From Candidatus Aminicenantota bacterium (lineage in GTDB: Bacteria; Acidobacteriota; Aminicenantia; Aminicenantales; UBA4085): a DNA stretch of 64,000 nt. Shown here in pieces: positions 1 to 64,000 of the stretch (positions are counted from its first letter, which is position 1; each line of letters begins with the position of its first letter). The DNA lies in contig PLMN01000010.1 in the NCBI GenBank assembly GCA_003141555.1, positions 124,001-188,000 on the forward strand, read 5' to 3'. The translations under genes were made by a program, and so were the position numbers. The notes below the pieces were generated by a model. It saw only the letters and a list, made by a program, of their open reading frames with translations. It made no database searches and was not told the origin of the DNA.

Positions 1-1
1 C

Positions 2-694
2 AATTCGCTGGCCGCGATCCGCCAACTCTGTTTCGAGGAAGGAGCCTGCTCCTACGCGGAGCTGAAGAAGGCCGTCGCCGCCGACTGGCAAGGGTATGAT
101 GGGCTCCGCCGCCTGGCCCTCGACGCGCCCAAATGGGGCAACGACGACGATCGCGTCGACGGGATCTTCCTCGATCTTTTCGCCGACTACTGCGCATGGG
201 TGCGCGGCCAGGACAACTATCTCGGCAAGCCCTACGACCCGTCGATGCTGGCGATTTCGACGCCGGTGCCGTTCGGCAAGGCTTGCGCCGCGCATCCCGA
301 CGGCCGTCTCGCCGGCCAGCCGCTGGCCGACGGCGTCACCTCGCCCTTCCCGGGCACCGACATCGACGGTCCGACCGCCGTGATCCGCTCGTCGTCCAAG
401 GTCGACCATACCCAGATCCGGGGCGGCCTCTTGAACCTCAAGTTCCACCCGACCGCCCTGACCGGCGAGCGGGGCTCGCGGAACCTGCTCGCGCTGATCA
501 AGACCTATTTCGAAAAGCCCGGCTTCCACGTCCAGTTCAACGTCGTCGACTCCGACATGCTGCGCGACGCCCAGGCCCGCCCCGAGCTCTACCGCGACCT
601 GGTCGTCCGCGTCGCCGGCTTCTCCGCTTATTGGGTCGAGATGTCGAAGCCCTTGCAGGATCAGGTCATCGGGCGCACGGAGCATTGTCTGTGA
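2..694 (+). CDS. Glycyl radical enzyme, C-terminal part (5' end outside window)
   Basis: The visible 230 residues are the C-terminal end of a pyruvate-formate-lyase-like glycyl radical enzyme; the start lies before the window. The conserved glycyl radical loop RVAGFSAYW sits about 25 residues from the C-terminus, the usual place in this family, and is followed by the typical tail ending in IGRTEHCL. The enzyme would be made inactive and have a hydrogen abstracted from the loop glycine by the activase encoded immediately downstream (GTGA overlap). The substrate cannot be decided because the active-site Cys loop is upstream; diol dehydratase-, choline lyase- or PFL2-like types are all possible. 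Confidence 0.9.
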   Translation, partial: NSLAAIRQLCFEEGACSYAELKKAVAADWQGYDGLRRLALDAPKWGNDDDRVDGIFLDLFADYCAWVRGQDNYLGKPYDPSMLAISTPVPFGKACAAHPDGRLAGQPLADGVTSPFPGTDIDGPTAVIRSSSKVDHTQIRGGLLNLKFHPTALTGERGSRNLLALIKTYFEKPGFHVQFNVVDSDMLRDAQARPELYRDLVVRVAGFSAYWVEMSKPLQDQVIGRTEHCL

Positions 695-1632
695 AGGTCG
701 GGGGAGCGCAGCCCCCTCTCTCCTCGTCGCCTAAGGGGAGGATCTTCGACATTCAGCACTATGCGGTCCACGACGGGCCGGGTATCCGGACGCTTGTCTT
801 TCTCAAGGGCTGCCCGCTGGCCTGCGCCTGGTGCGCCAATCCCGAATCGCGGCGTTCCGACCGCGAGGTGCGCCAGATCCTCGCCCGATGCCGCTCCTGC
901 CTGCGCTGCGCCGGAGCTTGCCCGAGCGGGGCCATTGCCGAAACGGAAGGGCGTCCGCGGCTCGACCGGAGGCGTTGCGCCATGTGCGGAGGGTTCGAGT
1001 GCGTCGCGGCCTGCCCCGAGCACGCCTTGATCATCGCGGGGGAGGAGTGGTCGCTCGACGACCTCATCGCCCGCGTCGCTAAAGACATCGACTTCTACCG
1101 TAACTCCGGCGGCGGGGTGACATTCTCCGGCGGCGAGCCATTCGCCCAGGCTGAGTTCCTGCTCGCCGCCCTGGCCGGCTGCAAGCGCCTCGGCATCCCC
1201 ACGGCCGTCGAGACCTGCGGTCAGGCCGCGCGCGCCGATATCCTGGCCGCCGAGCCGCTCGTCGACCTCTTCCTCTTCGACTTTAAAGTCGTCGATTCGG
1301 CCCGTCACCGCAAATTGACGGGGGCCGACAACGGCGTCATCCTTGATAATTTGCGCTTTCTCGCTGATCGCGCCCCCGGCAAGATCGTGCTGCGACTGCC
1401 CGTCGTGCCCGGCTTGACCGATGACGAGAATAATATCGGGGCGATCGCCGCCCTCGCGGCCGAGCTCCGCGTGGCGCGCGTCGAGCTCTGTCCCTACCAT
1501 CCGCTCGGCCGGCCCAAGTATGCCGAGATCGGGCTCCCCGAGCCGCCCGACCCGCCCCAGCCCCTGCCGGCGGAGCTGCTGCGGATCGCCGGCGTCCTCG
1601 AGACGCGCGGGATTCGCTGCGGCCCCGCTTAG
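691..1632 (+). CDS. Glycyl-radical enzyme activating protein (radical SAM)
   Basis: A 313-residue radical SAM activase. The start is GTG at 691, overlapping the stop of the glycyl radical enzyme by four bases, so the two are translationally coupled. The radical SAM motif CPLACAWC (CX3CX2C) is at residues 41-48, preceded by HDGPGIRTLVF, a signature of this activase family. Between residues ~70 and 115 are two four-Cys ferredoxin-like clusters (CRSCLRC-type and CAMCGGFEC-type), as in the PFL2/glycerol dehydratase activases. FSGGEPF, the SAM-binding GGE motif, is also present. It would use SAM and reduced ferredoxin to install the glycyl radical on its neighbour. An ATG further upstream in the same frame is inside the partner gene and is less likely. 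Confidence 0.92.
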   Translation: MKVGGAQPPLSSSPKGRIFDIQHYAVHDGPGIRTLVFLKGCPLACAWCANPESRRSDREVRQILARCRSCLRCAGACPSGAIAETEGRPRLDRRRCAMCGGFECVAACPEHALIIAGEEWSLDDLIARVAKDIDFYRNSGGGVTFSGGEPFAQAEFLLAALAGCKRLGIPTAVETCGQAARADILAAEPLVDLFLFDFKVVDSARHRKLTGADNGVILDNLRFLADRAPGKIVLRLPVVPGLTDDENNIGAIAALAAELRVARVELCPYHPLGRPKYAEIGLPEPPDPPQPLPAELLRIAGVLETRGIRCGPA

Positions 1633-1647
1633 GCGGCCGATAATTCC

Positions 1648-2529
1648 TTACTGCTTGACCAGCTCCACCCGGCGGTTCTTGGCCCGGCCTTCCTCGCTGT
1701 CGTTGGACGCGACCGGCGCAAACTGGCCGCAGCCGTAGGATCTCAGCCGCGCCGCGGCGATGCCTTGATCGCGGACGAGCGCTTGGAGAACGGCCTCGCC
1801 CCGGTCCTGGGAGAGCTTGATGTTGGCGGCCACGTCGCCCACGTTGTCGGTGTGGCCCACGACATGGATCTTCAGGGTCGCATCGGCCTTCAACAGCTTG
1901 GCGATCTCCCCGATGGCCTGGGCCGATTCGGGCTTGATCGTGGATTTCCCGGTGTCGAATAGGATGCCGTAGACGGCCGCATGTCCCGTCGCCCGGATGT
2001 CGGTGCCCATGGCCGCCGCGTCCGCTACGATGTACTGCTCCATCGCCTTCTTCTCGACGATCCGGAGCCAGATCTTCCCGTTCCCCTTGTCGATTTGCGC
2101 CCAAATTTCCTGGCCGTCCTTGACGATCTTCCCGTTCACCCAGCGTTGATGCTGCGGGTCGCTTGCGACGATCGTCCCTCCCACCTTCTGGATGGCGTTT
2201 TCGTAGTTCCGGACGACGGCGAGGCCGCTTGGTTCGCCGTTCTTCGGTCCGGTGTAGGTGTAGGCAATGAACGTGAACTTTCCTTCTATTCGCGTCTTGG
2301 GAGGCTTCGGCGTTTCAAATTCGTAAAATCCGAATTCCTCGACCTTGCAATCCGAGATCCGGTAATCCGGCATGCGCGTGGGGAAGAGCGGGTGGTCCTT
2401 GCAGCCGGCTTGGTCCGCCTGCTGCGGAGTGGCCGCGCCCGCCGCGCCGCCGGCAAAGGCATACCCTAACCCCAACGCGAGGATCCCGACGCCCACCAGA
2501 ACCAGCGATCCGATCAATGCTTTTTTCAT
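1648..2529 (-). CDS. OmpA family protein, exported
   Basis: 293 residues. The start MKKALIG is chosen because AGGAGG lies five bases upstream; an ATG eight codons earlier has no such site. An N-terminal signal/anchor (residues 1-30, hydrophobic and Ala/Gly-rich) is followed by a unique ~140-residue region. The C-terminal OmpA peptidoglycan-binding domain (about 175-293) contains VVGHTDNVGD and ends NRRVELVKQ. The family tethers the outer membrane or periplasmic complexes to peptidoglycan. It converges on the activase gene with only 15 bases between stops. The N-terminal module is not one I recognise. Confidence 0.9.
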   Translation of the reverse strand: MKKALIGSLVLVGVGILALGLGYAFAGGAAGAATPQQADQAGCKDHPLFPTRMPDYRISDCKVEEFGFYEFETPKPPKTRIEGKFTFIAYTYTGPKNGEPSGLAVVRNYENAIQKVGGTIVASDPQHQRWVNGKIVKDGQEIWAQIDKGNGKIWLRIVEKKAMEQYIVADAAAMGTDIRATGHAAVYGILFDTGKSTIKPESAQAIGEIAKLLKADATLKIHVVGHTDNVGDVAANIKLSQDRGEAVLQALVRDQGIAAARLRSYGCGQFAPVASNDSEEGRAKNRRVELVKQ

Positions 2530-2597
2530 CGTCTCCCTCCTCTCTTTTTCCATAGCGATAATCTTCCCCTCTGAATAATCTGAATAAAAGGGGGGGA

Positions 2598-2626
2598 ATA
2601 ATACAATCCGCTCCGCGGGCTGTCAA
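2598..2626 (-). promoter_or_regulatory. Promoter of the OmpA-family gene
   Basis: On the minus strand, TTGACA (2626-2621) and TATTAT (2603-2598) are separated by 17 bases, about 70 bases upstream of the chosen start. This is a near-consensus housekeeping promoter. Confidence 0.65.
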
Positions 2627-2644
2627 CCTAAAATCAGGACGGGC

Positions 2645-2956
2645 TCAAAGATCCAGGGCGAACCGGATCGCTTCCCGAATCAGACGCAGCTTATCGGCGG
2701 ACAGGCTCGTGATCCTCGATACCAAGAGGCGCTTGGGGATCGTGACGATGGAATCGAGGTTGATGACGCATGGTTTCGGGAGGCCGTCTTTTTCATCGAG
2801 GGGAACTTCGACCGGGATATGGCGGACCGTCCTCGTCAGGGGAGCGACACTGACGGCGGTGCGAACGGCATAAGCCTCTTCGCGGCTGAGAAGAACGACG
2901 GGGCGCTTTCCGGAAGGCGGGCCGAGATCCGCCCACCAGATCTCGCCTCTTCTCAT
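2645..2956 (-). CDS. MazF/PemK-family toxin (endoribonuclease)
   Basis: 103 residues starting MRRGEIWWADL, the signature N-terminus of the MazF/PemK/CcdB-fold toxins (RGEIWWxxL), followed by GKRPVVLLS and a SVAPLTRTVR strand typical of the family. These toxins cleave mRNA at short motifs and are neutralised by the antitoxin encoded directly upstream. The ATG overlaps the antitoxin stop by four bases (ATGA). The family usually runs to 105-120 residues, so it looks complete. Confidence 0.9.
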   Translation of the reverse strand: MRRGEIWWADLGPPSGKRPVVLLSREEAYAVRTAVSVAPLTRTVRHIPVEVPLDEKDGLPKPCVINLDSIVTIPKRLLVSRITSLSADKLRLIREAIRFALDL

Positions 2957-3222
2957 GTCCAGTCCTCGACCGGAAGGATTTCGGCCGCCGCCCGGGCCAG
3001 GGCTTCGGCGGGGGCCGGGTCCTCGGGCGTTTCGCGATACCCGGCGACATATGATTTGATGGCGCTTTCCCGCCGGCGGGCGGCTTTCCAGGCCGAGATG
3101 GTTTCGAGGATGAAGGCGCTCCTTGTCACCCCGGCCTTCTTGCGGACCGCTTCCATTTCGGCATAGTCCTTCCAAGGAATACTGACGGTGAACTTGATGG
3201 AATTTCTCGTCTTAGAATTCAT
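2953..3222 (-). CDS. Ribbon-helix-helix antitoxin of the MazF-like toxin
   Basis: 89 residues starting MNSKTRNSIKFTVSIPWKDY. A short beta strand (IKFTVSIP) followed by two helices with GVTRSAFILETI fits a ribbon-helix-helix DNA-binding antitoxin. The acidic, Ala/Pro-rich tail (residues ~60-89) would be the toxin-neutralising segment. An ATG 15 codons earlier would start inside the palindromic repeat and promoter region, so the downstream start is preferred. Toxin and antitoxin form a two-gene operon. Confidence 0.82.
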   Translation of the reverse strand: MNSKTRNSIKFTVSIPWKDYAEMEAVRKKAGVTRSAFILETISAWKAARRRESAIKSYVAGYRETPEDPAPAEALARAAAEILPVEDWT

Positions 3223-3245
3223 ACTACAATCATACCATAGTATTC
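3221..3245 (-). promoter_or_regulatory. Possible operator of the MazEF-like operon
   Basis: Immediately before and touching the antitoxin start, ATACTA and TAGTAT form an inverted repeat, and ATAC-CATA-GTAT lies within it. On the minus strand TATGAT could serve as the -10. The position suits autorepression by the RHH antitoxin; the -35 is not clear. Confidence 0.35.
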
Positions 3246-3258
3246 CATGAAGGAAAAT

Positions 3259-3323
3259 GGGAGACACAATACCTGATTCCCTATTCTCAGCGTAGAAATA
3301 GGGAATCAGGTATTGTGTCTCCC
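3259..3323. repeat. Family A palindromic repeat, intact copy
   Basis: A perfect inverted repeat with 27-base arms. The left arm begins GGGAGACACAATACC and ends CCCTATT; the right arm is its exact reverse complement, with an 11-base loop. It lies between the stop of the 179-residue ORF and the MazEF-like promoter. The same sequence recurs at 25091, 25863, 27619 and as half-arms elsewhere in the window. Confidence 0.9.
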
Positions 3324-3335
3324 TTTTCTATCGTC

Positions 3336-3875
3336 TCACAGGGGCTTGCTGCACAATGCCCGTATCGCCGCCAGCCTAAGCTCGCCCTTGGCACCCCAAC
3401 CGCGCATCCCCTCCGGAACCGACGGCCGGAAGCGCGAGTAGAGCTCGAACGCGTTGTGGGCCAGCTCCTTCGGCGTGAACGAAGCGGCGAGCGCCGCCAT
3501 GGCGCCCTTCACGTCCTCGAGCGCTGCCCCGAATTTTTCGGCGAGATAGCGCTCGACGCCCGACGGATCCATGGGCTTGTCCTTCTCGATCGCCCGGATC
3601 CCATGCTCCGTTTTCGTCGCCAGGACGGGGCGGCCCAGCAGCTCGATCCAGATATCCCCGCCCGCCGCCCGCTTTTTCTTCGGAGGCGCGCCTTCGGCAT
3701 GCTCGGCCGGCTTGTAGATGCCCAGCCGGCGGCCCTTGGATTGGGCGTTCATTCCGGCCAGGGTTTTTCCGAGCGTCAGGGCCGTCTCGTAATCGAATCC
3801 TATTCGCTCCGCGACCACCGCCGCCCATAGGGTTAGGACGGGGGCGCAGTTGACGTGCACGATTTCGTTAGCCAT
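3336..3875 (-). CDS. Conserved-looking hypothetical protein (179 aa)
   Basis: I do not recognise a family. The protein starts MANEIVHVNCAPVLTLWAAVV with a good start context (AAAGGAGCCCC upstream) and shows no signal peptide or clear membrane segment. It contains a Lys-rich linker (PPKKKRAAGG, ~64-73) followed by an alpha/beta-looking half. It is a stand-alone gene at the border of the toxin-antitoxin cluster, with normal codon use for this genome. A DNA-binding or regulatory role is possible but unsupported. Confidence 0.65.
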   Translation of the reverse strand: MANEIVHVNCAPVLTLWAAVVAERIGFDYETALTLGKTLAGMNAQSKGRRLGIYKPAEHAEGAPPKKKRAAGGDIWIELLGRPVLATKTEHGIRAIEKDKPMDPSGVERYLAEKFGAALEDVKGAMAALAASFTPKELAHNAFELYSRFRPSVPEGMRGWGAKGELRLAAIRALCSKPL

Positions 3876-4009
3876 GGGGCTCCTTTCGGGTGTTTGTGTT
3901 TCCGTGAACTGTGTTACTGATTATAACACAATTAGGCGGCGGTTATAGCTAAATCAATTCAGCCGCCCTCAAAGCAAATAAAGTTATCCAAAGGGAAATG
4001 GGATTGTCC

Positions 4010-5056
4010 TCACCCGCCCAAGCCTTTGTGGCGAGCCTCGTTTTCGCGGATGGTTTTGTCGATCCCATCGATTTCGGCGTAGATGGAGGCCAGGGCGGGA
4101 TCATCGACCCTCTTTTCGTTCAACGTCTTTCCCAGGGCGACCCAGTGCGGCTGCTTTTTCTTTTCGGTCTCGTCGATCTCGGCTTTCAGGCCGGATTTCT
4201 TTTTGTCCATCTCCGCCATCAGGGCTTCGGAAGTCCGCGTCTTTTCGCTGAGCTCGTCGCCCAATCCCTTTATGGCTTTATCATAGCCGTCGAGGACGGT
4301 CTGGACTTTGGCCGCCGTCTCCACGATCGAGGCTTTTTCCGCGCGCAGGGCAGCCGCGCGGTCCGCGGAATCAGCTTTTTTCCGGATTAAAGCTTCGATC
4401 TTATTCCGGATCTCGGCCCGACGGGCTTGTTTCCGGCCGGCGTCGATCGCGGCGTCGGCCTCGATCCCGGCCAGTTCTTTTTCCGCCGTCCGTATCTCTG
4501 TTTCGGCGCCGGCCCCCGTTTTTTCGGCATCGCCGAGGGCGAGATCTACTTCTTTGAGCCTGGCCTGCCGTCCGGACAACTCCTCGCGGTGAGGCTGCGC
4601 CTCTTCAACCTGCTTGTCGATCTTGGCTTTTTGGGATTGGAGGAAATCGGCTTGATCCTGCTTCGTTCGGGCAGCCTCGACCTCGATCTTCTCGATTTCG
4701 TCATTTTTCGCCCGGATCGTTTCGTGCAACACATCGAGTTCCTTAACCGCTTCGGTCGATGCCTCGGGCCTGTGGCCCGCCTTCCAGGCCGCCTGCCCCA
4801 ACCGCGGCAAGGCTTCGTCCAGGGCACGCTGCCCCTTCTTGATCTTTCCCCGCAGGCGCGCCCGGATCCATTTCTTCTGGAGCTTTTTCAATCCGGCCGC
4901 GATCTTATTCCGGAGGGCTTTGTCGCGGATGAGGAGACCGGCGATGAGCGCCGCCACAACAAGAAGAAGAACCCAGAATAGCCAGGATGGAAGACTGACC
5001 CTGTTCGAATCAGGGACCGCCCTGAATGATGAGGCGAAAGCGGAAAGAAATAACAT
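4010..5056 (-). CDS. Membrane-anchored coiled-coil protein
   Basis: 348 residues. An N-terminal hydrophobic helix (about 24-44, WLFWVLLLVVAALIAGLLI) is followed by a basic stretch (RDKALRNKIAAGLKKLQKK). From there almost the whole protein is a charged heptad-like coiled coil (~65-340), rich in E, K, A and Q. The topology suggests one membrane anchor with a long rod. GGAGG lies nine bases before the ATG. No enzymatic motif is visible; a scaffold or envelope-spanning role is a guess. Confidence 0.8.
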   Translation of the reverse strand: MLFLSAFASSFRAVPDSNRVSLPSWLFWVLLLVVAALIAGLLIRDKALRNKIAAGLKKLQKKWIRARLRGKIKKGQRALDEALPRLGQAAWKAGHRPEASTEAVKELDVLHETIRAKNDEIEKIEVEAARTKQDQADFLQSQKAKIDKQVEEAQPHREELSGRQARLKEVDLALGDAEKTGAGAETEIRTAEKELAGIEADAAIDAGRKQARRAEIRNKIEALIRKKADSADRAAALRAEKASIVETAAKVQTVLDGYDKAIKGLGDELSEKTRTSEALMAEMDKKKSGLKAEIDETEKKKQPHWVALGKTLNEKRVDDPALASIYAEIDGIDKTIRENEARHKGLGG

Positions 5057-5078
5057 GGCAGCCTACCTCCTTAGTTGG

Positions 5079-5107
5079 AGTATTCCACGCTTTGGCCCGG
5101 CTGTCAA
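5079..5107 (-). promoter_or_regulatory. Promoter of the coiled-coil gene
   Basis: TTGACA (5107-5102) and AATACT (5084-5079) on the minus strand, 17-base spacer, just upstream of the ribosome binding site. The -10 is weak (four of six). Confidence 0.5.
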
Positions 5108-5142
5108 AGGACCGTTATTTCCCCAATATTCGAATGTCGCTA

Positions 5143-5553
5143 TCAGGAAGCGAGCCAGTTCTCGACCTTCAAGCCGGGAATCCCGTGGAAGTGGCGGACA
5201 TTGCCCGTGACGACAATCAGGCGATGCCGGAGGGCGATGGCGGCGATCTGGAGGTCGGGTCCGAAACGCGGCCGGCGCGACTGCTCAAGTTCGGACTTGA
5301 GGCGGCCGTATATCAATGCGCATTCATGGTCAAAAGGAAGGATCGTCAGCTGCGGGAATACTTGGTCCTCGAAAAACCGAAAAAGGGATTCCCGGCTCCC
5401 CATCCGGAAGATCCCATAATAGATCTCAGCGGCGTTCACGGCGCTGGTGAATTGGGAGGCGAGCGGCGTCCGAGCCAGCCTGGACATTAGAGCATCCGGC
5501 CTCCGCTTTTTCGCGATTTGACTGAGGATATCGGTATCGAACAGGTACATCAA
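5143..5553 (-). CDS. PIN-domain toxin (VapC-like)
   Basis: 136 residues. The PIN fold acidic residues are visible: MYLFDTDILS at the N-terminus, NAAEIYYG (first helix Glu) and FGPDLQIAAIA plus VVTGNVRHF in the C-terminal half. PIN toxins are Mg-dependent ribonucleases that often target tRNA or rRNA. The gene follows a Phd-type antitoxin with a four-base overlap. Two adjacent ATGs leave the exact start uncertain by one residue. Confidence 0.9.
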   Translation of the reverse strand: MMYLFDTDILSQIAKKRRPDALMSRLARTPLASQFTSAVNAAEIYYGIFRMGSRESLFRFFEDQVFPQLTILPFDHECALIYGRLKSELEQSRRPRFGPDLQIAAIALRHRLIVVTGNVRHFHGIPGLKVENWLAS

Positions 5554-5825
5554 ACTACCGGCTTTCGCGCCTTCGATTTTTCCCGAGCCAAGTAAATACC
5601 TTCGACCATGGCATCTATTTCCGCGTCCAGGTTTTCAGCGGGAGGCGCGACGGCCGCCAATCCTACCCTTCCTCCAGCCATGTGGCGTTCCCAATCCTCA
5701 TAAGGGACCATTGCAGCGACAGGTCTCCCATGCTTGGTGATCACGATTTGTTCCTTTTGAAGGACAAGACGGTCAACGAGGCCCGAGAGTCTCGCCTTGG
5801 CTTTGGTTAGAGGGATTGTCTTCAT
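5550..5825 (-). CDS. Phd/YefM-family antitoxin
   Basis: 91 residues from MKTIPLTKAKARLSGLVDRL, the characteristic N-terminal Phd/YefM DNA-binding helix, followed by VITKHGRPVAAMVPYEDWE, the conserved Phd strand/turn. The C-terminal acidic helix (DAEIDAMVEG) would bind the PIN toxin. The ATG at 5825 is preferred over one 30 codons upstream, because the promoter and an AGGTGA ribosome site lie between them. Confidence 0.9.
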   Translation of the reverse strand: MKTIPLTKAKARLSGLVDRLVLQKEQIVITKHGRPVAAMVPYEDWERHMAGGRVGLAAVAPPAENLDAEIDAMVEGIYLAREKSKARKPVV

Positions 5826-5844
5826 GAGAATCACCTGTACATAA

Positions 5845-5873
5845 AATATAGTCAGATTGACTAGATTAGTCAA
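5845..5873 (-). promoter_or_regulatory. Promoter with embedded operator, phd/PIN operon
   Basis: On the minus strand TTGACT (5873-5868), a 17-base spacer and TATATT (5850-5845) make a strong promoter. A perfect 7-3-7 palindrome TTGACTA-ATC-TAGTCAA (5857-5873) covers the -35, a natural site for antitoxin autorepression. Confidence 0.75.
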
Positions 5874-5920
5874 GAAGAAAGGCCATTGAGGCCCGAGAGC
5901 GACATGAAATAACACTTGAT

Positions 5921-5949
5921 TTGCACGATAACATGGCTTATGTTAGTAT
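5921..5949 (+). promoter_or_regulatory. Promoter/operator of the AbiE-like operon
   Basis: TTGCAC, a 17-base spacer and TAGTAT, 25 bases before the ATG. A perfect inverted repeat TAACAT-GGCTT-ATGTTA (5929-5945) fills the spacer. AbiEi-type antitoxins are known to repress their operons through inverted repeats in the promoter. Confidence 0.55.
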
Positions 5950-5974
5950 TCGGAAAACAGGTTAGTGACACGCC

Positions 5975-6958
5975 ATGAAGAAGCTCATTTATCAATTGGA
6001 ACAGTATCTTAGAGAAACCCTCGGCATTACGGCTGCGCCCCATCCCTGGGAGATAAGCAGCGGCCTACCCCAATATCTTCGCGAGCGCTACCATTTCCTT
6101 AAGATAGATATTCTTGGAATCGAATACGTATTGATGGCCGATACCGGAGAGGGCGAGCAACCCCCCGCGATTATCGGCAAACACCTTGACCAGATTAGTG
6201 CACGGAACAATGCCAAAGTAGTATATGTGCGTCATGCGGTCACTTCTTATAACCGCAAGCGTCTGATTGAGCAGAAGATACCTTTCATAGTTCCGGGTAA
6301 TCAGATGTACCTGCCCATGTTGGGCATTGACCTGCGCGAACATATGAAGCGATTACGGGAAAAGAAACTGGTTTTCAGTCCCTCTACCCAGGCATTGATC
6401 CTGCATGTTTTATGGCGGAAAAAGATCGGCCCGCTTGCGCCGGCCGAAATCGCCCGCCGCCTCGGATATTCCGCCATGACCATGACCCGGGCCTTTAACG
6501 AATTGGAAGCCGCCGGAATAGGGGAGCATTCCGTTATGGGGAAGGAGCGGCATGTTCATTTTCCTGAAACGGGAAAGCCCCTTTGGGAAAAAGCGTTGCC
6601 CTATTTGACTACCCCCGTGAGGAAACATCTGTATGGCGCGTCACCCATGCACGCGCAAAAGGGCAACCTGGCGGGGCTAAGCGCCCTGGCCAGCTATACC
6701 ATGCTGGCAGAACCGAAGATTCCCGTTTATGCAATTCCAGTCAGGGAGTGGAAAGTATGGTTGCAACAGCGCGTGATTTTTGAACTGATATCGCCCGAGC
6801 CCGGGAGCTTCGAGATCGAGCTCTGGAAGTACGCCCCTGCCCAATTTGCCAATAAAGAAAGGGTAGATCGCCTGTCGCTTTATCTTTCGTTGAGAGACAG
6901 CGCCAATGAACGCATCCAGTCAGCTCTCGATGCTCTTTTGGGGGGCATGGAATGGTAA
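5975..6958 (+). CDS. AbiEi-like winged-helix antitoxin
   Basis: 327 residues. An N-terminal ~140-residue module is followed by a winged-helix/MarR-like segment (LAPAEIARRLGYSAMTMTRAFNELEAAG, ~151-178). A C-terminal AbiEi-like domain has the pattern LSALASYTMLAEPKIPVYAI. Such proteins are paired with a nucleotidyltransferase toxin in type IV (AbiE/Men) toxin-antitoxin systems and repress the operon. The downstream gene overlaps by seven bases (ATGGTAA) and encodes that nucleotidyltransferase. The N-terminal module is longer than in classical AbiEi. Confidence 0.75.
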   Translation: MKKLIYQLEQYLRETLGITAAPHPWEISSGLPQYLRERYHFLKIDILGIEYVLMADTGEGEQPPAIIGKHLDQISARNNAKVVYVRHAVTSYNRKRLIEQKIPFIVPGNQMYLPMLGIDLREHMKRLREKKLVFSPSTQALILHVLWRKKIGPLAPAEIARRLGYSAMTMTRAFNELEAAGIGEHSVMGKERHVHFPETGKPLWEKALPYLTTPVRKHLYGASPMHAQKGNLAGLSALASYTMLAEPKIPVYAIPVREWKVWLQQRVIFELISPEPGSFEIELWKYAPAQFANKERVDRLSLYLSLRDSANERIQSALDALLGGMEW

Positions 6959-7710
6959 GAGGGCTTGCGAAATTCCGGGAGCAATTCCGCGCATATGCCG
7001 ACCAGTACGTACTGATCGGCGGTGCGGCTTGCGACTTACTGATGGAAGAAGCGGGGTTGGACTTCCGCGCTACCAAGGATCTGGATATCGTCTTGAGTGT
7101 GGAAGCACTCAATGCCGAGTTCGTGAGCGCTTTCTGGGCGTTTATCAGGGCCGGGAAGTATCAAGTTCAGAAGAGTGCAACCGAAAAGCGGCGATATTAT
7201 CGGTTTCTTAAACCTGAAACAGACGAATACCCATATATGTTGGAGTTGTTTGCAAGAAAACCGGACACGCTTGTTCTTGCCGAAGGCCCTCATCTGACTC
7301 CTATCCCGATTGATGAAGAAACCTCAAGCCTCTCTGCCATCCTCATGGATGATGCCTACTATGCCTTTCTGCATGCCGGAATGAGAACCATCGATGATAT
7401 TCCCGTCGCTGGTCCGGAACACCTTATCCCACTCAAGGCGCGGGCATGGCTCGACCTCAACAGGCGAAAAAAAGCGGGGGAGGCAATCGACTCGAAATCT
7501 ATTGCCAAGCACAAGAACGATGTTTTCCGCCTTTATCGAGTAATCGATCCAGCTTCTAAAATTGAGATACCGAGGCTTGTTTGCGCCGACATGGGAGCTT
7601 TTTTGGATGCGATGGGATCCGAATCGGTTGATTTGAAAAATCTAGGGATTAAAAGTCAGAATCTAAACACGATCCTTGATGAGCTTCGGAGATTGTATGT
7701 CCACGATTAG
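6952..7710 (+). CDS. AbiEii/MenT-like nucleotidyltransferase toxin
   Basis: 252 residues with a minimal nucleotidyltransferase core: GGAACDLLM (~22-30) and RATKDLDIVL (~38-47) give the GG...D-x-D pattern, and ARAWLDLNRR supplies the conserved helix. Members of this superfamily inactivate tRNA by adding nucleotides to its 3' end. The gene is coupled to the AbiEi-like gene and gives abortive infection in known systems; that role here is inferred. Confidence 0.8.
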   Translation: MVRGLAKFREQFRAYADQYVLIGGAACDLLMEEAGLDFRATKDLDIVLSVEALNAEFVSAFWAFIRAGKYQVQKSATEKRRYYRFLKPETDEYPYMLELFARKPDTLVLAEGPHLTPIPIDEETSSLSAILMDDAYYAFLHAGMRTIDDIPVAGPEHLIPLKARAWLDLNRRKKAGEAIDSKSIAKHKNDVFRLYRVIDPASKIEIPRLVCADMGAFLDAMGSESVDLKNLGIKSQNLNTILDELRRLYVHD

Positions 7711-7792
7711 AGCCCATTTGATCATCGACAATTATGTCTTCCGTCGTGAATTATAATCGTCGCCGAAAAGAAATAATAGTTAACGTCAATTA

Positions 7793-8077
7793 TGGCTCGC
7801 TCGATTCCCTTGGAAGGCTATCATCATCGAGGCGACGCTCGAGGACATCAAAGGGGGATTCGAGCCGTTCGACATCCCTTCCGGGGTCCATCCCAATGCC
7901 GTATGCGGTTTCTTGGACGCGATCGAAGCAAAGTTTGGCATCCCTGTCATTTACACCTCCATGGAGCGGGACCTTGCAACTGAGCGCGCGGCGAGCTGGC
8001 TTTCCAAGCACTTCACATACTTGTGGTTGGAGCAGCACGGCTATGGACGCGTCCTGATCGACAAGGACGGACTCTGA
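7793..8077 (+). pseudogene. Remnant of an ERCC4-type nuclease-domain gene
   Basis: The frame ending with TGA at 8075 reads about 94 residues. The stretch WKAIIIEATLED, then GVHPNAVCGFLDAIEAKFG and PVIYTSMERDLATE, matches the C-terminal half of small ERCC4-like nucleases (VIEA...HP..v...l..i...y.vPv.f). Upstream the frame is closed by a stop at 7781, and the catalytic ERKSxxD-type half is missing. This is therefore a 5'-truncated relic. The 458-base gap between the AbiE operon and the NERD gene holds no other gene I can support. Confidence 0.6.
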
Positions 8078-8151
8078 GTGCAGTAGGGAATTCTCCAGCA
8101 CAAATCGCACCGCGATAATAAATCCGCTCCAAATTTCCCATTTTCTTCTGC

Positions 8152-8157
8152 TATAAT
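8152..8157 (+). promoter_or_regulatory. Consensus -10 box before the NERD-helicase gene
   Basis: TATAAT ends 11 bases before the ATG at 8169. No ribosome binding site lies between, so the mRNA would be leaderless or nearly so. No convincing -35 is present. Confidence 0.4.
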
Positions 8158-8168
8158 CCCCTCTCAGC

Positions 8169-9812
8169 ATGCCCCCAACCGCTTGCTCGCCTGGCCTCTG
8201 CCCCCGGGAGGGCATCCGCTATCCCGCCGCGCCCTCCGAGAAGCGCGTCTTCGAATGTCTCCAATCCGCCCTTCCCCCGGGCTGGTATGCCTGGCATTCA
8301 TTCAAGCTTTGCGCCGAAGGGCACGACTTTGCCGAGGCCGACTTCCTGATCGCCTCGCCGGCCCACGGTGTCCTCATCCTGGAGGTCAAGGGCGGCACGA
8401 TCCGGAAGGAATCCGGAGCATGGTTCCAGAACGGAAAGCCCATGGACCGCTCGCCTCTGGCCCAGGCGCACCGCATTCGCAATATTCTCCTGCACAGGTT
8501 TGACGATTTCGGGATGCCGGCGCCGGCCATAGGATTGGCCATCTGTTTCCCCGATACGCCGGTCGACGAGAGCCTGACCCAGGATGATATGGCCGGGTGC
8601 GTTATCGGGTCCGAAAGCCTGCCTTATCTTGACCGCATCCTGCCGGACCTCATCGACCGCGTCATCCCCAAACGCCGGATTATCCCCGGGGGCTGGATTT
8701 CTCAGCTCCATGCCATGTGGTGCGAATCCTGGATCCCTTCCCGCCGGCTGAGCCGGAGGAAGGCCGAGGACTCGGAAACCCGCATCCGCCTGGACCAGGA
8801 ACAGATGAAGATCCTCGACATGGCCGGCGGGAACGATCGGGTGATCGTCCAAGGCTCCCCGGGCACCGGAAAGACCATTCTGGCCATGGAATTGGCCCAA
8901 CGAGAGGCCGCCCAAGGCCGCCGCGTCCTCTTCCTTTGTTTCACCGAGGCGCTTGGCCGGGAACTGGCCCGAAACCTGAACCCTCTGCTGATTACCGCCT
9001 CGGACATCGGGGCCTTGGCCGTCTCGCTCCTGAGGGAGAAGGGCCAGGTGATCGTCGAAGAATACACCCCCGAGTTCTGGGCCCCCAAGACCCTCGAAGC
9101 CGCCTGCGAAGCCCTGACCGGTTGCGATCGGCGCTGGGATACCGTGATCGTGGACGAGGCTCAGGACATGGGCGAGAATGACTGGATCTTCATCGAGGCC
9201 TGCGCCGTGCGGGGCGCCAAGCTCTGGATCTTCATGGACCCGAGCCAGGAGTTCCTCCCCAAGCGTGCACTCCCCGCTCATATAGCGAATAGCTGCATGA
9301 GACTCCGTCTCGATCGGCCCTACCGGTGTCCGCCCGCCATCCAAGCCCTGGCCGATGCCGTGGCGGGACGGGAATTCGACAAAGTCCTGATCCAGGAGGG
9401 ATTTACGAGCGGCGTCATTAAGGTCATCCCCGGTAAGCTCAAGGATATCGACCGGCTGATTGGCAAAGAGATCGATGCGCTCCTCCGAGACGGGTTCGCC
9501 CGCTCCGATATCGCGATCCTGTCCCTACGCGGGCTCAACTACCCGGAGAATATCGTCCACCAAATACTGATCGGGGGAGAGGCGTTCTGCAAAGCTTCGG
9601 ACGAGAGCTGCGCGAACGAGATCATCGGCGACACGTTCCTGCGTTTCAAGGGGCTAGAACGGCCGGCGGTCATCATCACCGATCTAAGGCATGTAGAGGA
9701 TCGGCTGGAGACGAGGCTTCTGATCGCACTGACGCGGGCGACTTCGGTTGTTAGGTTTGTTGATGATGAGAAAGCGTTGAAAAGAATACAAACGTTTGCT
9801 GGATATATTTGA
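8169..9812 (+). CDS. NERD-domain / superfamily 1 helicase fusion protein
   Basis: 547 residues. The N-terminal NERD (nuclease-related) domain carries the PD-(D/E)XK-like residues Asp58 and Glu72-x-Lys74 (ADFLIASP...LILEVKGG). A UvrD/Rep-like superfamily 1 helicase follows, with Walker A GSPGTGKT (229-236), Walker B VDEAQD (~328-333) and a C-terminal ALTRATS motif VI. Such fusions occur in defence islands and could act on invading or damaged DNA. ATG at 8169 is the only early start in frame; the next Met is about 90 residues in. Confidence 0.85.
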   Translation: MPPTACSPGLCPREGIRYPAAPSEKRVFECLQSALPPGWYAWHSFKLCAEGHDFAEADFLIASPAHGVLILEVKGGTIRKESGAWFQNGKPMDRSPLAQAHRIRNILLHRFDDFGMPAPAIGLAICFPDTPVDESLTQDDMAGCVIGSESLPYLDRILPDLIDRVIPKRRIIPGGWISQLHAMWCESWIPSRRLSRRKAEDSETRIRLDQEQMKILDMAGGNDRVIVQGSPGTGKTILAMELAQREAAQGRRVLFLCFTEALGRELARNLNPLLITASDIGALAVSLLREKGQVIVEEYTPEFWAPKTLEAACEALTGCDRRWDTVIVDEAQDMGENDWIFIEACAVRGAKLWIFMDPSQEFLPKRALPAHIANSCMRLRLDRPYRCPPAIQALADAVAGREFDKVLIQEGFTSGVIKVIPGKLKDIDRLIGKEIDALLRDGFARSDIAILSLRGLNYPENIVHQILIGGEAFCKASDESCANEIIGDTFLRFKGLERPAVIITDLRHVEDRLETRLLIALTRATSVVRFVDDEKALKRIQTFAGYI

Positions 9813-9913
9813 CGGTCATGGGGAGAGGGAATCTATCGTTTTTCACCGGGTTCGGCGGAGTATATTTTCTGAACTTTCTTTCAAATTGGTCCTTTTCCAA
9901 AGCGCCTTGAATA

Positions 9914-9941
9914 TTGACCTTAAGTTAGTGCCTGATATATT
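9914..9941 (+). promoter_or_regulatory. Promoter of the type I restriction-modification operon
   Basis: TTGACC, a 16-base spacer and TATATT, 31 bases before the TTG start of hsdM; GGTGAGG follows as a ribosome binding site. Confidence 0.6.
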
Positions 9942-9972
9942 CTACGTGCAAAGTGGTGGGGTGAGGTGAAAT

Positions 9973-11559
9973 TTGAAGCGAATCGTCCAATCTGCCAAAT
10001 CCAAGCCTGATTCTTCCGCCACCATCGGCTATGAGGCCCAGCTCTGGCAGATGGCGGACGCCCTTCGCGGCAGTATGGACGCCGCCGAATACAAGCACGT
10101 CGTCCTTGGGCTCATCTTCCTCAAGTACATCTCCGATGCTTTTGAAGAAAAGCACGCGAAGCTCGTCTCCGAGAAATCGAAGGGAGCCGATCCCGAAGAT
10201 CCCGACGAGTACCGTGCCTATAATATCTTCTGGGTCCCTCCCGAAGCGCGCTGGTCGCACCTTAAGGCTCAAGCCAAACAATCCACCATCGGCCGTCTCG
10301 TCGATGACGCCATGGCCGGGATCGAGCGAGACAACCCGGCACTCAAGGGCGTTCTACCCAAGGACTACGCCCGCCCGACTCTCGATAAAGAGCGCCTCGG
10401 CCAGCTCATCGATCTCATCAGCAACATCAAAGTCGGCGATGAAGCGAGCCGGGCCAAAGACGTTCTCGGCCGGGTCTACGAATATTTCCTTTCTCAATTC
10501 GCCAGCGCCGAAGGGAAAAAGGGTGGTGAGTTCTATACGCCGCGTTGCGTCGTCAAGCTTCTAGTCGAGATGCTCGAACCCTATCGAGGCCGGGTCTACG
10601 ACCCCTGTTGCGGCTCCTCAGGCATGTTTGTGCAGTCGGTGGAATTCATCCGCGCGCACGCTAAGAGCAACGGCAACGGCGGCAAGGCTAAGTCTGATAT
10701 CTCTATATATGGCCAGGAGTCCAATTATACCACCTGGCGGTTGGCGCGGATGAACCTGGCGATCCGCGGCATCGATAGCGGTCAGATTGCCCACGGCGAC
10801 TCCTTCCACAACGATCGTCATCCGGATCTCCGGGCCGATTTCATTCTGGCTAATCCGCCTTTTAACGTCAGCGATTGGCGCGGCGAACTCCTTCGTGAAG
10901 ACAAACGCTGGAGCTTTGGCGTTCCGCCGGCGGGCAACGCCAACTTTGCCTGGGTCCAGCACATCGTCCACCATCTCTCTCCGACGGGACATGCCGGTTT
11001 TGTTTTGGCCAACGGCTCGATGTCCTCCAACCAATCCGGCGAAGGCGAGATCCGCAAGAACCTGATCGAGGCCGACCTGGTTGATTGCATGGTCGCTCTC
11101 CCCGGCCAGCTCTTCTATTCGACGCAGATTCCCGCCTGCCTTTGGTTCCTGGCGCGAAACCGGAAGAACGGCCATCTCTGCGATCGCCACGGCCATATTC
11201 TTTTCATCGATGCCCGAAAGCTCGGCCGCTTAGTAGATCGCTCACATCGCGAGCTGACCGATGAGGACATCACCCGAATCGCCTCCATATATCACGCCTG
11301 GCGCGGCGAAAAAGAAGCCGGCAAGTATGCAGACATCTCTGGCTTCTGTAAGAGCACCTCGCTTGACGAAATTCGCAAAAACGGTCATGCCCTTACCCCA
11401 GGTCGGTATGTCGGCGCCGAGGTTCTGGAAGAGGAAGGCGAACCCTTCGAAGAAAAGATGACGCGGCTCGCAAACCAGCTACGTAAGCATCAGGCCAATG
11501 CACAAAAGTTGGACAAGGCTATCGCAGTAAAGATGAAGGAGCTTGGATATGGCGAGTAA
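9973..11559 (+). CDS. hsdM: Type I restriction-modification system, DNA methyltransferase subunit
   Basis: 528 residues beginning at TTG. The N-terminal HsdM_N domain (~20-150) precedes the N6-adenine methyltransferase domain. SAM-binding motif [11 protein letters not shown] is at 210-219 and catalytic NPPF at 294-297; [11 protein letters not shown] precedes motif I as in all HsdM. With HsdS it methylates adenines in a bipartite target, and with HsdR it forms the restriction complex. The start is supported by a GGTGAGG site. The stop is overlapped by hsdS. Confidence 0.96.
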
Positions 11560-12862
11560 TTGTTGCCGCCGTACGCTGGGCGACTATTTTACCCTTCAAC
11601 GAGGAACTACCTATAAGAGTCGGCTGTTGGGTCAGCCCGGACCCGTCCTGCTAGGACTCGCGACGATACATCGAAATGGAGGATTCCGCATTGACTCTCT
11701 CCAGACTTATGGCGGCGAATCTCCGGAAAAACTCCTGGTTCAGGCAGGTGAACTCTATTTATCCCTAAAAGACGTCACTCAATCGGCTGATTTGTTGGGA
11801 GCGGTAGCGAGATTGCCGATTGATCACCCACCGGGCCGGCTAACGCAGGATACAGTAAAGCTAGAACCAAAAGGGGCATATGTCCCACTTGACTATATCT
11901 ACTGGCTATTACGAACGCCGCAGTATCGAAGCTACTGTCGTTCATATGCGACAGGTACTACAAACCTAGGTTTGGCGCGCGAGGATTTTTTAGCTTTTCC
12001 AACGCCCGAACCGACACCCGTTCGACGTCGAATAGTTGAAACACTTGACACGCTAGAAAATAGGATCGAATTGAACCGCCAGATGAGCGAGACCCTAGAA
12101 GCGATTGCCCGAACACTCTTCAAGTCGTGGTTCGTGGACTTTGACCCCGTCCGTTCCAAAGCCGCGGGCTGCGACCCCGGTTTTCCCAAGTCTCTCTCCG
12201 ACCTCTTTCCCGTGCGCCTAGTGGATTCCGAACTAGGAGAGATTCCAGAAGGGTGGGCTTGGGTTCCGCTCCCTAAGGTAATCGCGGTCAACCCGAAGCG
12301 TCCGCTCCGGAAAGGAGAAGTTGCACCTTATCTCGATATGGGGAATATGCCGACGCGAGGTCATTCGCCGGATATTGTTATCAATCGGCCTTTCGGATCG
12401 GGTACGAGATTCATGAACGGTGATACTCTTGTCGCTCGTATCACTCCGTGCCTTGAGAACGGCAAGACTGCATTTGTCGATTTTCTCAAGGACGATCAAG
12501 TCGGTTGGGGTTCTACAGAGTATATAGTCCTACGATCTGAGCCCCCCCTTCCTGCAGAGTTCGCCTATTGCCTTGCACGGAGTGAAAAATTTCGTAAATC
12601 TTTGATTCAGAGTATGACAGGATCAAGCGGGCGGCAGCGCGTCCCCGCCGAAACATTGTCGCACTTTTTACTTGCAATGCCTCCAGAACCGCTTGCTAAG
12701 ACATTTGGTTCGTATATCTCTCCGATGTTCGCACTTGCGAGCATCTTGGCATGCGAATCCCGCACCCTTGCCGCCTTACGAGATACAATACTGCCTAAGC
12801 TAATCTCTGGCGAAACGCGAATGAATACATGCCATAACGTACAAAGCAAGGTTGCTATTTGA
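11549..12862 (+). CDS. hsdS: Type I restriction-modification system, specificity subunit
   Basis: 437 residues with the usual two target-recognition domains. TRD1 spans roughly 8-160. A helical spacer follows ([35 protein letters not shown], quoted as start and end: [10 protein letters not shown] and FKSWFVDF). TRD2 (~220-390) and a closing helix ending LPKLISGE complete the protein. The ATG at 11549 with AAGGAG eight bases upstream is preferred to an in-frame TTG at 11543; it overlaps hsdM by 11 bases. It defines the recognised DNA sequence, which cannot be read from the protein alone. Confidence 0.93.
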
Positions 12863-12954
12863 GGATTTAAGGGAAGCGAGATGATCAAAATTGATAGGCA
12901 ATGTAAATCTCTCGGCTACTATTATCTTCTGAAAATAACTCGGTAGGGGAAGAC

Positions 12955-13800
12955 ATGAATATATTTCAGCTTATCAAAACAGTCCTTGACGAAGCATATG
13001 CGCAGATCCCAGGCAATCCTGAGGAAAAAGATCGTCGAATCATATCTGAGTTAGCCTGGCTCACCAGACAATATAGCAACCTTACCAGCCAAGGCTGTAT
13101 CGACTACAGTCCCCCATGTCGAAGATTCGCATATCTTTATCGTTACACAACATGTCATGCAAATCTTGTTTATCAGGTAGTTCGGAATAACGTTAGGATC
13201 CTTAGGGATGTATTAACGAGAGAAAATATTTCGCTTGCATGTATAGGAGGCGGTCCGGGTAGCGATTTCTTGGGGATTATTAAATATCTAATGGAGACAG
13301 ATTATCACCCGAGCTTGTCCTGCAAGATACTAGAGCGTGACCCTGCTTGGGGTGAATCCTGGAGCGATGTTCACGAGAAACTGGGGGGCTCATTTTCAAT
13401 TTCCACGATATTTCATCCCATGGATGTTCGGACGGAATCGAGCTGGCGCGTTTATACAAAATATCTTCGAAGCGATCTGGTGACGCTCGTATATTTTCTC
13501 TCCGAGGTGTACGCCTCCCGAAGAGAGGCAGATACGTATTTTGCTTTTCTATTTGATCACATACTAGAAGGAACGCCCGTATTATTTATCGATAATAATG
13601 ACAGTCAATTTTATAATTGGTTTGATGAACTAGCAACGAGATATACTCTTCGAACAATATTTCGCCATGAGGATATATATCAAATGCCATGGGATGAGGA
13701 GAAGACAGACTTGGGAGATTACTATTTACGTTTTCCTCAGCCTAAGCTGGAGGCAAATGTAGCCGTCAGAATTTGCATAAAAAACCGCGCCACACCTTGA
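12955..13800 (+). CDS. SAM-methyltransferase-like protein paired with DUF1848
   Basis: 281 residues. The only clear motif is a glycine-rich motif I, ACIGGGPGSDFLGI (~95-108), preceded by helices and followed by CKILERDPAWGESW. This is consistent with a Rossmann-fold SAM-dependent methyltransferase. No DNA-methyltransferase NPPY/DPPY motif is visible, so the target is open. The gene has a good AGGGGAAG ribosome site and lies 92 bases after hsdS. It overlaps the DUF1848 gene and is clearly more AT-rich than hsdM and hsdR, which suggests separate acquisition. A short 21-codon ORF at 12881 lies in the gap. Confidence 0.6.
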   Translation: MNIFQLIKTVLDEAYAQIPGNPEEKDRRIISELAWLTRQYSNLTSQGCIDYSPPCRRFAYLYRYTTCHANLVYQVVRNNVRILRDVLTRENISLACIGGGPGSDFLGIIKYLMETDYHPSLSCKILERDPAWGESWSDVHEKLGGSFSISTIFHPMDVRTESSWRVYTKYLRSDLVTLVYFLSEVYASRREADTYFAFLFDHILEGTPVLFIDNNDSQFYNWFDELATRYTLRTIFRHEDIYQMPWDEEKTDLGDYYLRFPQPKLEANVAVRICIKNRATP

Positions 13801-14761
13801 TTATTTCAGCCAGCTATAAGACGGACATCCCCACTTTCTACGGAGAGTGGTTTATGAATCGTTTGCGCGCTGGTTTTTGCAAAATGGTCAATCCATACAA
13901 CGGCAAGGGCATCCGTATATCGCTTAAGATAGAGAACGTCGATGGAATTATTTTCTGGACGAAGAATGTTGGTCCGTTTCTGAAATACTTATCAGAAGTA
14001 AAGCACCGAGGGTTCCCGTTTCTCCTGCAATATACGATTAATGGCTATCCAAGAACGCTAGAGCAAGCCGTAGTAGATGCGCCCAAAGCGGTTGATTACT
14101 TGAAGAAAGTTGCTGATGAATTTGGCCCGCGTGTATGCATTTGGCGATATGACACAATTGTTAATACCTCTTTGACTCCGCGCGAATTTCATATTAATAA
14201 TTTTACGCGACTAGCAAAAGCACTTGAAGGCGCAACAGATGAGGTTGTTATTTCTTTTGCTTATTTCTATCAGAAAACACTCCGAAACATGAAGATTATT
14301 TCAACGATAAGTGGGTTCACTTGGTCTGATCCCGATGACGAATGGAAGCGGTGCCTTGCAGCTGAATTAGCTCAAGTAGCAGCCGCATATCAAATTCGGT
14401 TGTCTATTTGCAGCCAGCCGAAGTTTCTTGCCTTAGGTTGTGCTGAAGCAAGATGCGTTGATGCCGTCCGGCTTTCGGATGTTGCGGGTAGGCTTATTAA
14501 AGCCCGCCTAAAAGGAAATAGAAATAATTGCGGCTGCTATGAATCTCGGGATATAGGAGAATATGACACTTGTCCTCATGGCTGCATATATTGTTATGCT
14601 GTTCAAAATCGCGAATTGGCAAAGTCTCGTTACCGGCAACATGATCCGACTAGTGAATCGCTGTTTCCCATTCCCAGGAATGGAAAAGAACCATCAATCT
14701 ATTCCAAACAGTTGGACTTATTAAACGATACAAATGAAAAAAATGATTTATTCGTAATCAA

Positions 14762-14765
<4 letters not shown>
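13797..14765 (+). CDS. DUF1848 family protein with C-terminal cysteine cluster
   Basis: 322 residues if started at TTG 13797, which gives [19 protein letters not shown], the canonical DUF1848 beginning, and a four-base overlap (TTGA) with the previous stop. An in-frame TTG at 13773 is possible. The family is uncharacterised. Its barrel-like body includes [13 protein letters not shown] and [12 protein letters not shown], and it ends with a cysteine cluster CGC...[11 protein letters not shown] (~245-268). That cluster contains a CX3CX2C pattern resembling a radical-SAM iron-sulfur site, but at the C-terminus. The stop overlaps hsdR by four bases, locking it into the restriction operon. Confidence 0.8.
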
Positions 14766-17905
<3,140 letters not shown>

Positions 17906-17965
17906 ATAGGATCCTGTTTATTGATAGTTTAGATAATGCCAATTTGTTGAAGGAGAATATCATTC

Positions 17966-19735
17966 ATGATCACTAATCGTCTTATTGATCAAGCGTTTTC
18001 TGATCTCAAATTGAATTGTGGTGGAATTAGAGAAGATTATTTTGGTTTGCTATACCTGGAACAGGAATATAAGCTTCCCCGTGAGAAAGCGATTAATCAA
18101 ATCGCTTTTGGCGGAAATGATTATGGAGTCGACGGCTTCCATTTCGATGATCAACGACGCAACCTATATCTTTTTCAATTTAAATATTCCACTAATTACG
18201 CACAATTCAAAGGATCCCTACAGCGCTTAATAGAGAATGGGATGGAGCGCATTTTCGCCTCGCCAAATAAAGATAGAGAAAAAAATCAGGTATTACTACA
18301 ACTACGGCATTGCATAAATGAAAACCGAGCTATAATTGATCAAATATGCATTAGGTTCGTGTTCACTGGTGATCCTGTCGATGCGGAAAATAGTATTGTC
18401 CTTGATAAACTTAGGGAAGATCTTGAAAATAAAAAGTATTTCATAGACGACTATTTCTCTCCCCGCAAAGTCGGTTTTGTGGTTGAATTTAAATCCTCGA
18501 GTGGAAAAGTTGGGGAAGGAAGTGGACAAGTAATTTCTCCTTCGTTTTCGCTTCCATTAAATGATCTGGTCGTCTTAGATGGCCCGGCTGGGGAAAAAAT
18601 GCACATTGGATTTATCCGGCTTTCTGATTTGCATTCAATGCATGTGAAGATGGGTGCTCGATTCTTTAATCGTAATATTCGCTATGGTCTTGGAGAAAGC
18701 GAGGCTGTAAACAGAGCGCTTTCCAAAGCAATTCGAAATATTGTCCTTGATCGTACAGAACTACCGTCCGTATTCGCTTTTAACCATAACGGAATCACTC
18801 TATATGCAGAGAAAGTAGAGCAAGAAAATGGACTCTTCAGCTTAACCACACCAAGCCTTCTAAATGGAGCGCAGACAGTCACGACAATAAATAAATTTAT
18901 CGAATCTAATAAAGATAATCCAAAGCTAGCTGAAGGAAAAGAGATCTTTGAAGATATTCGGCTACTGTGTAAGATCATTACTGACGCTGATCAAAAGTTT
19001 GTTACAAGAGTTACAATCAACAACAATAGGCAAAATCCTGTTGAGCCCTGGAATCTTCATGCCAATGATATGATTCAATTAGAGCTTCAAGAAAAATTCC
19101 GCTCGGAAGTCGGAATTTATTACGAACGACAGGAAAATGCATTCGATCAGCTAAATATTGAAGATCTAGAAGAGTACGGTATTAAAGAAGAATCTCAAGC
19201 AATTCAGATGCTTAAGTTAACGCAGACATTTCTAGTAACAGATGGATTTATAAGTCGCGTGAATCAGATTCGGAGAGTATTCGAGGAAGACAGAATATAT
19301 GAACAGGTTTTTCGACAGTCTAGGCTTAAATGCGATTCAAGACATATTTTGCTGTGCTATAAAGTTGAGCGGCGATTAAGAAAACTTACTCATGAGATTG
19401 AACAGAAAGGCGTTAACAAATACTCATTCATTAGCCGTTGCCGATATCTGCTCTGGGCGCTTATATGTCAGGGATTGCTCAATGATCCTGATTTGAATGA
19501 AATATCTTCACGGTACGGAACCGATTTATCAATCCCAGCCGATTTTACTGAAAGACTTAGTTATCTAGCCACAGCACGAGTTCGTCTGTTGCTCGCGGAT
19601 CTAATGCAGGATCGTGATTATATAGAGAAAGCTCAGCTAGAAAATTGGAGTTTCTTACGAACAGACCACGCATTTGAAAAAAGTATGGAGATCGCATACA
19701 AAAAGTGGCGGTGGGTCCATAAGAAGCTCGCTTGA
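17966..19735 (+). CDS. AIPR family protein with N-terminal nuclease-like domain
   Basis: 589 residues. The N-terminal ~150 residues hold a restriction-endonuclease-like signature, GVDGFHFDD...LYLFQFKYS (Asp56, Gln71-x-Lys73). The middle matches the AIPR (abortive infection phage resistance) domain: FFNRNIRYGLGESEAVNRA, PSVFAFNHNGITLYAE and TPSLLNGAQTVTTI. The gene lies 60 bases after hsdR with AAGGAG before the ATG and is notably AT-rich. AIPR proteins are linked to phage defence, often next to restriction systems. How it acts with the next gene is unknown. Confidence 0.85.
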   Translation: MITNRLIDQAFSDLKLNCGGIREDYFGLLYLEQEYKLPREKAINQIAFGGNDYGVDGFHFDDQRRNLYLFQFKYSTNYAQFKGSLQRLIENGMERIFASPNKDREKNQVLLQLRHCINENRAIIDQICIRFVFTGDPVDAENSIVLDKLREDLENKKYFIDDYFSPRKVGFVVEFKSSSGKVGEGSGQVISPSFSLPLNDLVVLDGPAGEKMHIGFIRLSDLHSMHVKMGARFFNRNIRYGLGESEAVNRALSKAIRNIVLDRTELPSVFAFNHNGITLYAEKVEQENGLFSLTTPSLLNGAQTVTTINKFIESNKDNPKLAEGKEIFEDIRLLCKIITDADQKFVTRVTINNNRQNPVEPWNLHANDMIQLELQEKFRSEVGIYYERQENAFDQLNIEDLEEYGIKEESQAIQMLKLTQTFLVTDGFISRVNQIRRVFEEDRIYEQVFRQSRLKCDSRHILLCYKVERRLRKLTHEIEQKGVNKYSFISRCRYLLWALICQGLLNDPDLNEISSRYGTDLSIPADFTERLSYLATARVRLLLADLMQDRDYIEKAQLENWSFLRTDHAFEKSMEIAYKKWRWVHKKLA

Positions 19736-19770
19736 TTAAATAGATTATAAAATGAAAGAGGTATATCTAA

Positions 19771-20892
19771 ATGGAAAACAACGAGAATGTTCAATTCTGT
19801 AACTTGCTGGAAAGACTTAAGGTAAATAAAGGGCTTCGCAATTATGATGAGGCTGCCACAAAACAGGCTGTAGTCCTTACTGTTTTAGCTCACCTAGGCT
19901 GGGACACCGGGAACATTGACGAAGTATATCCAGAATATACTGTTGAAAAAAGACGTGTTGATTATTCACTGAGGCTCCACGGAAGAAATGAATTCTTTTT
20001 GGAAGTAAAGAGACCTGATGAAGATCTTGAGAAACATGAAGAACAACTGCTAAATTATGCTTTTCGAGAGGGCGTCAAATTAGCTGGACTTACAAATGGC
20101 ATAACATGGCTTTTTTATTTGCCACTTAAAGAGGGTTCATGGAAAGATAGAAGGTTCTATGCGATAGATATTCTAGAGCAAGAAGTTGGAGATGTAGTTA
20201 GAATGTTTATCGATATAATGCATCGGGAGAATGTGGAAAATGGAAAATCGGTAAAGAACGCAGAACAAATCTATACAAGTGCCTTAAGGCAAAGAACGTT
20301 CATTGAAAGGATACCCGAAGCGTGGAATAGGATAATCGATGAGCCAGATAAGATATTGATTGAAATACTCGCAGATACGACGGAAAAAATATGCGGATTT
20401 AAGCCGAGTAGTGAGGACATTGCTAATTTTATTTACGCAAACAAAGCGAGGCTACAAATGCCGCCGAGGATGCAGATCACGTTAAAAAAGGATTTGCAAA
20501 TGGTCGTTAGCGAGGGGGAGCGCGAGGAAATCAAAAAGGAAAAGCGAGTCCAAAATGACACTGCCGTACGCTTAAAAATTGATTTTAGTGAGGCAAATAA
20601 TATTCTAGCAAATATTCAACATAAAAAGTTTCAGGCTGTTCTTAAAAAGAAATGGCATGCCAATATGGCCGGCGGCGTTTGCGCACAGAGCGTATGCTGG
20701 TTGTATTGCTGGGCAAAAACTGGCATGAAAAGCGAATTCGTAGCTGACGAATCAAAAAAAGCTTTTAATGCGATATTGGATATTTCGTACCAGGAATTTG
20801 ATAATAAAGTAGATCACAAATGGGCACAAGACGCACGTAATAAAATAGGCGATATTGAGGATAAATTGGCGAGCCTATTAGGCCGTAATTGA
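19771..20892 (+). CDS. Stand-alone HsdR_N-type nuclease-domain protein
   Basis: 373 residues. Residues ~15-150 match the type I restriction enzyme R-protein N-terminal domain. Asp64 and Glu78-x-Lys80 (RRVDYSLRL...FFLEVKRP) form the PD-(D/E)XK core and a following helix holds QLLNYAFREGVKLAGLTNG. There is no helicase. The C-terminal ~85 residues (~289-373) are an unrecognised module with VCAQSVCWLYCWAKTG. The gene is 35 bases after the AIPR gene on the same strand and is similarly AT-rich, so a two-protein unit is likely. Confidence 0.78.
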   Translation: MENNENVQFCNLLERLKVNKGLRNYDEAATKQAVVLTVLAHLGWDTGNIDEVYPEYTVEKRRVDYSLRLHGRNEFFLEVKRPDEDLEKHEEQLLNYAFREGVKLAGLTNGITWLFYLPLKEGSWKDRRFYAIDILEQEVGDVVRMFIDIMHRENVENGKSVKNAEQIYTSALRQRTFIERIPEAWNRIIDEPDKILIEILADTTEKICGFKPSSEDIANFIYANKARLQMPPRMQITLKKDLQMVVSEGEREEIKKEKRVQNDTAVRLKIDFSEANNILANIQHKKFQAVLKKKWHANMAGGVCAQSVCWLYCWAKTGMKSEFVADESKKAFNAILDISYQEFDNKVDHKWAQDARNKIGDIEDKLASLLGRN

Positions 20893-20994
20893 ATAAAGTC
20901 GATGAAATACTTCGGCCTTATATGAGGTCTTCCGCATAGTTTCCAAATCGTCATCCATATCGATCTTTCCCCTTAAATATTTCAAGTTATTGTT
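20878..20994 (-). pseudogene. Remnant of a VapB-type antitoxin gene
   Basis: The minus-strand frame ending at 20878 contains NLKYLRGKIDMDDDLETMRK. It closely matches the C-terminus of the intact VapB at 25551 (NLKHLRGKIDLDIDLEALR). The N-terminal DNA-binding part is absent and no PIN toxin follows, so this is a truncated relic wedged between the HsdR_N-type gene and the slipin gene. The frame can be extended to an ATG at 21099, but that part shows no similarity to VapB. Confidence 0.6.
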
Positions 20995-21073
20995 CCTTTT
21001 CCGAAAATACACATAAAACGGAATCCCCTGATCAGCGACAACATACACCCAAGTGCGCCTGGACGGCCTGGCC

Positions 21074-21835
21074 TTATTTGTTCTCCAACTTTTTTTCATA
21101 GGTAAAGGCTTTCAAGAGCTCCATGGGGAGAGGGAAGACGATCGTCGAATTCTTTTCCGCGGCAATTTCCGTTAAGGTGCCTAGGAATCGGAGCTGAAGA
21201 GCCTGCGGATTTGTGGAAATGATGTTTGCGGCCTGGAGGAGCTTATCGGCGGCCTGAAATTCGCCGTCAGCATGGATGACTTTAGCTCTTCGCTCGCGCT
21301 CGGCCTCAGCTTGCTTGGCGATCGCCCGAATCATGTTCTCCGGCAGGTCCACTTGTTTCATCTCCACGAGCTGGACCTTGATGCCCCAGGGGTCGGTGTG
21401 CTGCTCGATGATGGTCTGGATGCGGGCGTTCAGTTTCTCCCGCTCCGAAAGGAGGTCGTCGAGCGGAACCTGGCCGAGGACGCTTCGCAGGGTCGTCTGG
21501 GCCAGCTGGGAGGTGGCGTTGAGATAATCCTGTACGTCCAGCACGCACTTGAGCGGGTCTATGACCCTGAAGTAGAGAACGGCGTTGACCTTCACCGTGA
21601 CATTGTCCTTCGTGATGACATCCTGGGGGGGGATGCTCATCGTGATGAGCCGCAGGCTGATTCTCACGATGCGGTCGATCGGGGCGAAGACCAAGATGAT
21701 GCCGGGCCCTTTGGGCTGAGGGAGGACGCGGCCGAGGCGGAAAATGACCCCGCGCTCGTATTCTCTCAGGATCTTGATCGAACTCAGGATATAAACGATG
21801 ATAAACCCGACGATGACAACTGCATAAGCTTCCAT
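21074..21835 (-). CDS. Slipin / SPFH (band 7) family membrane protein
   Basis: 253 residues. An N-terminal membrane hairpin (~3-22) is followed by [17 protein letters not shown], the family signature, and the SPFH domain. [13 protein letters not shown]-type core sequence and a charged helix [16 protein letters not shown] lead to a C-terminal [13 protein letters not shown]. Bacterial slipins organise membrane microdomains, typically paired with an NfeD protein, which is not next to it here. AAGGAG lies before the ATG. It is a housekeeping-type gene inside the accessory region. Confidence 0.92.
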
Positions 21836-21918
21836 TTTTTTCTCCTTGCGAAGACTATAGAGCCTCCCATAATAATATAAGTCAAGCTTTTTTTACCTTG
21901 CGGAGCGCCGGGCAGCCC

Positions 21919-22200
21919 TCAACGGCGCAATCGCCGGACGAGTTGTATGCCCGCCTGCGCCTGGACGGACTTGGCGATGAGCGTGGCCAGGGTGAAGAAG
22001 AGCGAGATCAGGATGAAGAGGATCGGCGTCACCGGATAGCCGAGCGTCCGGTAGGGCCGGTCGGCGTTCGGCCGCGTCTTGCGCAGCACCATATCCCCAC
22101 CCCGATGATGAGCATGAACAGTCCGTCCGCGAAGACGAGGTAGGTGATGATGTTGGCGAACGTCCCCCAGAAGAAGAGCAGGAAGATTGAGCGGTTTACC
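21919..22200 (-). pseudogene. C-terminal relic of an amino acid permease (APC family)
   Basis: Minus-strand translation gives NRSIFLLFFWGTFANIITYL and FADGLFMLIIG. After a frameshift near 22090 it continues VLRKTRPNADRPYRTLGYPV and TPILFILISLFFTLATLI, the well-known end of APC-type amino acid transporters. The first ~350 residues are missing and the two parts are in different frames, so it is non-functional. Confidence 0.7.
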
Positions 22201-22234
22201 TACGAGAAATTTCACCTCGAGTAGCGTTATAATA

Positions 22235-22297
22235 ATGTCCTCCCGCAGACGAAAATATATCGCCAAGCGGGCCGCAAAGGCGAGGTGGAATAAATAG
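22235..22297 (+). CDS. Possible 20-residue basic small protein
   Basis: A very short ORF reads MSSRRRKYIAKRAAKARWNK. The basic, Ala-rich ending AAKARW is of a type seen in small DNA-linked or mobile-element proteins. No ribosome site is evident, so it may be a gene end or chance. Confidence 0.2.
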   Translation: MSSRRRKYIAKRAAKARWNK

Positions 22298-22352
22298 GAC
22301 GATTGGAGCGATTATGGGAATAAAAGAAACACTTGATTAATAGAGAGGTTCG

Positions 22353-22538
22353 ATGATGCCACAAAAACGCTCTCTAGCAAATATCGAGAAGTATTGGAAA
22401 AAACGTAAGAAATCCAGGATGTCGTTTGATAAAAATAGAGCGTCGATGCCCTTTTTAGAAAAGGCGGAAATAGCAGACCGCCTCAGGGCTGACGATCAAT
22501 TATTGAAAAGCTGCAAACAAGCTAAGAGTAAGTCCTAA
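22353..22538 (+). CDS. Small basic hypothetical protein (61 aa)
   Basis: MMPQKRSLANIEKYWKKRKK with a Lys-rich N-terminal half and an acidic/helical C-terminal half (FLEKAEIADRLRADDQLLKS). GAGAGG lies before the double ATG. This basic-then-acidic layout resembles an antitoxin-like protein, but no toxin partner is adjacent and I recognise no family. Confidence 0.4.
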   Translation: MMPQKRSLANIEKYWKKRKKSRMSFDKNRASMPFLEKAEIADRLRADDQLLKSCKQAKSKS

Positions 22539-22649
22539 TTCCACATTTTCGGAGCCGTCCTAAGATATAATTTCTTAGTATTCGCGACTTCCGGTTTTTT
22601 CCCTCCTTTAGATCATATTTATTCATGCTGACTATCCTCTTTAGGCGTG

Positions 22650-22677
22650 TTGACTATACACTGATTATGTGTATAAT
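22650..22677 (+). promoter_or_regulatory. Promoter and operator of the RelBE-like operon
   Basis: TTGACT, a 16-base spacer and a perfect TATAAT. A perfect palindrome TATACAC-(7)-GTGTATA (22655-22675) overlaps both boxes, fitting autorepression by the ribbon-helix-helix antitoxin. Confidence 0.75.
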
Positions 22678-22705
22678 ATGTGTATTCAGACGGGAGACGA
22701 GCAAC

Positions 22706-22930
22706 ATGCAGATTCGATATAACATCACCCTCGACGAAGAGATATCGAAAGAGCTTGAGGCGGCGGCCGGAGAGCTCGGCGAAAAGAAGAGTCATATCAT
22801 CGAGAAGGCCCTGACCGTCTACTTCGATCTGCTGGATTTGAAGCTTGCCCGAAAGCGGCTGGCCGATCTCGAAAAGAGCAACGACAAGTTACTGGACGCC
22901 GAAAAAGTCTGGAAAACCCTGGGCATCTGA
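22706..22930 (+). CDS. RHH/RelB-like antitoxin
   Basis: 74 residues starting MQIRYNITLDEEISKELEAA, a beta strand followed by helices with GEKKSHIIEKAL, typical of a ribbon-helix-helix repressor. A charged C-terminal helix (LARKRLADLEKSND) would wrap the toxin. ATG at 22706 is preferred; a start 27 codons upstream would read through the promoter. Confidence 0.82.
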   Translation: MQIRYNITLDEEISKELEAAAGELGEKKSHIIEKALTVYFDLLDLKLARKRLADLEKSNDKLLDAEKVWKTLGI

Positions 22931-22932
22931 CG

Positions 22933-23190
22933 GTGTATGAGCTCAAGTTCCTCGGCCGGGCGCTGGACGATCTCCAGCGGATCGACAAGCCTCATCAACG
23001 GATCATCAAAGAGAAGCTGCTAATTCTGGCCCATAACTCCGAGGCCCTCAAGAACAACATCAAGAGACTCCAGGGGGGCGAGGATTTATTCAGATTGCGG
23101 GTTGGCAGCTACCGGGTTGTCTTCAAAAAGGAGGAGCGGCGCCTCTTGATCCTCATCGTCAGGATTGGGCATAGGAAAGAGGTCTATTAA
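22933..23190 (+). CDS. RelE/ParE-family toxin
   Basis: 85 residues from a GTG two bases after the antitoxin stop. The RelE fold is evident: LKFLGRALDDLQRIDKPHQR, then NIKRLQGGEDLFRLRVGSYR and VVFKKEE, and the terminal RIGHRKEVY. RelE toxins cleave mRNA on the ribosome; ParE relatives poison gyrase. The RLRVGSYRVVF and RxGHRKEVY pattern leans to the RelE type. Confidence 0.88.
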   Translation: MYELKFLGRALDDLQRIDKPHQRIIKEKLLILAHNSEALKNNIKRLQGGEDLFRLRVGSYRVVFKKEERRLLILIVRIGHRKEVY

Positions 23191-23194
23191 TAAA

Positions 23195-23240
23195 GGGGAC
23201 ACAATACTCTGTCCACAAAGGGACAGAGAATTATGTCCCC
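23195..23240. repeat. Palindromic repeat, variant of family A
   Basis: Arms GGGGACACAATACTCTGTCC and GGACAGAGAATTATGTCCCC pair with two mismatches and a six-base loop. It sits just 3' of the RelE-like gene and before the stop of the M28 peptidase gene, so it could also serve as a bidirectional terminator-like hairpin. Confidence 0.8.
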
Positions 23241-23249
23241 AATCTGCCA

Positions 23250-24980
23250 TTACTCCGGCGATTTCCAGTCGTATTTCCGACCCGCGAGCTGGGCGTCCCG
23301 CAGCGGCTTGAACTCCACGCCGGGCTTCCAGTTCGGGAGCCTGGCCGCGTTGGCCACGCGATAGCCGACCGCGAGATAGAGCTGCAGGTCCTCGACCGCG
23401 CCGCTCATGTCCCAATCCGGCCGGACCTCGTCGGAGGGCTTGTGGTAGGTGTTCCGGGTGAAGTCCTCTTGGATCTTGAGGCCCCAGTCGGCGGGACGGC
23501 CGATGAAATCGATCCCGGCGCCGGGGTTGATCGCCGGGACGCCCTGCTTGGCGAAGGAGAAATGGTCGGAGCGAAAGAACGACCCCTTTTCCGGCGTCGG
23601 GTCGGGCTTCAACGTGCGGCCCTGCTCCGCGGCCGCGGCCTGCATGTAATCGTCGAGATCGGAGTTCCCGAGGCCGACGATCACCAGGTCCTTCGTCCGG
23701 CCGTGGACGTTCATGACGTCGATGTTGATGACGCCGGCCGTGCGGTCGAGCTGGTAGATCGGGTGGAGGGCGTAGTAGGTGGAGCCGAGGAGGCCCTGCT
23801 CCTCGGCGGTGACGAACATGAAGAGGATGGACCGCTTGGGGGGAGGCGTGACTTTCGTGAACGCGCGGGCGATTTCGAGGATACCGGCGCAGCCGGATGC
23901 GTTGTCCACGGCGCCGTTGTAGATCTTGTCGCCGTTGACGGCGGGCCCGATCCCGAAGTGGTCCCAATGGGCCGTGTAGATCACGTATTCGACTTTCCGG
24001 GCGGGGTCGCTCCCTTCGAGCCGGCCGACGACGTTCGTCGAGTCGATCGTCCGGAGCTTGTTCTTGAGCGTGACGGAGGCGGTCGTGCCGAGCGGGACGG
24101 GGTTGAACGAGCGGACGGCCGCGGCTTTCTTGAGGGCGTCGAAGTCCCGGCCGGCGGAGGCGAAGAGGGCCTTGGCCTGGTCGAGCGTGATCCAGCCCTC
24201 GACGGCGGCGCGGCCCATGTTCTTGTCGGGCGGGATGAGGTCGAATTGCTCGGTGACCTTGCTCTGGACCACCGAGAACGGGTAGGCCGCCGGATCGGTC
24301 TCGTGGACGATCAGGACGGCGGCGGCGCCCATCTTGGCGGCCATCTCGTATTTGTAGGACCAGCGGCCGTAGTAGGTCAGGGCCCGGCCGCCGAACGTCT
24401 TGGGGTCGAGAGCGGAGGGGTTGTCGGGGTCGGGGACGGGCGGGTCGCCGACGAGCACGACCATCGTCTTGCCCTTGAGATCGACGCCCTTGTAGTCGTC
24501 CCAGTTGAACTCGGGGGCCTGGACGCCGTAGCCGACGAAGACCATCTCGGAATTTTCGACGGTGACGGTCTCGAGGATGCGCTTCGTCCAAGCGACATAG
24601 TCGTCTTTCCAGGCGAGGGTCTGGACGTGTGCGCCCTTGCGGAAGGTGAGGACGGGGCTGTCCTGGACGGCGATCCCCGCCAGCGGGACCTTCTGGATGT
24701 AGGTCCCGTCGGTGTTTCCTGGCTTGAGGCCGAGGAGCTTGAGCTGGTCCACTATGTAGGCGACGCTCAGGTCCTCGCCACGCGTTCCGGGCGCGCGGCC
24801 TTCGTAAGCGTCGGAGGCCAGGATCTTGACATGCGACAGGACGGCGGCGCCGTCAATCGCGGGGAGAGCGGAGACGGCGAGAGGCGGCGGCTCGGGCGCG
24901 GGCTTGGACGGGCGGCCCTTGCAGGCGGGGATGAGGAGGATGAGGATTAAAAGCACGCAGGATATCGGAAATCGTCGCAT
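23250..24980 (-). CDS. M28-family zinc aminopeptidase, lipoprotein
   Basis: 576 residues. The lipobox LLIPAC gives an N-terminal lipoprotein signal (~1-20). The M28 domain shows the co-catalytic zinc ligands: HWDHFG (His), GAVDNASG (Asp), TAEEQG (Glu pair), INIDVM (Asp) and the late TYHKPSDE (His). A PA-like insert (~130-300) precedes the second half. It would release N-terminal amino acids from peptides at the cell surface or periplasm. GGAGG lies before the ATG. It is a large, well-conserved exported enzyme outside the toxin cluster. Confidence 0.92.
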   Translation of the reverse strand: MRRFPISCVLLILILLIPACKGRPSKPAPEPPPLAVSALPAIDGAAVLSHVKILASDAYEGRAPGTRGEDLSVAYIVDQLKLLGLKPGNTDGTYIQKVPLAGIAVQDSPVLTFRKGAHVQTLAWKDDYVAWTKRILETVTVENSEMVFVGYGVQAPEFNWDDYKGVDLKGKTMVVLVGDPPVPDPDNPSALDPKTFGGRALTYYGRWSYKYEMAAKMGAAAVLIVHETDPAAYPFSVVQSKVTEQFDLIPPDKNMGRAAVEGWITLDQAKALFASAGRDFDALKKAAAVRSFNPVPLGTTASVTLKNKLRTIDSTNVVGRLEGSDPARKVEYVIYTAHWDHFGIGPAVNGDKIYNGAVDNASGCAGILEIARAFTKVTPPPKRSILFMFVTAEEQGLLGSTYYALHPIYQLDRTAGVINIDVMNVHGRTKDLVIVGLGNSDLDDYMQAAAAEQGRTLKPDPTPEKGSFFRSDHFSFAKQGVPAINPGAGIDFIGRPADWGLKIQEDFTRNTYHKPSDEVRPDWDMSGAVEDLQLYLAVGYRVANAARLPNWKPGVEFKPLRDAQLAGRKYDWKSPE

Positions 24981-25004
24981 GGCGCCCTCCTAGAATCGGG
25001 GGAT

Positions 25005-25059
25005 GGAAATCGGTGACACGATCCCAAATCAAGAGAATTGGGTCGCATCACCGATTTCC
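25005..25059. repeat. Family B palindromic repeat, copy 1
   Basis: Arms GGAAATCGGTGACACGATCC / GGGTCGCATCACCGATTTCC around a conserved, asymmetric centre AAATCAAGAGAATT. Sibling copies are at 25905 and, inverted, at 29698. Confidence 0.88.
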
Positions 25060-25090
25060 CGACGAAGGAGTTATATCATTAGGGAATAGC

Positions 25091-25151
25091 GGGACACAAT
25101 ACCCGATTCCCTATTTGAGGGATGGAAATAGGGTAACTAGTATTGTGTCCC
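25091..25151. repeat. Family A palindromic repeat, diverged copy
   Basis: Arms begin GGGACACAATACCCGATTCC and end TAGTATTGTGTCCC; paired with a few mismatches. It abuts the stop of the PIN toxin gene at 25153. Confidence 0.85.
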
Positions 25152-25152
25152 T

Positions 25153-25554
25153 CTATTTCGATTCGTGGCGCTTGAGCGGAAGATGATCGGCGATCACGGC
25201 ATAATGTTTGTCCGACTCGATGAGGACAAGGCCGTGGTCGATGCAATCCGTGGCGATGATGACGTCGGATAGGGGAACGGTCACTCCTTTCTTTTTCAAG
25301 GCATGCCCATTGCGACCTGCGGACTCGAAGGACGCGCGGCTGCTCGGGACGAACTTTAGCCCGGCGAGGGCGGAAGACAACCTTTCGATTTCAGCCGGGC
25401 TTCGGGCTCCGATCAGCAACTCCGCGATGATGATCCCGTTGATATGGACCCGATTATCCTCGATGAGCCCTTCGAGGAGTTCCCCATAGAGGGATTTTCC
25501 CTCCCGAAAGTAGGGGATCCAGACACTCGAATCGATGAAATATTCAGGTTTCAT
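25153..25554 (-). CDS. vapC: PIN-domain toxin VapC
   Basis: 133 residues. The PIN acidic residues are visible: YFIDSSVWIPYF (Asp), GIIIAELLIGA (Glu), VPLSDVIIATDCIDHG (Asp/Asp). VapC toxins are ribonucleases held inactive by VapB. The gene overlaps vapB by four bases. The proximity of VapB and the GLVLIESDKHYAVIA ending fit the VapC type well. Confidence 0.9.
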   Translation of the reverse strand: MKPEYFIDSSVWIPYFREGKSLYGELLEGLIEDNRVHINGIIIAELLIGARSPAEIERLSSALAGLKFVPSSRASFESAGRNGHALKKKGVTVPLSDVIIATDCIDHGLVLIESDKHYAVIADHLPLKRHESK

Positions 25555-25751
25555 ATGAGATCTTTGGACCGCAAGGCTTCCAGGTCGATATCCAGATCAA
25601 TCTTTCCCCGAAGGTGCTTCAGGTTTTGGCGGCGGACCCTATTGAGCATCTCCTCGAGGGAGCGGCGGACGAGCAGCGTTTTGCTTTTCTCTCCGGTCTC
25701 TTTCATCAAGTCCGTCATAAGTTCGTCGGGGATTATCAATGTGGTCCTCAT
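25551..25751 (-). CDS. vapB: VapB-type antitoxin
   Basis: 66 residues starting MRTTLIIPDELMTDLMKETG, a ribbon-helix-helix strand/helix, with KTLLVRRSLEEML. The C-terminal LKHLRGKIDLDIDLEALR is the segment that inserts into VapC and is also preserved in the relic at 20878. GGAG lies before the ATG. Confidence 0.88.
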   Translation of the reverse strand: MRTTLIIPDELMTDLMKETGEKSKTLLVRRSLEEMLNRVRRQNLKHLRGKIDLDIDLEALRSKDLI

Positions 25752-25768
25752 GCATATCTCCTATACAT

Positions 25769-25797
25769 ATAATCAATACATATAAGAAATATGTCAA
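25769..25797 (-). promoter_or_regulatory. Promoter of vapBC
   Basis: On the minus strand TTGACA (25797-25792), 17 bases, GATTAT (25774-25769). The spacer and flank hold repeated ATGTAT-type words that could be operator half-sites. Confidence 0.6.
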
Positions 25798-25862
25798 TAG
25801 GTCAGCTTATTTCTTTTTACTGAATAGGGGACGCCTGGAGCCTCGAATTTTCTCATGACAAA

Positions 25863-26012
25863 GGGAGACACAATACCTGATTCCCAAATTCGAGGACAGG
25901 GTAGGGAAATCGGTGACACGATCCCAAATCAAGAGAATTGGGTCGCGTCACCGATTTCCGATCGCGTCTCCCTATTCGGAGGCGGAAATAGGGAAATAGG
26001 TATTGTGTCTCC
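25863..26012. repeat. Family A palindrome split by a family B element
   Basis: The left arm (25863-25885, beginning GGGAGACACAATACC) and right arm (25987-26012, ending GGTATTGTGTCTCC) of a family A repeat lie 100 bases apart. The sequence between includes a complete family B palindrome. TCCC occurs on both sides of the inserted 83 bases (25882-25885 and 25969-25972), like a short target duplication. Confidence 0.75.
25905..25959. repeat. Family B palindromic repeat, copy 2 (nested)
   Basis: Almost identical to the copy at 25005, with the same AAATCAAGAGAATT centre; one base differs in the right arm (GCGTCACC in place of GCATCACC). It lies inside the family A repeat. Confidence 0.88.
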
Positions 26013-26017
26013 TTATT

Positions 26018-26767
26018 TCACAAGCGCGCCTGGCGCTTTTGGGACGTCAGCTCGCGGAGCGCGTCGGTGGCCACCCAGCGGGCGGCTCGCGTTTTTGTAT
26101 CGCCGCCTCTAGGGCCGGCGGCGCGCTCGTTCGCGGCGTCCCGGATCCGTTCGGCGCAGGCGATGGCGGCGTCGTTCAAAGCGCGGTTTCGCTTGCCGAT
26201 GTTGCGAAGCGCCCAGTTAACCGATTTTTTGACGAAATTGCGCTTGTCCCAAGCCTCGCGCTCGATGATCGGAAGGAGCGCAAGAAAGGCCTTGTCGCCG
26301 GCCTTCTTGTCGTGGACCGCTAGGCCCGCCATCAAGGCGAAGGCGGCCCGCTTGACCCACTCATCGCCGCGCGCCGCCCATTCGACCGCCTTGGTCCACG
26401 CGAAGGCCGTCTGGTCGAAGAGGCTGGTCGTCGCCTGATCGCAGATGTCCCAGGAGTCGAAGTCGGCGGCCCACGTTTCGATCTGCCGTTCGGTGACCAG
26501 GGCCGGGTCGGTGACGAAGCAGGCCAGCAGCCGCGCTTCGTGGTTTCCCGTCTTCCACAGGCCGAGCGCGAGTTTGTAGTCCGTGCCGAGACGGTTGGCG
26601 ATCACGCGGAGCTGATAAACTGAGACGCCGAACGCGTTCTGGACGTTGATCCCATAGCGGGCCATTCCTGCCCTGTCCCGGTCGCTGCCAAGGGAACGCA
26701 GTTCCGCCAGTATTTTGGCTATCTGCATGTTCAACGATTCCGTGGTTTCCGGAGATTTGTGCCGCAT
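26018..26767 (-). CDS. DNA alkylation repair protein (AlkD-like)
   Basis: 249 residues of HEAT-like helices matching the AlkD/COG4912 family: FGVSVYQLRVIANRLGTDYK, ETWAADFDSWDICDQATT, VEWAARGDEWVKRAAFALMA and NFVKKSVNWALRNIG. Members remove bulky alkylated bases by a glycosylase without base flipping. The ATG at 26767 has GGGAGG five bases upstream; the much longer open frame above it is non-coding. It ends next to the nested repeat. Confidence 0.88.
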   Translation of the reverse strand: MRHKSPETTESLNMQIAKILAELRSLGSDRDRAGMARYGINVQNAFGVSVYQLRVIANRLGTDYKLALGLWKTGNHEARLLACFVTDPALVTERQIETWAADFDSWDICDQATTSLFDQTAFAWTKAVEWAARGDEWVKRAAFALMAGLAVHDKKAGDKAFLALLPIIEREAWDKRNFVKKSVNWALRNIGKRNRALNDAAIACAERIRDAANERAAGPRGGDTKTRAARWVATDALRELTSQKRQARL

Positions 26768-26891
26768 TACGCCCTCCCATGAGGAGATTACATGGAAAAA
26801 AACGGAGACACAATACCAATCGTACGGGCGTCTTTTATAAGGAGACGGACAATCAGGTCTGATTGACGACAAGGCATATATTAAAAACATC

Positions 26892-26920
26892 TTGCATAAT
26901 TCATAAACGTCATGTAAATT
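26892..26920 (+). promoter_or_regulatory. Promoter of the AbrB/PIN operon
   Basis: TTGCAT, 17 bases, TAAATT, directly followed by the GGAGG ribosome binding site at 26921. Confidence 0.55.
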
Positions 26921-26935
26921 GGAGGCATGGACAAG

Positions 26936-27166
26936 ATGCAGACGACGATCTCCAAGCGCGGGCAGACGGTCGTGCCGGCCGTCCTCCGGAAAAAACACAA
27001 CATTGAGGAAGGCGACCGGCTCGTTTGGATCGACGATGGAGAAACCATCAAGGTGGTCCACCTCTCCGGCGATGCCGTCCGGAATCTCAGGGGAATCGCC
27101 AAAGGGGAGGGGTTGCGCGAAGATCTGTTGAAATGGCGGCGCGAGGAGCGGTCGCGTGAAACCTGA
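26936..27166 (+). CDS. AbrB/SpoVT-type antitoxin
   Basis: 76 residues from MQTTISKRGQTVVPAVLRKK, the swapped-hairpin AbrB fold signature (SKRGQTVVPAxLRKxxNIxEGDRLVW). GGAGG at 26921 is only one base from the ATG at 26927 but 10 bases from the one at 26936, which is therefore preferred. It overlaps the PIN toxin gene by 11 bases and should repress the operon. Confidence 0.86.
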   Translation: MQTTISKRGQTVVPAVLRKKHNIEEGDRLVWIDDGETIKVVHLSGDAVRNLRGIAKGEGLREDLLKWRREERSRET

Positions 27167-27566
27167 CCGCTATGTTCTGGATACGTCCGCTCTATTTGCC
27201 TATATGGAAGACGAGTCCGGATCCGCCATGGTGGGGGAAATTCTGAGCGATCCGAAGTCCTCCGTTCTTATCCCCTGGCCGGTCCTCTTCGAAGTCTATT
27301 ATTCGACGAGACGGAAAAAAGGCGAGAAGGAGGCGGATCGCCGCTACGCCTTGGTCAAGGAGCTGCCGGCCGAGATCGTGTGGGCTTTTGATGAGCCGCG
27401 CCTCCTTGCGGCCGCCCGAATCAAGGCCAGGTTTCCGCTTTCCTTTGCCGACGCCATCATTGCGGCCACGGCCGAACGGGAACGCGCCGTGCTCGTCCAC
27501 AAGGACCCTGAATTCGACGCGCTCGAAGGGACGGTTCGGTTACGGGCTCTGCCTTATAAAAGCTGA
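27156..27566 (+). CDS. PIN-domain toxin of the AbrB-type module
   Basis: 136 residues from GTG. PIN residues: YVLDTSALFAYMEDE, LFEVYYSTRRK and FPLSFADAIIAATAERE plus VLVHKDPEFDAL. The last two supply the third and fourth acidic residues. VapC-like ribonuclease activity is expected. Third PIN toxin in the window, and distinct in sequence from the other two. Confidence 0.9.
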   Translation: MKPDRYVLDTSALFAYMEDESGSAMVGEILSDPKSSVLIPWPVLFEVYYSTRRKKGEKEADRRYALVKELPAEIVWAFDEPRLLAAARIKARFPLSFADAIIAATAERERAVLVHKDPEFDALEGTVRLRALPYKS

Positions 27567-27618
27567 GGGAATTATTTTGGCCGCCTTGCTCCGGGGCGGG
27601 CTCCTGTAATAATAAATA

Positions 27619-27684
27619 GGGAGACACAATACCTGTTTCCCTATTCATAGAATGGAAAATAGGGTAATAGGTATTGTGTCTCCC
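27619..27684. repeat. Family A palindromic repeat
   Basis: Left arm GGGAGACACAATACCTG...CCCTATT and right arm AATAGGG...GGTATTGTGTCTCCC with a few mismatches, between the PIN toxin stop and the GH3 start. Confidence 0.88.
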
Positions 27685-27717
27685 ATTTTGCAGCCGGCTA
27701 TTTTCAAGGAGGCGCTA

Positions 27718-29577
27718 ATGCAGCCATGCAATTATTTTAAAAAGGCAGGTTTTCTTTTCTTTACGGTCGCCGTCAGCGCAGCCCTTTTCTCCATTTCCTC
27801 ATGCTCGGACAAGGGGAGCGGCAGTGGCGGGCCGGGAAGCCTGTCCGGGACGCAAGCCGCGACGGCCGGGAATAACGCAGCCGCGCCCGCGAAGCCGGTC
27901 ATGGCCTCACCCGAAGAGGCGAAAGCCTGGGCCGAAAAGACCCTGGCGGGCTTGAGCTTGGAGAGGAAAATCGGCCAGATCATCTGCCCCGACCTCGCCG
28001 GCGGTTACATTGCCGACGACGACCCCCGGATGCAACAGTGGATCAAGCTGGCCCGCGATTATGGGGTCGGCATGTTCGTCTTCTACGGCGGAACGCCGCG
28101 CGACGTGGCCCATCTCCTCAACCGCCTCCAGAAGGAAGCCGCGATCCCGCTCCTCATCTCCGCCGACTTCGAGGCCGGCCCCGGCCAGCAGGTGACGGGT
28201 GCGACCGAATTCCCGGCCGACATGGCTTTTGCGGCCGCGGGGTCGGAAGACTTGATGTACCGGGCCGCGTCGGCCGCCGCGGTCGAAGGGCGGGCGATGG
28301 GCGTCCATCTGACGTACACGCCGGTCGTCGACATCGCCTGGCGTCCGGAGAACCCGGCCGAGGGAGTCCGCTCTTTCGGCGGCGACATCGAGCTTCTCGG
28401 CCGGATGGTGCGGGCGTATGTCCGCGGCTATCACGACAACGGCATGCTGACTACGGCCAAGCATTTCCCGGGGCGGGGCGACGTCGAGAAAATGCCGGGC
28501 GCGCCCGAGTGGAGCTGGATCAACAAGCCGGCCGAGGCCTACGAAGCCCAAGAATCCGCGGCCTTCAAGATGGGCGTGGACGCGGGCGTCGATTTCATCA
28601 TGAGCGAGCACATCGCCGTGCCCTCGATCGCGGGCGGGTCGGATTTGCCGGCGAGCGTCGAGAAGAAGCTTGCCACGGACTGGATCCGCGGCAAACTGGG
28701 CTTCAAGGGCATTCTGACGTCGGATGATCTCTGGTACGACCACGTCGTCAAGCGGTTCGGGGCCGAGGAAGTGGCGATCCGGGCGTTCGAGGCGGGCCAC
28801 GACATCCTCCTCAAGCCGAAAGACCCGGCGGCGGTCATCACGGCCATGGCGGCGGCGGTGAAGGCGGGCCGGATCAGCGAAAGCCGGATCGATGAGGCGG
28901 CGCTCAAGCTCCTGACGCTCAAGGCGCGGCTCAACCTCCACAAGAACCGTTTCGTCGACGAGGCGAGGGTGGGCGAGTTCGTGGGCACGGCCGCTCATTT
29001 TGCCCTCATCCAAGAGGCGGCCGACAAGTCGCTGACGATGATCAAGAACGATGGCGTATTCCCGTTAGCGGCGGGCCGGACGGCCAAGATGGTCAACATC
29101 GTCGTCCAGAAAGCCGATCCGGATCCCGTGCCGGCGACGCTCTCCGCCAAGCTGGCCGCCGCCTTTCCGGGCACGCAGAGCTTTTACCTGCGGCCCGACA
29201 TGGACCCGGCCGTCTATGACAAGGCGTGGAAAGCTGCGCGGGAGGCTGACCTCGTCATCCTGTCCCTTTTCGTCCCGAGAAACCGGCAGGGCGACGCGAC
29301 GCCTTTCCGGGATGCCGATCTGAAATTCATCAACAAGGTCATCGCGGCCAAGCCCAAGGCGGTCGCGGCCATGACCTACGGGAATCCCCATCTCATCCGG
29401 AAGATCCCGGACGTCGGGGCGTTCCTGATCGGATACGGGGAGCGCGGCTGGTTCGGAAACCAGGCGGTTTATTTCGAGACGTTCATCAAGGCGCTCAAGG
29501 GCGAGATCAAGCCCGCGGGCAAGCTGCCTGTCAAGGTCAGCGACAAGTATCCGATCGGCGCCGGCTTGAGCTGGTAA
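27718..29577 (+). CDS. Glycoside hydrolase family 3 protein, lipoprotein
   Basis: 619 residues. Lipobox SISSC (~residue 25) follows a signal peptide; AAGGAGG precedes the ATG at 27718, so the upstream ATG inside the repeat is rejected. The GH3 barrel spans ~60-420 with KHFPGRGD (~250) and the nucleophile loop GFKGILTSDD (Asp ~335). A C-terminal GH3 domain (~430-619) is present, with PHLIRKIPDVGAFLIGYGER. The family includes beta-glucosidases and N-acetylglucosaminidases. The KHFPG motif is NagZ-like, but the usual DSH triad after it is replaced. The substrate is undecided. Confidence 0.9.
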   Translation: MQPCNYFKKAGFLFFTVAVSAALFSISSCSDKGSGSGGPGSLSGTQAATAGNNAAAPAKPVMASPEEAKAWAEKTLAGLSLERKIGQIICPDLAGGYIADDDPRMQQWIKLARDYGVGMFVFYGGTPRDVAHLLNRLQKEAAIPLLISADFEAGPGQQVTGATEFPADMAFAAAGSEDLMYRAASAAAVEGRAMGVHLTYTPVVDIAWRPENPAEGVRSFGGDIELLGRMVRAYVRGYHDNGMLTTAKHFPGRGDVEKMPGAPEWSWINKPAEAYEAQESAAFKMGVDAGVDFIMSEHIAVPSIAGGSDLPASVEKKLATDWIRGKLGFKGILTSDDLWYDHVVKRFGAEEVAIRAFEAGHDILLKPKDPAAVITAMAAAVKAGRISESRIDEAALKLLTLKARLNLHKNRFVDEARVGEFVGTAAHFALIQEAADKSLTMIKNDGVFPLAAGRTAKMVNIVVQKADPDPVPATLSAKLAAAFPGTQSFYLRPDMDPAVYDKAWKAAREADLVILSLFVPRNRQGDATPFRDADLKFINKVIAAKPKAVAAMTYGNPHLIRKIPDVGAFLIGYGERGWFGNQAVYFETFIKALKGEIKPAGKLPVKVSDKYPIGAGLSW

Positions 29578-29597
29578 CGAAATAGGGAGCCGAATAG

Positions 29598-29654
29598 GGG
29601 ACACCCAGCCGCCGGAATCGTGGTGGGTGCTAATCTCGGACGGTGGGTGTCCCC
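29598..29654. repeat. Inverted repeat GGGGACACCCA / TGGGTGTCCCC
   Basis: Perfect 11-base arms 20 bases after the GH3 stop; same GGGGACAC ends as the family A variants but a different core. It can also act as a terminator-like hairpin. Confidence 0.7.
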
Positions 29655-29697
29655 ATCTCGGCTTTAGGGCGCGGGGAATTCGGTGACAGAAAGGCGG

Positions 29698-29752
29698 GGA
29701 ATTCGGTGACGCGACCCAATTCTCTTGATTTGGGATCGTGTCACCGAATTCC
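29698..29752. repeat. Family B palindromic repeat, inverted copy
   Basis: The asymmetric centre appears here as AATTCTCTTGATTT, the reverse complement of copies 1 and 2, so this copy is in the opposite orientation. Just before it (29675-29689) an extra arm GGGAATTCGGTGACA is left over. Arms carry compensating changes (GAATTC in both) that keep the pairing. Confidence 0.85.
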
Positions 29753-29765
29753 GATTTCTGGAAAT

Positions 29766-29794
29766 TCGGAAATCAGGTTACTGACACCGATTTA
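29766..29794. repeat. Half-arm of a family C repeat
   Basis: A single arm reading TCGGAAATCAGGTTACTGAC followed by ACCGATTTA, identical to one arm of the full element at 35637. Confidence 0.7.
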
Positions 29795-29851
29795 TTGTAT
29801 GTAATAATGTGAGCAGAGAATCGCATGGAGCCCAACGCGAGAGGGGAAATA

Positions 29852-31069
29852 ATGAAATCACTCAAATGGATATTCGTTTTATGCGTGGTGATGGGATTTG
29901 CCGCCTATTTGCCCGCGCAGATCGCGGGGTTCAAGAATTTCGAGATCGTGGAAAGCGCGCCGGTCGAAACGACTTTGGATAATCCCGACGTGCGCAACGC
30001 CCACGAGGTGTGGCTGGAAATGATCGGCCGGGCCAAGCGCAATTTGGATCTCGAGGAATATTATGTCTCGAACGAGCCCAATGAGCCTCTGGAAGATATC
30101 ATCAAGGCCGTGATCGAGGCGGGAAAGAGGGGCGTCAAGGTCAGAATAATTTCCGATGCGGGAATGCACAAAACCTATCCGGAGACACTGGATATGCTGG
30201 GAAAGCAGACGAATATCCAGGTGCGATTGATCGACTACCGGAAAATATCGGACGGCATCGAACATGCGAAATATTTCATCGTCGACGGCGAGGAGGTATT
30301 CCTGGGAAGCCAGAATTTCGATTGGCGCGCGTTGAAGCATATTTATGAATTGGGCGTTCATATAACCGATCAGCGGGCCGCAAAAGCTCTCGGCGACATT
30401 TTTGAAATCGATTGGGGGCTTTCCGGCCCGGACGCCCAGGAATTCAAAATCCATCAAGAGCAATATCAGATTCCCTATATCCTGACAGAGGGGGATGAGA
30501 CGCTCAAATATTATCCGACGTTCAGCCCCAAGGGCTTCATCCCCGACGAATCTCTTTGGGATGAGAAGCAGCTCGTGGGCTTAATCGATAAGGCGAAAGT
30601 GGAAATATACTTTCATGTCTTGACGTATTCGCCTGCCGCCTCAAGGAGAGAATACTATGAGGTTTTGGATAACGCGCTGCGAAGAGCGGCGGCCCGCGGC
30701 GTCAAGGTGCACGTCATGGCGGCAGACTGGAGCAAGCGAAAGCCGACGATCGATTACCTCAAGAGCTTGGCCGTCATCCCGAACATCGAGGTCAAGCTGA
30801 GCACGATTCCCGAATGGTCGGGCGGTTTCGTGCCTTATGCCAGAGTCGACCACAGCAAGTTTTTGGTCGTGGACGACCATTTGAGCTGGATCGGGACGGC
30901 CAACTGGGAAAAGAGCTATTTCTATAATGCGAGAAATGTCGGCGTGGTCGTCGATAACGCGACCGTGAATAAGATCTTAAAGAAAATCTACTTGAACAAC
31001 TGGAACAGCTCTTACAGCTATCTGGTCAAACCCGAGATCGAATACACTCCCCCGAAAATCGGGGGGTAG
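29852..31069 (+). CDS. Exported phospholipase D-family protein
   Basis: 405 residues. A signal peptide (MKSLKWIFVLCVVMGFAAYL, ending near LPAQ) is followed by two PLD domains. The HKD-type motifs are HAKYFIVDGEEVFLGSQNFD (~138-157) and HSKFLVVDDHLSWIGTANWE (~330-350), giving the paired catalytic His-Lys of a phosphodiesterase/transphosphatidylase. The ATG at 29852 has AGAGGGGA upstream. The export signal suggests cardiolipin-synthase-like or nuclease activity outside the cytoplasm. Bacterial PLD proteins of this size can also be DNA endonucleases. Confidence 0.88.
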   Translation: MKSLKWIFVLCVVMGFAAYLPAQIAGFKNFEIVESAPVETTLDNPDVRNAHEVWLEMIGRAKRNLDLEEYYVSNEPNEPLEDIIKAVIEAGKRGVKVRIISDAGMHKTYPETLDMLGKQTNIQVRLIDYRKISDGIEHAKYFIVDGEEVFLGSQNFDWRALKHIYELGVHITDQRAAKALGDIFEIDWGLSGPDAQEFKIHQEQYQIPYILTEGDETLKYYPTFSPKGFIPDESLWDEKQLVGLIDKAKVEIYFHVLTYSPAASRREYYEVLDNALRRAAARGVKVHVMAADWSKRKPTIDYLKSLAVIPNIEVKLSTIPEWSGGFVPYARVDHSKFLVVDDHLSWIGTANWEKSYFYNARNVGVVVDNATVNKILKKIYLNNWNSSYSYLVKPEIEYTPPKIGG

Positions 31070-31109
31070 GTTTCCGCCGAAGTATGGAGATATTGTTTTT
31101 TGACCCAAA

Positions 31110-31138
31110 TTGACAAATTTCTCCTTTTCCGCTAAATT
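31110..31138 (+). promoter_or_regulatory. Promoter of the DUF948/YtxH-like pair
   Basis: TTGACA, exactly 17 bases, TAAATT, about 30 bases before the TTG start. Confidence 0.6.
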
Positions 31139-31168
31139 TAAAATATTATTCAGCTAACCCAAATTCTC

Positions 31169-31483
31169 TTGAACGTCTTGATCGCCGCGGCTATCGCCGC
31201 CGTCGTCTTCCTCGTCCGCCTCTTCGTCCAGCTCCGTACGACGGTGGCGGAGGCCGAGAAAACGCTGGTCGAAGTCCGCGTTCTGGCCGAAAACTTGAAC
31301 GAACTGGACCTGGAAGTCAAGGACCGGGTGGAAGAACTGGGGGCCATGCTCGGCACATCCAGGAAGGCCGGCGTCGGCCTTTCCGAAGGGGGCTCTTCGA
31401 AATTGCTTCCCACCTCGGCCAAATTCCTTCCGTTCGTTCTGCCTGTGGCCCGTTTCGTCCTGCGCAAAATGAAAAAAAAGTAG
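31169..31483 (+). CDS. DUF948-like membrane-anchored protein
   Basis: 104 residues from a TTG start. One N-terminal membrane helix (NVLIAAAIAAVVFLVRLFV) is followed by a coiled segment RTTVAEAEKTLVEVRVLAEN and a C-terminal stretch ending RKMKKK. Size, layout and position before a YtxH gene match the DUF948/YtxH pairs of other bacteria, which are linked to envelope stress. The family call rests on layout more than on motifs. Confidence 0.6.
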   Translation: MNVLIAAAIAAVVFLVRLFVQLRTTVAEAEKTLVEVRVLAENLNELDLEVKDRVEELGAMLGTSRKAGVGLSEGGSSKLLPTSAKFLPFVLPVARFVLRKMKKK

Positions 31484-31494
31484 GAGTAAAAATT

Positions 31495-31680
31495 ATGTCG
31501 AAAAACACGAACGCGGCCCTCGTAGGCGCCGCGACCCTCCTGATCGGCACCGCCGCCGGAATCATCGCCGGCATCCTTTTCGCTCCCGCCGGCGGCAAGA
31601 AAACCAGACGTATGATCCAGGAGGAAATCAACAAAACGGGCGAGAAAGCCAAGGAAATTTACGAGAAAATCGTTAAATAA
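31495..31680 (+). CDS. YtxH-like small membrane protein
   Basis: 61 residues: one membrane helix (~9-30, GAATLLIGTAAGIIAGILFA), then PAGGKKTRRMIQEEINKTGE, the YtxH signature (LFAPxxGxxTR). It begins 11 bases after the previous gene, with TAGGAG before the ATG. The pair likely works together at the inner membrane. Confidence 0.8.
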   Translation: MSKNTNAALVGAATLLIGTAAGIIAGILFAPAGGKKTRRMIQEEINKTGEKAKEIYEKIVK

Positions 31681-31759
31681 GCGGATTAAAGAACCAAAAT
31701 CCTTTCAAATCGAAGAACCTCCCAGCTAACGCCCGGAGCGTGAGAGGCAAAGAAAAGAA

Positions 31760-32914
31760 TCAGTTCGTCTTCTTCAGCAGGACGTCCTCGAAGAACTTGA
31801 GGGCCGCGGGATCGCCGCTCTGGCCGAGCCAGAAAATAGCCTTCTTCCGGACCGAAGGGTTCTTGTTCGCCTTGGCCAGGTCGATGAGCATGGGCACGGA
31901 CTTGTCCTTGGGAAGCTGGCTGATGGCGAAGACGGCCTGGTCCTTGAGCCCGCTCTCGGAGTCCGGAGAGTCGACGATGTCCTTCAGGGCCTTGACGCAC
32001 TCGGCCGAAGCCTTCTGGCCCAACCAGAAAACGGCCTGCTTCCGGACATCCTGACTCGAATCCTGCTTGGCGATCCGGATCAGCTCCTCCGTCGCGTCTT
32101 TCTGCTTACTGAGCTGGATGGCGAAGATGATCTGTTTTTTGACCGTCCCGTCCTGCTCCTTGGCGTAGATCTCCTTGAGATCGGCGAGGGATTGGGCGTC
32201 TCCGGCGTTCCCCAGCCAGAAGATGGCCTTTTCCCGGATCTTCCCCGGCCTGGAGCCGACGGCGGTTTTCTTGAGGAACGCCCGGGCTTGCGGGCCTTCA
32301 TGGCTGCTGATGGCAAAGATCAGGTTATCCAGGATATGGGCGTCATCCTTGACGGCGTCGAAGGACTTTTCGAGGAAGGCGCTGCTTTCGGGATTCTCGG
32401 CGCGCCCCAGCCAATAGACGGGCGTGTCGGCGAATTCATAGGTCTGGTCAAGGTCGAGCGGATTGACGTCTTGCACGCCCGCGCCCTTGGCCGGGTCGAA
32501 GAGCAAAAGCAGGCCGGTTGGAGTTGGCGCGTCCTTCTCCTCGCCGTTTACGCTCACCGAATTTATTCCGCGGCCTTTGTCCTCGATCCGGATGCGGGCG
32601 TCCTTTGTCCCGACCGCATAGCCCTCCGCCGGGCCGTTGTAATAGTTTCGATGGAACCTCGTCCGGCTCATGAACTCGTAGGCCGTGAAGAACGCGGTCC
32701 CGCCGCCCGCCTTCGCGGCGTCCGCGCGCGCCTGGTCGATCTTCCTCTCGATCGTCGCGCCGCCCGCGCTCGCGTCCCGAACCTTGCCCTTGAGAAACGC
32801 CGGGATCTCCCCGGCCCCTGCGGCGCCCGCCACCAGCGCCGTCCCCGCCGCGCCTATCGTGAAAAGGACGGCGGCGAGGGCCGCCGTCCCGAGCTTCTTC
32901 TTCATGGTGATCAT
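31760..32914 (-). CDS. Exported HEAT-repeat protein
   Basis: 384 residues. A signal peptide (~1-35) is followed by a beta-containing middle. From residue ~200 come tandem HEAT-like repeats of ~33 residues with alternating cores FWLG(Q/N) and FAISQ: REKAIFWLGNAGD, KKQIIFAIQLSKQ, RKQAVFWLGQKAS, KDQAVFAISQLPK, RKKAIFWLGQSGD. It ends the sigma/anti-sigma/HEAT operon. Start choice: AGGACG lies eight bases before the ATG at 32914, favouring MITMKKK over MKKK. HEAT solenoids bind proteins; the target is unknown. Confidence 0.82.
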   Translation of the reverse strand: MITMKKKLGTAALAAVLFTIGAAGTALVAGAAGAGEIPAFLKGKVRDASAGGATIERKIDQARADAAKAGGGTAFFTAYEFMSRTRFHRNYYNGPAEGYAVGTKDARIRIEDKGRGINSVSVNGEEKDAPTPTGLLLLFDPAKGAGVQDVNPLDLDQTYEFADTPVYWLGRAENPESSAFLEKSFDAVKDDAHILDNLIFAISSHEGPQARAFLKKTAVGSRPGKIREKAIFWLGNAGDAQSLADLKEIYAKEQDGTVKKQIIFAIQLSKQKDATEELIRIAKQDSSQDVRKQAVFWLGQKASAECVKALKDIVDSPDSESGLKDQAVFAISQLPKDKSVPMLIDLAKANKNPSVRKKAIFWLGQSGDPAALKFFEDVLLKKTN

Positions 32915-32951
32915 GCGCTTCGTCCTGCCGCTATCGTCTTGCCCGCGGCCG

Positions 32952-34271
32952 TCACTTGTCCAGGATCTCGCGGAGGAACTTCATCGCCTCCTCGCTCTTG
33001 GACTGGCCGATCCAGAAGATGATCTGCTTCTTCACCTCGAGGTCTTTCTCCTTGCGGGCCAGATCGATCAGGGTCGAAACGCCTTTGGGGCTCTTGTTCT
33101 GGGCCACGCCGAAGATGATCTGCTGCTTGAGCTTGGCGTCATCGGTCTTGCCGTAGAGGTCGAGCAGGACCGGAAGGGCCTCGTCGGTCTTTCGCTGGGA
33201 CAGCCAGAACACGGCCCGTTCCTGCTGCTTCGGGTCCTTCGAGCTGCGGGCAATATCGACGATCTTCGCCTGGGCCTTTTCGCTCTTGTTCTGGGCGAAG
33301 CTCATGAGCAGGCTCTCCTTCAGCTTGGCGTCGTCGGTCGTGTCGTAGACTTTGAGGAGCCCGGCCAGGCTCTCGTCGTCGTGGCGCTGTCCCAGCCAGA
33401 AGGCGGCGTTCTGCCGGACGTTCGCGTCGGGGTCCTTGGTGGCCAGGTCGATGAGGATCGGCAGGACCTTGGGATCCTTGGTCTGGCTCAGGACGAAGAG
33501 CGCCTTTTCCCGGAGCTCGGGCTTCTGATCGCCCCGGACCATTTTCTCGAGGATGGGGAAGGCCTTCTCCTTGTCCATCTGGAGCAGGGCGTCGAGGGCC
33601 ACGAGCTTCAGCTCGAGGTCGGGGTCCAGTGGCTTCTTCTGGTCGCCGAGGACGTTCCCATAGTCCTGGGCCATGACGCCGGCGGCCAGCATGGCCGCCG
33701 CATTGGCCCCTTCCACGCCGCCTCCGACTCCGGCCAGCACTCCGCCTTCGACGCCTCCCGCGACTCCCATCGCGACGCTATCGTTGATGTATTTCCGGTA
33801 ATCGCTCAGGCCGTTCTTGGCCAGCTGCTCGGCGATTTCGAGCCGGAGGAGCTTGGCGTCCTTGACCCAGGAGCTCCACGGCCACTTGGTCACCAGGCTG
33901 TTCAGCGATTCGATCGCCATCTGCTTCTGTTCGAGCTGCCGCTTCATGTCGGCCATCGACGAAGCCATTTTGTCCCGGCTGAAGGCGAGCCAGTAGAGGG
34001 ATTCGTCGGCGTTGTCGATCTTGGCTTGGGCCATGATCTTTTCCCAGGCGCCGACCGCGGCGTCCCAGTTCTTCCGGTAGATGAGCTGTTTGGCTTTTTC
34101 GTAAGCCGTTTGGGCCTGTTCGGTTTTGGCCTGGGATTTGTCCTGATCGGCCTTGGCCTGGTCCGCTTTGGCTTGAGCGGCGGCCTGGGCCGGGTCGGTC
34201 TGGGCGGCGGCGAAGCTGCCGGCGGCCAGCATCAGGACGAGAATGAGGGCGATGGTTTTCATGAGCTTCAT
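32952..34271 (-). CDS. Exported HEAT-repeat protein with coiled-coil N-terminus
   Basis: 439 residues. A signal peptide (~1-24, LMLAAGSFAAAQ) leads to a KADQAKADQDKSQAKTEQAQ helix and a TPR-like segment (YEKAKQLIYRKNWDAAVGAW). A Gly/Ala linker (VAGGVEGGVLAGVGGGVEG, ~173-191) and about six HEAT-like repeats of ~35 residues follow from ~220 on. The repeats include REKALFVLSQ, RQNAAFWLGQ, QERAVFWLSQ and KKQIIFWIGQ. It is related to the preceding protein and co-directional with it, probably a duplicated pair. Periplasmic location is expected; the role is unknown. Confidence 0.84.
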   Translation of the reverse strand: MKLMKTIALILVLMLAAGSFAAAQTDPAQAAAQAKADQAKADQDKSQAKTEQAQTAYEKAKQLIYRKNWDAAVGAWEKIMAQAKIDNADESLYWLAFSRDKMASSMADMKRQLEQKQMAIESLNSLVTKWPWSSWVKDAKLLRLEIAEQLAKNGLSDYRKYINDSVAMGVAGGVEGGVLAGVGGGVEGANAAAMLAAGVMAQDYGNVLGDQKKPLDPDLELKLVALDALLQMDKEKAFPILEKMVRGDQKPELREKALFVLSQTKDPKVLPILIDLATKDPDANVRQNAAFWLGQRHDDESLAGLLKVYDTTDDAKLKESLLMSFAQNKSEKAQAKIVDIARSSKDPKQQERAVFWLSQRKTDEALPVLLDLYGKTDDAKLKQQIIFGVAQNKSPKGVSTLIDLARKEKDLEVKKQIIFWIGQSKSEEAMKFLREILDK

Positions 34272-34282
34272 GTTTGTTCCTC

Positions 34283-35011
34283 CTAGGTTTTCTTCAGAAT
34301 TTCCATCTTAAAAAGAACGTCCCGCTTTTCGATCAGGTCCCTGATCTCGGCGGGCGAATTGGTATCGTTGGGGCCCCGGTTGACGATCTCCTTCAAAATG
34401 AGGTCGAGGTCGTCCAGCAGGTCGGCGGCCGCGGGGTCCTTTTCGGCGAGCTTGCGCTTCAACAAGACGTTCTGAAGCATGAGCGTCCGGAGGGCGGACT
34501 CGTCCACGACGACCCGGCCTTCTGCTTTTTCGCCGGGAACATAATGAGCATAATCGAGAAGAATGGGCTTGAGGTCCTCGAGGTACGCGGCGAACGCGGG
34601 CCGGATGCCGTTCGGCGCGCCGCCGTTCGAAGGCGCGGCGGCCGCCGAGACGGCGGGACGGGGCGCCGGCGCGAGCCCGAACCGCCCGATGAGGATCCCG
34701 GCGACGAGGACGAGGGCCAGCGCCGGCCCGGCGAACGGCCAGCGCCGCCATGGCGCGAGGGCCGGCTGCCGGGTCGGCCGCTCTCCTGCAATCCCCGTCC
34801 GGACGCCTCTCCAGACCTTCTCCCAGTCGGGCGTCGGGGCGTCTTCGGCCGCATGGGCGTCGATGAGGGCGAACAGCCGGCGCGTCTCGGATCGCTCCGC
34901 GGCGCAGGCCGGACACTTGCCCAGGTGTTCGTCGAAGCGGGCCTTGTCTTCGGCGCCGGCCTCGCCGTAATGGTCGAGAACCATGAGCTCGCGGGCTTTT
35001 TTACAGGTCAT
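34283..35011 (-). CDS. Anti-sigma factor with zinc-binding N-terminus
   Basis: 242 residues. The N-terminal H-x3-C-x2-C pattern (HLGKCPACAAE, ~29-39) and the Cys near position 3 form a ZAS-type zinc anti-sigma domain. One membrane helix follows (~93-112, PALALVLVAGILIGRFG), then a periplasmic, helical C-terminal domain. It overlaps the ECF sigma gene by 11 bases and should sequester that sigma factor at the membrane until a signal arrives. Confidence 0.88.
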   Translation of the reverse strand: MTCKKARELMVLDHYGEAGAEDKARFDEHLGKCPACAAERSETRRLFALIDAHAAEDAPTPDWEKVWRGVRTGIAGERPTRQPALAPWRRWPFAGPALALVLVAGILIGRFGLAPAPRPAVSAAAAPSNGGAPNGIRPAFAAYLEDLKPILLDYAHYVPGEKAEGRVVVDESALRTLMLQNVLLKRKLAEKDPAAADLLDDLDLILKEIVNRGPNDTNSPAEIRDLIEKRDVLFKMEILKKT

Positions 35012-35576
35012 AGCCGTCCTCCACGACGTATTTCCGGAGATGTTTCCTCAACAGGCCCACGGCCCGGAACAGGTGTTTCTTGACGCTTCCCTCGGACGAT
35101 TGCAAGGCCTGGGCGATCTCCCGGGTGGTGTATTCCTGGTAATGGCGGAGGGTGAAGACCATCCTCTGGGTGGGTGTCAGGCGGGCGAGCGCCTGGTCGA
35201 TCTTCTCCCGGATTTCGGCGCTCCGGGCGCTGCGCTCTGGATCGGACGAATGCGATGGCGCGGACATGGCGGCCGCCTCCTCCGGGCCGAGCGGCCCCGT
35301 TTCGCGAACCTTCGACCTCCGCATGGCGTCGATGCTGGCGTTGACGCAGATCCGGTTGAGCCAGGCGGCGAAGTTCAGCCCCTTGGCGGGATCATAGCCC
35401 GGCAGCCCGTTGTAGGCTTTGATGAAGGTCTCCTGGAGGACGTCCTCCGCGTCCGTCCGGTTCCGGAGATAGCGGTAGGCCAGGGCAAAGACCTGTTGCC
35501 GGTGGCCGTCGAACAGCGCCCGGAACGCTTCGGGATCGCCCTCCCTGGCCTGTCGGATGTTGGTCAGCTCTTCCAT
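35001..35576 (-). CDS. ECF-type RNA polymerase sigma factor
   Basis: 191 residues. Region 2 (~12-85) has FALAYRYLRNRTDAEDVLQE and TFIKAYNG, and region 4 (~130-180) has LTPTQRMVFTLRHYQEYTTR and REIAQALQSSEGSVKKHLFR. The ~40-residue linker contains no region 3. It heads a four-gene unit (sigma, anti-sigma, two HEAT proteins), so the HEAT proteins are probably its targets or part of its signal path. ECF promoters of the GAAC/TCT type could not be located with confidence. Confidence 0.92.
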   Translation of the reverse strand: MEELTNIRQAREGDPEAFRALFDGHRQQVFALAYRYLRNRTDAEDVLQETFIKAYNGLPGYDPAKGLNFAAWLNRICVNASIDAMRRSKVRETGPLGPEEAAAMSAPSHSSDPERSARSAEIREKIDQALARLTPTQRMVFTLRHYQEYTTREIAQALQSSEGSVKKHLFRAVGLLRKHLRKYVVEDGYDL

Positions 35577-35636
35577 GGTGGTTTCAATAGAGAATACGCT
35601 CCGCCGGTCCGATTCGTTGACAAGAATTGTAACAGG

Positions 35637-35710
35637 AAATCGGTGTCAGTAACCTGATTTCCGTATTATTGGTGCGGGAAATCCGGAAATCAGGTTACTG
35701 ACACCGATTT
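35637..35710. repeat. Family C palindromic repeat, intact copy
   Basis: Perfect 27-base arms: AAATCGGTGTCAGTAACCTG...TTCCG and its exact reverse complement, with a 20-base loop. It lies in the divergent sigma/FAD-oxidase gap. Directly after it (35711-35725) a half-arm AGGTATTGTGTCTCC of family A follows. Confidence 0.9.
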
Positions 35711-35753
35711 AGGTATTGTGTCTCCATATTCTTATTGTTAGAATTCGGGGCGC

Positions 35754-37157
35754 ATGGACGCCGAAACGCGCGAGCTTCTCATCGAGATCGTCGGCCCGGC
35801 CGGCGCTCTCGCCGATCCCGAGAAGATGGCCGACTACGGCCATGACGAATTCTCGCTCCGGGACATCGGCCGCCTCCCCGATCTCGTCCTCAAGCCGAGC
35901 TCCCCGTTTCAGGTGGCCGCCATCCTCGAGATCGCCTCGGAGGCGGGGATTCCGGTGACGCCGCGCGGGGGAGCGACCGGCCTGTGCGGCGGCTGCGTGC
36001 CCTCGGCCGGCGGTATCGTCCTCTCCCTGGAAAGAATGAACCGGATTCTGGAGATCGACGCGGCCAACCAGATGGCCTGGGTCGAGGCCGGGGTGACGCT
36101 CAAGGAGCTCGAGACGGCCGTCGAGGATGCGGGCTTCTATTTCCCGCCCCACCCGGGCGAAGAGAGCGCCATGATCGGGGGGATGATCGCCACGAACGCC
36201 GGCGGCAGCCGGGCGGTGAAGTACGGCGTCCTCCGGAACTACGTCCGGGGCCTGGAGATCGTCACCGCAGCGGGCGATATCCTCACCCTGGGCGGCAAGC
36301 TTATCAAGAGCAGCACGGGCTACAACCTCCTCCAGCTCATGATCGGCTCGGAGGGCACTCTGGCCGTGGTCACCAAAGCCGTGATCCAGGTCATGTCCAA
36401 GCCGGCCGCGATGCGGACGCTGGTCATTCCGTTCGCCGGGCTCGCGGCGGCCATCGAAACCGTCCCGCGCATTCTCGCCGCCGTCGTCCCCCTGGCCCTC
36501 GAGTTCGTGCCGCTCGAGGTCATCCGCATTTCCGAGGCCCACCTCGACCGCCGCTGGCCCTGCTCCGTCGGCGAAACCCACCTTATGGTCATCCTGGACG
36601 CGGAGAGTGAGGCGGAGATGGACCGGGCTTCGGAAACCGTGGCCGAGATCGCCTTGGCGCATGGGGCGCTCGACGTTTTCGTGGCCGACACGCCGGCCAA
36701 GCAGGACAACGTCCTGGAGATCCGGAGCAAGATTTACGACGCCATCAAGCGCGACACGATCGAGATCCTCGACGTCTGCGTCCCGCGGGCCGCGGTCGCG
36801 GCCCATGTGATGAAGGTCCGCGAGCTCGAGGCCCGCACCGGCGTCTGGCTGCCCACGTTCGGCCACGCCGGCGACGGCAACGTCCACACCCACGTCATGA
36901 AGTGCCGGATCGAGGGCGGCCGGCGCGTTCCCGTCCCTGAAGCGGAGTGGCGGGAGACGCTCGAGCGCGTCCGGACCGAGCTCTATGCCGACGGCGCCGC
37001 CCGGGGCGGCGTGATCTCGGGCGAGCACGGGATCGGCCTTGTCAAGAAGCCCTATCTCGAGGGCTGCCTGTCGCCGGAGCATATCGCCCTCATGAAGGGC
37101 ATCAAGAAGGTCTTCGACCCCCGGGGAATCTTGAACCCGGGCAAGGTCTTCGATTGA
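35754..37157 (+). CDS. FAD-linked oxidase, GlcD-like
   Basis: 467 residues. PCMH-type FAD-binding N-terminal domain (~40-215) with VTPRGGATGLCGGCVPSAGG and GGMIATNAGGSRAVKYG, the signature of the glycolate oxidase/D-lactate dehydrogenase family. The C-terminal domain ends in TFGHAGDGNVHTHV, SGEHGIGLVKK and FDPRGILNPGKVF, as in GlcD. It likely oxidises a D-2-hydroxyacid and passes electrons to a quinone or partner flavoprotein. No GlcE/GlcF partner is adjacent. Followed 27 bases later by the ACT gene. Confidence 0.92.
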   Translation: MDAETRELLIEIVGPAGALADPEKMADYGHDEFSLRDIGRLPDLVLKPSSPFQVAAILEIASEAGIPVTPRGGATGLCGGCVPSAGGIVLSLERMNRILEIDAANQMAWVEAGVTLKELETAVEDAGFYFPPHPGEESAMIGGMIATNAGGSRAVKYGVLRNYVRGLEIVTAAGDILTLGGKLIKSSTGYNLLQLMIGSEGTLAVVTKAVIQVMSKPAAMRTLVIPFAGLAAAIETVPRILAAVVPLALEFVPLEVIRISEAHLDRRWPCSVGETHLMVILDAESEAEMDRASETVAEIALAHGALDVFVADTPAKQDNVLEIRSKIYDAIKRDTIEILDVCVPRAAVAAHVMKVRELEARTGVWLPTFGHAGDGNVHTHVMKCRIEGGRRVPVPEAEWRETLERVRTELYADGAARGGVISGEHGIGLVKKPYLEGCLSPEHIALMKGIKKVFDPRGILNPGKVFD

Positions 37158-37184
37158 ACCATCCCGCGCATTGAGGAGGGACCC

Positions 37185-37571
37185 ATGGAACGCATTACCG
37201 AAATCTTCGTCCTCCTGGACAACAAGCCGTCCACCCTCGGCGACCTCTGCACGTACCTGGCCGAGGAGGAGATCAACGTCGAGGCGATCGGCGTCTTCCA
37301 CGATACGGCCAAGCTTTACGTCAAGAACCTCAACAAGGCCGTCAAGGCCCTGACGAAGCGCGAGGAGTACGCCAGCCACGAGCTGCGCGACGTCCTGCTC
37401 GTGGACCTCGAAAACAAGCCCGGCGCCCTGGCCGAGATGACCTCCAAACTGGGGGACGAGGGGATCAACATCGAATACTGCTACGGCACGCTGAGCCGCA
37501 AGGGCAATGCGATTTCGGTCATCCTCGACGTCTCGAACATCGACCGGGCCGAGCAGGTGTTGAAAAGCTGA
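37185..37571 (+). CDS. Double ACT-domain protein
   Basis: 128 residues with two ACT modules: ITEIFVLLDNKPSTLGDLCT (residues 4-23) and VLLVDLENKPGALAEMTSKL (~70-89), each with the NKPG/S loop that binds small ligands, usually amino acids. GAGGAGGG lies before the ATG. No catalytic domain is attached, so it is probably a stand-alone regulator of a biosynthetic enzyme. Confidence 0.88.
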   Translation: MERITEIFVLLDNKPSTLGDLCTYLAEEEINVEAIGVFHDTAKLYVKNLNKAVKALTKREEYASHELRDVLLVDLENKPGALAEMTSKLGDEGINIEYCYGTLSRKGNAISVILDVSNIDRAEQVLKS

Positions 37572-37660
37572 CGCCGGAACGCCCGGCGCGCCCTCGGCTT
37601 GACACTCGGGGGAAAAAGGGGAAAAGTAAAATCGGTCGTTTGATATAAGGAGGACAGCTC

Positions 37661-38026
37661 ATGAACAATCTCGCTTACACGTCCCAGAAATCGGATGTCG
37701 TTGCTCCCAAGATCGAAGAAATCGTGCGAAAAGACCTCGGTGTCGAGGCCCCGGTCCCCTACAAGGTCGATGAGGGCGACGCCGAGGTCGCCGGGAAGCT
37801 GAACGGCAGCAAGGACCTGCTCAAGAAGGCCGACAAGTTCGCCCGGACGAAGTCCGACGTCGGCGGCGGGATCAAGCGGGACCGTTATTTTAAGGTGGCG
37901 CCCGCGGAATCGGGCTCCGTCCTGGTCGTCGGCACCCTGCCTCGGGCCACATCCATGGGGATGGGGGCCACGACGGACGCCAAGGATTTCGTCGACTTGG
38001 CGAAGACGATCGAAGATCTCCTCTGA
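37661..38026 (+). CDS. Hypothetical protein (121 aa)
   Basis: Not a family I recognise. No signal peptide or membrane helix. A mixed, soluble sequence contains APVPYKVDEGDAEVAGKLNG and a hydrophobic strand SGSVLVVGTLPRATSMGMGA. A strong AAGGAGG precedes the ATG, arguing for high expression. TTGACA at 37599 may be part of its promoter. Cytoplasmic, function unknown. Confidence 0.65.
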   Translation: MNNLAYTSQKSDVVAPKIEEIVRKDLGVEAPVPYKVDEGDAEVAGKLNGSKDLLKKADKFARTKSDVGGGIKRDRYFKVAPAESGSVLVVGTLPRATSMGMGATTDAKDFVDLAKTIEDLL

Positions 38027-38049
38027 GGGAGGCTTCGGGGGACCGCTTT

Positions 38050-39321
38050 GTGAGCCGGATGTTGAAAGTCCTTGCGATCGCCTACGCCTGCAATCCCACC
38101 CAGGGGTCCGAAGAGGGCGTGGGCTGGGGCTGGATCAAGGCGATCGCCTCGCGGCACGAAGTCGATGTGATTACGGCCGAATATCATCGCGAGGACATCG
38201 AACGGGCTGTGGCGGCGGGAGACGCCGCCCTCCGCAACGTCCGCTTCCACTTCGTCCCCGAAACATGGTGGCATTATCGACCGACCCGGTCCTGGAAGCT
38301 CATCGAAAACACGGCCCTCAAGCCGATCATGAATCTGGCCTACAGCGGCTGGCAGGCCGATGCTCATCGGCTGGCTTGTAAGCTCCCCGCCGGCGTCGGC
38401 TTCGACCTCGTCCATTTGATCACCTACGTGGGCTTCCGCTTCCCGGGCCGGTTCTGGAGGATGGACATCCCGCTCGTCTGGGGGCCCATCGGCGGACTGG
38501 AGAACACACCCTGGAAATTCCTGCCCATGATGGGCCCCGTCGGTTGTTTCTATTTCGCGGGACGGAACGTCTACAATTTCCTGCAGAAGCTGTTGCTGCC
38601 CGGACCCAAGCGTTCCTTCGCCAAGGCGTCCGGATCGATCATCGCCGCCACCTCGGGGATCCGGCGGGAAATATGGCGCTGGTACGGGCAGGACAGCCAT
38701 GTCATCTGCGAGATCGGCCCGCCCGATCGGATCGCTGCGGCGCCCAGCCTTCGCGGAGCGGGCGAGCCCCTTCGGCTGATCTGGAGCGGCGTGCACCAGC
38801 CAAGAAAAGCGCTACCCCTTCTGCTGAAAGCCCTGGCCCTCCTCGGCGGCCGCGTGGATTGGCGCCTGACCGTCCTTGGGAGCGGCCGGGGCACGACCGG
38901 GTGGAAATGGCTCGCCCGGAAGCTGGGCATTGGAGCGAAATGCCTCTGGCCGGGATGGATTCCGCGCGACGAGGCGGTGCGGTTCATGACCCAGGCGCAT
39001 GTCCATGTCATCACCAGCCTGCAGGATCTCACTTCGACGGTCCTGCTCGAGGCCTTGGCGGCCGGCCTTCCCGTCATTTGCCCCGATTCCTGCGGGTTCG
39101 CGGATGTCGTGACGCCGGACTGCGGCCTCAAATTCCCAGTTCAATCCCCCCGGCAGGTGATCGTCGATTTAGCGGCGGCCATCGAGCGGCTGGCCTCCGA
39201 TGAAGCCGGGCGGCGGCGCTTGGCCGCGGGCGCCTTACGGCGCGTCCTTGATTTCTCCTGGGAGAATAAGGCCCGAGAGTTGGACGAGATCTATCAGCGG
39301 GCGTGCGCCCATTCGAAATGA
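38050..39321 (+). CDS. Glycosyltransferase family 4
   Basis: 423 residues from GTG. N-terminal AYACNPTQGSEEGVGWGWIK is typical of GT4 enzymes that begin with a Gly-rich acceptor loop. The C-terminal nucleotide-sugar-binding half (~235-400) has RLIWSGVHQPRKALPLLLKA, LGSGRGTTGWKWL, SLQDLTSTVLLEALAAGLPV and ICPDSCGFADVV, including the E(x7)E-type pair. It would transfer a sugar to a lipid or glycan. No polysaccharide cluster is next to it. Confidence 0.9.
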   Translation: MSRMLKVLAIAYACNPTQGSEEGVGWGWIKAIASRHEVDVITAEYHREDIERAVAAGDAALRNVRFHFVPETWWHYRPTRSWKLIENTALKPIMNLAYSGWQADAHRLACKLPAGVGFDLVHLITYVGFRFPGRFWRMDIPLVWGPIGGLENTPWKFLPMMGPVGCFYFAGRNVYNFLQKLLLPGPKRSFAKASGSIIAATSGIRREIWRWYGQDSHVICEIGPPDRIAAAPSLRGAGEPLRLIWSGVHQPRKALPLLLKALALLGGRVDWRLTVLGSGRGTTGWKWLARKLGIGAKCLWPGWIPRDEAVRFMTQAHVHVITSLQDLTSTVLLEALAAGLPVICPDSCGFADVVTPDCGLKFPVQSPRQVIVDLAAAIERLASDEAGRRRLAAGALRRVLDFSWENKARELDEIYQRACAHSK

Positions 39322-39329
39322 CATCCGGT

Positions 39330-39728
39330 TTATAGCTTCTTCGCGGCGCGATATCGTTCCAGCATCTCTTTCACGTTCCGCGCCGTGACGTGGTCGTGGA
39401 AGCGGAACCCCCCGCCGAAGTTCTTCGGGATGTGCATCAGCTCGTGGATGATCGTCTCGTCCCGGTCTTGCTCCGTGAGGCCGTCGAAACGCTCGGAGAT
39501 GAACTCCAGGACATAGAAAGGCTTGATCCGCATCGCGATCTGGAGGACCTTGCTCATCCCGTGGCACCGGGCGATGACCCGCCGCGCCGAGGAGCCGCAG
39601 CTCCGGACGCAGACGACTCTATCGAGATCGATATGGCGAAGGTTCAGCGTCCGGACGATGTCCGCGAACCGAGCCTGGATGTCATCCGCGATTTCGTATC
39701 GGATGCCGCCGGATTTCCTCTTAGCCAT
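39330..39728 (-). CDS. Putative metallopeptidase, short HEXXH protein
   Basis: 132 residues from MAKRKSGGIRYEIADDIQAR. The zinc motif TIIHELMHIPKNFGGGFRFH (~92-111) has HELMH plus a following His (and HDH). Two Cys (VCVRSCGSS) lie before it. It resembles small phage- or archaea-linked putative metallopeptidases. It starts 20 bases before the end of the M14 gene region on the same strand and may be cotranscribed after it. Substrate unknown. Confidence 0.75.
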   Translation of the reverse strand: MAKRKSGGIRYEIADDIQARFADIVRTLNLRHIDLDRVVCVRSCGSSARRVIARCHGMSKVLQIAMRIKPFYVLEFISERFDGLTEQDRDETIIHELMHIPKNFGGGFRFHDHVTARNVKEMLERYRAAKKL

Positions 39729-39748
39729 CCGATCCCGCGCCGGCCAGG

Positions 39749-42421
39749 CTACTCCTTGTCCGGGTACAGCAGCCCGTTCAGCAGGAACTTGTATGTCCCG
39801 TGCGTCTGGGCGCGGTTCTGGCAGCGGATCCCGATCAGGATCAGGCGCCCGTCCTTGTACGTGGTGTCGACGACCACGGCCTTGCGGGCGATCGCGTCCT
39901 CGCCGAGGAGCCAGCCGCTCATGAGGATGTTGTCGTCGGGGAAGGTCGCCACGACCTTGCGGTCCCATTCGAAGCCCGGCGTGGACGTGTCCAGGGCCAG
40001 GCTGTTGGCGAACATTGCCCCGGCCTCCTTGGGCATGCCGTAACCGATCGGCGACTCATTGTCCACCAGGATCCTCAGGATCGACGTCGGGCAGTAGAAT
40101 TTTGTCCGGTCCACGCTCTGGATGGCGTTCCGGGCCGGGACGTCGAACTCGTTGAAGGCCAGCGAGCAGGCCTGGTTGAGGAGGACGACCGTCCCGCCCT
40201 TCTCCACGAACGCCTTCAGGGCGTCCACGCCCTCCTGGCCGATGCCGCCCTCGTACTCCGGCGGCGTCGTGGACTGGGGCTGCCGCGCCTGCGCGCCTCC
40301 GCCCGCGGCCGCCGCGGCCCCGCCCGGGGCGCCGCCCGGAACACCCATGCCGCCGCCGGGGCCGCCCGCGCCGCGCTGGCCCGACCGGATCGTCGCCCCG
40401 TTCTCGTCGGCGAAGACGATGACGTCGTAGTCGGCCTTGATGTCGGCCTTCTTCTCCTTGGTGCCCTTGAAGTAGTCGTTATGGAGCGTTGTGTAGGGGA
40501 TGCCCAGGTCGTCGAACATGTAGCGCGTCCAGCCCTCGTCCATGTTGCCCCGCCATGACTGGTAGAGGCCGACGCGGTGGAACTTGACCGGGGCCTTGGC
40601 GATGTCGGCCGCGTCGTCGAGGTCGATGACGCTGAGGTGATACTTGGCCTGGAGGGTCGGCAGGGCCTTCTTGACCTCGGCCGAGCTCTTGACGATGAAG
40701 CTCCCGGCCGGAATGTCGAAGCCCTTGCGGGCGACCTTGGTCTTCGTCCGCCAGGCCTCGGCCTTGGCGTCCTTGAGAAGGGCGAAGGCGATCGGGTAGG
40801 AGGCATTGCACTGGGAGCCGAGGACGATGTAAGCGCCGCCGCCTTGGCCGGCCGGGACCGCGGGATAGGGGACCTTGGCGATCTTCTCCAGCTTGACCTC
40901 GAACGGCTCTTCGATCCGCTCGCAGGCGACGCCCATCTGGAGCGGGAGCGTCCAGGCGGCGTTGTCGTAGGGCGGCTCGGGGGGGCCGCCGGGATATTGC
41001 CGCATGTCGGGATACTTCTGTTTTTCGAGCATGGCCCAGGCGAAGGCCCGGTAGGGTTGGGCCGTCTTCACCACGAACGAGCCGGCGGAGAAGAGCTTCC
41101 CCTCGGCCACGAAGTCAGCCTTGGCCTGGAGGATCTCGACGCCGCCCATTTGAAGGACGTCGAGCATTTTGAGCATGGTCGGGTAGTCGTGCTGCTTGGC
41201 CGGGATGACGAAGGCGAACGGCTGCCCCTTCTCCACCTTTTCGATCGAGTCCTTGCACATCTTGTAGTAGTTGAGGAGCAGGTCCTCCTTGTGCAGGGCC
41301 GCCGTCTTGATCAAGCTCTTGGTCTCGATGAGCTCGTAGTCGACGATGTCCCGCAGGCGCCACCAGCCGCCCGGCCAAGGGTCGACGAAGTCCATCATCT
41401 TCTCGGCGAAGGATTTCGGGATCTCGGTCGGCTCGACGTAGATCGGCGAAGCCATCCGGGACGAGGCCGCCTCGCTCAGGATGCCGACGACGTTGTGGAG
41501 CCAGGGCGTGTCGTCGCCGGCGCCGATGTACCAGGCCGTATAGCTCCGGCCGTTGACGACGCCGCTCTTGTTGTTCTGTTGGAGGTCATAGGCCATGGCC
41601 GTGCCCACGAGGTTGGTCGTCCGCCAGACGAGGGGGTGGACGTTGGGCAGGGGCGGGTCCATGTAGGGCGGGATAAAGAGGCGGCCTCCGTTGGAACCCT
41701 GCTGGTGCGCGTCGAGCTCGATCTGGGGCAGCCAGTCGTGATAGAGGACCTGGGTAACGGCCCGGGTCTCGGCCAGGTTGTTCATGTAGAAATCGCGGTT
41801 GTCGTCGTGGCCGGCGTAGTAGTGGTAGAGGTACGGCATGTTGCCGTTCTCGTAGCGGGTCCCGACGTATTTCTTGTACCAATCGACCACCATCTGGTTG
41901 CCGTCGGGGTTGATGGTCGGGAAGAGGAGGACGATGACGTCGCCCAGGACCTTCTTGGCGTCGAAAGGCGTCTTGCCGGTCACGAGGTCGTAAGCCAGCT
42001 CCATGGACATCTGCGACGCGCCGATCTCGGTCGAGTGGATGCTGCAGGTGATGGACACGATGGACTTCCCTTCCCTGGCCAGCTTCTTGGCGTCCTCCGG
42101 CGAGAGCGTCCTCGGGTCGCGGAGCTTCTTGACGATGTCCCGATAGGCATCGAGCTTGCCCATGTTCTCCTCGGCCGTGATGACGGCCATGATCATGGGC
42201 TTCTTCATCGTGGTCTCGCCGACGGTCAGGAGCTTCATCCGGGGCGTTTCCGAGGCCAGCTTCTCGAAGTAGGCCTTGATCTGGCCGTAGTCGGCCAGCT
42301 TCTTGTCCGCGCCGACCTTAAAGCCCAAGAACTGCTCGGGCGACGTCTGGGCGGCGAGGGCCGCGGTCAGGATGAGGACAAGAGCCAGGGCGATGGAAAT
42401 CTTCTTGAGCGAGGGGATCAT
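39749..42421 (-). CDS. M14-family metallocarboxypeptidase-like, exported, large
   Basis: 890 residues. The start MIPSLKKISIALALVLILTA is chosen for the signal peptide and the AGGAGG site; an ATG 14 codons upstream is less likely. The M14 domain (~30-330) has SIHSTEIGASQMSM (H-x2-E) and ELDAHQQGSNGGRLF (later zinc His). A long C-terminal half contains a Gly/Ala/Pro linker (~700-740) and a Rossmann-like glutamine-amidotransferase-like segment (VDALKAFVEKGGTVVLLNQA). Exported peptide or cell-wall hydrolysis is likely. Large size compared with simple carboxypeptidases. Confidence 0.88.
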   Translation of the reverse strand: MIPSLKKISIALALVLILTAALAAQTSPEQFLGFKVGADKKLADYGQIKAYFEKLASETPRMKLLTVGETTMKKPMIMAVITAEENMGKLDAYRDIVKKLRDPRTLSPEDAKKLAREGKSIVSITCSIHSTEIGASQMSMELAYDLVTGKTPFDAKKVLGDVIVLLFPTINPDGNQMVVDWYKKYVGTRYENGNMPYLYHYYAGHDDNRDFYMNNLAETRAVTQVLYHDWLPQIELDAHQQGSNGGRLFIPPYMDPPLPNVHPLVWRTTNLVGTAMAYDLQQNNKSGVVNGRSYTAWYIGAGDDTPWLHNVVGILSEAASSRMASPIYVEPTEIPKSFAEKMMDFVDPWPGGWWRLRDIVDYELIETKSLIKTAALHKEDLLLNYYKMCKDSIEKVEKGQPFAFVIPAKQHDYPTMLKMLDVLQMGGVEILQAKADFVAEGKLFSAGSFVVKTAQPYRAFAWAMLEKQKYPDMRQYPGGPPEPPYDNAAWTLPLQMGVACERIEEPFEVKLEKIAKVPYPAVPAGQGGGAYIVLGSQCNASYPIAFALLKDAKAEAWRTKTKVARKGFDIPAGSFIVKSSAEVKKALPTLQAKYHLSVIDLDDAADIAKAPVKFHRVGLYQSWRGNMDEGWTRYMFDDLGIPYTTLHNDYFKGTKEKKADIKADYDVIVFADENGATIRSGQRGAGGPGGGMGVPGGAPGGAAAAAGGGAQARQPQSTTPPEYEGGIGQEGVDALKAFVEKGGTVVLLNQACSLAFNEFDVPARNAIQSVDRTKFYCPTSILRILVDNESPIGYGMPKEAGAMFANSLALDTSTPGFEWDRKVVATFPDDNILMSGWLLGEDAIARKAVVVDTTYKDGRLILIGIRCQNRAQTHGTYKFLLNGLLYPDKE

Positions 42422-42453
42422 CCGAACCTCCTGCGATGGGAAATAAGGCCTCT

Positions 42454-42482
42454 TTTCTATCACTTGAAATGGGGTAAGTCAA
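42454..42482 (-). promoter_or_regulatory. Promoter of the large M14 gene
   Basis: On the minus strand TTGACT (42482-42477), 17 bases, TAGAAA (42459-42454). The -10 is weak, but the words around it (TGATAGAAAAG) recur in the GH95 promoter. Confidence 0.4.
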
Positions 42483-42563
42483 ATAGCCGCGGTGTCATGG
42501 CGAGAGAAGCGAAGCCATCGCGTGCCCCCGGCGGGTCCTGTCGCCGACCAGCCCCACCGGCCT

Positions 42564-42638
42564 CCGAAAAATGGGGACACAGAACCCTGTAGTCTATCTG
42601 TTTATAGTTGGTTGGCGTTCTGTGTCCCCGTTTTTCGG
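42564..42638. repeat. Palindrome CCGAAAAA(T/C)GGGGACACAGAAC
   Basis: Arms of 22 bases with one mismatch around a 31-base loop. The GGGGACAC ends recall family A. With a 13-base indel the pairing continues into GCCCCACCGGCC on both sides. A third, partial copy (GGGACACAG) is at 42696. Confidence 0.75.
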
Positions 42639-42728
42639 TCCCATTCGCTTCGGCCGGTGGGGCGCCCCGGTCGGCGCCACCCGCCTCTGATAAAAGGGAC
42701 ACAGCCTCCTGCCTTAAGTTGGTGAGGA

Positions 42729-42874
42729 GGCTGGGGAGGGCGGGAGAGAAAACCCGTCGAAGGCCCGAGCGGGCATGGTTCGTCCCGCTCTTGCGGGGCG
42801 AGAGCGAGGGCCGGAGTCGGAGAGGCCGCGCGCGCTGGGCGCGGCCTCGTGTTTTCGACCCGCCCTCCCCAGCC
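42729..42874. ncRNA. Structured-RNA-like branched element (candidate)
   Basis: A 16-base perfect closing stem GGCTGGGGAGGGCGGG (42729-42744) / its complement (42859-42874), extended by GAAAAC/GTTTTC. It encloses GGCCC/GGGCC (42762-42766/42808-42812) around GAGCGGG/CCCGCTC (42767-42773/42784-42790), and a hairpin AGGCCGCGC/GCGCGGCCT (42823-42831/42839-42847) with a seven-base loop. This branched fold is what a structured RNA would show; a palindromic mobile element core is the alternative. Strand is undetermined. Confidence 0.4.
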
Positions 42875-42950
42875 CCAGATTTATTATCGGACTATGGGGC
42901 TGGTCGGCGACAGGACCCGCCGGGCACGTCATCTTACGCATTCATCTTGC

Positions 42951-45272
42951 TCATTCATCGTGGGCTTCGAGGCGGACTTCCTGGCCGGGTTTCATGTCGA
43001 TGACGATGATCTCGTCCTTGATCCGCCGCCATTGGCCGTCGAGCGTGTAGGGGAACTCGAAGGGGTTCTGGAGGCGGATCCGGCCGCCCTTCTCCGAAAC
43101 GATCCGAACCTCGTAGACCTGGCCGTGGGACCTGATCGCGGAGATCAGGAACGCGCCTTCGGCCCGGAGCGTGGCGAACTCCACGTCCTTCCAGGCTGCG
43201 GGAACGGCGGGGAAGAGGCGGACGATCCCCGTGTGGCTCTGGAGAAGCATCTCTTGGATCCCGGCGGCGAAGGCGAAATTCCCCTCGAGGGTGAAGGGTC
43301 GGTAGGTGAACTTGGATTTGCCCGACTTTGTCTGGTCGCCGTTCGCATGGAAGCTGTTGGGCAGGCAGAAGCATTCGGCAAAGGTCCGGAGCGCCCGGGC
43401 CGCCCCGTCGCCGTCGAAGGCCCGCGCCTTGAGATTGCCGAGCCAGCTGTAAGAATAGCCGCACCAGTAATCCGGGCCGACGCGGTCGAGCGTCGCGAGC
43501 GTGGCCTTGATGATATCCCTGTCGCGGTCTCCATTCCCGGGATCGATGAGGCCCAGGGGATGGAAGGCCATGAGGTGCGAAAAATGGCGGTGCGACTCGA
43601 CGTAGGGAACCCCGGGAGCGAACATCAGGCCCGAAGCGGGGTCCACGGCGAAATCCGGCCACTCGGCCAGGATCGTCCGCCATTTTTTCGCCTCCGCGGC
43701 GAGGCCGAGCTCGTCGGCCATCCCGGCCGCGGTCTTGAACGTCCATTTGATCAGGGCAAGGTCGAAGTTGGTCGTCTCGGCGAACCAGGCCTTTGCGCCG
43801 TTGTCGAAAATCTCGGGGCTGGAGCTCAAGGGCAGGCGCCGCCGGCCGCGCGCGTCGCGGACCGAGAGCTCGTCGAGGTGGACGGCGACGTCGCGGACCC
43901 AGGGGTAGGCGCGCTCTTCGAGGAATTTCCGGTCGCGGCTGTACCGCCAGTGGAGATCGAAGTGCTGGGCCAGCCAGGCGCCGACGGTCGGCCCGAGGGA
44001 ATACTGGATCCATCCCCCCATGGGCTTGCCGTCGAGGGTCGAAACGCCGGGGACGTTGAGCCCGCTCGTGCCGAAATAGGACTTCGTATAGCTCTTGGAG
44101 GCGGGCCGCATCTCCCAGAGCCAATCAAGGAAGCCCAGGCCTTCCTCGAGATGATTGCCGGAATAGCAGGGCCAGTAGCTGAGCTGGGTGTTCAGGTCGT
44201 TATGGAAATCTCCTTTCCAGGGCGGGAGCTTGCCGTTGTCCGCCGTCCAGACGGCCTGGAGTGAGATCGGCGGGGCCCCACGCCGGGCCGCGGAGCCGAA
44301 CTTGTACTGCTCGAGATACCATTGTTTCTCGAGGACGGGATCCGGCAGCTTGATCGACGACTTGGCCCAGAAGCCGTCCCACCAGGCGGCGTGCCCGGCG
44401 TAGTCCGCGGCGAACCCGCGCCCGAGCTCGCTCCGGACCCGGGCTTCGGCCGAGGGCTCCTTCCGGTCGTCCGAGAATTTCGAGCTTACGCTCCACACGC
44501 CTTCGACCTCATCCGGCCCGACGGCCCTCCAAGCGACGGCGATGTCGTAGGCGAAGCCGCCCCAGCCCGGCTGATGGAAAACGATCATGTTTTCCGATTC
44601 GCGGAGGACACCCTTCGGGTAGCCGAGGCGGCGGAGGTCCTGACCGGCGACGGAATCGCCTTCGGCGCCCGCTCCCGCCCCTCCGTAAGGCGGCGCCGTG
44701 ATCGACGGCCGGAGATGTTCGATTCGGCCCTTGAACCGGAACCAGCCCTGGGGCTTTGCGGCGTGGACATAGGTCGTGAGCGTCGTGCCGTCCGGCCAGG
44801 CCGCGGTGCAGACGGCGTCGCGCACGAACAGCTGGACGCCGGCCGCCGGTCCGAGCCTGGCCAGATCGAATTCGAGCGCGCCGGCCGGGATCTTCGACGG
44901 CGCGGGCTCGATTTCGTAAGGCTTGTCGAAAAGCTCCTGGACCGGCTTGTAATCATCCTTCCGCCATTGCGCCTCGACCCAGGCGAATGTCCACTGGGGG
45001 CCTTTCATGTTCGCCATCGGGCGGAGGTCCCAGAGGTCGGCCCGATCGAGCGATATCCGCAGCTTGCCGTCTTTCGCCCAGACCAGCGCCCCAACCATGC
45101 CGTTCCCGAGCGGGACGGCTTCGTCCCAGCTCGAGGCCAGGCTCTTGAAGACGAGGTCGTGAGCCGAGGGACGGAGGACGATGTCGGCCGGGGCCGCGGA
45201 GAGAAGCGTGGTCCCAAACGCGGCGAGTCCGCAGGCAAAGGCGGAGAGGATTAGAGCCTTGCGCTTATTCAT
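42951..45272 (-). CDS. GH95-like glycoside hydrolase, exported
   Basis: 773 residues with a signal peptide (~1-27). SSWDEAVPLGNGMVGALVWA is the family's N-terminal motif. The (alpha/alpha)6 barrel includes ISLQAVWTADNGKLPPWKGD, FHNDLNTQLSYWPCYSGNHL and WGEM-like regions. The N-x-N-x-Q-x-x-YWP motif is characteristic of GH95 alpha-L-fucosidases/galactosidases. The C-terminal beta-sheet domain ends at the terminal palindromic element. Polysaccharide or glycan degradation in the periplasm or on the surface is likely; the true sugar is not decided. Confidence 0.85.
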   Translation of the reverse strand: MNKRKALILSAFACGLAAFGTTLLSAAPADIVLRPSAHDLVFKSLASSWDEAVPLGNGMVGALVWAKDGKLRISLDRADLWDLRPMANMKGPQWTFAWVEAQWRKDDYKPVQELFDKPYEIEPAPSKIPAGALEFDLARLGPAAGVQLFVRDAVCTAAWPDGTTLTTYVHAAKPQGWFRFKGRIEHLRPSITAPPYGGAGAGAEGDSVAGQDLRRLGYPKGVLRESENMIVFHQPGWGGFAYDIAVAWRAVGPDEVEGVWSVSSKFSDDRKEPSAEARVRSELGRGFAADYAGHAAWWDGFWAKSSIKLPDPVLEKQWYLEQYKFGSAARRGAPPISLQAVWTADNGKLPPWKGDFHNDLNTQLSYWPCYSGNHLEEGLGFLDWLWEMRPASKSYTKSYFGTSGLNVPGVSTLDGKPMGGWIQYSLGPTVGAWLAQHFDLHWRYSRDRKFLEERAYPWVRDVAVHLDELSVRDARGRRRLPLSSSPEIFDNGAKAWFAETTNFDLALIKWTFKTAAGMADELGLAAEAKKWRTILAEWPDFAVDPASGLMFAPGVPYVESHRHFSHLMAFHPLGLIDPGNGDRDRDIIKATLATLDRVGPDYWCGYSYSWLGNLKARAFDGDGAARALRTFAECFCLPNSFHANGDQTKSGKSKFTYRPFTLEGNFAFAAGIQEMLLQSHTGIVRLFPAVPAAWKDVEFATLRAEGAFLISAIRSHGQVYEVRIVSEKGGRIRLQNPFEFPYTLDGQWRRIKDEIIVIDMKPGQEVRLEAHDE

Positions 45273-45289
45273 GGTGATATTCCTTTTCT

Positions 45290-45317
45290 ATCATAGGGAA
45301 TCGGCTAATCGTGTCAA
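45290..45317 (-). promoter_or_regulatory. Promoter of the GH95 gene
   Basis: On the minus strand TTGACA (45317-45312), 16 bases, TATGAT (45295-45290), about 18 bases before the ATG; AAGGA provides the ribosome site. Confidence 0.6.
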
Positions 45318-45417
45318 CTTGCGCCCTCCGGGGAAGGGGAGAGGTCTCCGCGCGGCTTGGCTTTTGGGCGCGAATATGGTAAAAAAGAGTCCGTTTCGCG
45401 ACGGAAAGGATCCGGCC

Positions 45418-46077
45418 ATGAAGAGACAGTTCAAGAAACAGCTTAAAGAAGACGAATTCGTTTCGGGCATGACATGGTTCATGCATTTCATGAAAACCTG
45501 GGAAAGGGAGCTCATCATCGCCGGGGTCGCGGCCCTGGGGATCGCGGCCCTCTTTATCGGCTTCCAGTTCCTCCGCTCCCGGCAGAACGCCCGGGACAGC
45601 CGCGAGGTCGGAGAGATCATGGACCTCCGGGCCGATCTGGCCAAAACGCCGGCCAACGTCACGAAGCTCGAACAGTTCGCGGCCAAGGGCGGGAAATTCG
45701 GCCGCGTGGCGGCCCTGAACCTGGCCACATACTGGATCGAGCAGGGCCAGCTTGATAAGGGGCAGGCCGCCCTGGCGGGCATCAAGGACGCCCCCAAGGA
45801 CTTCATCTATTATCAGGCCCAGGACCTGGCCGCCCAGACCGCCGTCCTGAAGGGCGATTACGACAAGGCGCTCGCCATCCTTACGAAAATCGAGGCCGAT
45901 AATCCCAAGGAGTATCTCCAGGACGCCATCCTTTTCCACAAGGCCGAAGCGCTGGAAAAGAAGGGCAGCGCCGCCGAGGCCCTTGCCGTCTACAAGAAGC
46001 TCCAGGACGGATATGCCCAGACCTACTACGGTTACGACGCGTCGCTCAAGGTGAAGAAGCTCGAACCGGCCAAGTGA
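45418..46077 (+). CDS. TPR/YfgM-like inner-membrane protein
   Basis: 219 residues from MKRQFKKQLKEDEFVSGMTW. One membrane helix (~32-50, LIIAGVAALGIAALFIGF) is followed by periplasmic TPR-like repeats (AALNLATYWIEQGQLDKGQA, LAAQTAVLKGDYDKALAILT, LFHKAEALEKKGSAAEALAV). AAAGGA lies eight bases before the ATG. Resembles YfgM, which assists secreted proteins near the Sec translocon; the function here is inferred. Confidence 0.82.
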   Translation: MKRQFKKQLKEDEFVSGMTWFMHFMKTWERELIIAGVAALGIAALFIGFQFLRSRQNARDSREVGEIMDLRADLAKTPANVTKLEQFAAKGGKFGRVAALNLATYWIEQGQLDKGQAALAGIKDAPKDFIYYQAQDLAAQTAVLKGDYDKALAILTKIEADNPKEYLQDAILFHKAEALEKKGSAAEALAVYKKLQDGYAQTYYGYDASLKVKKLEPAK

Positions 46078-46087
46078 GGCCGTTCCC

Positions 46088-46115
46088 TTGTAAAACGGCG
46101 CGATTCGGCTATAAT
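46088..46115 (+). promoter_or_regulatory. Promoter of the ferredoxin gene
   Basis: TTGTAA, 16 bases, perfect TATAAT, then AGGAGG at 46133 ahead of the ATG at 46145. Confidence 0.65.
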
Positions 46116-46144
46116 TAGCCTTTATTCCAATAGGAGGACGTCTC

Positions 46145-46390
46145 ATGGCTTATAAGATCACCGAAGAATGCATCAACTGCGGCGCCTGCGAGCCCGAATG
46201 CCCCAACCAGGCCATCTCGGCGGGCGATACGATCTACATCATCGATGCGGCCAAGTGCAGCGAGTGCGTGGGCTCGTTCGACGAATCCCAATGCGCGGCG
46301 GTCTGCCCGGTCGACGCGTGCGTGCCGGATCCCGATCACGTGGAGACGAAGGAACAGCTTGCCGCCAAGCACAAAGCCCTCAAGGGCTGA
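46145..46390 (+). CDS. Ferredoxin with two [4Fe-4S] clusters
   Basis: 81 residues. The first motif [13 protein letters not shown] is standard CX2CX2CX3CP. The second, [20 protein letters not shown], has an eight-residue insertion between its second and third Cys, as in YfhL/Alvin-type ferredoxins. A low-potential electron carrier, well suited to serve the pyruvate:ferredoxin oxidoreductase and the radical SAM activase in this window. It is monocistronic, with its own promoter and terminator. Confidence 0.93.
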
Positions 46391-46411
46391 TTTTTTTCCA
46401 CCGTCCAGGGC

Positions 46412-46442
46412 ATAGGAGTGAGCTTCTCACTCCTATTTTTTT
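46412..46442 (+). terminator. Rho-independent terminator after the ferredoxin gene
   Basis: Perfect stem ATAGGAGTGAG-CTT-CTCACTCCTAT followed by a run of T. The T-run touches the ATG of the next gene at 46443. Confidence 0.85.
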
Positions 46443-47459
46443 ATGGACCCCATGGATGACAACCGGTTCGAGTCCATCCCGCTGACGCCGCTTCCCTCGC
46501 CTCCTCCTCCCCCTCACCGGCCCCGGGCGTGGAGAGGATGGCTTTTCGCCAAATCCCGGCCCTGGCTGAACGGGCTCCTGTTCGCCCTGACCGTGGCGTC
46601 GACCTTCGCCGTCGGCCTCGGCTGGGCCGCCAGCTACGCGTACGCCGAGCTCCTCAGCCGCAATCCGGACATGGTGTTGAGCAAGGCCGAGCTCCACGCC
46701 CCCCGCGTCCTCGGCCTCGCCCTCCTCTATGCCGTGGCTCTCATGATCATCCTCGCGGGGCACGAGCTCGGCCACTACCTGACCTGCCGCCGCTACGGGA
46801 TCGAGGCGACGCTCCCGTTCTTCATCCCGGCGCCGACTCTCATCGGGACCATGGGCGCGTTCATCAGGATCAAGGCGCCGGTCACCCGCAAGCGGCAGCT
46901 GTTCGATATCGGCATCGCCGGCCCGCTCACGGGATTCGTCCTGGCCGTCCCGGCCCTTGCCGTCGGCCTGGCGCTCTCCAAGGTCGTTCCCGCCCTGCCG
47001 AGCGAGGGCACGATCGTCTTCGGCGATCCTCTCCTGCTCAAACTGCTCGTTCGATTCCTGGCGGGCCCCGTTCCGCCGGGATACGACCTCATCCTCCATC
47101 CCGTGGCGTTCGCCGGTTGGGTCGGAATGCTCGTCACGGCCCTAAATCTCTTCCCCATCGGCCAGCTCGACGGCGGGCACATTTCTTACGCCGTCTTCGG
47201 CCCGAAGTCGAATATGCTCGGCCGCATCTTCCTCGCCGCCTTCGCCGTGATGGGCGTCGTCTTCTGGGTCGGCTGGCTCCTCTGGGCCGGGATCATCCTC
47301 ATCCTCGGAACGCGCCACCCGCGCACCTGGGACGAAGACTCGCCCCTCGGCTCCACCCGCACCGCCTTGGCGGCGATGATCGCCCTGATCTTCATTCTGG
47401 CCTTTATCCCCGACCCCGTCCGGGGGTATAATCTCTTCGATATCATCAAGATGTTTTAG
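46443..47459 (+). CDS. Site-2 protease (M50 family) membrane metalloprotease
   Basis: 338 residues. Proline-rich N-terminus, then membrane helices with the zinc motif LAGHELGHYLTCRRYGI (HELGH, ~103-107). The second ligand is in LNLFPIGQLDGGHISYA (NxxPxxxLDG). The family cleaves membrane-bound regulators such as anti-sigma factors. The ATG at 46443 or at 46452 directly follows the ferredoxin terminator without a clear ribosome site. Regulated intramembrane proteolysis of the anti-sigma factor at 34283 is a possible partnership but speculative. Confidence 0.9.
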   Translation: MDPMDDNRFESIPLTPLPSPPPPPHRPRAWRGWLFAKSRPWLNGLLFALTVASTFAVGLGWAASYAYAELLSRNPDMVLSKAELHAPRVLGLALLYAVALMIILAGHELGHYLTCRRYGIEATLPFFIPAPTLIGTMGAFIRIKAPVTRKRQLFDIGIAGPLTGFVLAVPALAVGLALSKVVPALPSEGTIVFGDPLLLKLLVRFLAGPVPPGYDLILHPVAFAGWVGMLVTALNLFPIGQLDGGHISYAVFGPKSNMLGRIFLAAFAVMGVVFWVGWLLWAGIILILGTRHPRTWDEDSPLGSTRTALAAMIALIFILAFIPDPVRGYNLFDIIKMF

Positions 47460-47492
47460 GGGTTCGCGAGGCATGAAGATTTTCACACTTTC

Positions 47493-47512
47493 TGTGGAAA
47501 AGATGTGGAAAA
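47493..47512 (+). promoter_or_regulatory. Two direct TGTGGAAAA repeats
   Basis: Two copies of TGTGGAAAA 11 bases apart (reverse complement TTTTCCACA), close to DnaA-box-like words. An AT-rich tract follows at about 47587-47632 in an otherwise GC-rich region. The 210-base gap holds no gene I can support. Confidence 0.25.
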
Positions 47513-47669
47513 CAATGGTCCGGGAGGCCGAAATCGGCCAAAAAGATTGGGAATTCCGCAAATTGCACAAGATTTCGTCAACGGACGTAAATATATATAT
47601 ATCAATTACTTATGAATATACTGAAAACAAAAGACTTGCGGTCGGGAAGGCCTGAACCGGGGGTGCCAG

Positions 47670-48530
47670 ATGGAAAAATCATTTAAAGATGTCCTCGAGG
47701 CCTTCGAAAAGCTCAAGGAGAAGTTCCAGGCGGGCGAGATATCCAGTCAGCAGTTCATCGACGAGATGAAACCGCTCCGCATCAAGGACGATCAGGGGCG
47801 GTACTGGATGATCGGCGCTCAGACGGGGAAGTGGTACTACTTCAACGACAAGGAATGGGTCCAATCCGAACCGCCCTCCCCGAAAGAGGGAAAGGCCGTC
47901 TGTGCTCACTGCGGTTTTGAGAACAAACCCGAGGCCGAGCTCTGCGGCCGGTGCGGCGGGACGATGAAGGGGGCCGAGCCGACCTGCGAAAAATGCGGGG
48001 CTAAGCTTCCCAAGCCATATGTCGCCTGTCCCGAATGCGGGGCTTCGGCGATCGGCGGAGAAGTCTCCGCCCCCACCGAGCCCACCATGGTCATCGAGGG
48101 CGGCTCGGGGCGGCCCGAGCGCGCTGAGGAGAAGGCGACGGCCAAGGAACCGGTCTCGCGCGTGCTCCGCAGCGTCAAGCCCCTCTCGTTTCTCCTTTTC
48201 GGCGGCCTCCTCGGAGCGCTCGGCGGCCTCCTGTTCGGCGCGTTCGCCGGCGCCACCGGCTATTTCGACGCGCAACTCGGCTTCCTGCCCGGCGGGCTGC
48301 TCAATTTCCAGGGCTCGCTTCCCAGGGCGGGCATATTCGCCGTCATGGGCGCCGTGACCGGATTCGTTTTTGTGGGGCTGATCGGATTTTTAAAAGCGCT
48401 GATCGTGAACCTGATCTTGTCCATTATCGGCGGGGTGGAATATCAGGTCGGGCCTCGCCGGGGCCCCCGTTCGGGCAAGAGCGGGACGGAGGAGGCGGAA
48501 GGCGGAACTCCCTTCGGCCTCATGCGCTGA
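47670..48530 (+). CDS. Zinc-ribbon membrane protein
   Basis: 286 residues. The N-terminal ~75 residues are a soluble module (GRYWMIGAQTGKWYYFNDKE). Two zinc ribbons follow (CAHCGFENKPEAELCGRCGG, ~77-96, and CEKCGAKLPKPYVACPECGA, ~104-123). Two or three membrane helices (~178-260, FLLFGGLLGALGGLLFGAFA and following) close the protein. The fused ribbon-membrane layout suggests a sensor or adaptor; function unknown. No clear ribosome site beyond GGGGGTG. Confidence 0.72.
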   Translation: MEKSFKDVLEAFEKLKEKFQAGEISSQQFIDEMKPLRIKDDQGRYWMIGAQTGKWYYFNDKEWVQSEPPSPKEGKAVCAHCGFENKPEAELCGRCGGTMKGAEPTCEKCGAKLPKPYVACPECGASAIGGEVSAPTEPTMVIEGGSGRPERAEEKATAKEPVSRVLRSVKPLSFLLFGGLLGALGGLLFGAFAGATGYFDAQLGFLPGGLLNFQGSLPRAGIFAVMGAVTGFVFVGLIGFLKALIVNLILSIIGGVEYQVGPRRGPRSGKSGTEEAEGGTPFGLMR

Positions 48531-48541
48531 TCTTATCCCGC

Positions 48542-50803
48542 CTATTTTTTAAGCCTGGCCAGGGCATAGGCGATCTGGCCCACCGAAAGAGATTCATCGT
48601 TCGGGGAATATTGCACCGGCCTCAAGACTTCGAACCCCGCCTCCAGCAAGGCGCTCGTCGCCGCTTCGGTCAGCTTCTTGTTGAGAAAAACCCCGCCGCT
48701 CAGGACGACGGTCCGGATGTCGGCCGTCGTCCTGGCTTCTTCGGCCACGGCGACCGCGACGGCGGCCAGGGTTGCCAGGAATTTCGCCGCGATCCGGCCG
48801 GGGGACTTCCGCCGGGCCCGATCGGCTAATATCCCGCGGATCGCCGGAGCGAACGATATCCGGAGAGGGCTCGAGGCCCGTTCGAGGTCGAAGCCGTAAG
48901 GCTTAGCCGCGCCGGGGGCGGCCGCCGCTTCGAGGCGCATGGCCGCTTCGGCTTCGAACTCGTTTTCGAGCGGGGCCAAGCCCGTCAGCGCGGCGACGGC
49001 GTCGAACAAGCGTCCGCAACTCGTGGAGAGCGGGGAGCGCACTCCCCGGTTCAACATGTCCAGAACCCCTTGCTTTTTCGCCCGGTCGACGCCGCGCAGC
49101 GTCCCCGGCGCGCCGCCCGGATTGATGCCCGCGGCGCGGAGGTAGGCCAAGGCCATCCGCCAGGGCTGTTTCGCCGCGAGATCGCCCCCGGGAAGAGGAA
49201 CGGGTTCGAAATGGGCGAACCGCTCATAGTCGGCATAGCCGGCCAGCAGGAATTCTCCTCCCCAAGCCGTTCCATCGGCCCCGTAGCCGTAGCCGTCCCA
49301 GGAAATGCCCAGGACCCTGGCGCCGGGGGGAAGGCCGTGCTCGACCATCGCCGCCAGCACATGGGCGTGGTGGTGCTGGACCCGGAGGTGTGGAAGGCCG
49401 GACTTCTCGGCGAACCGGGTCGTGTGAAAGTCGGGGTGGAGATCCGAGACGATGCAGGCGGGGGCCGCGTCGAAAAGGCCGGTCAGGTGGCGGATCGTTT
49501 CCTCGAAATAGAGATGGTTCGGGTACTCGTCGAGGTCGCCCAGGAACTGGCTGGTGACGATATAGCCGTCCTTGTAAAGGGAAACGGTATCCTTGAGCTC
49601 GCCTCCAAGGGCCAGAATGGACCGGGGCGAGCGGAGCGCCTCCGGAACCTTCTGGGGATAAGGGACGAAGCCTCGCGCCCTCCGGGCGAAGAGCGGCGCC
49701 CCGGAGGCGATCTTGGCCACCGAGTCATCGGCCCGCACGGCGATCGGCCGGTCGTGGGTGAGGAGATCATCGCATAGCCCGCGGATGCCCTCCTCTTCTT
49801 CTTTCATGATGGGGGAGTCCTTCCGGTTGGAGCTCGTAGCGACGATAAGCCCGAGGTCCTTGAGGAGCAGGTGGTGGAGGGGCGTATACGGAAGCATGAA
49901 TCCGATCTCGTCGAGGTGGGGGGCGATGCCGGCGATGTCCTTTTTCTTCCTGAGGAGGACGATCGGCCGGCGGTCCGAAACGAGCAGCGCTTCTTCGTCG
50001 GGGGAAAGATGGGCATATCGGCGGACGATGGTCGCGTCGCGAGCCATCAAGGCCAGGGGCTTTGTTTGGCGGGCCTTGATCCGCCGGAGCCTCGCCACCG
50101 CCGCCTCATTCAGCGCGTCGCAGGACAGGTGAAAGCCGCCCAGGCCTTTCACGGCCAGGATCTTTCCCTTCCGCAGGAGCTCGACGGCCCGGGGAATCCC
50201 TCCGGCGACCGGCCGACCGGACTTCGCCTCCCGGAGCTCGATCCGGGGCCCGCAGCGCGGACAGGCGATCGGTTGGGCGTGGTAGCGGCGGTCGCCGGGG
50301 TCATGATATTCCCGGGCGCAGTCGGGACACATCGGGAAGCCGGCCATGGTCGTATTCGGCCGGTCGTAGGGCAGGGCCCGGACGATGGTGTAGCGCGGGC
50401 CGCAGTCCGTGCAGTTGGTGAAAGGATAACCGAAGCGGCGGTCGGCCGGGTTCTCGATGTCCTTCAGGCAACTTGGGCAGGTGGCGATGTCGGGAGATGT
50501 GAAGACGAAGCGCTCGCCCTTGCCCGACTTCCGGACGGTAAATTCCCTGAAGCCCTGGAAGGGCGCCGTCTTCAGGCTCTGGCGCTCGATGCGGGCCAGG
50601 GGCGGGAGCTCCTCGATGAGCCCCTTCAGGAATGCTTCGAGGGCGGCGCCCTCCTTCGTTTCGAGGTGGATGTCGACCCCGGCACCCGAGTTCCTGACCC
50701 AGCCCGCCAGGCCGAGACGGCGGGCCAGGCGATAGACGAATGGGCGGAATCCCACGCCCTGGACGACGCCGAAAACCGTCACCCGGACGGCGCGGTCCTT
50801 CAC
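48542..50803 (-). CDS. hypF: Carbamoyltransferase HypF
   Basis: 753 residues, the normal HypF size, from GTG at 50803. Order: acylphosphatase domain (~5-95, VFGVVQGVGFRPFVYRLARR), two zinc fingers (CPSCLKDIENPADRRFGYPF and CPDCAREYHDPGDRRYHAQP), YrdC-like domain (~200-390, LAVKGLGGFHLSCDA), then the Kae1-like carbamoyltransferase domain with VQHHHAHVLAAMVEHG. It makes the cyanide ligand of NiFe-hydrogenase. No other hyp or hydrogenase gene is in the window. It overlaps queH by four bases (GTGA). Confidence 0.93.
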   Translation of the reverse strand: MKDRAVRVTVFGVVQGVGFRPFVYRLARRLGLAGWVRNSGAGVDIHLETKEGAALEAFLKGLIEELPPLARIERQSLKTAPFQGFREFTVRKSGKGERFVFTSPDIATCPSCLKDIENPADRRFGYPFTNCTDCGPRYTIVRALPYDRPNTTMAGFPMCPDCAREYHDPGDRRYHAQPIACPRCGPRIELREAKSGRPVAGGIPRAVELLRKGKILAVKGLGGFHLSCDALNEAAVARLRRIKARQTKPLALMARDATIVRRYAHLSPDEEALLVSDRRPIVLLRKKKDIAGIAPHLDEIGFMLPYTPLHHLLLKDLGLIVATSSNRKDSPIMKEEEEGIRGLCDDLLTHDRPIAVRADDSVAKIASGAPLFARRARGFVPYPQKVPEALRSPRSILALGGELKDTVSLYKDGYIVTSQFLGDLDEYPNHLYFEETIRHLTGLFDAAPACIVSDLHPDFHTTRFAEKSGLPHLRVQHHHAHVLAAMVEHGLPPGARVLGISWDGYGYGADGTAWGGEFLLAGYADYERFAHFEPVPLPGGDLAAKQPWRMALAYLRAAGINPGGAPGTLRGVDRAKKQGVLDMLNRGVRSPLSTSCGRLFDAVAALTGLAPLENEFEAEAAMRLEAAAAPGAAKPYGFDLERASSPLRISFAPAIRGILADRARRKSPGRIAAKFLATLAAVAVAVAEEARTTADIRTVVLSGGVFLNKKLTEAATSALLEAGFEVLRPVQYSPNDESLSVGQIAYALARLKK

Positions 50804-51345
50804 GTCCGGCTGTCCCTCCGGCTGTAGAGGCAGCCGCAGTAGTTCTGCCGGTACAGCCCGTGGCGCCGGCTGAGCTCGACGGATTTCTGGAATCCGCCCT
50901 TCTTCTTGAAATCGGTTTCCAGGAATGACAGGCCGTGCTTCCGGGCGATCCTCGACCCGATCCTGTTGATGACGTCGGTCTTTTTCAGGGGGCTTACGCT
51001 CATGACGGTCGCGAAGGCCGGCAACCCGAGGGCGAGGGCCCGGAGGGCCGTCCGCTCGAGCCGGAGGGCGTAGCAGACGGCGCACCGCCGTCCCCGTTCA
51101 GGCTCGGACTTGAGGGGGGCGGTCATCTCGAACCAGGCCTCGGGGACATAGCGTTCCTCGATGAGCTGGAAATCCAGGATCTTTTCGACTTTGCGCGCTT
51201 CCTCGAGGCGGCGGCCGTATTCCTCGGGAGGCCAGATGTTGGGATTGTGGAAAACGCCTATTACGTCGTACTCCTGTTGGAGGACGCCGATGGCGTAGAG
51301 CGCGTCGGGTCCGCAACAGACGTGGGCCAGCATCCCGGGCTTCAT
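50800..51345 (-). CDS. queH: Epoxyqueuosine reductase QueH
   Basis: 181 residues. MLAHVCCGPDALYAIGVLQQ near the start (CC motif), CAVCYALRLERTALRALALG and YRQNYCGCLYSRRD near the end give the paired cysteines of the QueH (DUF208) family, the oxygen-independent alternative to QueG. It catalyses the final step of queuosine synthesis in tRNA. Unusual only in being coupled to hypF. Confidence 0.92.
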   Translation of the reverse strand: MKPGMLAHVCCGPDALYAIGVLQQEYDVIGVFHNPNIWPPEEYGRRLEEARKVEKILDFQLIEERYVPEAWFEMTAPLKSEPERGRRCAVCYALRLERTALRALALGLPAFATVMSVSPLKKTDVINRIGSRIARKHGLSFLETDFKKKGGFQKSVELSRRHGLYRQNYCGCLYSRRDSRT

Positions 51346-51401
51346 GGCCTTTTCATTTTATGCCGGACGCGGAAGAAGGTAAAGGAAGGCGGCGGCGGGG
51401 C

Positions 51402-52502
51402 TCAGTACAGGATCCCGGCCGCCCGTGCCCCGGGGAAAAAGACGCTCCGGAGGTCGAACGGGTTCCGGAGGTAGGGACGGAAATTCTGGACGGTCCGGTC
51501 AACGAGATAGAGCAACGCCGGCAGGTTCTCCTGGAAGATGGGGGCGATGTCCTCTTCCCGGTTGAAAAAGCCGCCCAGGAGCTCGTCGATCGGGGGGAGC
51601 TCGATGGTGAAGGATGGGATGCCGCTCAAGCCGAACGTCCAGTCGTTCGCGTCGCCATTGGTCAGGTAGAGGTCCTTGCCCGACTGGCCGGGCGCATAGG
51701 TCCGTCCGTTGACCGCCTTGATTCGGTTCGCCATCTCAACCGCGATGCCCTGCATCTCGGCGTCGCGGTCCGAGGGCTGGTCGGTGTAGCCCCAGGGGTA
51801 GAGGATGTCCTGGGCGAAGCTGTGGTACGACACGACGGCCCCGAAGCTCTTCTTCAAAAAGAGATCGCGTACCGCCCGTGTTTCCGGCTCGGAGAACGGC
51901 GCCGGGCCGCGATAGATCTCGGAGCCGGGGTCGCCGCTCGATCCGGCATTGTCGAAACCCCATTTGTAGTCGTAGTTGCGGTTGATGTCAACGCCGAATT
52001 GCCCCCCTCCGTTGTCCCGCCGGTTCTTTCGCCAGTAGCGGTAGGTATGGATGGTGTATTCGAGGCCGTCCGGGTTGACCATGGGGACAATCCAGATTTC
52101 GCTCTGGTCGACCAGCCGCTTGACCTCGGGGTCGGTCGCGTAGCTCTCGACCAAATACTTGCCGAAATGAAACGGCACTTCGACCGAAATCCATTCCCGG
52201 GCGTGATGGCATCCCAGGATGAGGATCTGGGCTTGGTTCTCCTCGATCGCGACGTTGTCGCTGATCTTGAGCCCATAGATGTGCCGGTGCTCCAGGCTCT
52301 CTCCGAGGTCGAACACCTTGGCGATGGCCGGGTTCTTCTGCTGGAGGGCGAACAGGTCGGTTTCAAGCTCCTTGTAGGAGTGATAGGCACCGTTGAGGCC
52401 GCCCTCGGTCGAAAGGGCCGCCGCGTAGACCGGTGCCTGCAGCGCCGCGGCCGCAAGGAGCGGCGCCAGGACGAGCGCCCGCCGGAACATCCTCATCATC
52501 AT
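51402..52502 (-). CDS. M14-family zinc carboxypeptidase, exported
   Basis: 366 residues. Signal peptide up to ~VYAAAL. The zinc site is explicit: GCHHAREWISVEVPF (H-x2-E), VVSYHSFAQ (third ligand His) and the catalytic FTIELPPIDELL (Glu). MVNPDGLEYTIHTYRYWRKN and VDINRNYDYKWG are the classical carboxypeptidase A/T blocks. It likely trims peptides in the periplasm. Several ATGs at the start (52502, 52499, 52496, 52490) leave the exact N-terminus open. Confidence 0.92.
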   Translation of the reverse strand: MMMRMFRRALVLAPLLAAAALQAPVYAAALSTEGGLNGAYHSYKELETDLFALQQKNPAIAKVFDLGESLEHRHIYGLKISDNVAIEENQAQILILGCHHAREWISVEVPFHFGKYLVESYATDPEVKRLVDQSEIWIVPMVNPDGLEYTIHTYRYWRKNRRDNGGGQFGVDINRNYDYKWGFDNAGSSGDPGSEIYRGPAPFSEPETRAVRDLFLKKSFGAVVSYHSFAQDILYPWGYTDQPSDRDAEMQGIAVEMANRIKAVNGRTYAPGQSGKDLYLTNGDANDWTFGLSGIPSFTIELPPIDELLGGFFNREEDIAPIFQENLPALLYLVDRTVQNFRPYLRNPFDLRSVFFPGARAAGILY

Positions 52503-52506
52503 ATTA

Positions 52507-53751
52507 TTATAACTGAAAAATCAGCGAAATGGCTATCCTCCGGGCGATAAGGCCGTTGCCCGACCCCCACTCCCGGCCGAGAAGCGCGGCCAGGTCGAGG
52601 CGGAAACGCCCGGCGGCCAGGCCGGTCCCGACCGTGATGTCTCCATACGCCGAAGCCGGGTCCTTCACGGGCTGGGGGTCGTAGATGAGTCCCACCCGGG
52701 ACGGCATGTCGAAATCGATTCCGAACAGGGGGATCTTCTGCCGGAATTCGAGGCCCGCGTTCACCCGGACGACGTTTCGGAAGCCGCGGTCCTGCGCTTC
52801 CCCGAAAAAGTCCAGGGAATAAGCCGACCAGCCGAAGTAGGAGGCTTCGACGGCCAGGGTGAGGCTGGGCGACAGGTCGTAGGATCCGCCCAATCCGAGC
52901 ATCAGCGGCTGACGGGCGGTATCCTTGGAGGAGGCGTCGATCGGGATGTCCGTGTTCCCGTCGGGCGCCCGGTAATCCAGGGCGCTCTGTCCGGCGGCCT
53001 TCCTGGCGTAGGGCGTCCGGAAGACGGCCGCGGCTCGGAACCGCGAGGACGGCGACCAGAGCAAGCCCCCGTTGAGAAACAGGCCCCTGAAATCCTGGGT
53101 GACCGTGTCCGAAATCTCGTAGCCGCCGGGGCCGGTGACCTGCTCGACCAGGCTCCGCCGCAGGCTGCCGAAGACCTCGTTGACCCCGAGGCCGACGCTG
53201 AAGCCGTGTCCCAGGATCCCGCCGATGGCCGCGTTGACGATCCTCAGGTCGCCCGTCTGCGTCCATTGGAGGAGATAGCCATTTTGGCCGGCGGGGGCGC
53301 TCTCTTCGTAATAGGCCGTGGGCCGGAGATAGGATTCCTCCCGGCAGACGCTGAGGGCGAATCCCCACCGGCCCGCCCGCACCGCAACGCCGGCGAAATC
53401 GAGCCCCGTGGAGGAGGCCACGACGTTGCCGTCGGTCAGGAACACGCCCGTGCCGATGGGGCCGGCCTTGGCCATGGACGCGCTTTCGGCGAAACCCTGG
53501 ACGGCCGCGGAGACCCGGGGAAGGAGCGGCAGGAGGGCGGGGTTGGAGAGCGCCGCGGAAGGGTCGGCAGCCCGGGTGAATGACGTCCCCCCACGGCCGA
53601 GCCCGGCCGCTAGGGTGAACGGCGCGGTGTTCCAGGTCCGGAGCGGCGCCTCGTCTAGGTATTGGCCGATCTTGGTCTGGGCCCGGGCGGCGCCCGGCCA
53701 CGCGATCAGCGCGGCCAGCAGGCTGATCCCCGCAATCGCCCGCGCGCCCAT
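52507..53751 (-). CDS. Outer-membrane beta-barrel protein (FadL/PorV-like)
   Basis: 414 residues. A signal peptide (~1-24, ending AARAQ) is followed by amphipathic strands alternating with turns over the whole length, for example LDFAGVAVRAGRWGFALSV and FLNGGLLWSPSSRFRAAAVF. The start has GRGGTSFTRAADPSAALSNP, where the NPA-like motif recalls PorV/OMPP1 proteins. It ends AISLIFQL, a terminal hydrophobic strand for BAM-type insertion. Transport or secretion role uncertain. Its stop is five bases before the start of the M14 gene. Confidence 0.75.
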   Translation of the reverse strand: MGARAIAGISLLAALIAWPGAARAQTKIGQYLDEAPLRTWNTAPFTLAAGLGRGGTSFTRAADPSAALSNPALLPLLPRVSAAVQGFAESASMAKAGPIGTGVFLTDGNVVASSTGLDFAGVAVRAGRWGFALSVCREESYLRPTAYYEESAPAGQNGYLLQWTQTGDLRIVNAAIGGILGHGFSVGLGVNEVFGSLRRSLVEQVTGPGGYEISDTVTQDFRGLFLNGGLLWSPSSRFRAAAVFRTPYARKAAGQSALDYRAPDGNTDIPIDASSKDTARQPLMLGLGGSYDLSPSLTLAVEASYFGWSAYSLDFFGEAQDRGFRNVVRVNAGLEFRQKIPLFGIDFDMPSRVGLIYDPQPVKDPASAYGDITVGTGLAAGRFRLDLAALLGREWGSGNGLIARRIAISLIFQL

Positions 53752-53764
53752 GGCTTTTGCCGTC

Positions 53765-54256
53765 CTACTTCTCCGCGGACAGCCGGCTGAACAGTTCTTC
53801 GAAAGATCCCATGTCCATGCCTCCGACCTGCTTGTCCCGGATCATCCCTTTTTTGTCGATCACGAAGGTCGTCGGGATGTATCCCCCGGGCGCAAAATCG
53901 CGGATGATCTTGGGAGTAGCCAGGGCGATCGGATAGTTCACCTTGAGGGCGGCGAGAAACGGCTTCAGCTCGGAGGCGCTCATCTCGTCGACGGACAGGC
54001 CGATGATCTCAAAGCCTTTGTCCTTGTTTTTCGCGTAAAAAGCGGCGAAATCGGGGATTTCCGCCCGGCAGGGAGGGCACCAGGTCGCCCAGAAGTTCAC
54101 CAGGACGACCTTGCCCTTCAGGCCGGCGAGGGTGATTGTCCCGCCGTCCAGCGTCGTGACCGAGAAGTCCGGAGCGGCCTGGCCGGAATTCGGCGGAAGG
54201 GCGGCCGCGCAGCCTGAGACCAGGGCGGCCATCAGGAGAGGCAACGCATATTTCAT
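53765..54256 (-). CDS. TlpA-like thioredoxin-family lipoprotein
   Basis: 163 residues. Lipobox LVSGC (~12-16); then the thioredoxin fold with the redox motif WCPPC in VNFWATWCPPCRAEIPDF (~50-68) and a cis-Pro loop GYIPTTFVIDKKG. It reduces or maintains disulfides in the periplasm. It is 13 bases upstream of the outer-membrane gene on the same strand. Confidence 0.9.
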   Translation of the reverse strand: MKYALPLLMAALVSGCAAALPPNSGQAAPDFSVTTLDGGTITLAGLKGKVVLVNFWATWCPPCRAEIPDFAAFYAKNKDKGFEIIGLSVDEMSASELKPFLAALKVNYPIALATPKIIRDFAPGGYIPTTFVIDKKGMIRDKQVGGMDMGSFEELFSRLSAEK

Positions 54257-54313
54257 GGCGTTCGTCCTTATTTCGAAACTGCGGATTAGAAATGATCAAC
54301 TAAGCGCCGGAGC

Positions 54314-54345
54314 AAAAAAGGGAGGCGTTCGCCGGAACGCCCCCC
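54314..54345 (-). terminator. Rho-independent terminator of the por operon
   Basis: On the minus strand GGGGGCGTTC-CGGC-GAACGCCTCCC followed by TTTTTT, just past the stop of porB. Confidence 0.82.
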
Positions 54346-54357
54346 CCGGGAAATCCA

Positions 54358-55257
54358 TCAGCGATTTTCGCACAGCTTGAGGAGGCGGGTCCACTCGTGG
54401 TCCACGGCCTCCTGCATCACCTTGATCGTCTCCGGCTTGAGGTGGCGGAACCGCCCCTGGAGCTTGAGGTAGTCGTCGATCGGCTTCTTGTTCGCGGGCT
54501 TCATCGTCAGGGTGTATTTTTCCCCGTGTTCGACTTCGAAGAGGGGGAAGATGCAGTTCTGGACGACCATCCGGCCGAGCTTGATCGTGTCTTCCGGCCG
54601 GCTCTTCCAGCCCGTCGGGCAGGGGGCGTAGATGTGAAGGAAGCGCGTGCCCTTGACGTCCTTGGCCTTTTTGGCCTTCTTATAGACGTCCTCGGGGTAG
54701 GAGATGGAGGCCGTGGCCTGGTACGGGATGCGGTGGGCGGCCATGATGGCGTCGATGTCCTTCTTGGGCTGGTCCTTGAAGAACTTGACCGGCGTCGTGG
54801 TGGTCCAGGCCCCCAGCGGCGTCGCGGAGCTCCGCTGGATGCCGGTGTTCATGTAGGCCTCGTTGTCGTAGCAGACGTAGATGATGTCGTCGTTGCGCTC
54901 GGCCGCCCCGCTCAGGGCCTGAAGGCCGATGTCGAACGTCCCGCCGTCTCCCCCCCAGGCGACGACCGTGGTTTCGTTGTCTCCCGTCATCTGGAGGCCG
55001 GCCTTGACTCCCGTGGCCGTGGAGGCCGCCGTCTCGAAGGCGCTGTGGTGGACGGGCACGCCCAGGCAGGAGTAGGGGTAGGGGCCGTCGATGACCGACC
55101 AGCAACAGGCCGGGATGCAAAGGACGGTCTTCGGGCCCAGAGCCTTGAGGAAGTACCGCATGGCGAGGGTGGCGCCGCAGCCCTGACAGGCGAGGTTTCC
55201 CGATCCGACCAGCTCCTCCGTGGGGAGGGAGAGTTTCATCTTCTTCTCTTTGCTCAT
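54358..55257 (-). CDS. porB: Pyruvate/2-oxoacid:ferredoxin oxidoreductase, beta subunit
   Basis: 299 residues. CQGCGATLAMRYFLKALGPK near the start (Cys cluster), then the thiamine-diphosphate-binding motif GDGGTFDIGLQALSGAAERN with CYDNEAYMNTGIQRSSATP. This subunit holds TPP and one [4Fe-4S] cluster. It oxidises pyruvate (or a related 2-oxoacid) to acyl-CoA with ferredoxin as acceptor. Overlaps porA by four bases. Confidence 0.95.
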   Translation of the reverse strand: MSKEKKMKLSLPTEELVGSGNLACQGCGATLAMRYFLKALGPKTVLCIPACCWSVIDGPYPYSCLGVPVHHSAFETAASTATGVKAGLQMTGDNETTVVAWGGDGGTFDIGLQALSGAAERNDDIIYVCYDNEAYMNTGIQRSSATPLGAWTTTTPVKFFKDQPKKDIDAIMAAHRIPYQATASISYPEDVYKKAKKAKDVKGTRFLHIYAPCPTGWKSRPEDTIKLGRMVVQNCIFPLFEVEHGEKYTLTMKPANKKPIDDYLKLQGRFRHLKPETIKVMQEAVDHEWTRLLKLCENR

Positions 55258-56408
55258 ATCTTGGCTCCGATCCAGACGATCTCCGCTTCAGGCTGCTCAT
55301 GGGCGATCGCGTAGTCCACCACTTCCTTGAACGAGGCGGGGGTGATGTCCCGGCCGCCGAGCCCGGCGATAAAACCGAAGACCGGCTTGCCGTCGGCGTG
55401 GCCGTAGACGGCCGATTTCAGCTCCTGGGAAAAAATCCCGTGGTGGCCGTAGGAGATGTTGCGGTCGACGACCGCGATCTTCTTCGCGGCCGCCGTGTAT
55501 TTCCGGACCGCCTCGAAGGGGAAGGGACGAAAGACCTTGATCCGCAGGTTTCCGACCTTGGTGCCGGCCGCCCGCATCGCATCGACGGCGACGCGGGCCG
55601 TGTAGCCCGCGGTTCCGGAGGTCACCAGGATGATCTCGGCGTCTTCGCAGAGGTAGGGATCGACCAGACCGAGGTACCGGCCGAAGATCTTCTCGAACTC
55701 CCGGCCCGTGGCTTCGATCAAGGCCGGGGCCTTCTCCATGTCCTTCTGCAGCTTGTAGCGCAGCTCCATGTAATGTTCCGGGGAGGTCAGTCCGCCGAAG
55801 GCGCGCGGGTCGCTCGGCGTGAGCTTGTAGAGCGGCCGGAAGGGCGGCAGATAGGCGTCGACTTTCGCCGCCTCGGGAATGTCGACAACCTCGTAGGTGT
55901 GGGACAAGGCGAAGGCGTCGAGGATGACCATGCTTGGGATGGACAGCGCCTCGGACACCTTGAAGGCTTGGAGGACGGTGTCCACGACCTCTTGGTTGCT
56001 GGCGCAGTAATATTGCATCCAGCCCGTGTCCCGCTGGGAGAGGCTGTCGTTCTGATCGGCCCAGATGGTCCAGCCCGGGGCCATGGCCCGGTTGACGTTG
56101 CCCATGACCACCGGGACGCGCTCGCCCGCGGCCCAATGCAGCATTTCGTGCATCAGGGCCAGGCCCTGGGCCGACGTGGCGGTGAAGGCCCGGGCACCGG
56201 CGGCCGAGGCCCCGATGCAGGCGGCCATGGCCGAGTGCTCGGATTCGACCTTGATGAACTTGGCGTCGAGCGTCCCGTCGGCGCACATCTCGGAGAGGAG
56301 CTCGACGACCTGGGTCTGGGGCGTGATCGGGTAGGCCGCGATCACCTGGGAGCGGGCGAGCATGGCCCCGTAGGACAGGGCGTGGTTGCCCATGATGACT
56401 TTTTTCAT
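55254..56408 (-). CDS. porA: Pyruvate/2-oxoacid:ferredoxin oxidoreductase, alpha subunit
   Basis: 384 residues from MKKVIMGNHALSYGAMLARS. VIAAYPITPQTQVVELLSEM and GASAAGARAFTATSAQGLAL are the alpha-subunit hallmarks (domain I), with the domain II part ending ISYGHHGIFSQELKSAVYGH. It starts four bases inside the porD stop. A larger open frame upstream is a shadow. Confidence 0.94.
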   Translation of the reverse strand: MKKVIMGNHALSYGAMLARSQVIAAYPITPQTQVVELLSEMCADGTLDAKFIKVESEHSAMAACIGASAAGARAFTATSAQGLALMHEMLHWAAGERVPVVMGNVNRAMAPGWTIWADQNDSLSQRDTGWMQYYCASNQEVVDTVLQAFKVSEALSIPSMVILDAFALSHTYEVVDIPEAAKVDAYLPPFRPLYKLTPSDPRAFGGLTSPEHYMELRYKLQKDMEKAPALIEATGREFEKIFGRYLGLVDPYLCEDAEIILVTSGTAGYTARVAVDAMRAAGTKVGNLRIKVFRPFPFEAVRKYTAAAKKIAVVDRNISYGHHGIFSQELKSAVYGHADGKPVFGFIAGLGGRDITPASFKEVVDYAIAHEQPEAEIVWIGAKI

Positions 56409-56704
56409 TTCCGTTCCTCCACCATGACGATGCACTTCGCCGGGCATTCCTCGGCGCAGATGCCGCAGCCCTTGCAGAAGTCGTAGTCCACGACGGGCCA
56501 TTCGTTCTCGATCAGGATCGACATGTCGGGGCAGAATTTCCAGCAGATGCCGCATTGGATGCAGTCCTCGAGCTTGATCTCCGGCCGGATGTTCCGCCAC
56601 GTGCCGGTCTTATTCCAGAGCATCGAGCCGAGGGACATGGGCATGGTCGGCACTTCGGCGATGGACGTGAAATTAATTTTTTTCGCGTCTCGTTTCTTGG
56701 GCAT
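56405..56704 (-). CDS. porD: Pyruvate/2-oxoacid:ferredoxin oxidoreductase, delta (ferredoxin) subunit
   Basis: 99 residues with two [4Fe-4S] motifs, CIQCGICWKFCPD and CKGCGICAEECPAKC, joined by a linker. The N-terminal ~45 residues are the usual delta extension. It carries electrons from the TPP site to external ferredoxin. Confidence 0.94.
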   Translation of the reverse strand: MPKKRDAKKINFTSIAEVPTMPMSLGSMLWNKTGTWRNIRPEIKLEDCIQCGICWKFCPDMSILIENEWPVVDYDFCKGCGICAEECPAKCIVMVEERK

Positions 56705-56715
56705 GAGCTTCCTCC

Positions 56716-57270
56716 TCAGCAGTAGTCGCCGGCCTGCTCGTAGGCCTCGGATGCCGCCGTTTTGTTGTTCTCGGGCTTGATCGAAATGGCGTCCCCGACG
56801 GCCTTAAGGAGCGAATCGAGCTTCGTCAGGCCGAGGATCCGGGTCACGACGCCGACGATGGCCGTGTTGACGATCGGCGCGGCCAGCGAGCCGAGCTTGT
56901 TTCGGACGGCGATCTCGGTGGCGTTGACCGTCGCGACCTTGAACTTGGAGGGGAAGGCGAACTCCCCGGGCTTCTTGTCGCTGTTGATGATGATCCAGCC
57001 GCCGTCTTTCAGGCCCTCGGTGACGTCGATCGCCTCGACGAGGGTCGGATCGACCACGACCACATGGTCGGGGGCGTAGATCCGGCTCTTGTCATAGATG
57101 GGCTTGCTGTCGATGCGGATGAAGGCCACGACGGGCGAGCCGCGCCGCTCGACGCCGAACTCGGGATAAGCCTGGACGTAGTTGTCCTCCTGGGCGAGCG
57201 CGTCGGCAAGGATTTTCGAGGCCACGACCGTTCCCTGGCCGCCTCGGCCGTGAAAACGTATTTCGATCAT
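56716..57270 (-). CDS. porG: Pyruvate/2-oxoacid:ferredoxin oxidoreductase, gamma subunit
   Basis: 184 residues from MIEIRFHGRGGQGTVVASKI, the family's RGGQG signature. QAYPEFGVERRGSPVVAF and NTAIVGVVTRILGL complete it. AGGAG lies before the ATG; a clear TATAAT at 57310-57305 on the minus strand would be the -10 for the whole operon (porG-porD-porA-porB). Confidence 0.94.
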   Translation of the reverse strand: MIEIRFHGRGGQGTVVASKILADALAQEDNYVQAYPEFGVERRGSPVVAFIRIDSKPIYDKSRIYAPDHVVVVDPTLVEAIDVTEGLKDGGWIIINSDKKPGEFAFPSKFKVATVNATEIAVRNKLGSLAAPIVNTAIVGVVTRILGLTKLDSLLKAVGDAISIKPENNKTAASEAYEQAGDYC

Positions 57271-57369
57271 GGAGACTCCTTTAGGGGCGTTTCCGAAGGA
57301 GGATATTATAGCGTCCTTGCCCGGGCGAGGGAAGGGAAAAGTCACGTTGTTCCAGACGTCCCCGCCGGG

Positions 57370-57398
57370 TTGACTTGGGACTGGGGGTCCGCTAGAGT
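57370..57398 (+). promoter_or_regulatory. Promoter of the membrane glycosyltransferase genes
   Basis: TTGACT, 17 bases, TAGAGT, about 25-30 bases before the candidate starts at 57421 and 57427. Confidence 0.5.
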
Positions 57399-57426
57399 GA
57401 GGGCGCGGGAGAAGGGGCCCGTGGCC

Positions 57427-59070
57427 ATGACCATGACGGTGAACGATCGGCGCACACGGATGTTCATTCTCGCGGGTCTAGCGGCCGTGGCCGCGTCCGG
57501 CGCGCTGGCCCTGGGCTGGAGCATGGATCGCGGGATCGGTCTCCAGCCCGATTCCGCCTTCTACCTGGATTGTGCAGCCCATATCGGCCGGGGCGAAGGC
57601 TACGTGACCGGACTCCAGGATAACCTGCGGCCGATCAGCTTCCGGGAATACCTGGCGGATATCAAGGCGGAAGGCCGCGTCCGTCCCCGCCCCGAGGTCG
57701 TTTTCCCGCCGTTCTATTCGATCGCCCTCTCCGCCGGCCGGGGGCTCGGCCTCGATCCGGAACGGTCGGCCCGGGCCCTGGGCATGCTCCTCTTCGCGGT
57801 CAATATCTTCCTGGCCGGATTCATCGTCTATAGATATACCACCCCTTCGCCCTTCTTCGCCTTCGCGGCGGCGATCGTCATGCTCGGCTCGGAAAGCACG
57901 TTGGGTCTGCACGCCTATGCCCTGTCCGAGCCTCTTTTCCTAGCCCTGACCCAGTTCGGTTTGATCGGCGTGTCGGCGTTTATCGAGAAGGGCGGGCTTT
58001 GGGCTTTGGCGGGGGGCTCCCTAGCTGCCGGGCTGGCCTTTTTGACGCGCTATGCCGGCGGTGCGCTGGTCGCCGCAGGCGTCCTCGCCATCCTCATCTT
58101 TCGGCGAACGAGTTTCCCGAGGCGCCTAGGCGCGGCCGGCGGCTTGGCCCTCGCGGGCAGCCTCCCCGCCCTGGCGTTCATGATTCGAAACCTCGTGGTC
58201 GCGGGGGCGGCGACGAACCGCACGCTGACGGTCATTCCCGTCTCGTTCGGAAGCGTTATTCTCGATCTGAAGACCACGCTCTCCTCCTGGGTCTTTCCCA
58301 ACTTGTATCGCGTCTTCGCGTCTCCTGTCGAGAAGGATATCCTCGCCCTGGCTTCCGTCGTCGTACTGGCAGGCCTCATCGCCGCGGCGGTCCTGATCGT
58401 TCGCCGCGCGCGGAGAAGCGGCCTACAAGGCGCGGGGGCCGGGTCCGCCCGGCCTATCCTCTTCGCGCTCTTCCTGGCCGTCTATGTGGGCTACATCCTC
58501 TTTTCCATGTTTTTCATCGATCCCATGATTCCGCTCGATTACAGGATCCTAGCACCGTTTTTTGTGGCTGGCGCGGCCGTGGGCTTGATTGAGCTCAGCC
58601 GGGTAATGCGACTCGTGGGGCGGGGCTCGCTCAGGTCCGGACTGGCTCTCGCTTTCGGGCTCTACCTCGCCGCTTATCTGGCGCTCGCCGGAGCCTGGCT
58701 CGTGCGCTTCCGGGCCCAGGGCGGCGGATACAACAACCAGGAATGGCGCGGCTCCGAAATGGCCGCCGCCGTGGCGGTCCAGCCTCCCGGCTTGCCGATC
58801 GTGACGAACGACGATATCGCAGTGCATTTCCTGTTGCGCCGCGATGCGTACTATATTCCTATGAGCCAATGGCCGGTCCGAATCGAAGAGCTCAAGTCCG
58901 AGATCGGCGCCGGCGAGGCCCTAGCGATTCTCTTTAAGACCAAAACGCATCTGCTCCGCAGCGACGCGTCTCCAGACTTGATCGAGCGGCTTCTGGCCGA
59001 GCGGCTTGCAGCGGAACCCCTGGTCCGTCTAACGTCCGTCTCGGTTTTCCGCATCGGGGGGGCGCGGTGA
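57427..59070 (+). CDS. GT39-like membrane glycosyltransferase
   Basis: 547 residues from ATG at 57427 (GTG at 57421 also possible; the open frame extends to 57064 without a start site). About eleven membrane helices; the N-terminal loop PDSAFYLDCAAHIGRGEG carries the acidic Asp typical of the PMT/ArnT-type family using polyprenyl-linked sugars. The soluble C-terminal domain follows (~430-547). It would decorate a lipid or surface glycan. Overlaps the next gene by four bases (GTGA). Confidence 0.8.
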   Translation: MTMTVNDRRTRMFILAGLAAVAASGALALGWSMDRGIGLQPDSAFYLDCAAHIGRGEGYVTGLQDNLRPISFREYLADIKAEGRVRPRPEVVFPPFYSIALSAGRGLGLDPERSARALGMLLFAVNIFLAGFIVYRYTTPSPFFAFAAAIVMLGSESTLGLHAYALSEPLFLALTQFGLIGVSAFIEKGGLWALAGGSLAAGLAFLTRYAGGALVAAGVLAILIFRRTSFPRRLGAAGGLALAGSLPALAFMIRNLVVAGAATNRTLTVIPVSFGSVILDLKTTLSSWVFPNLYRVFASPVEKDILALASVVVLAGLIAAAVLIVRRARRSGLQGAGAGSARPILFALFLAVYVGYILFSMFFIDPMIPLDYRILAPFFVAGAAVGLIELSRVMRLVGRGSLRSGLALAFGLYLAAYLALAGAWLVRFRAQGGGYNNQEWRGSEMAAAVAVQPPGLPIVTNDDIAVHFLLRRDAYYIPMSQWPVRIEELKSEIGAGEALAILFKTKTHLLRSDASPDLIERLLAERLAAEPLVRLTSVSVFRIGGAR

Positions 59071-60593
59071 GCAGCCCCTCTCCCAAGCAGGTCCGCGGGG
59101 CGCTTCTCGTCTGGACGGGGCTGTTCCTGGCGGGCGCGGGGCTCCGCGTCCTCGACGCTGGCCATCCCGTCGACGGCGGGGTTCGGGAATCGTGGCGGGA
59201 GTGCGATTACGCCGCCGTCGCCCGGAACTTCTTCCGGGAAGGAATGAATATCCTCCTGCCCCGGATCGATTGGCGCGGCGAGGGGCCCGGGTTCGCCGAG
59301 ATGGAGTTTCCGGCCCTGCCGTGGACCATGGCCGCCCTCGACAAGGTGTTCGGCTACGGCGAGGCCCGGGGCCGGTGGCTCATGGTCGCCGCCTCGCTCC
59401 TGACCTTGATCGCCTTCTTTGCCTTGGCCCGCTCGGTCCTCCCGCCTTTCGGGGCGCTTGCGGCCTCCGCCGTCTTCGTCCTCAACCCCCTGGCCGTCCG
59501 CGTTTCCAATGCCCTCCAGCCGGAATCCCTCATGCTCTTTTTCTATGTGTTCGCGGCCTATGCCTTTCTGCGCTGGCTCGAGAATGAGAGCCGGACCTGG
59601 TATGCCCTCGCCCTCGTCTCGACGGCGATGGTCGTGCTGGTCAAGATCCCGGCCATCCATATCGGGATTCTATTCCTGGCCTTGCTTCTTTGGAAAAAAG
59701 GAGCGGCCGCCCTTGCCCGCCCCCGGGTCTGGCTTTTCGGAATTGGGGCCCTTGTTCCGGGAGCCCTCTGGTATCTTCATGCCCACCGTCTCTGGCTCGT
59801 CTACGGCAATTCGCTCGGGGTTTCCAACGAATTCCATTGGTTCGGCTTGGACCTCCTGATTAGGCCCGGCGCCTTCATCAAGCTCCTCATCAATCTGGCG
59901 AAAATGGAGGTCGGACTCGTCTGGACGCCGGTGGGCGTCGCAGCCGTTGCGGCCGCGCTCATCGCCCTTCGGAAGCGGCCGGCCGTTCGCCTCGGCCTGT
60001 TCTGGCTCGCAGCTCTCCTCTGCTATTATTTCGTGACGATTCGGACGACGGGCGACACCTGGGCTGCCTACTATCATGTCGTGTCCGTCCCCGCCGCAGC
60101 CCTCCTCATCGGAACGGCGGCGGCCGCCCTTCTTTCGTGGCTCCGCCGAACCCGGCCCGGCGTCGTCCCGGGCCTGCGAATCGCAATTGTGGCCTTGGGG
60201 CTGACGGCGATCCTCGGGTTCGAAGGCATCATGGTCCTGCGGGACCTCCATCCTACGTGGTCACAAGGTGTTTACGAATGCGCCCTGAGCTTCAAGCCCC
60301 TGATCCCGGAGGGCGCGCTCATTCTCTGCTCCGGAGGCGTCTCCAAGGACGAAACGGGCAAGCCCGTGGCCTATAACGCCTCCTACATGTTTTTTTGGCT
60401 CGATCGCAAAGGATTCAACATCCCCTCGGACCTTTATTCCCTCGACGCCGTGGAGTCCTATGTCCGCCGCGGGGCCCGCTTTTTCGTCCTGGAGAAGGAG
60501 TCCCTCCGCGATTCCCCGAAGTTCGCGGACGAGATGAAATCGAGGGCGTCCCTGCTCGCCGAGTGCCCGAAAGCCTATCTCTTCCGTTTCTAG
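59067..60593 (+). CDS. GT39-like membrane glycosyltransferase, second copy
   Basis: 508 residues from GTG. Related layout to the previous gene: N-terminal GGVRESWRECDYAAVARNFF with acidic loop (WRECDY), many helices, and a C-terminal soluble part rich in polar motifs (GGVSKDETGKPVAYNASYMF). A second, diverged member. Its stop shares the palindrome CTAG with the stop of the convergent FAD gene. Confidence 0.82.
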   Translation: MSSPSPKQVRGALLVWTGLFLAGAGLRVLDAGHPVDGGVRESWRECDYAAVARNFFREGMNILLPRIDWRGEGPGFAEMEFPALPWTMAALDKVFGYGEARGRWLMVAASLLTLIAFFALARSVLPPFGALAASAVFVLNPLAVRVSNALQPESLMLFFYVFAAYAFLRWLENESRTWYALALVSTAMVVLVKIPAIHIGILFLALLLWKKGAAALARPRVWLFGIGALVPGALWYLHAHRLWLVYGNSLGVSNEFHWFGLDLLIRPGAFIKLLINLAKMEVGLVWTPVGVAAVAAALIALRKRPAVRLGLFWLAALLCYYFVTIRTTGDTWAAYYHVVSVPAAALLIGTAAAALLSWLRRTRPGVVPGLRIAIVALGLTAILGFEGIMVLRDLHPTWSQGVYECALSFKPLIPEGALILCSGGVSKDETGKPVAYNASYMFFWLDRKGFNIPSDLYSLDAVESYVRRGARFFVLEKESLRDSPKFADEMKSRASLLAECPKAYLFRF

Positions 60594-61906
60594 CCGCGCG
60601 CGTCCGCGAGGATCAGGCGCGCGGCGTCTCCGGCGATTTTCAGGATCGCGTTGTTGTTGAGGGTCTCGTCCCTGAGGAGCGCTGGGTTCGCCCGGTAAAC
60701 GCCCGGTTGGGACGTCCGGATCGAGGCCGGCCCGCGGCCGGCCGTTGTCCGTGGCAAAGCGAAGACCGCGTCGTTCCGGAAGATCCGGGCATGGAGGATG
60801 TCGCCGTCGCTCAGGTCGGGGACGATCCTCCGGAGACCGCTGACGAAATCCAAGAGGACGCTTTCATCCCGCGCCGTCCGCAGCGGATCATCGGGCGTGA
60901 CGTATTTCGGGAGGTAAATCAGATGTGCCCCGCCGAAGGTGTCCGCGGGGATGATATTGGTCGATTCGATGACCCCGGTGAAGGGCAGGCTCGTGTCGAG
61001 GAGATTCAGGACGTAGTAGGGGGTCAGCGCCCGCTTCAGGATCAAAAGGGCGCAGACGATGCCCAGATATCCGTTGCCGGCTTCGCCGGCCCCCTGCCGT
61101 TCCCCCGGCCTGGGGATCTCCGGATCGGGAACGGCGAAAAGCACGCGATCGAACTCCGAGGTCCCGGCCGGCGTCTCCAGCTCGACGCGGCCCGCCCGGT
61201 CACGCGTCCCGAGGACCGGCGTTCCGAGGCGGATTTCCGCACCGGATCGAACGAGCTTCTCCCGGGCAGCTTCGAAAACGGCGGCGAACCCGCCCTCGAC
61301 ATAGCCCATCCGCTCCTTTTTGTTTGCCCCGCGGCGGGCTCCGCCGAGGCGGCGGATTGTCGCCTGAATGAAGGACGCCGGCGCGGCCCGGCGCGCGTCG
61401 CCCAGCTTGCTGCGGAGAAGCGGGTCCCAGAAAGCCTCGGTCACCCCGGCTCCGAACATCCGGTCGAGCCAGGCGAAGGCCGGGAGCCGATCGAGCTCGT
61501 CCGGCGCGGTGATGCGGGAGGCGCGCAGGATGCCTACCCCCAAGCGGAGCTTCCGCCACGGCGATAAGAACGGAAATTTCGCGAAATCCCAGGCCGAGGA
61601 GAAGGGGGCGATGCGCCCGTCCTTGAAGAACCCGCTCCCGGTTTCGGCCCAGCGGAGTTTCGGTCCGAGTCCCAGGCCTTCGAGGAAGGCGATGGTTGCA
61701 GCGTCCGTAGGGAGGACGACGTGGTAATACCGGTCGCAGGTCACGGCGTCCCATCGATACGACGCGCACAGCCCTCCCAGCCCGTCGGCCCGCTCGAAGA
61801 GAACGACCCGGGCCCGTCCCGACCGGGCGAGCTCGAGAGCGGCCGAAACGCCCGCGATCCCACCCCCGACAACGGCGACGGATTCCCGGGATCCCATCCT
61901 CGACAC
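60590..61906 (-). CDS. FAD-dependent amine-oxidase-like protein
   Basis: 438 residues; ATG at 61906 or, three codons later, 61897. The N-terminal FAD-binding motif VAVVGGGIAGVSAALELARS and LFERADGLGGLCASYRWDAV (GxGxxG plus GGR-like) mark the NAD(P)/FAD superfamily related to protoporphyrinogen oxidase and UDP-galactopyranose mutase-like desaturases. DRYYHVVLPTDAATIAFLEG fits polyprenol- or sugar-modifying subtypes. The neighbours suggest a glycolipid pathway. Convergent with gene at 59067, sharing four bases. Confidence 0.85.
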   Translation of the reverse strand: MSRMGSRESVAVVGGGIAGVSAALELARSGRARVVLFERADGLGGLCASYRWDAVTCDRYYHVVLPTDAATIAFLEGLGLGPKLRWAETGSGFFKDGRIAPFSSAWDFAKFPFLSPWRKLRLGVGILRASRITAPDELDRLPAFAWLDRMFGAGVTEAFWDPLLRSKLGDARRAAPASFIQATIRRLGGARRGANKKERMGYVEGGFAAVFEAAREKLVRSGAEIRLGTPVLGTRDRAGRVELETPAGTSEFDRVLFAVPDPEIPRPGERQGAGEAGNGYLGIVCALLILKRALTPYYVLNLLDTSLPFTGVIESTNIIPADTFGGAHLIYLPKYVTPDDPLRTARDESVLLDFVSGLRRIVPDLSDGDILHARIFRNDAVFALPRTTAGRGPASIRTSQPGVYRANPALLRDETLNNNAILKIAGDAARLILADARG

Positions 61907-61909
61907 GGC

Positions 61910-63064
61910 TTATAGCTTTCGCAGGGGGTCGCCGAGCATGATCCGGTCCTTTTTCGAAGGGAGGGAATCCTTGTAGATTGCGCTCATAAGATAGAAAAGC
62001 TGGGCGTAGTTGCGCTTCTTCTGGAGGGAAAGCAGACCCAAGCTGAGGAGCTGGATGGCGACGACGAGGGCGAACCCGGCGACGATGAAGGAATGGGGCG
62101 CGACCTGGAAGGACCCGGCGATCGCTTCGGAGAGGCGATAATCGAGGGAGAGTCCCTTTCCGGCGAGCTTCCCGTACTGGTCGATGGTGTGGATGATCGT
62201 CCAGGCCAGGGGATAGAGAGAGAGGATGAACAGGATCAGCCCCGGCACGATGAAAAAATGGAACGGCCGAAACATGTACCCGGAGACGATGCTCTGGACC
62301 GTGCCCTTCAGGATCTGGAGCTTCGATGCCCGCCGCCGCCGGGCCGCCCGGCCCCGCAGGTCGGCGTCCCAAGCCAGACGGGCGGGGACTTCGACGATGC
62401 GCGCCCGAAGAATCTTGGCCTTGTTGATGATTTCAGGATTGATGTCGACGTCCATGGCCCACAAGCTCAGGCCGCGGATAAAGTCGCCGTCGTAGGCCCT
62501 GACCATGCCGGTGATGTTCGTCAGCTTGTCCGAAAAGAAATCCTTGGGGGCCATCAGGCACAGGAACCTGTTGGCCCATTTGCTGAGAATGCGTCGCATC
62601 CAGGGGACGTTGGATACCCCGCCGCCCTTGCGGTAGGGCGAGGCGATGACGATCTTAGCCCGGCTCTCCTTCATCCGAGCGAGCATCGCCTCGATGTGGG
62701 CGGGGGCGTAGCTGAGGTCGGCATCCATGACGACGACGATGTCCCCGCGGCTGGCATTGAAGGCGGTCCGCAGGGTCTGTCCCAGGCGGAAGTTGATCTG
62801 ATGATGGAGGACGCGGACGCCTTCCCGGCCGGCCGCGAACGCCTCAGCGAGCTTGCCGGTTGCATCCTGGCTCCCGTCGTCGACGATGAGCAGCTCGAAG
62901 CGATACGCGGCCTCGAGCGTCCGGAGGTATTCATAGAGAATCTCCAGATTCCGGGGCAGGATGTCGGCTTCGTTGTAGGCGGGGACGACGACCGTCACCA
63001 AAGGACGGAAGCCGGCATCCGGAGCCGCGGACGGCCCCCCGGCCTGTTTGTCAATGTCGTTCAT
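61910..63064 (-). CDS. Glycosyltransferase family 2 with C-terminal membrane region
   Basis: 384 residues. GT2 core: TVVVPAYNEADILPRNLEIL, LLIVDDGSQDATGKLAEAFA and VVVMDADLSYAPAHIEAMLA (DXD-like). It is DPM1/GtrB-like with two C-terminal membrane helices (~255-275 and ~310-335). Likely polyprenyl-phosphate sugar synthase feeding the GT39-like enzymes. Overlaps the deacetylase stop by four bases. Confidence 0.9.
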   Translation of the reverse strand: MNDIDKQAGGPSAAPDAGFRPLVTVVVPAYNEADILPRNLEILYEYLRTLEAAYRFELLIVDDGSQDATGKLAEAFAAGREGVRVLHHQINFRLGQTLRTAFNASRGDIVVVMDADLSYAPAHIEAMLARMKESRAKIVIASPYRKGGGVSNVPWMRRILSKWANRFLCLMAPKDFFSDKLTNITGMVRAYDGDFIRGLSLWAMDVDINPEIINKAKILRARIVEVPARLAWDADLRGRAARRRRASKLQILKGTVQSIVSGYMFRPFHFFIVPGLILFILSLYPLAWTIIHTIDQYGKLAGKGLSLDYRLSEAIAGSFQVAPHSFIVAGFALVVAIQLLSLGLLSLQKKRNYAQLFYLMSAIYKDSLPSKKDRIMLGDPLRKL

Positions 63065-64000
63065 GACAACCCTCCCTGCGCTTGCCCGTCGGCCGTCCGG
63101 CTCGCCGCCGCCCTAACCGACAAGCGGTCCGGGCGTCCGGCGAGGCTCCGAGCATAGGTCTCCAGGTCGATAATTTCGTAGCTGCGGGCGATCGCCTCCG
63201 CCGCTCGGCGGAAAAAGGCGAGCTTGCCCTTGCGGTCCACATCCATCCCGGGAAAGAACGAGAGCCCCGGCGCGTCCTCCCGCCCCAGGAAATCGAGCGG
63301 GTGGAGAAGAAAGCTCAGGCCGGTTTTCGCCAGGCGGCAGAGCCCGACCGCGCTCCGGATATAGGCCTCCATCAACGCCGGGGAATAGCGGCCGATGTAG
63401 ATCAAATAGCTCAGATGGAAAGGGATTTTCAAGAGAGGCAGCGTGGTGACCGGGATTTCCAGGAGGCGCCGCCGCGACGGCGTCAGCCAGTAATAGGGCC
63501 GAACGGGCCGCAGGCCGTCGGCCAGGCCGCCGAATAGGCGCTTCCGGCGCCGCCTCTCGTCCCGGGTCAATCCGCTCTTGGCGAAATAATACAGCCGGCC
63601 GAGGGGGCCGAGATACGTGGGCAGGGTTGTGGCGTCATAGAGATAGCCCGCTTCGGCGAGCGCCTCGATCAGGGCCGGGCTCCAGCTGAACCCGGGCCCG
63701 CGAAATCCTCTGGGCCGCCGGCCCGTGGCGTCGGCGATCGCCTGTTCCGCATCGCCCACTTCGCGGCGTATTTCGGCCGGCGAATAGGCCGAGAGCCAGG
63801 GCTCGTGGCGGAACGAATGGTTGCCGATGTCGTGGCCGCGCGCGGCAATCTCCCGCAAGGCGGCCTTGTTCTTGGCGAGCGCCGCGTCCTGTCCGACGAC
63901 GAAGAACGAGATCCTGAGTTTCATCTCGTCCAGGAGGTCGAGGACGGGAGGAACGAGGCGGTCGAGATAGGAAGGGAAGTTTTCCCAAGCCGGGTCGCCG
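63061..64000 (-). CDS. Polysaccharide deacetylase (5' end outside window)
   Basis: The frame runs past the window end; upstream of the internal ATG at 63924 it reads GDPAWENFPSYLDRLVPPVL, so the true start is beyond 64000. The NodB-type metal motif NHSFRHEPWLSAY (H-x3-H) and the RPRGFRGPGFSWSPAL motif are present. It removes acetyl groups from N-acetylated glycans. It leads the operon with the GT2 and FAD genes. Confidence 0.9.
   Translation of the reverse strand, partial: GDPAWENFPSYLDRLVPPVLDLLDEMKLRISFFVVGQDAALAKNKAALREIAARGHDIGNHSFRHEPWLSAYSPAEIRREVGDAEQAIADATGRRPRGFRGPGFSWSPALIEALAEAGYLYDATTLPTYLGPLGRLYYFAKSGLTRDERRRRKRLFGGLADGLRPVRPYYWLTPSRRRLLEIPVTTLPLLKIPFHLSYLIYIGRYSPALMEAYIRSAVGLCRLAKTGLSFLLHPLDFLGREDAPGLSFFPGMDVDRKGKLAFFRRAAEAIARSYEIIDLETYARSLAGRPDRLSVRAAASRTADGQAQGGLS

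Follow-up and report, generated by a model that had tools for sequence, protein, structure and literature searches.

Nested REP-like hairpins in a Candidatus Aminicenantota genome and the probable entry of one family into another

Palindromic repeats that lie inside one another can record the order in which mobile elements arrived in a genome, or they may have grown together without any such event. The 64,000-nt stretch of Candidatus Aminicenantota DNA analysed here (the window) raises this question at positions 25863-26012, where the two halves of a palindrome of one family (A) stand on either side of a palindrome of another (B). An earlier note on this DNA had taken the arrangement as direct evidence that B moves. 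Here we ask what the composite is made of, which elements and enzymes may account for it, and whether insertion is the best explanation for it.

Architecture of the composite

The coordinates and pattern matches bear out the description of two A halves parted by a segment with an intact B palindrome (Table 1). The family-A hairpin, with left half GGGAGACACAATACCTGATTCCC and right half GGGAAATAGGTATTGTGTCTCC (located within 25991-26012), is split by 83 nt (25886-25968), and the interrupting segment contains the whole of the B palindrome GGAAATCGGTGACACGATCCCAAATCAAGAGAATTGGGTCGCGTCACCGATTTCC. The TCCC reported at both ends of this segment is present at each junction (25882-25885 and 25969-25972), and the distance between the two copies is exactly 83 nt, or 87 nt if one TCCC is counted. 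Rejoining the flanks across the segment does restore a near-normal A hairpin, as had been proposed: the resulting 78-mer folds into one long hairpin of -43.4 kcal/mol (with RNA parameters), and removal of 83 nt from the 147-nt composite leaves 64 nt, the modal span of the A elements found elsewhere in the genome (61-96 nt). If the 55-nt B core alone had moved, the host A element would have spanned 92 nt, which is likewise normal; since both values are normal, the breakpoints are not fixed by span and the insert may have measured anything from 55 to 87 nt. Since the two arms of an A pair are often unlike, the halves seen here are not provable as one former element.

In the left linker AAATTCGAGGACAGGGTAG, between A half and B core, the first 10 nt form the reverse complement of CCTCGAATTT, which lies upstream of the left A half. 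On the other side, the B core is succeeded by 13-17 nt (GATCGCGTC followed by TCCCTATT) that resemble an extra B half-site fused to an A stem; in another B copy in the genome (contig C18, L007, read in B orientation), GATCGCGTCACCGAATTCCC stands where the composite has GATCGCGTC and TCCCTATT.

Table 1. Coordinates of the composite, of its parts and of related repeat elements in the window
Feature	Position	Strand	Basis
Left half (REP half-site) of the interrupted A hairpin	25863..25885	+	Exact match to GGAGACACAATACCTNNTTCCC
Left linker AAATTCGAGGACAGGGTAG, from A half to B core	25886..25904	.	Sequence read
Intact B hairpin, 55 nt	25905..25959	+	Identical to two other genome copies
Apparent extra truncated B-type half-site GATCGCGTC with A-type stem TCCCTATT; holds the right TCCC	25960..25976	-	
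Right half of the interrupted A hairpin	25985..26012	-	A pattern match
B hairpin	25005..25059	+	Pattern match
A hairpin, starting 25 nt past the B hairpin at 25005-25059	25085..25157	.	
Uninterrupted A hairpin	27614..27689	.	
Uninterrupted A hairpin	3254..3327	.	
Second nest, partly degenerate: C-like left half (29675-29688), B hairpin (29698-29752), C right half (29763-29795)	29675..29795	.	
C hairpin (35637-35710) with a lone A half (35712-35725) directly beside it	35637..35725	.	

Repeat families and their putative mobilisers

Both families are amplified throughout the 3.79-Mb genome. Pattern searches, combined with inspection of genome stretches, returned 45 half-site matches for A (23 forward and 22 reverse) and 35 for B (17 and 18), with none on either strand for the reversed-pattern controls, and a third family, C (AAATCGGTGWCAGTAACCTGATTTCC), accounts for 57 matches against 0 in its control. 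Single A half-sites also occur. A, B and C are best described as REP-like miniature elements, each a pair of half-sites that face inward, and of the type that RAYT (TnpA-REP, Y1/HUH) transposases spread. In an alignment of 26 B cores, compensatory changes on both sides of the stem are found in 8 of 24 pairs, a figure that none of 500 shuffles reached and that slid controls also fell far below, and B is hence a structurally conserved hairpin. Six B copies have an identical 41-nt centre and the B core of the composite matches two further copies over all 55 nt, which is consistent with recent spread. Several genera of the order possess the family. The 26 aligned copies bear no apparent GTAG or CGTC tag at their ends, and an Rfam search gave nothing meaningful, its one miRNA match on a palindrome being below threshold. 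The C pairs (L270-L299), for their part, fall into length classes of about 66, 112-120 and 138-151 nt with loops apparently unrelated in sequence, which would be odd if C pairs replicate as a unit.

Two Y1/HUH transposases of RAYT type are encoded in the genome, RAYT1 on contig C22 and RAYT2 on contig C17. Their products score 48.0 and 49.1 bits against the Y1_Tnp profile (PF01797), above the Pfam cut-off of 23, and 58.9 and 52.9 bits against the NCBIfam equivalog NF047646, below its cut-off of 80, for which reason we describe them as RAYT-like. Both fit the REP-associated model better than that of IS200/IS605, and no transposase of the latter class was found in the genome, where the search recovered only these two genes. 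RAYT1 (L001) is flanked by A half-sites and RAYT2 (L002) by C. In four further genomes, from the same order or family, RAYTs likewise have A-type repeats beside them, and most of the remaining RAYTs inspected bear inverted repeats of their own. On the basis of this linkage, A and C each act like a REP/REPIN family that has its cognate RAYT. None of the 60 RAYT loci with flanking sequence, from this genome and its relatives, is flanked by B. This family may be an orphan, or it may have been moved in trans, possibly by RAYT2, given the terminal motif AAATCGGTGAC that B shares with the ends of C. B cores are also found in a genus relative, G001 (L152-L157, L225), where the only RAYT recovered is flanked by a different repeat, and B is therefore without a linked mobiliser in that genome as well.

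Origin of the composite

Our preferred explanation, to which we assign a probability of roughly two in three, is that a B element entered an existing A element at 25863-26012 through Y1-type transfer, the three families being REP-like and of a type that RAYTs spread. The inserted piece would probably comprise the 55-nt B core and one extra right half-site, and its landing place would be the central loop of an A element that was there before it. The chemistry is likely to have been strand transfer of the single-stranded, Y1 type, for which the loop of the older hairpin could have supplied a single-stranded target, and such a reaction would leave no target duplication.

It is on this last point that the locus departs from its earlier reading, a classical cut-and-paste insertion of B with TCCC as a 4-bp target duplication. 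TCCC does stand at both junctions, but 24 of the 26 B copies have some 4-mer that recurs in the 30 nt to either side, against 22.9 for mispaired flanks, which places the repeated TCCC at chance level. Direct repeats in these 26 copies are no more frequent than in mispaired flanks, either at the core boundaries (1.73 versus 1.97) or at the outermost ones (1.92 versus 2.18), so that the duplication claimed for this locus, and similar ones sought at other copies, find no support, and the target site duplication typical of DDE-type MITEs shows no excess across the set. TCCC is, moreover, part of the A arms, and its right copy falls inside the extra truncated B half-site, and is thus plausibly not a duplicated target. 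The only transposases linked to these repeats are Y1/HUH enzymes related to IS200/IS605, a class whose insertion generates no target duplication (PMC4227781), and the lack of one at B copies is what a Y1-type mechanism predicts. Taken together, these data make cut-and-paste insertion very improbable.

The most direct support for insertion would be an uninterrupted allele, and none was found among 59 relatives, searched with 1.65 kb of flanking DNA, or among GTDB contigs carrying the right-flank protein. The left flank of the composite is common only to G001 and a few other genomes; in G001 this flank, a PIN-toxin module, has neither A nor B with it, and a different region follows on its right. 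PIN-domain toxin genes (25153-25785 and 27156-27566) flank the repeat cluster in the window, and the first of these modules is located elsewhere in G001, between a PLD-like gene and a HEAT-repeat region. The gene on the right of the composite (26018-26767, minus strand), whose stop codon lies directly against the right-hand end of the A element, encodes a DNA alkylation repair protein with its closest relatives in the Myxococcales (73-75% identity) and was probably acquired horizontally.

Comparison with G001 is more informative at other loci. The sites orthologous to one B array (L176, ~780-885) and to one A element (L175, ~910-1010) are short spacers in G001 from which the element is absent, revealing a presence/absence polymorphism between relatives. 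These empty sites could instead reflect loss, and the intergenic spacers of G001 have diverged to the point that insertion boundaries are not readable base by base. At 35637-35730, the orthologous spacer of G001 (G001:C185, L174) has A-type repeats, with the right A half and the bases that follow it shared, and no C; the outer A is therefore common to both genomes and the inner C is not, making the inner element the younger one there. Hence, the earlier view of the composite as direct evidence of movement stands in so far as A and B behave as dispersing elements with empty sites in a relative, and is too strong for this particular locus, for which no uninterrupted allele was found.

A rather unlikely account, and still the main competitor of insertion, is mosaic accretion, in which A half-sites joined a B that was already in place, or the array extended outwards as half-sites were duplicated and palindromes served as templates for copying, in the manner of mosaic REP arrays, without B ever entering A. 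Lone A half-sites do exist, and extra half-sites beside B cores are common, show recurrent spacings of ~17 and 22-23 nt and are one-sided at several loci. Their orientation, nonetheless, is strongly biased, with 29 facing inward and 1 outward (binomial P ~6e-8, a value that is indicative as loci may share ancestry), and this bias, together with the complete A or B halves found to either side, favours the splitting of a hairpin that was there before. The age order at 35.6 kb, where G001 has the outer A half in common with this genome but lacks the inner C, also speaks against accretion.

Improbable, in turn, is the juxtaposition of unrelated hairpins by chance or by assembly in a repeat-rich intergenic stretch. 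REP-like elements cluster in the 23-36 kb region and the genome is a multi-contig draft assembly, but the position of B is exactly between two A arms still able to pair, and the genome harbours further nests of A, B and C, as well as a B inside a split B (L184, 3093-3215). If 5-15% of the genome is assumed to be intergenic, the expected number of B cores inside A loops genome-wide is ~0.02-0.07, and the composite on its own is thus only mildly significant; the corresponding expectation for B cores in A or C loops is ~0.07-0.21, with P ~0.002-0.02 for the two nests in the window. This moderate evidence indicates that nesting is probably not random. Yet another nested palindrome is found at 42527-42924, where a perfect 30-nt inverted repeat, with its arms 338 nt apart, surrounds a GGGGACACAGAACC-type REP hairpin and a long hairpin (~42725-42870).

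Relation to known systems and implications

The nesting of REPs within REPs is already known, and the composite adds a fresh lineage to it rather than a new mechanism. The formation of REPIN clusters through insertion into existing REPINs was reported in 2011 (Bertels and Rainey, PMC3116915). As in the REPIN/RAYT systems described there, inverted REPs are paired here as hairpins and several families coexist in a genome, each with its own RAYT; in contrast to them, the half-sites have other sequences and no identified GTAG tag, loops are highly variable in length and sequence, B is without a RAYT, and nests are hybrids between families. A second parallel is provided by TIRtrons, in which RAYT-like genes (TIRYTs) lie between inverted repeats of the GGGGWSAS type and which include a sharply defined group from the Acidobacteria (Di Nocera 2013, PMC3733652). 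Flanking repeats of this type are also found here, the A-type repeats of relatives being GGGGACAC, and in both cases some repeats have been amplified as dimers or groups; that study, which recognises four groups, covered other genomes, and the likeness drawn here concerns the repeats. The same work describes REP dimers within palindromes, GTAG-15 of A. variabilis and CGTC-1 of H. neapolitanus, which resemble the composite in having a REP hairpin inside another palindrome. Their outer palindrome, however, is a single consensus never seen without the REP, whereas the outer element here is an independently amplified REP family. With IS200/IS605 elements, finally, the present system shares a Y1/HUH transposase, hairpin ends and insertion without target duplication, but the genome contains only the two RAYT-type genes and no transposase of such an IS.

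How REP hairpins spread is an unsolved problem, and the strictly inward nesting and the nests formed between families are the part of these results that is worth following. Hybrid nests whose outer family is shared with a relative provide relative dates and insertion sites, and these could serve to test hairpin loops as targets. More generally, we put forward the tentative and as yet doubtful notion that RAYT-mobilised hairpins in this lineage preferentially enter the loops of hairpins already in place, whatever their family, the extruded loop acting as a single-stranded target. Were this so, loop preference would give rise to nested, strictly inward arrays, such as those whose flanking B half-sites point inward in 29 of 30 cases, with the older element always on the outside, and nesting would then constitute a readable order of transposition events.
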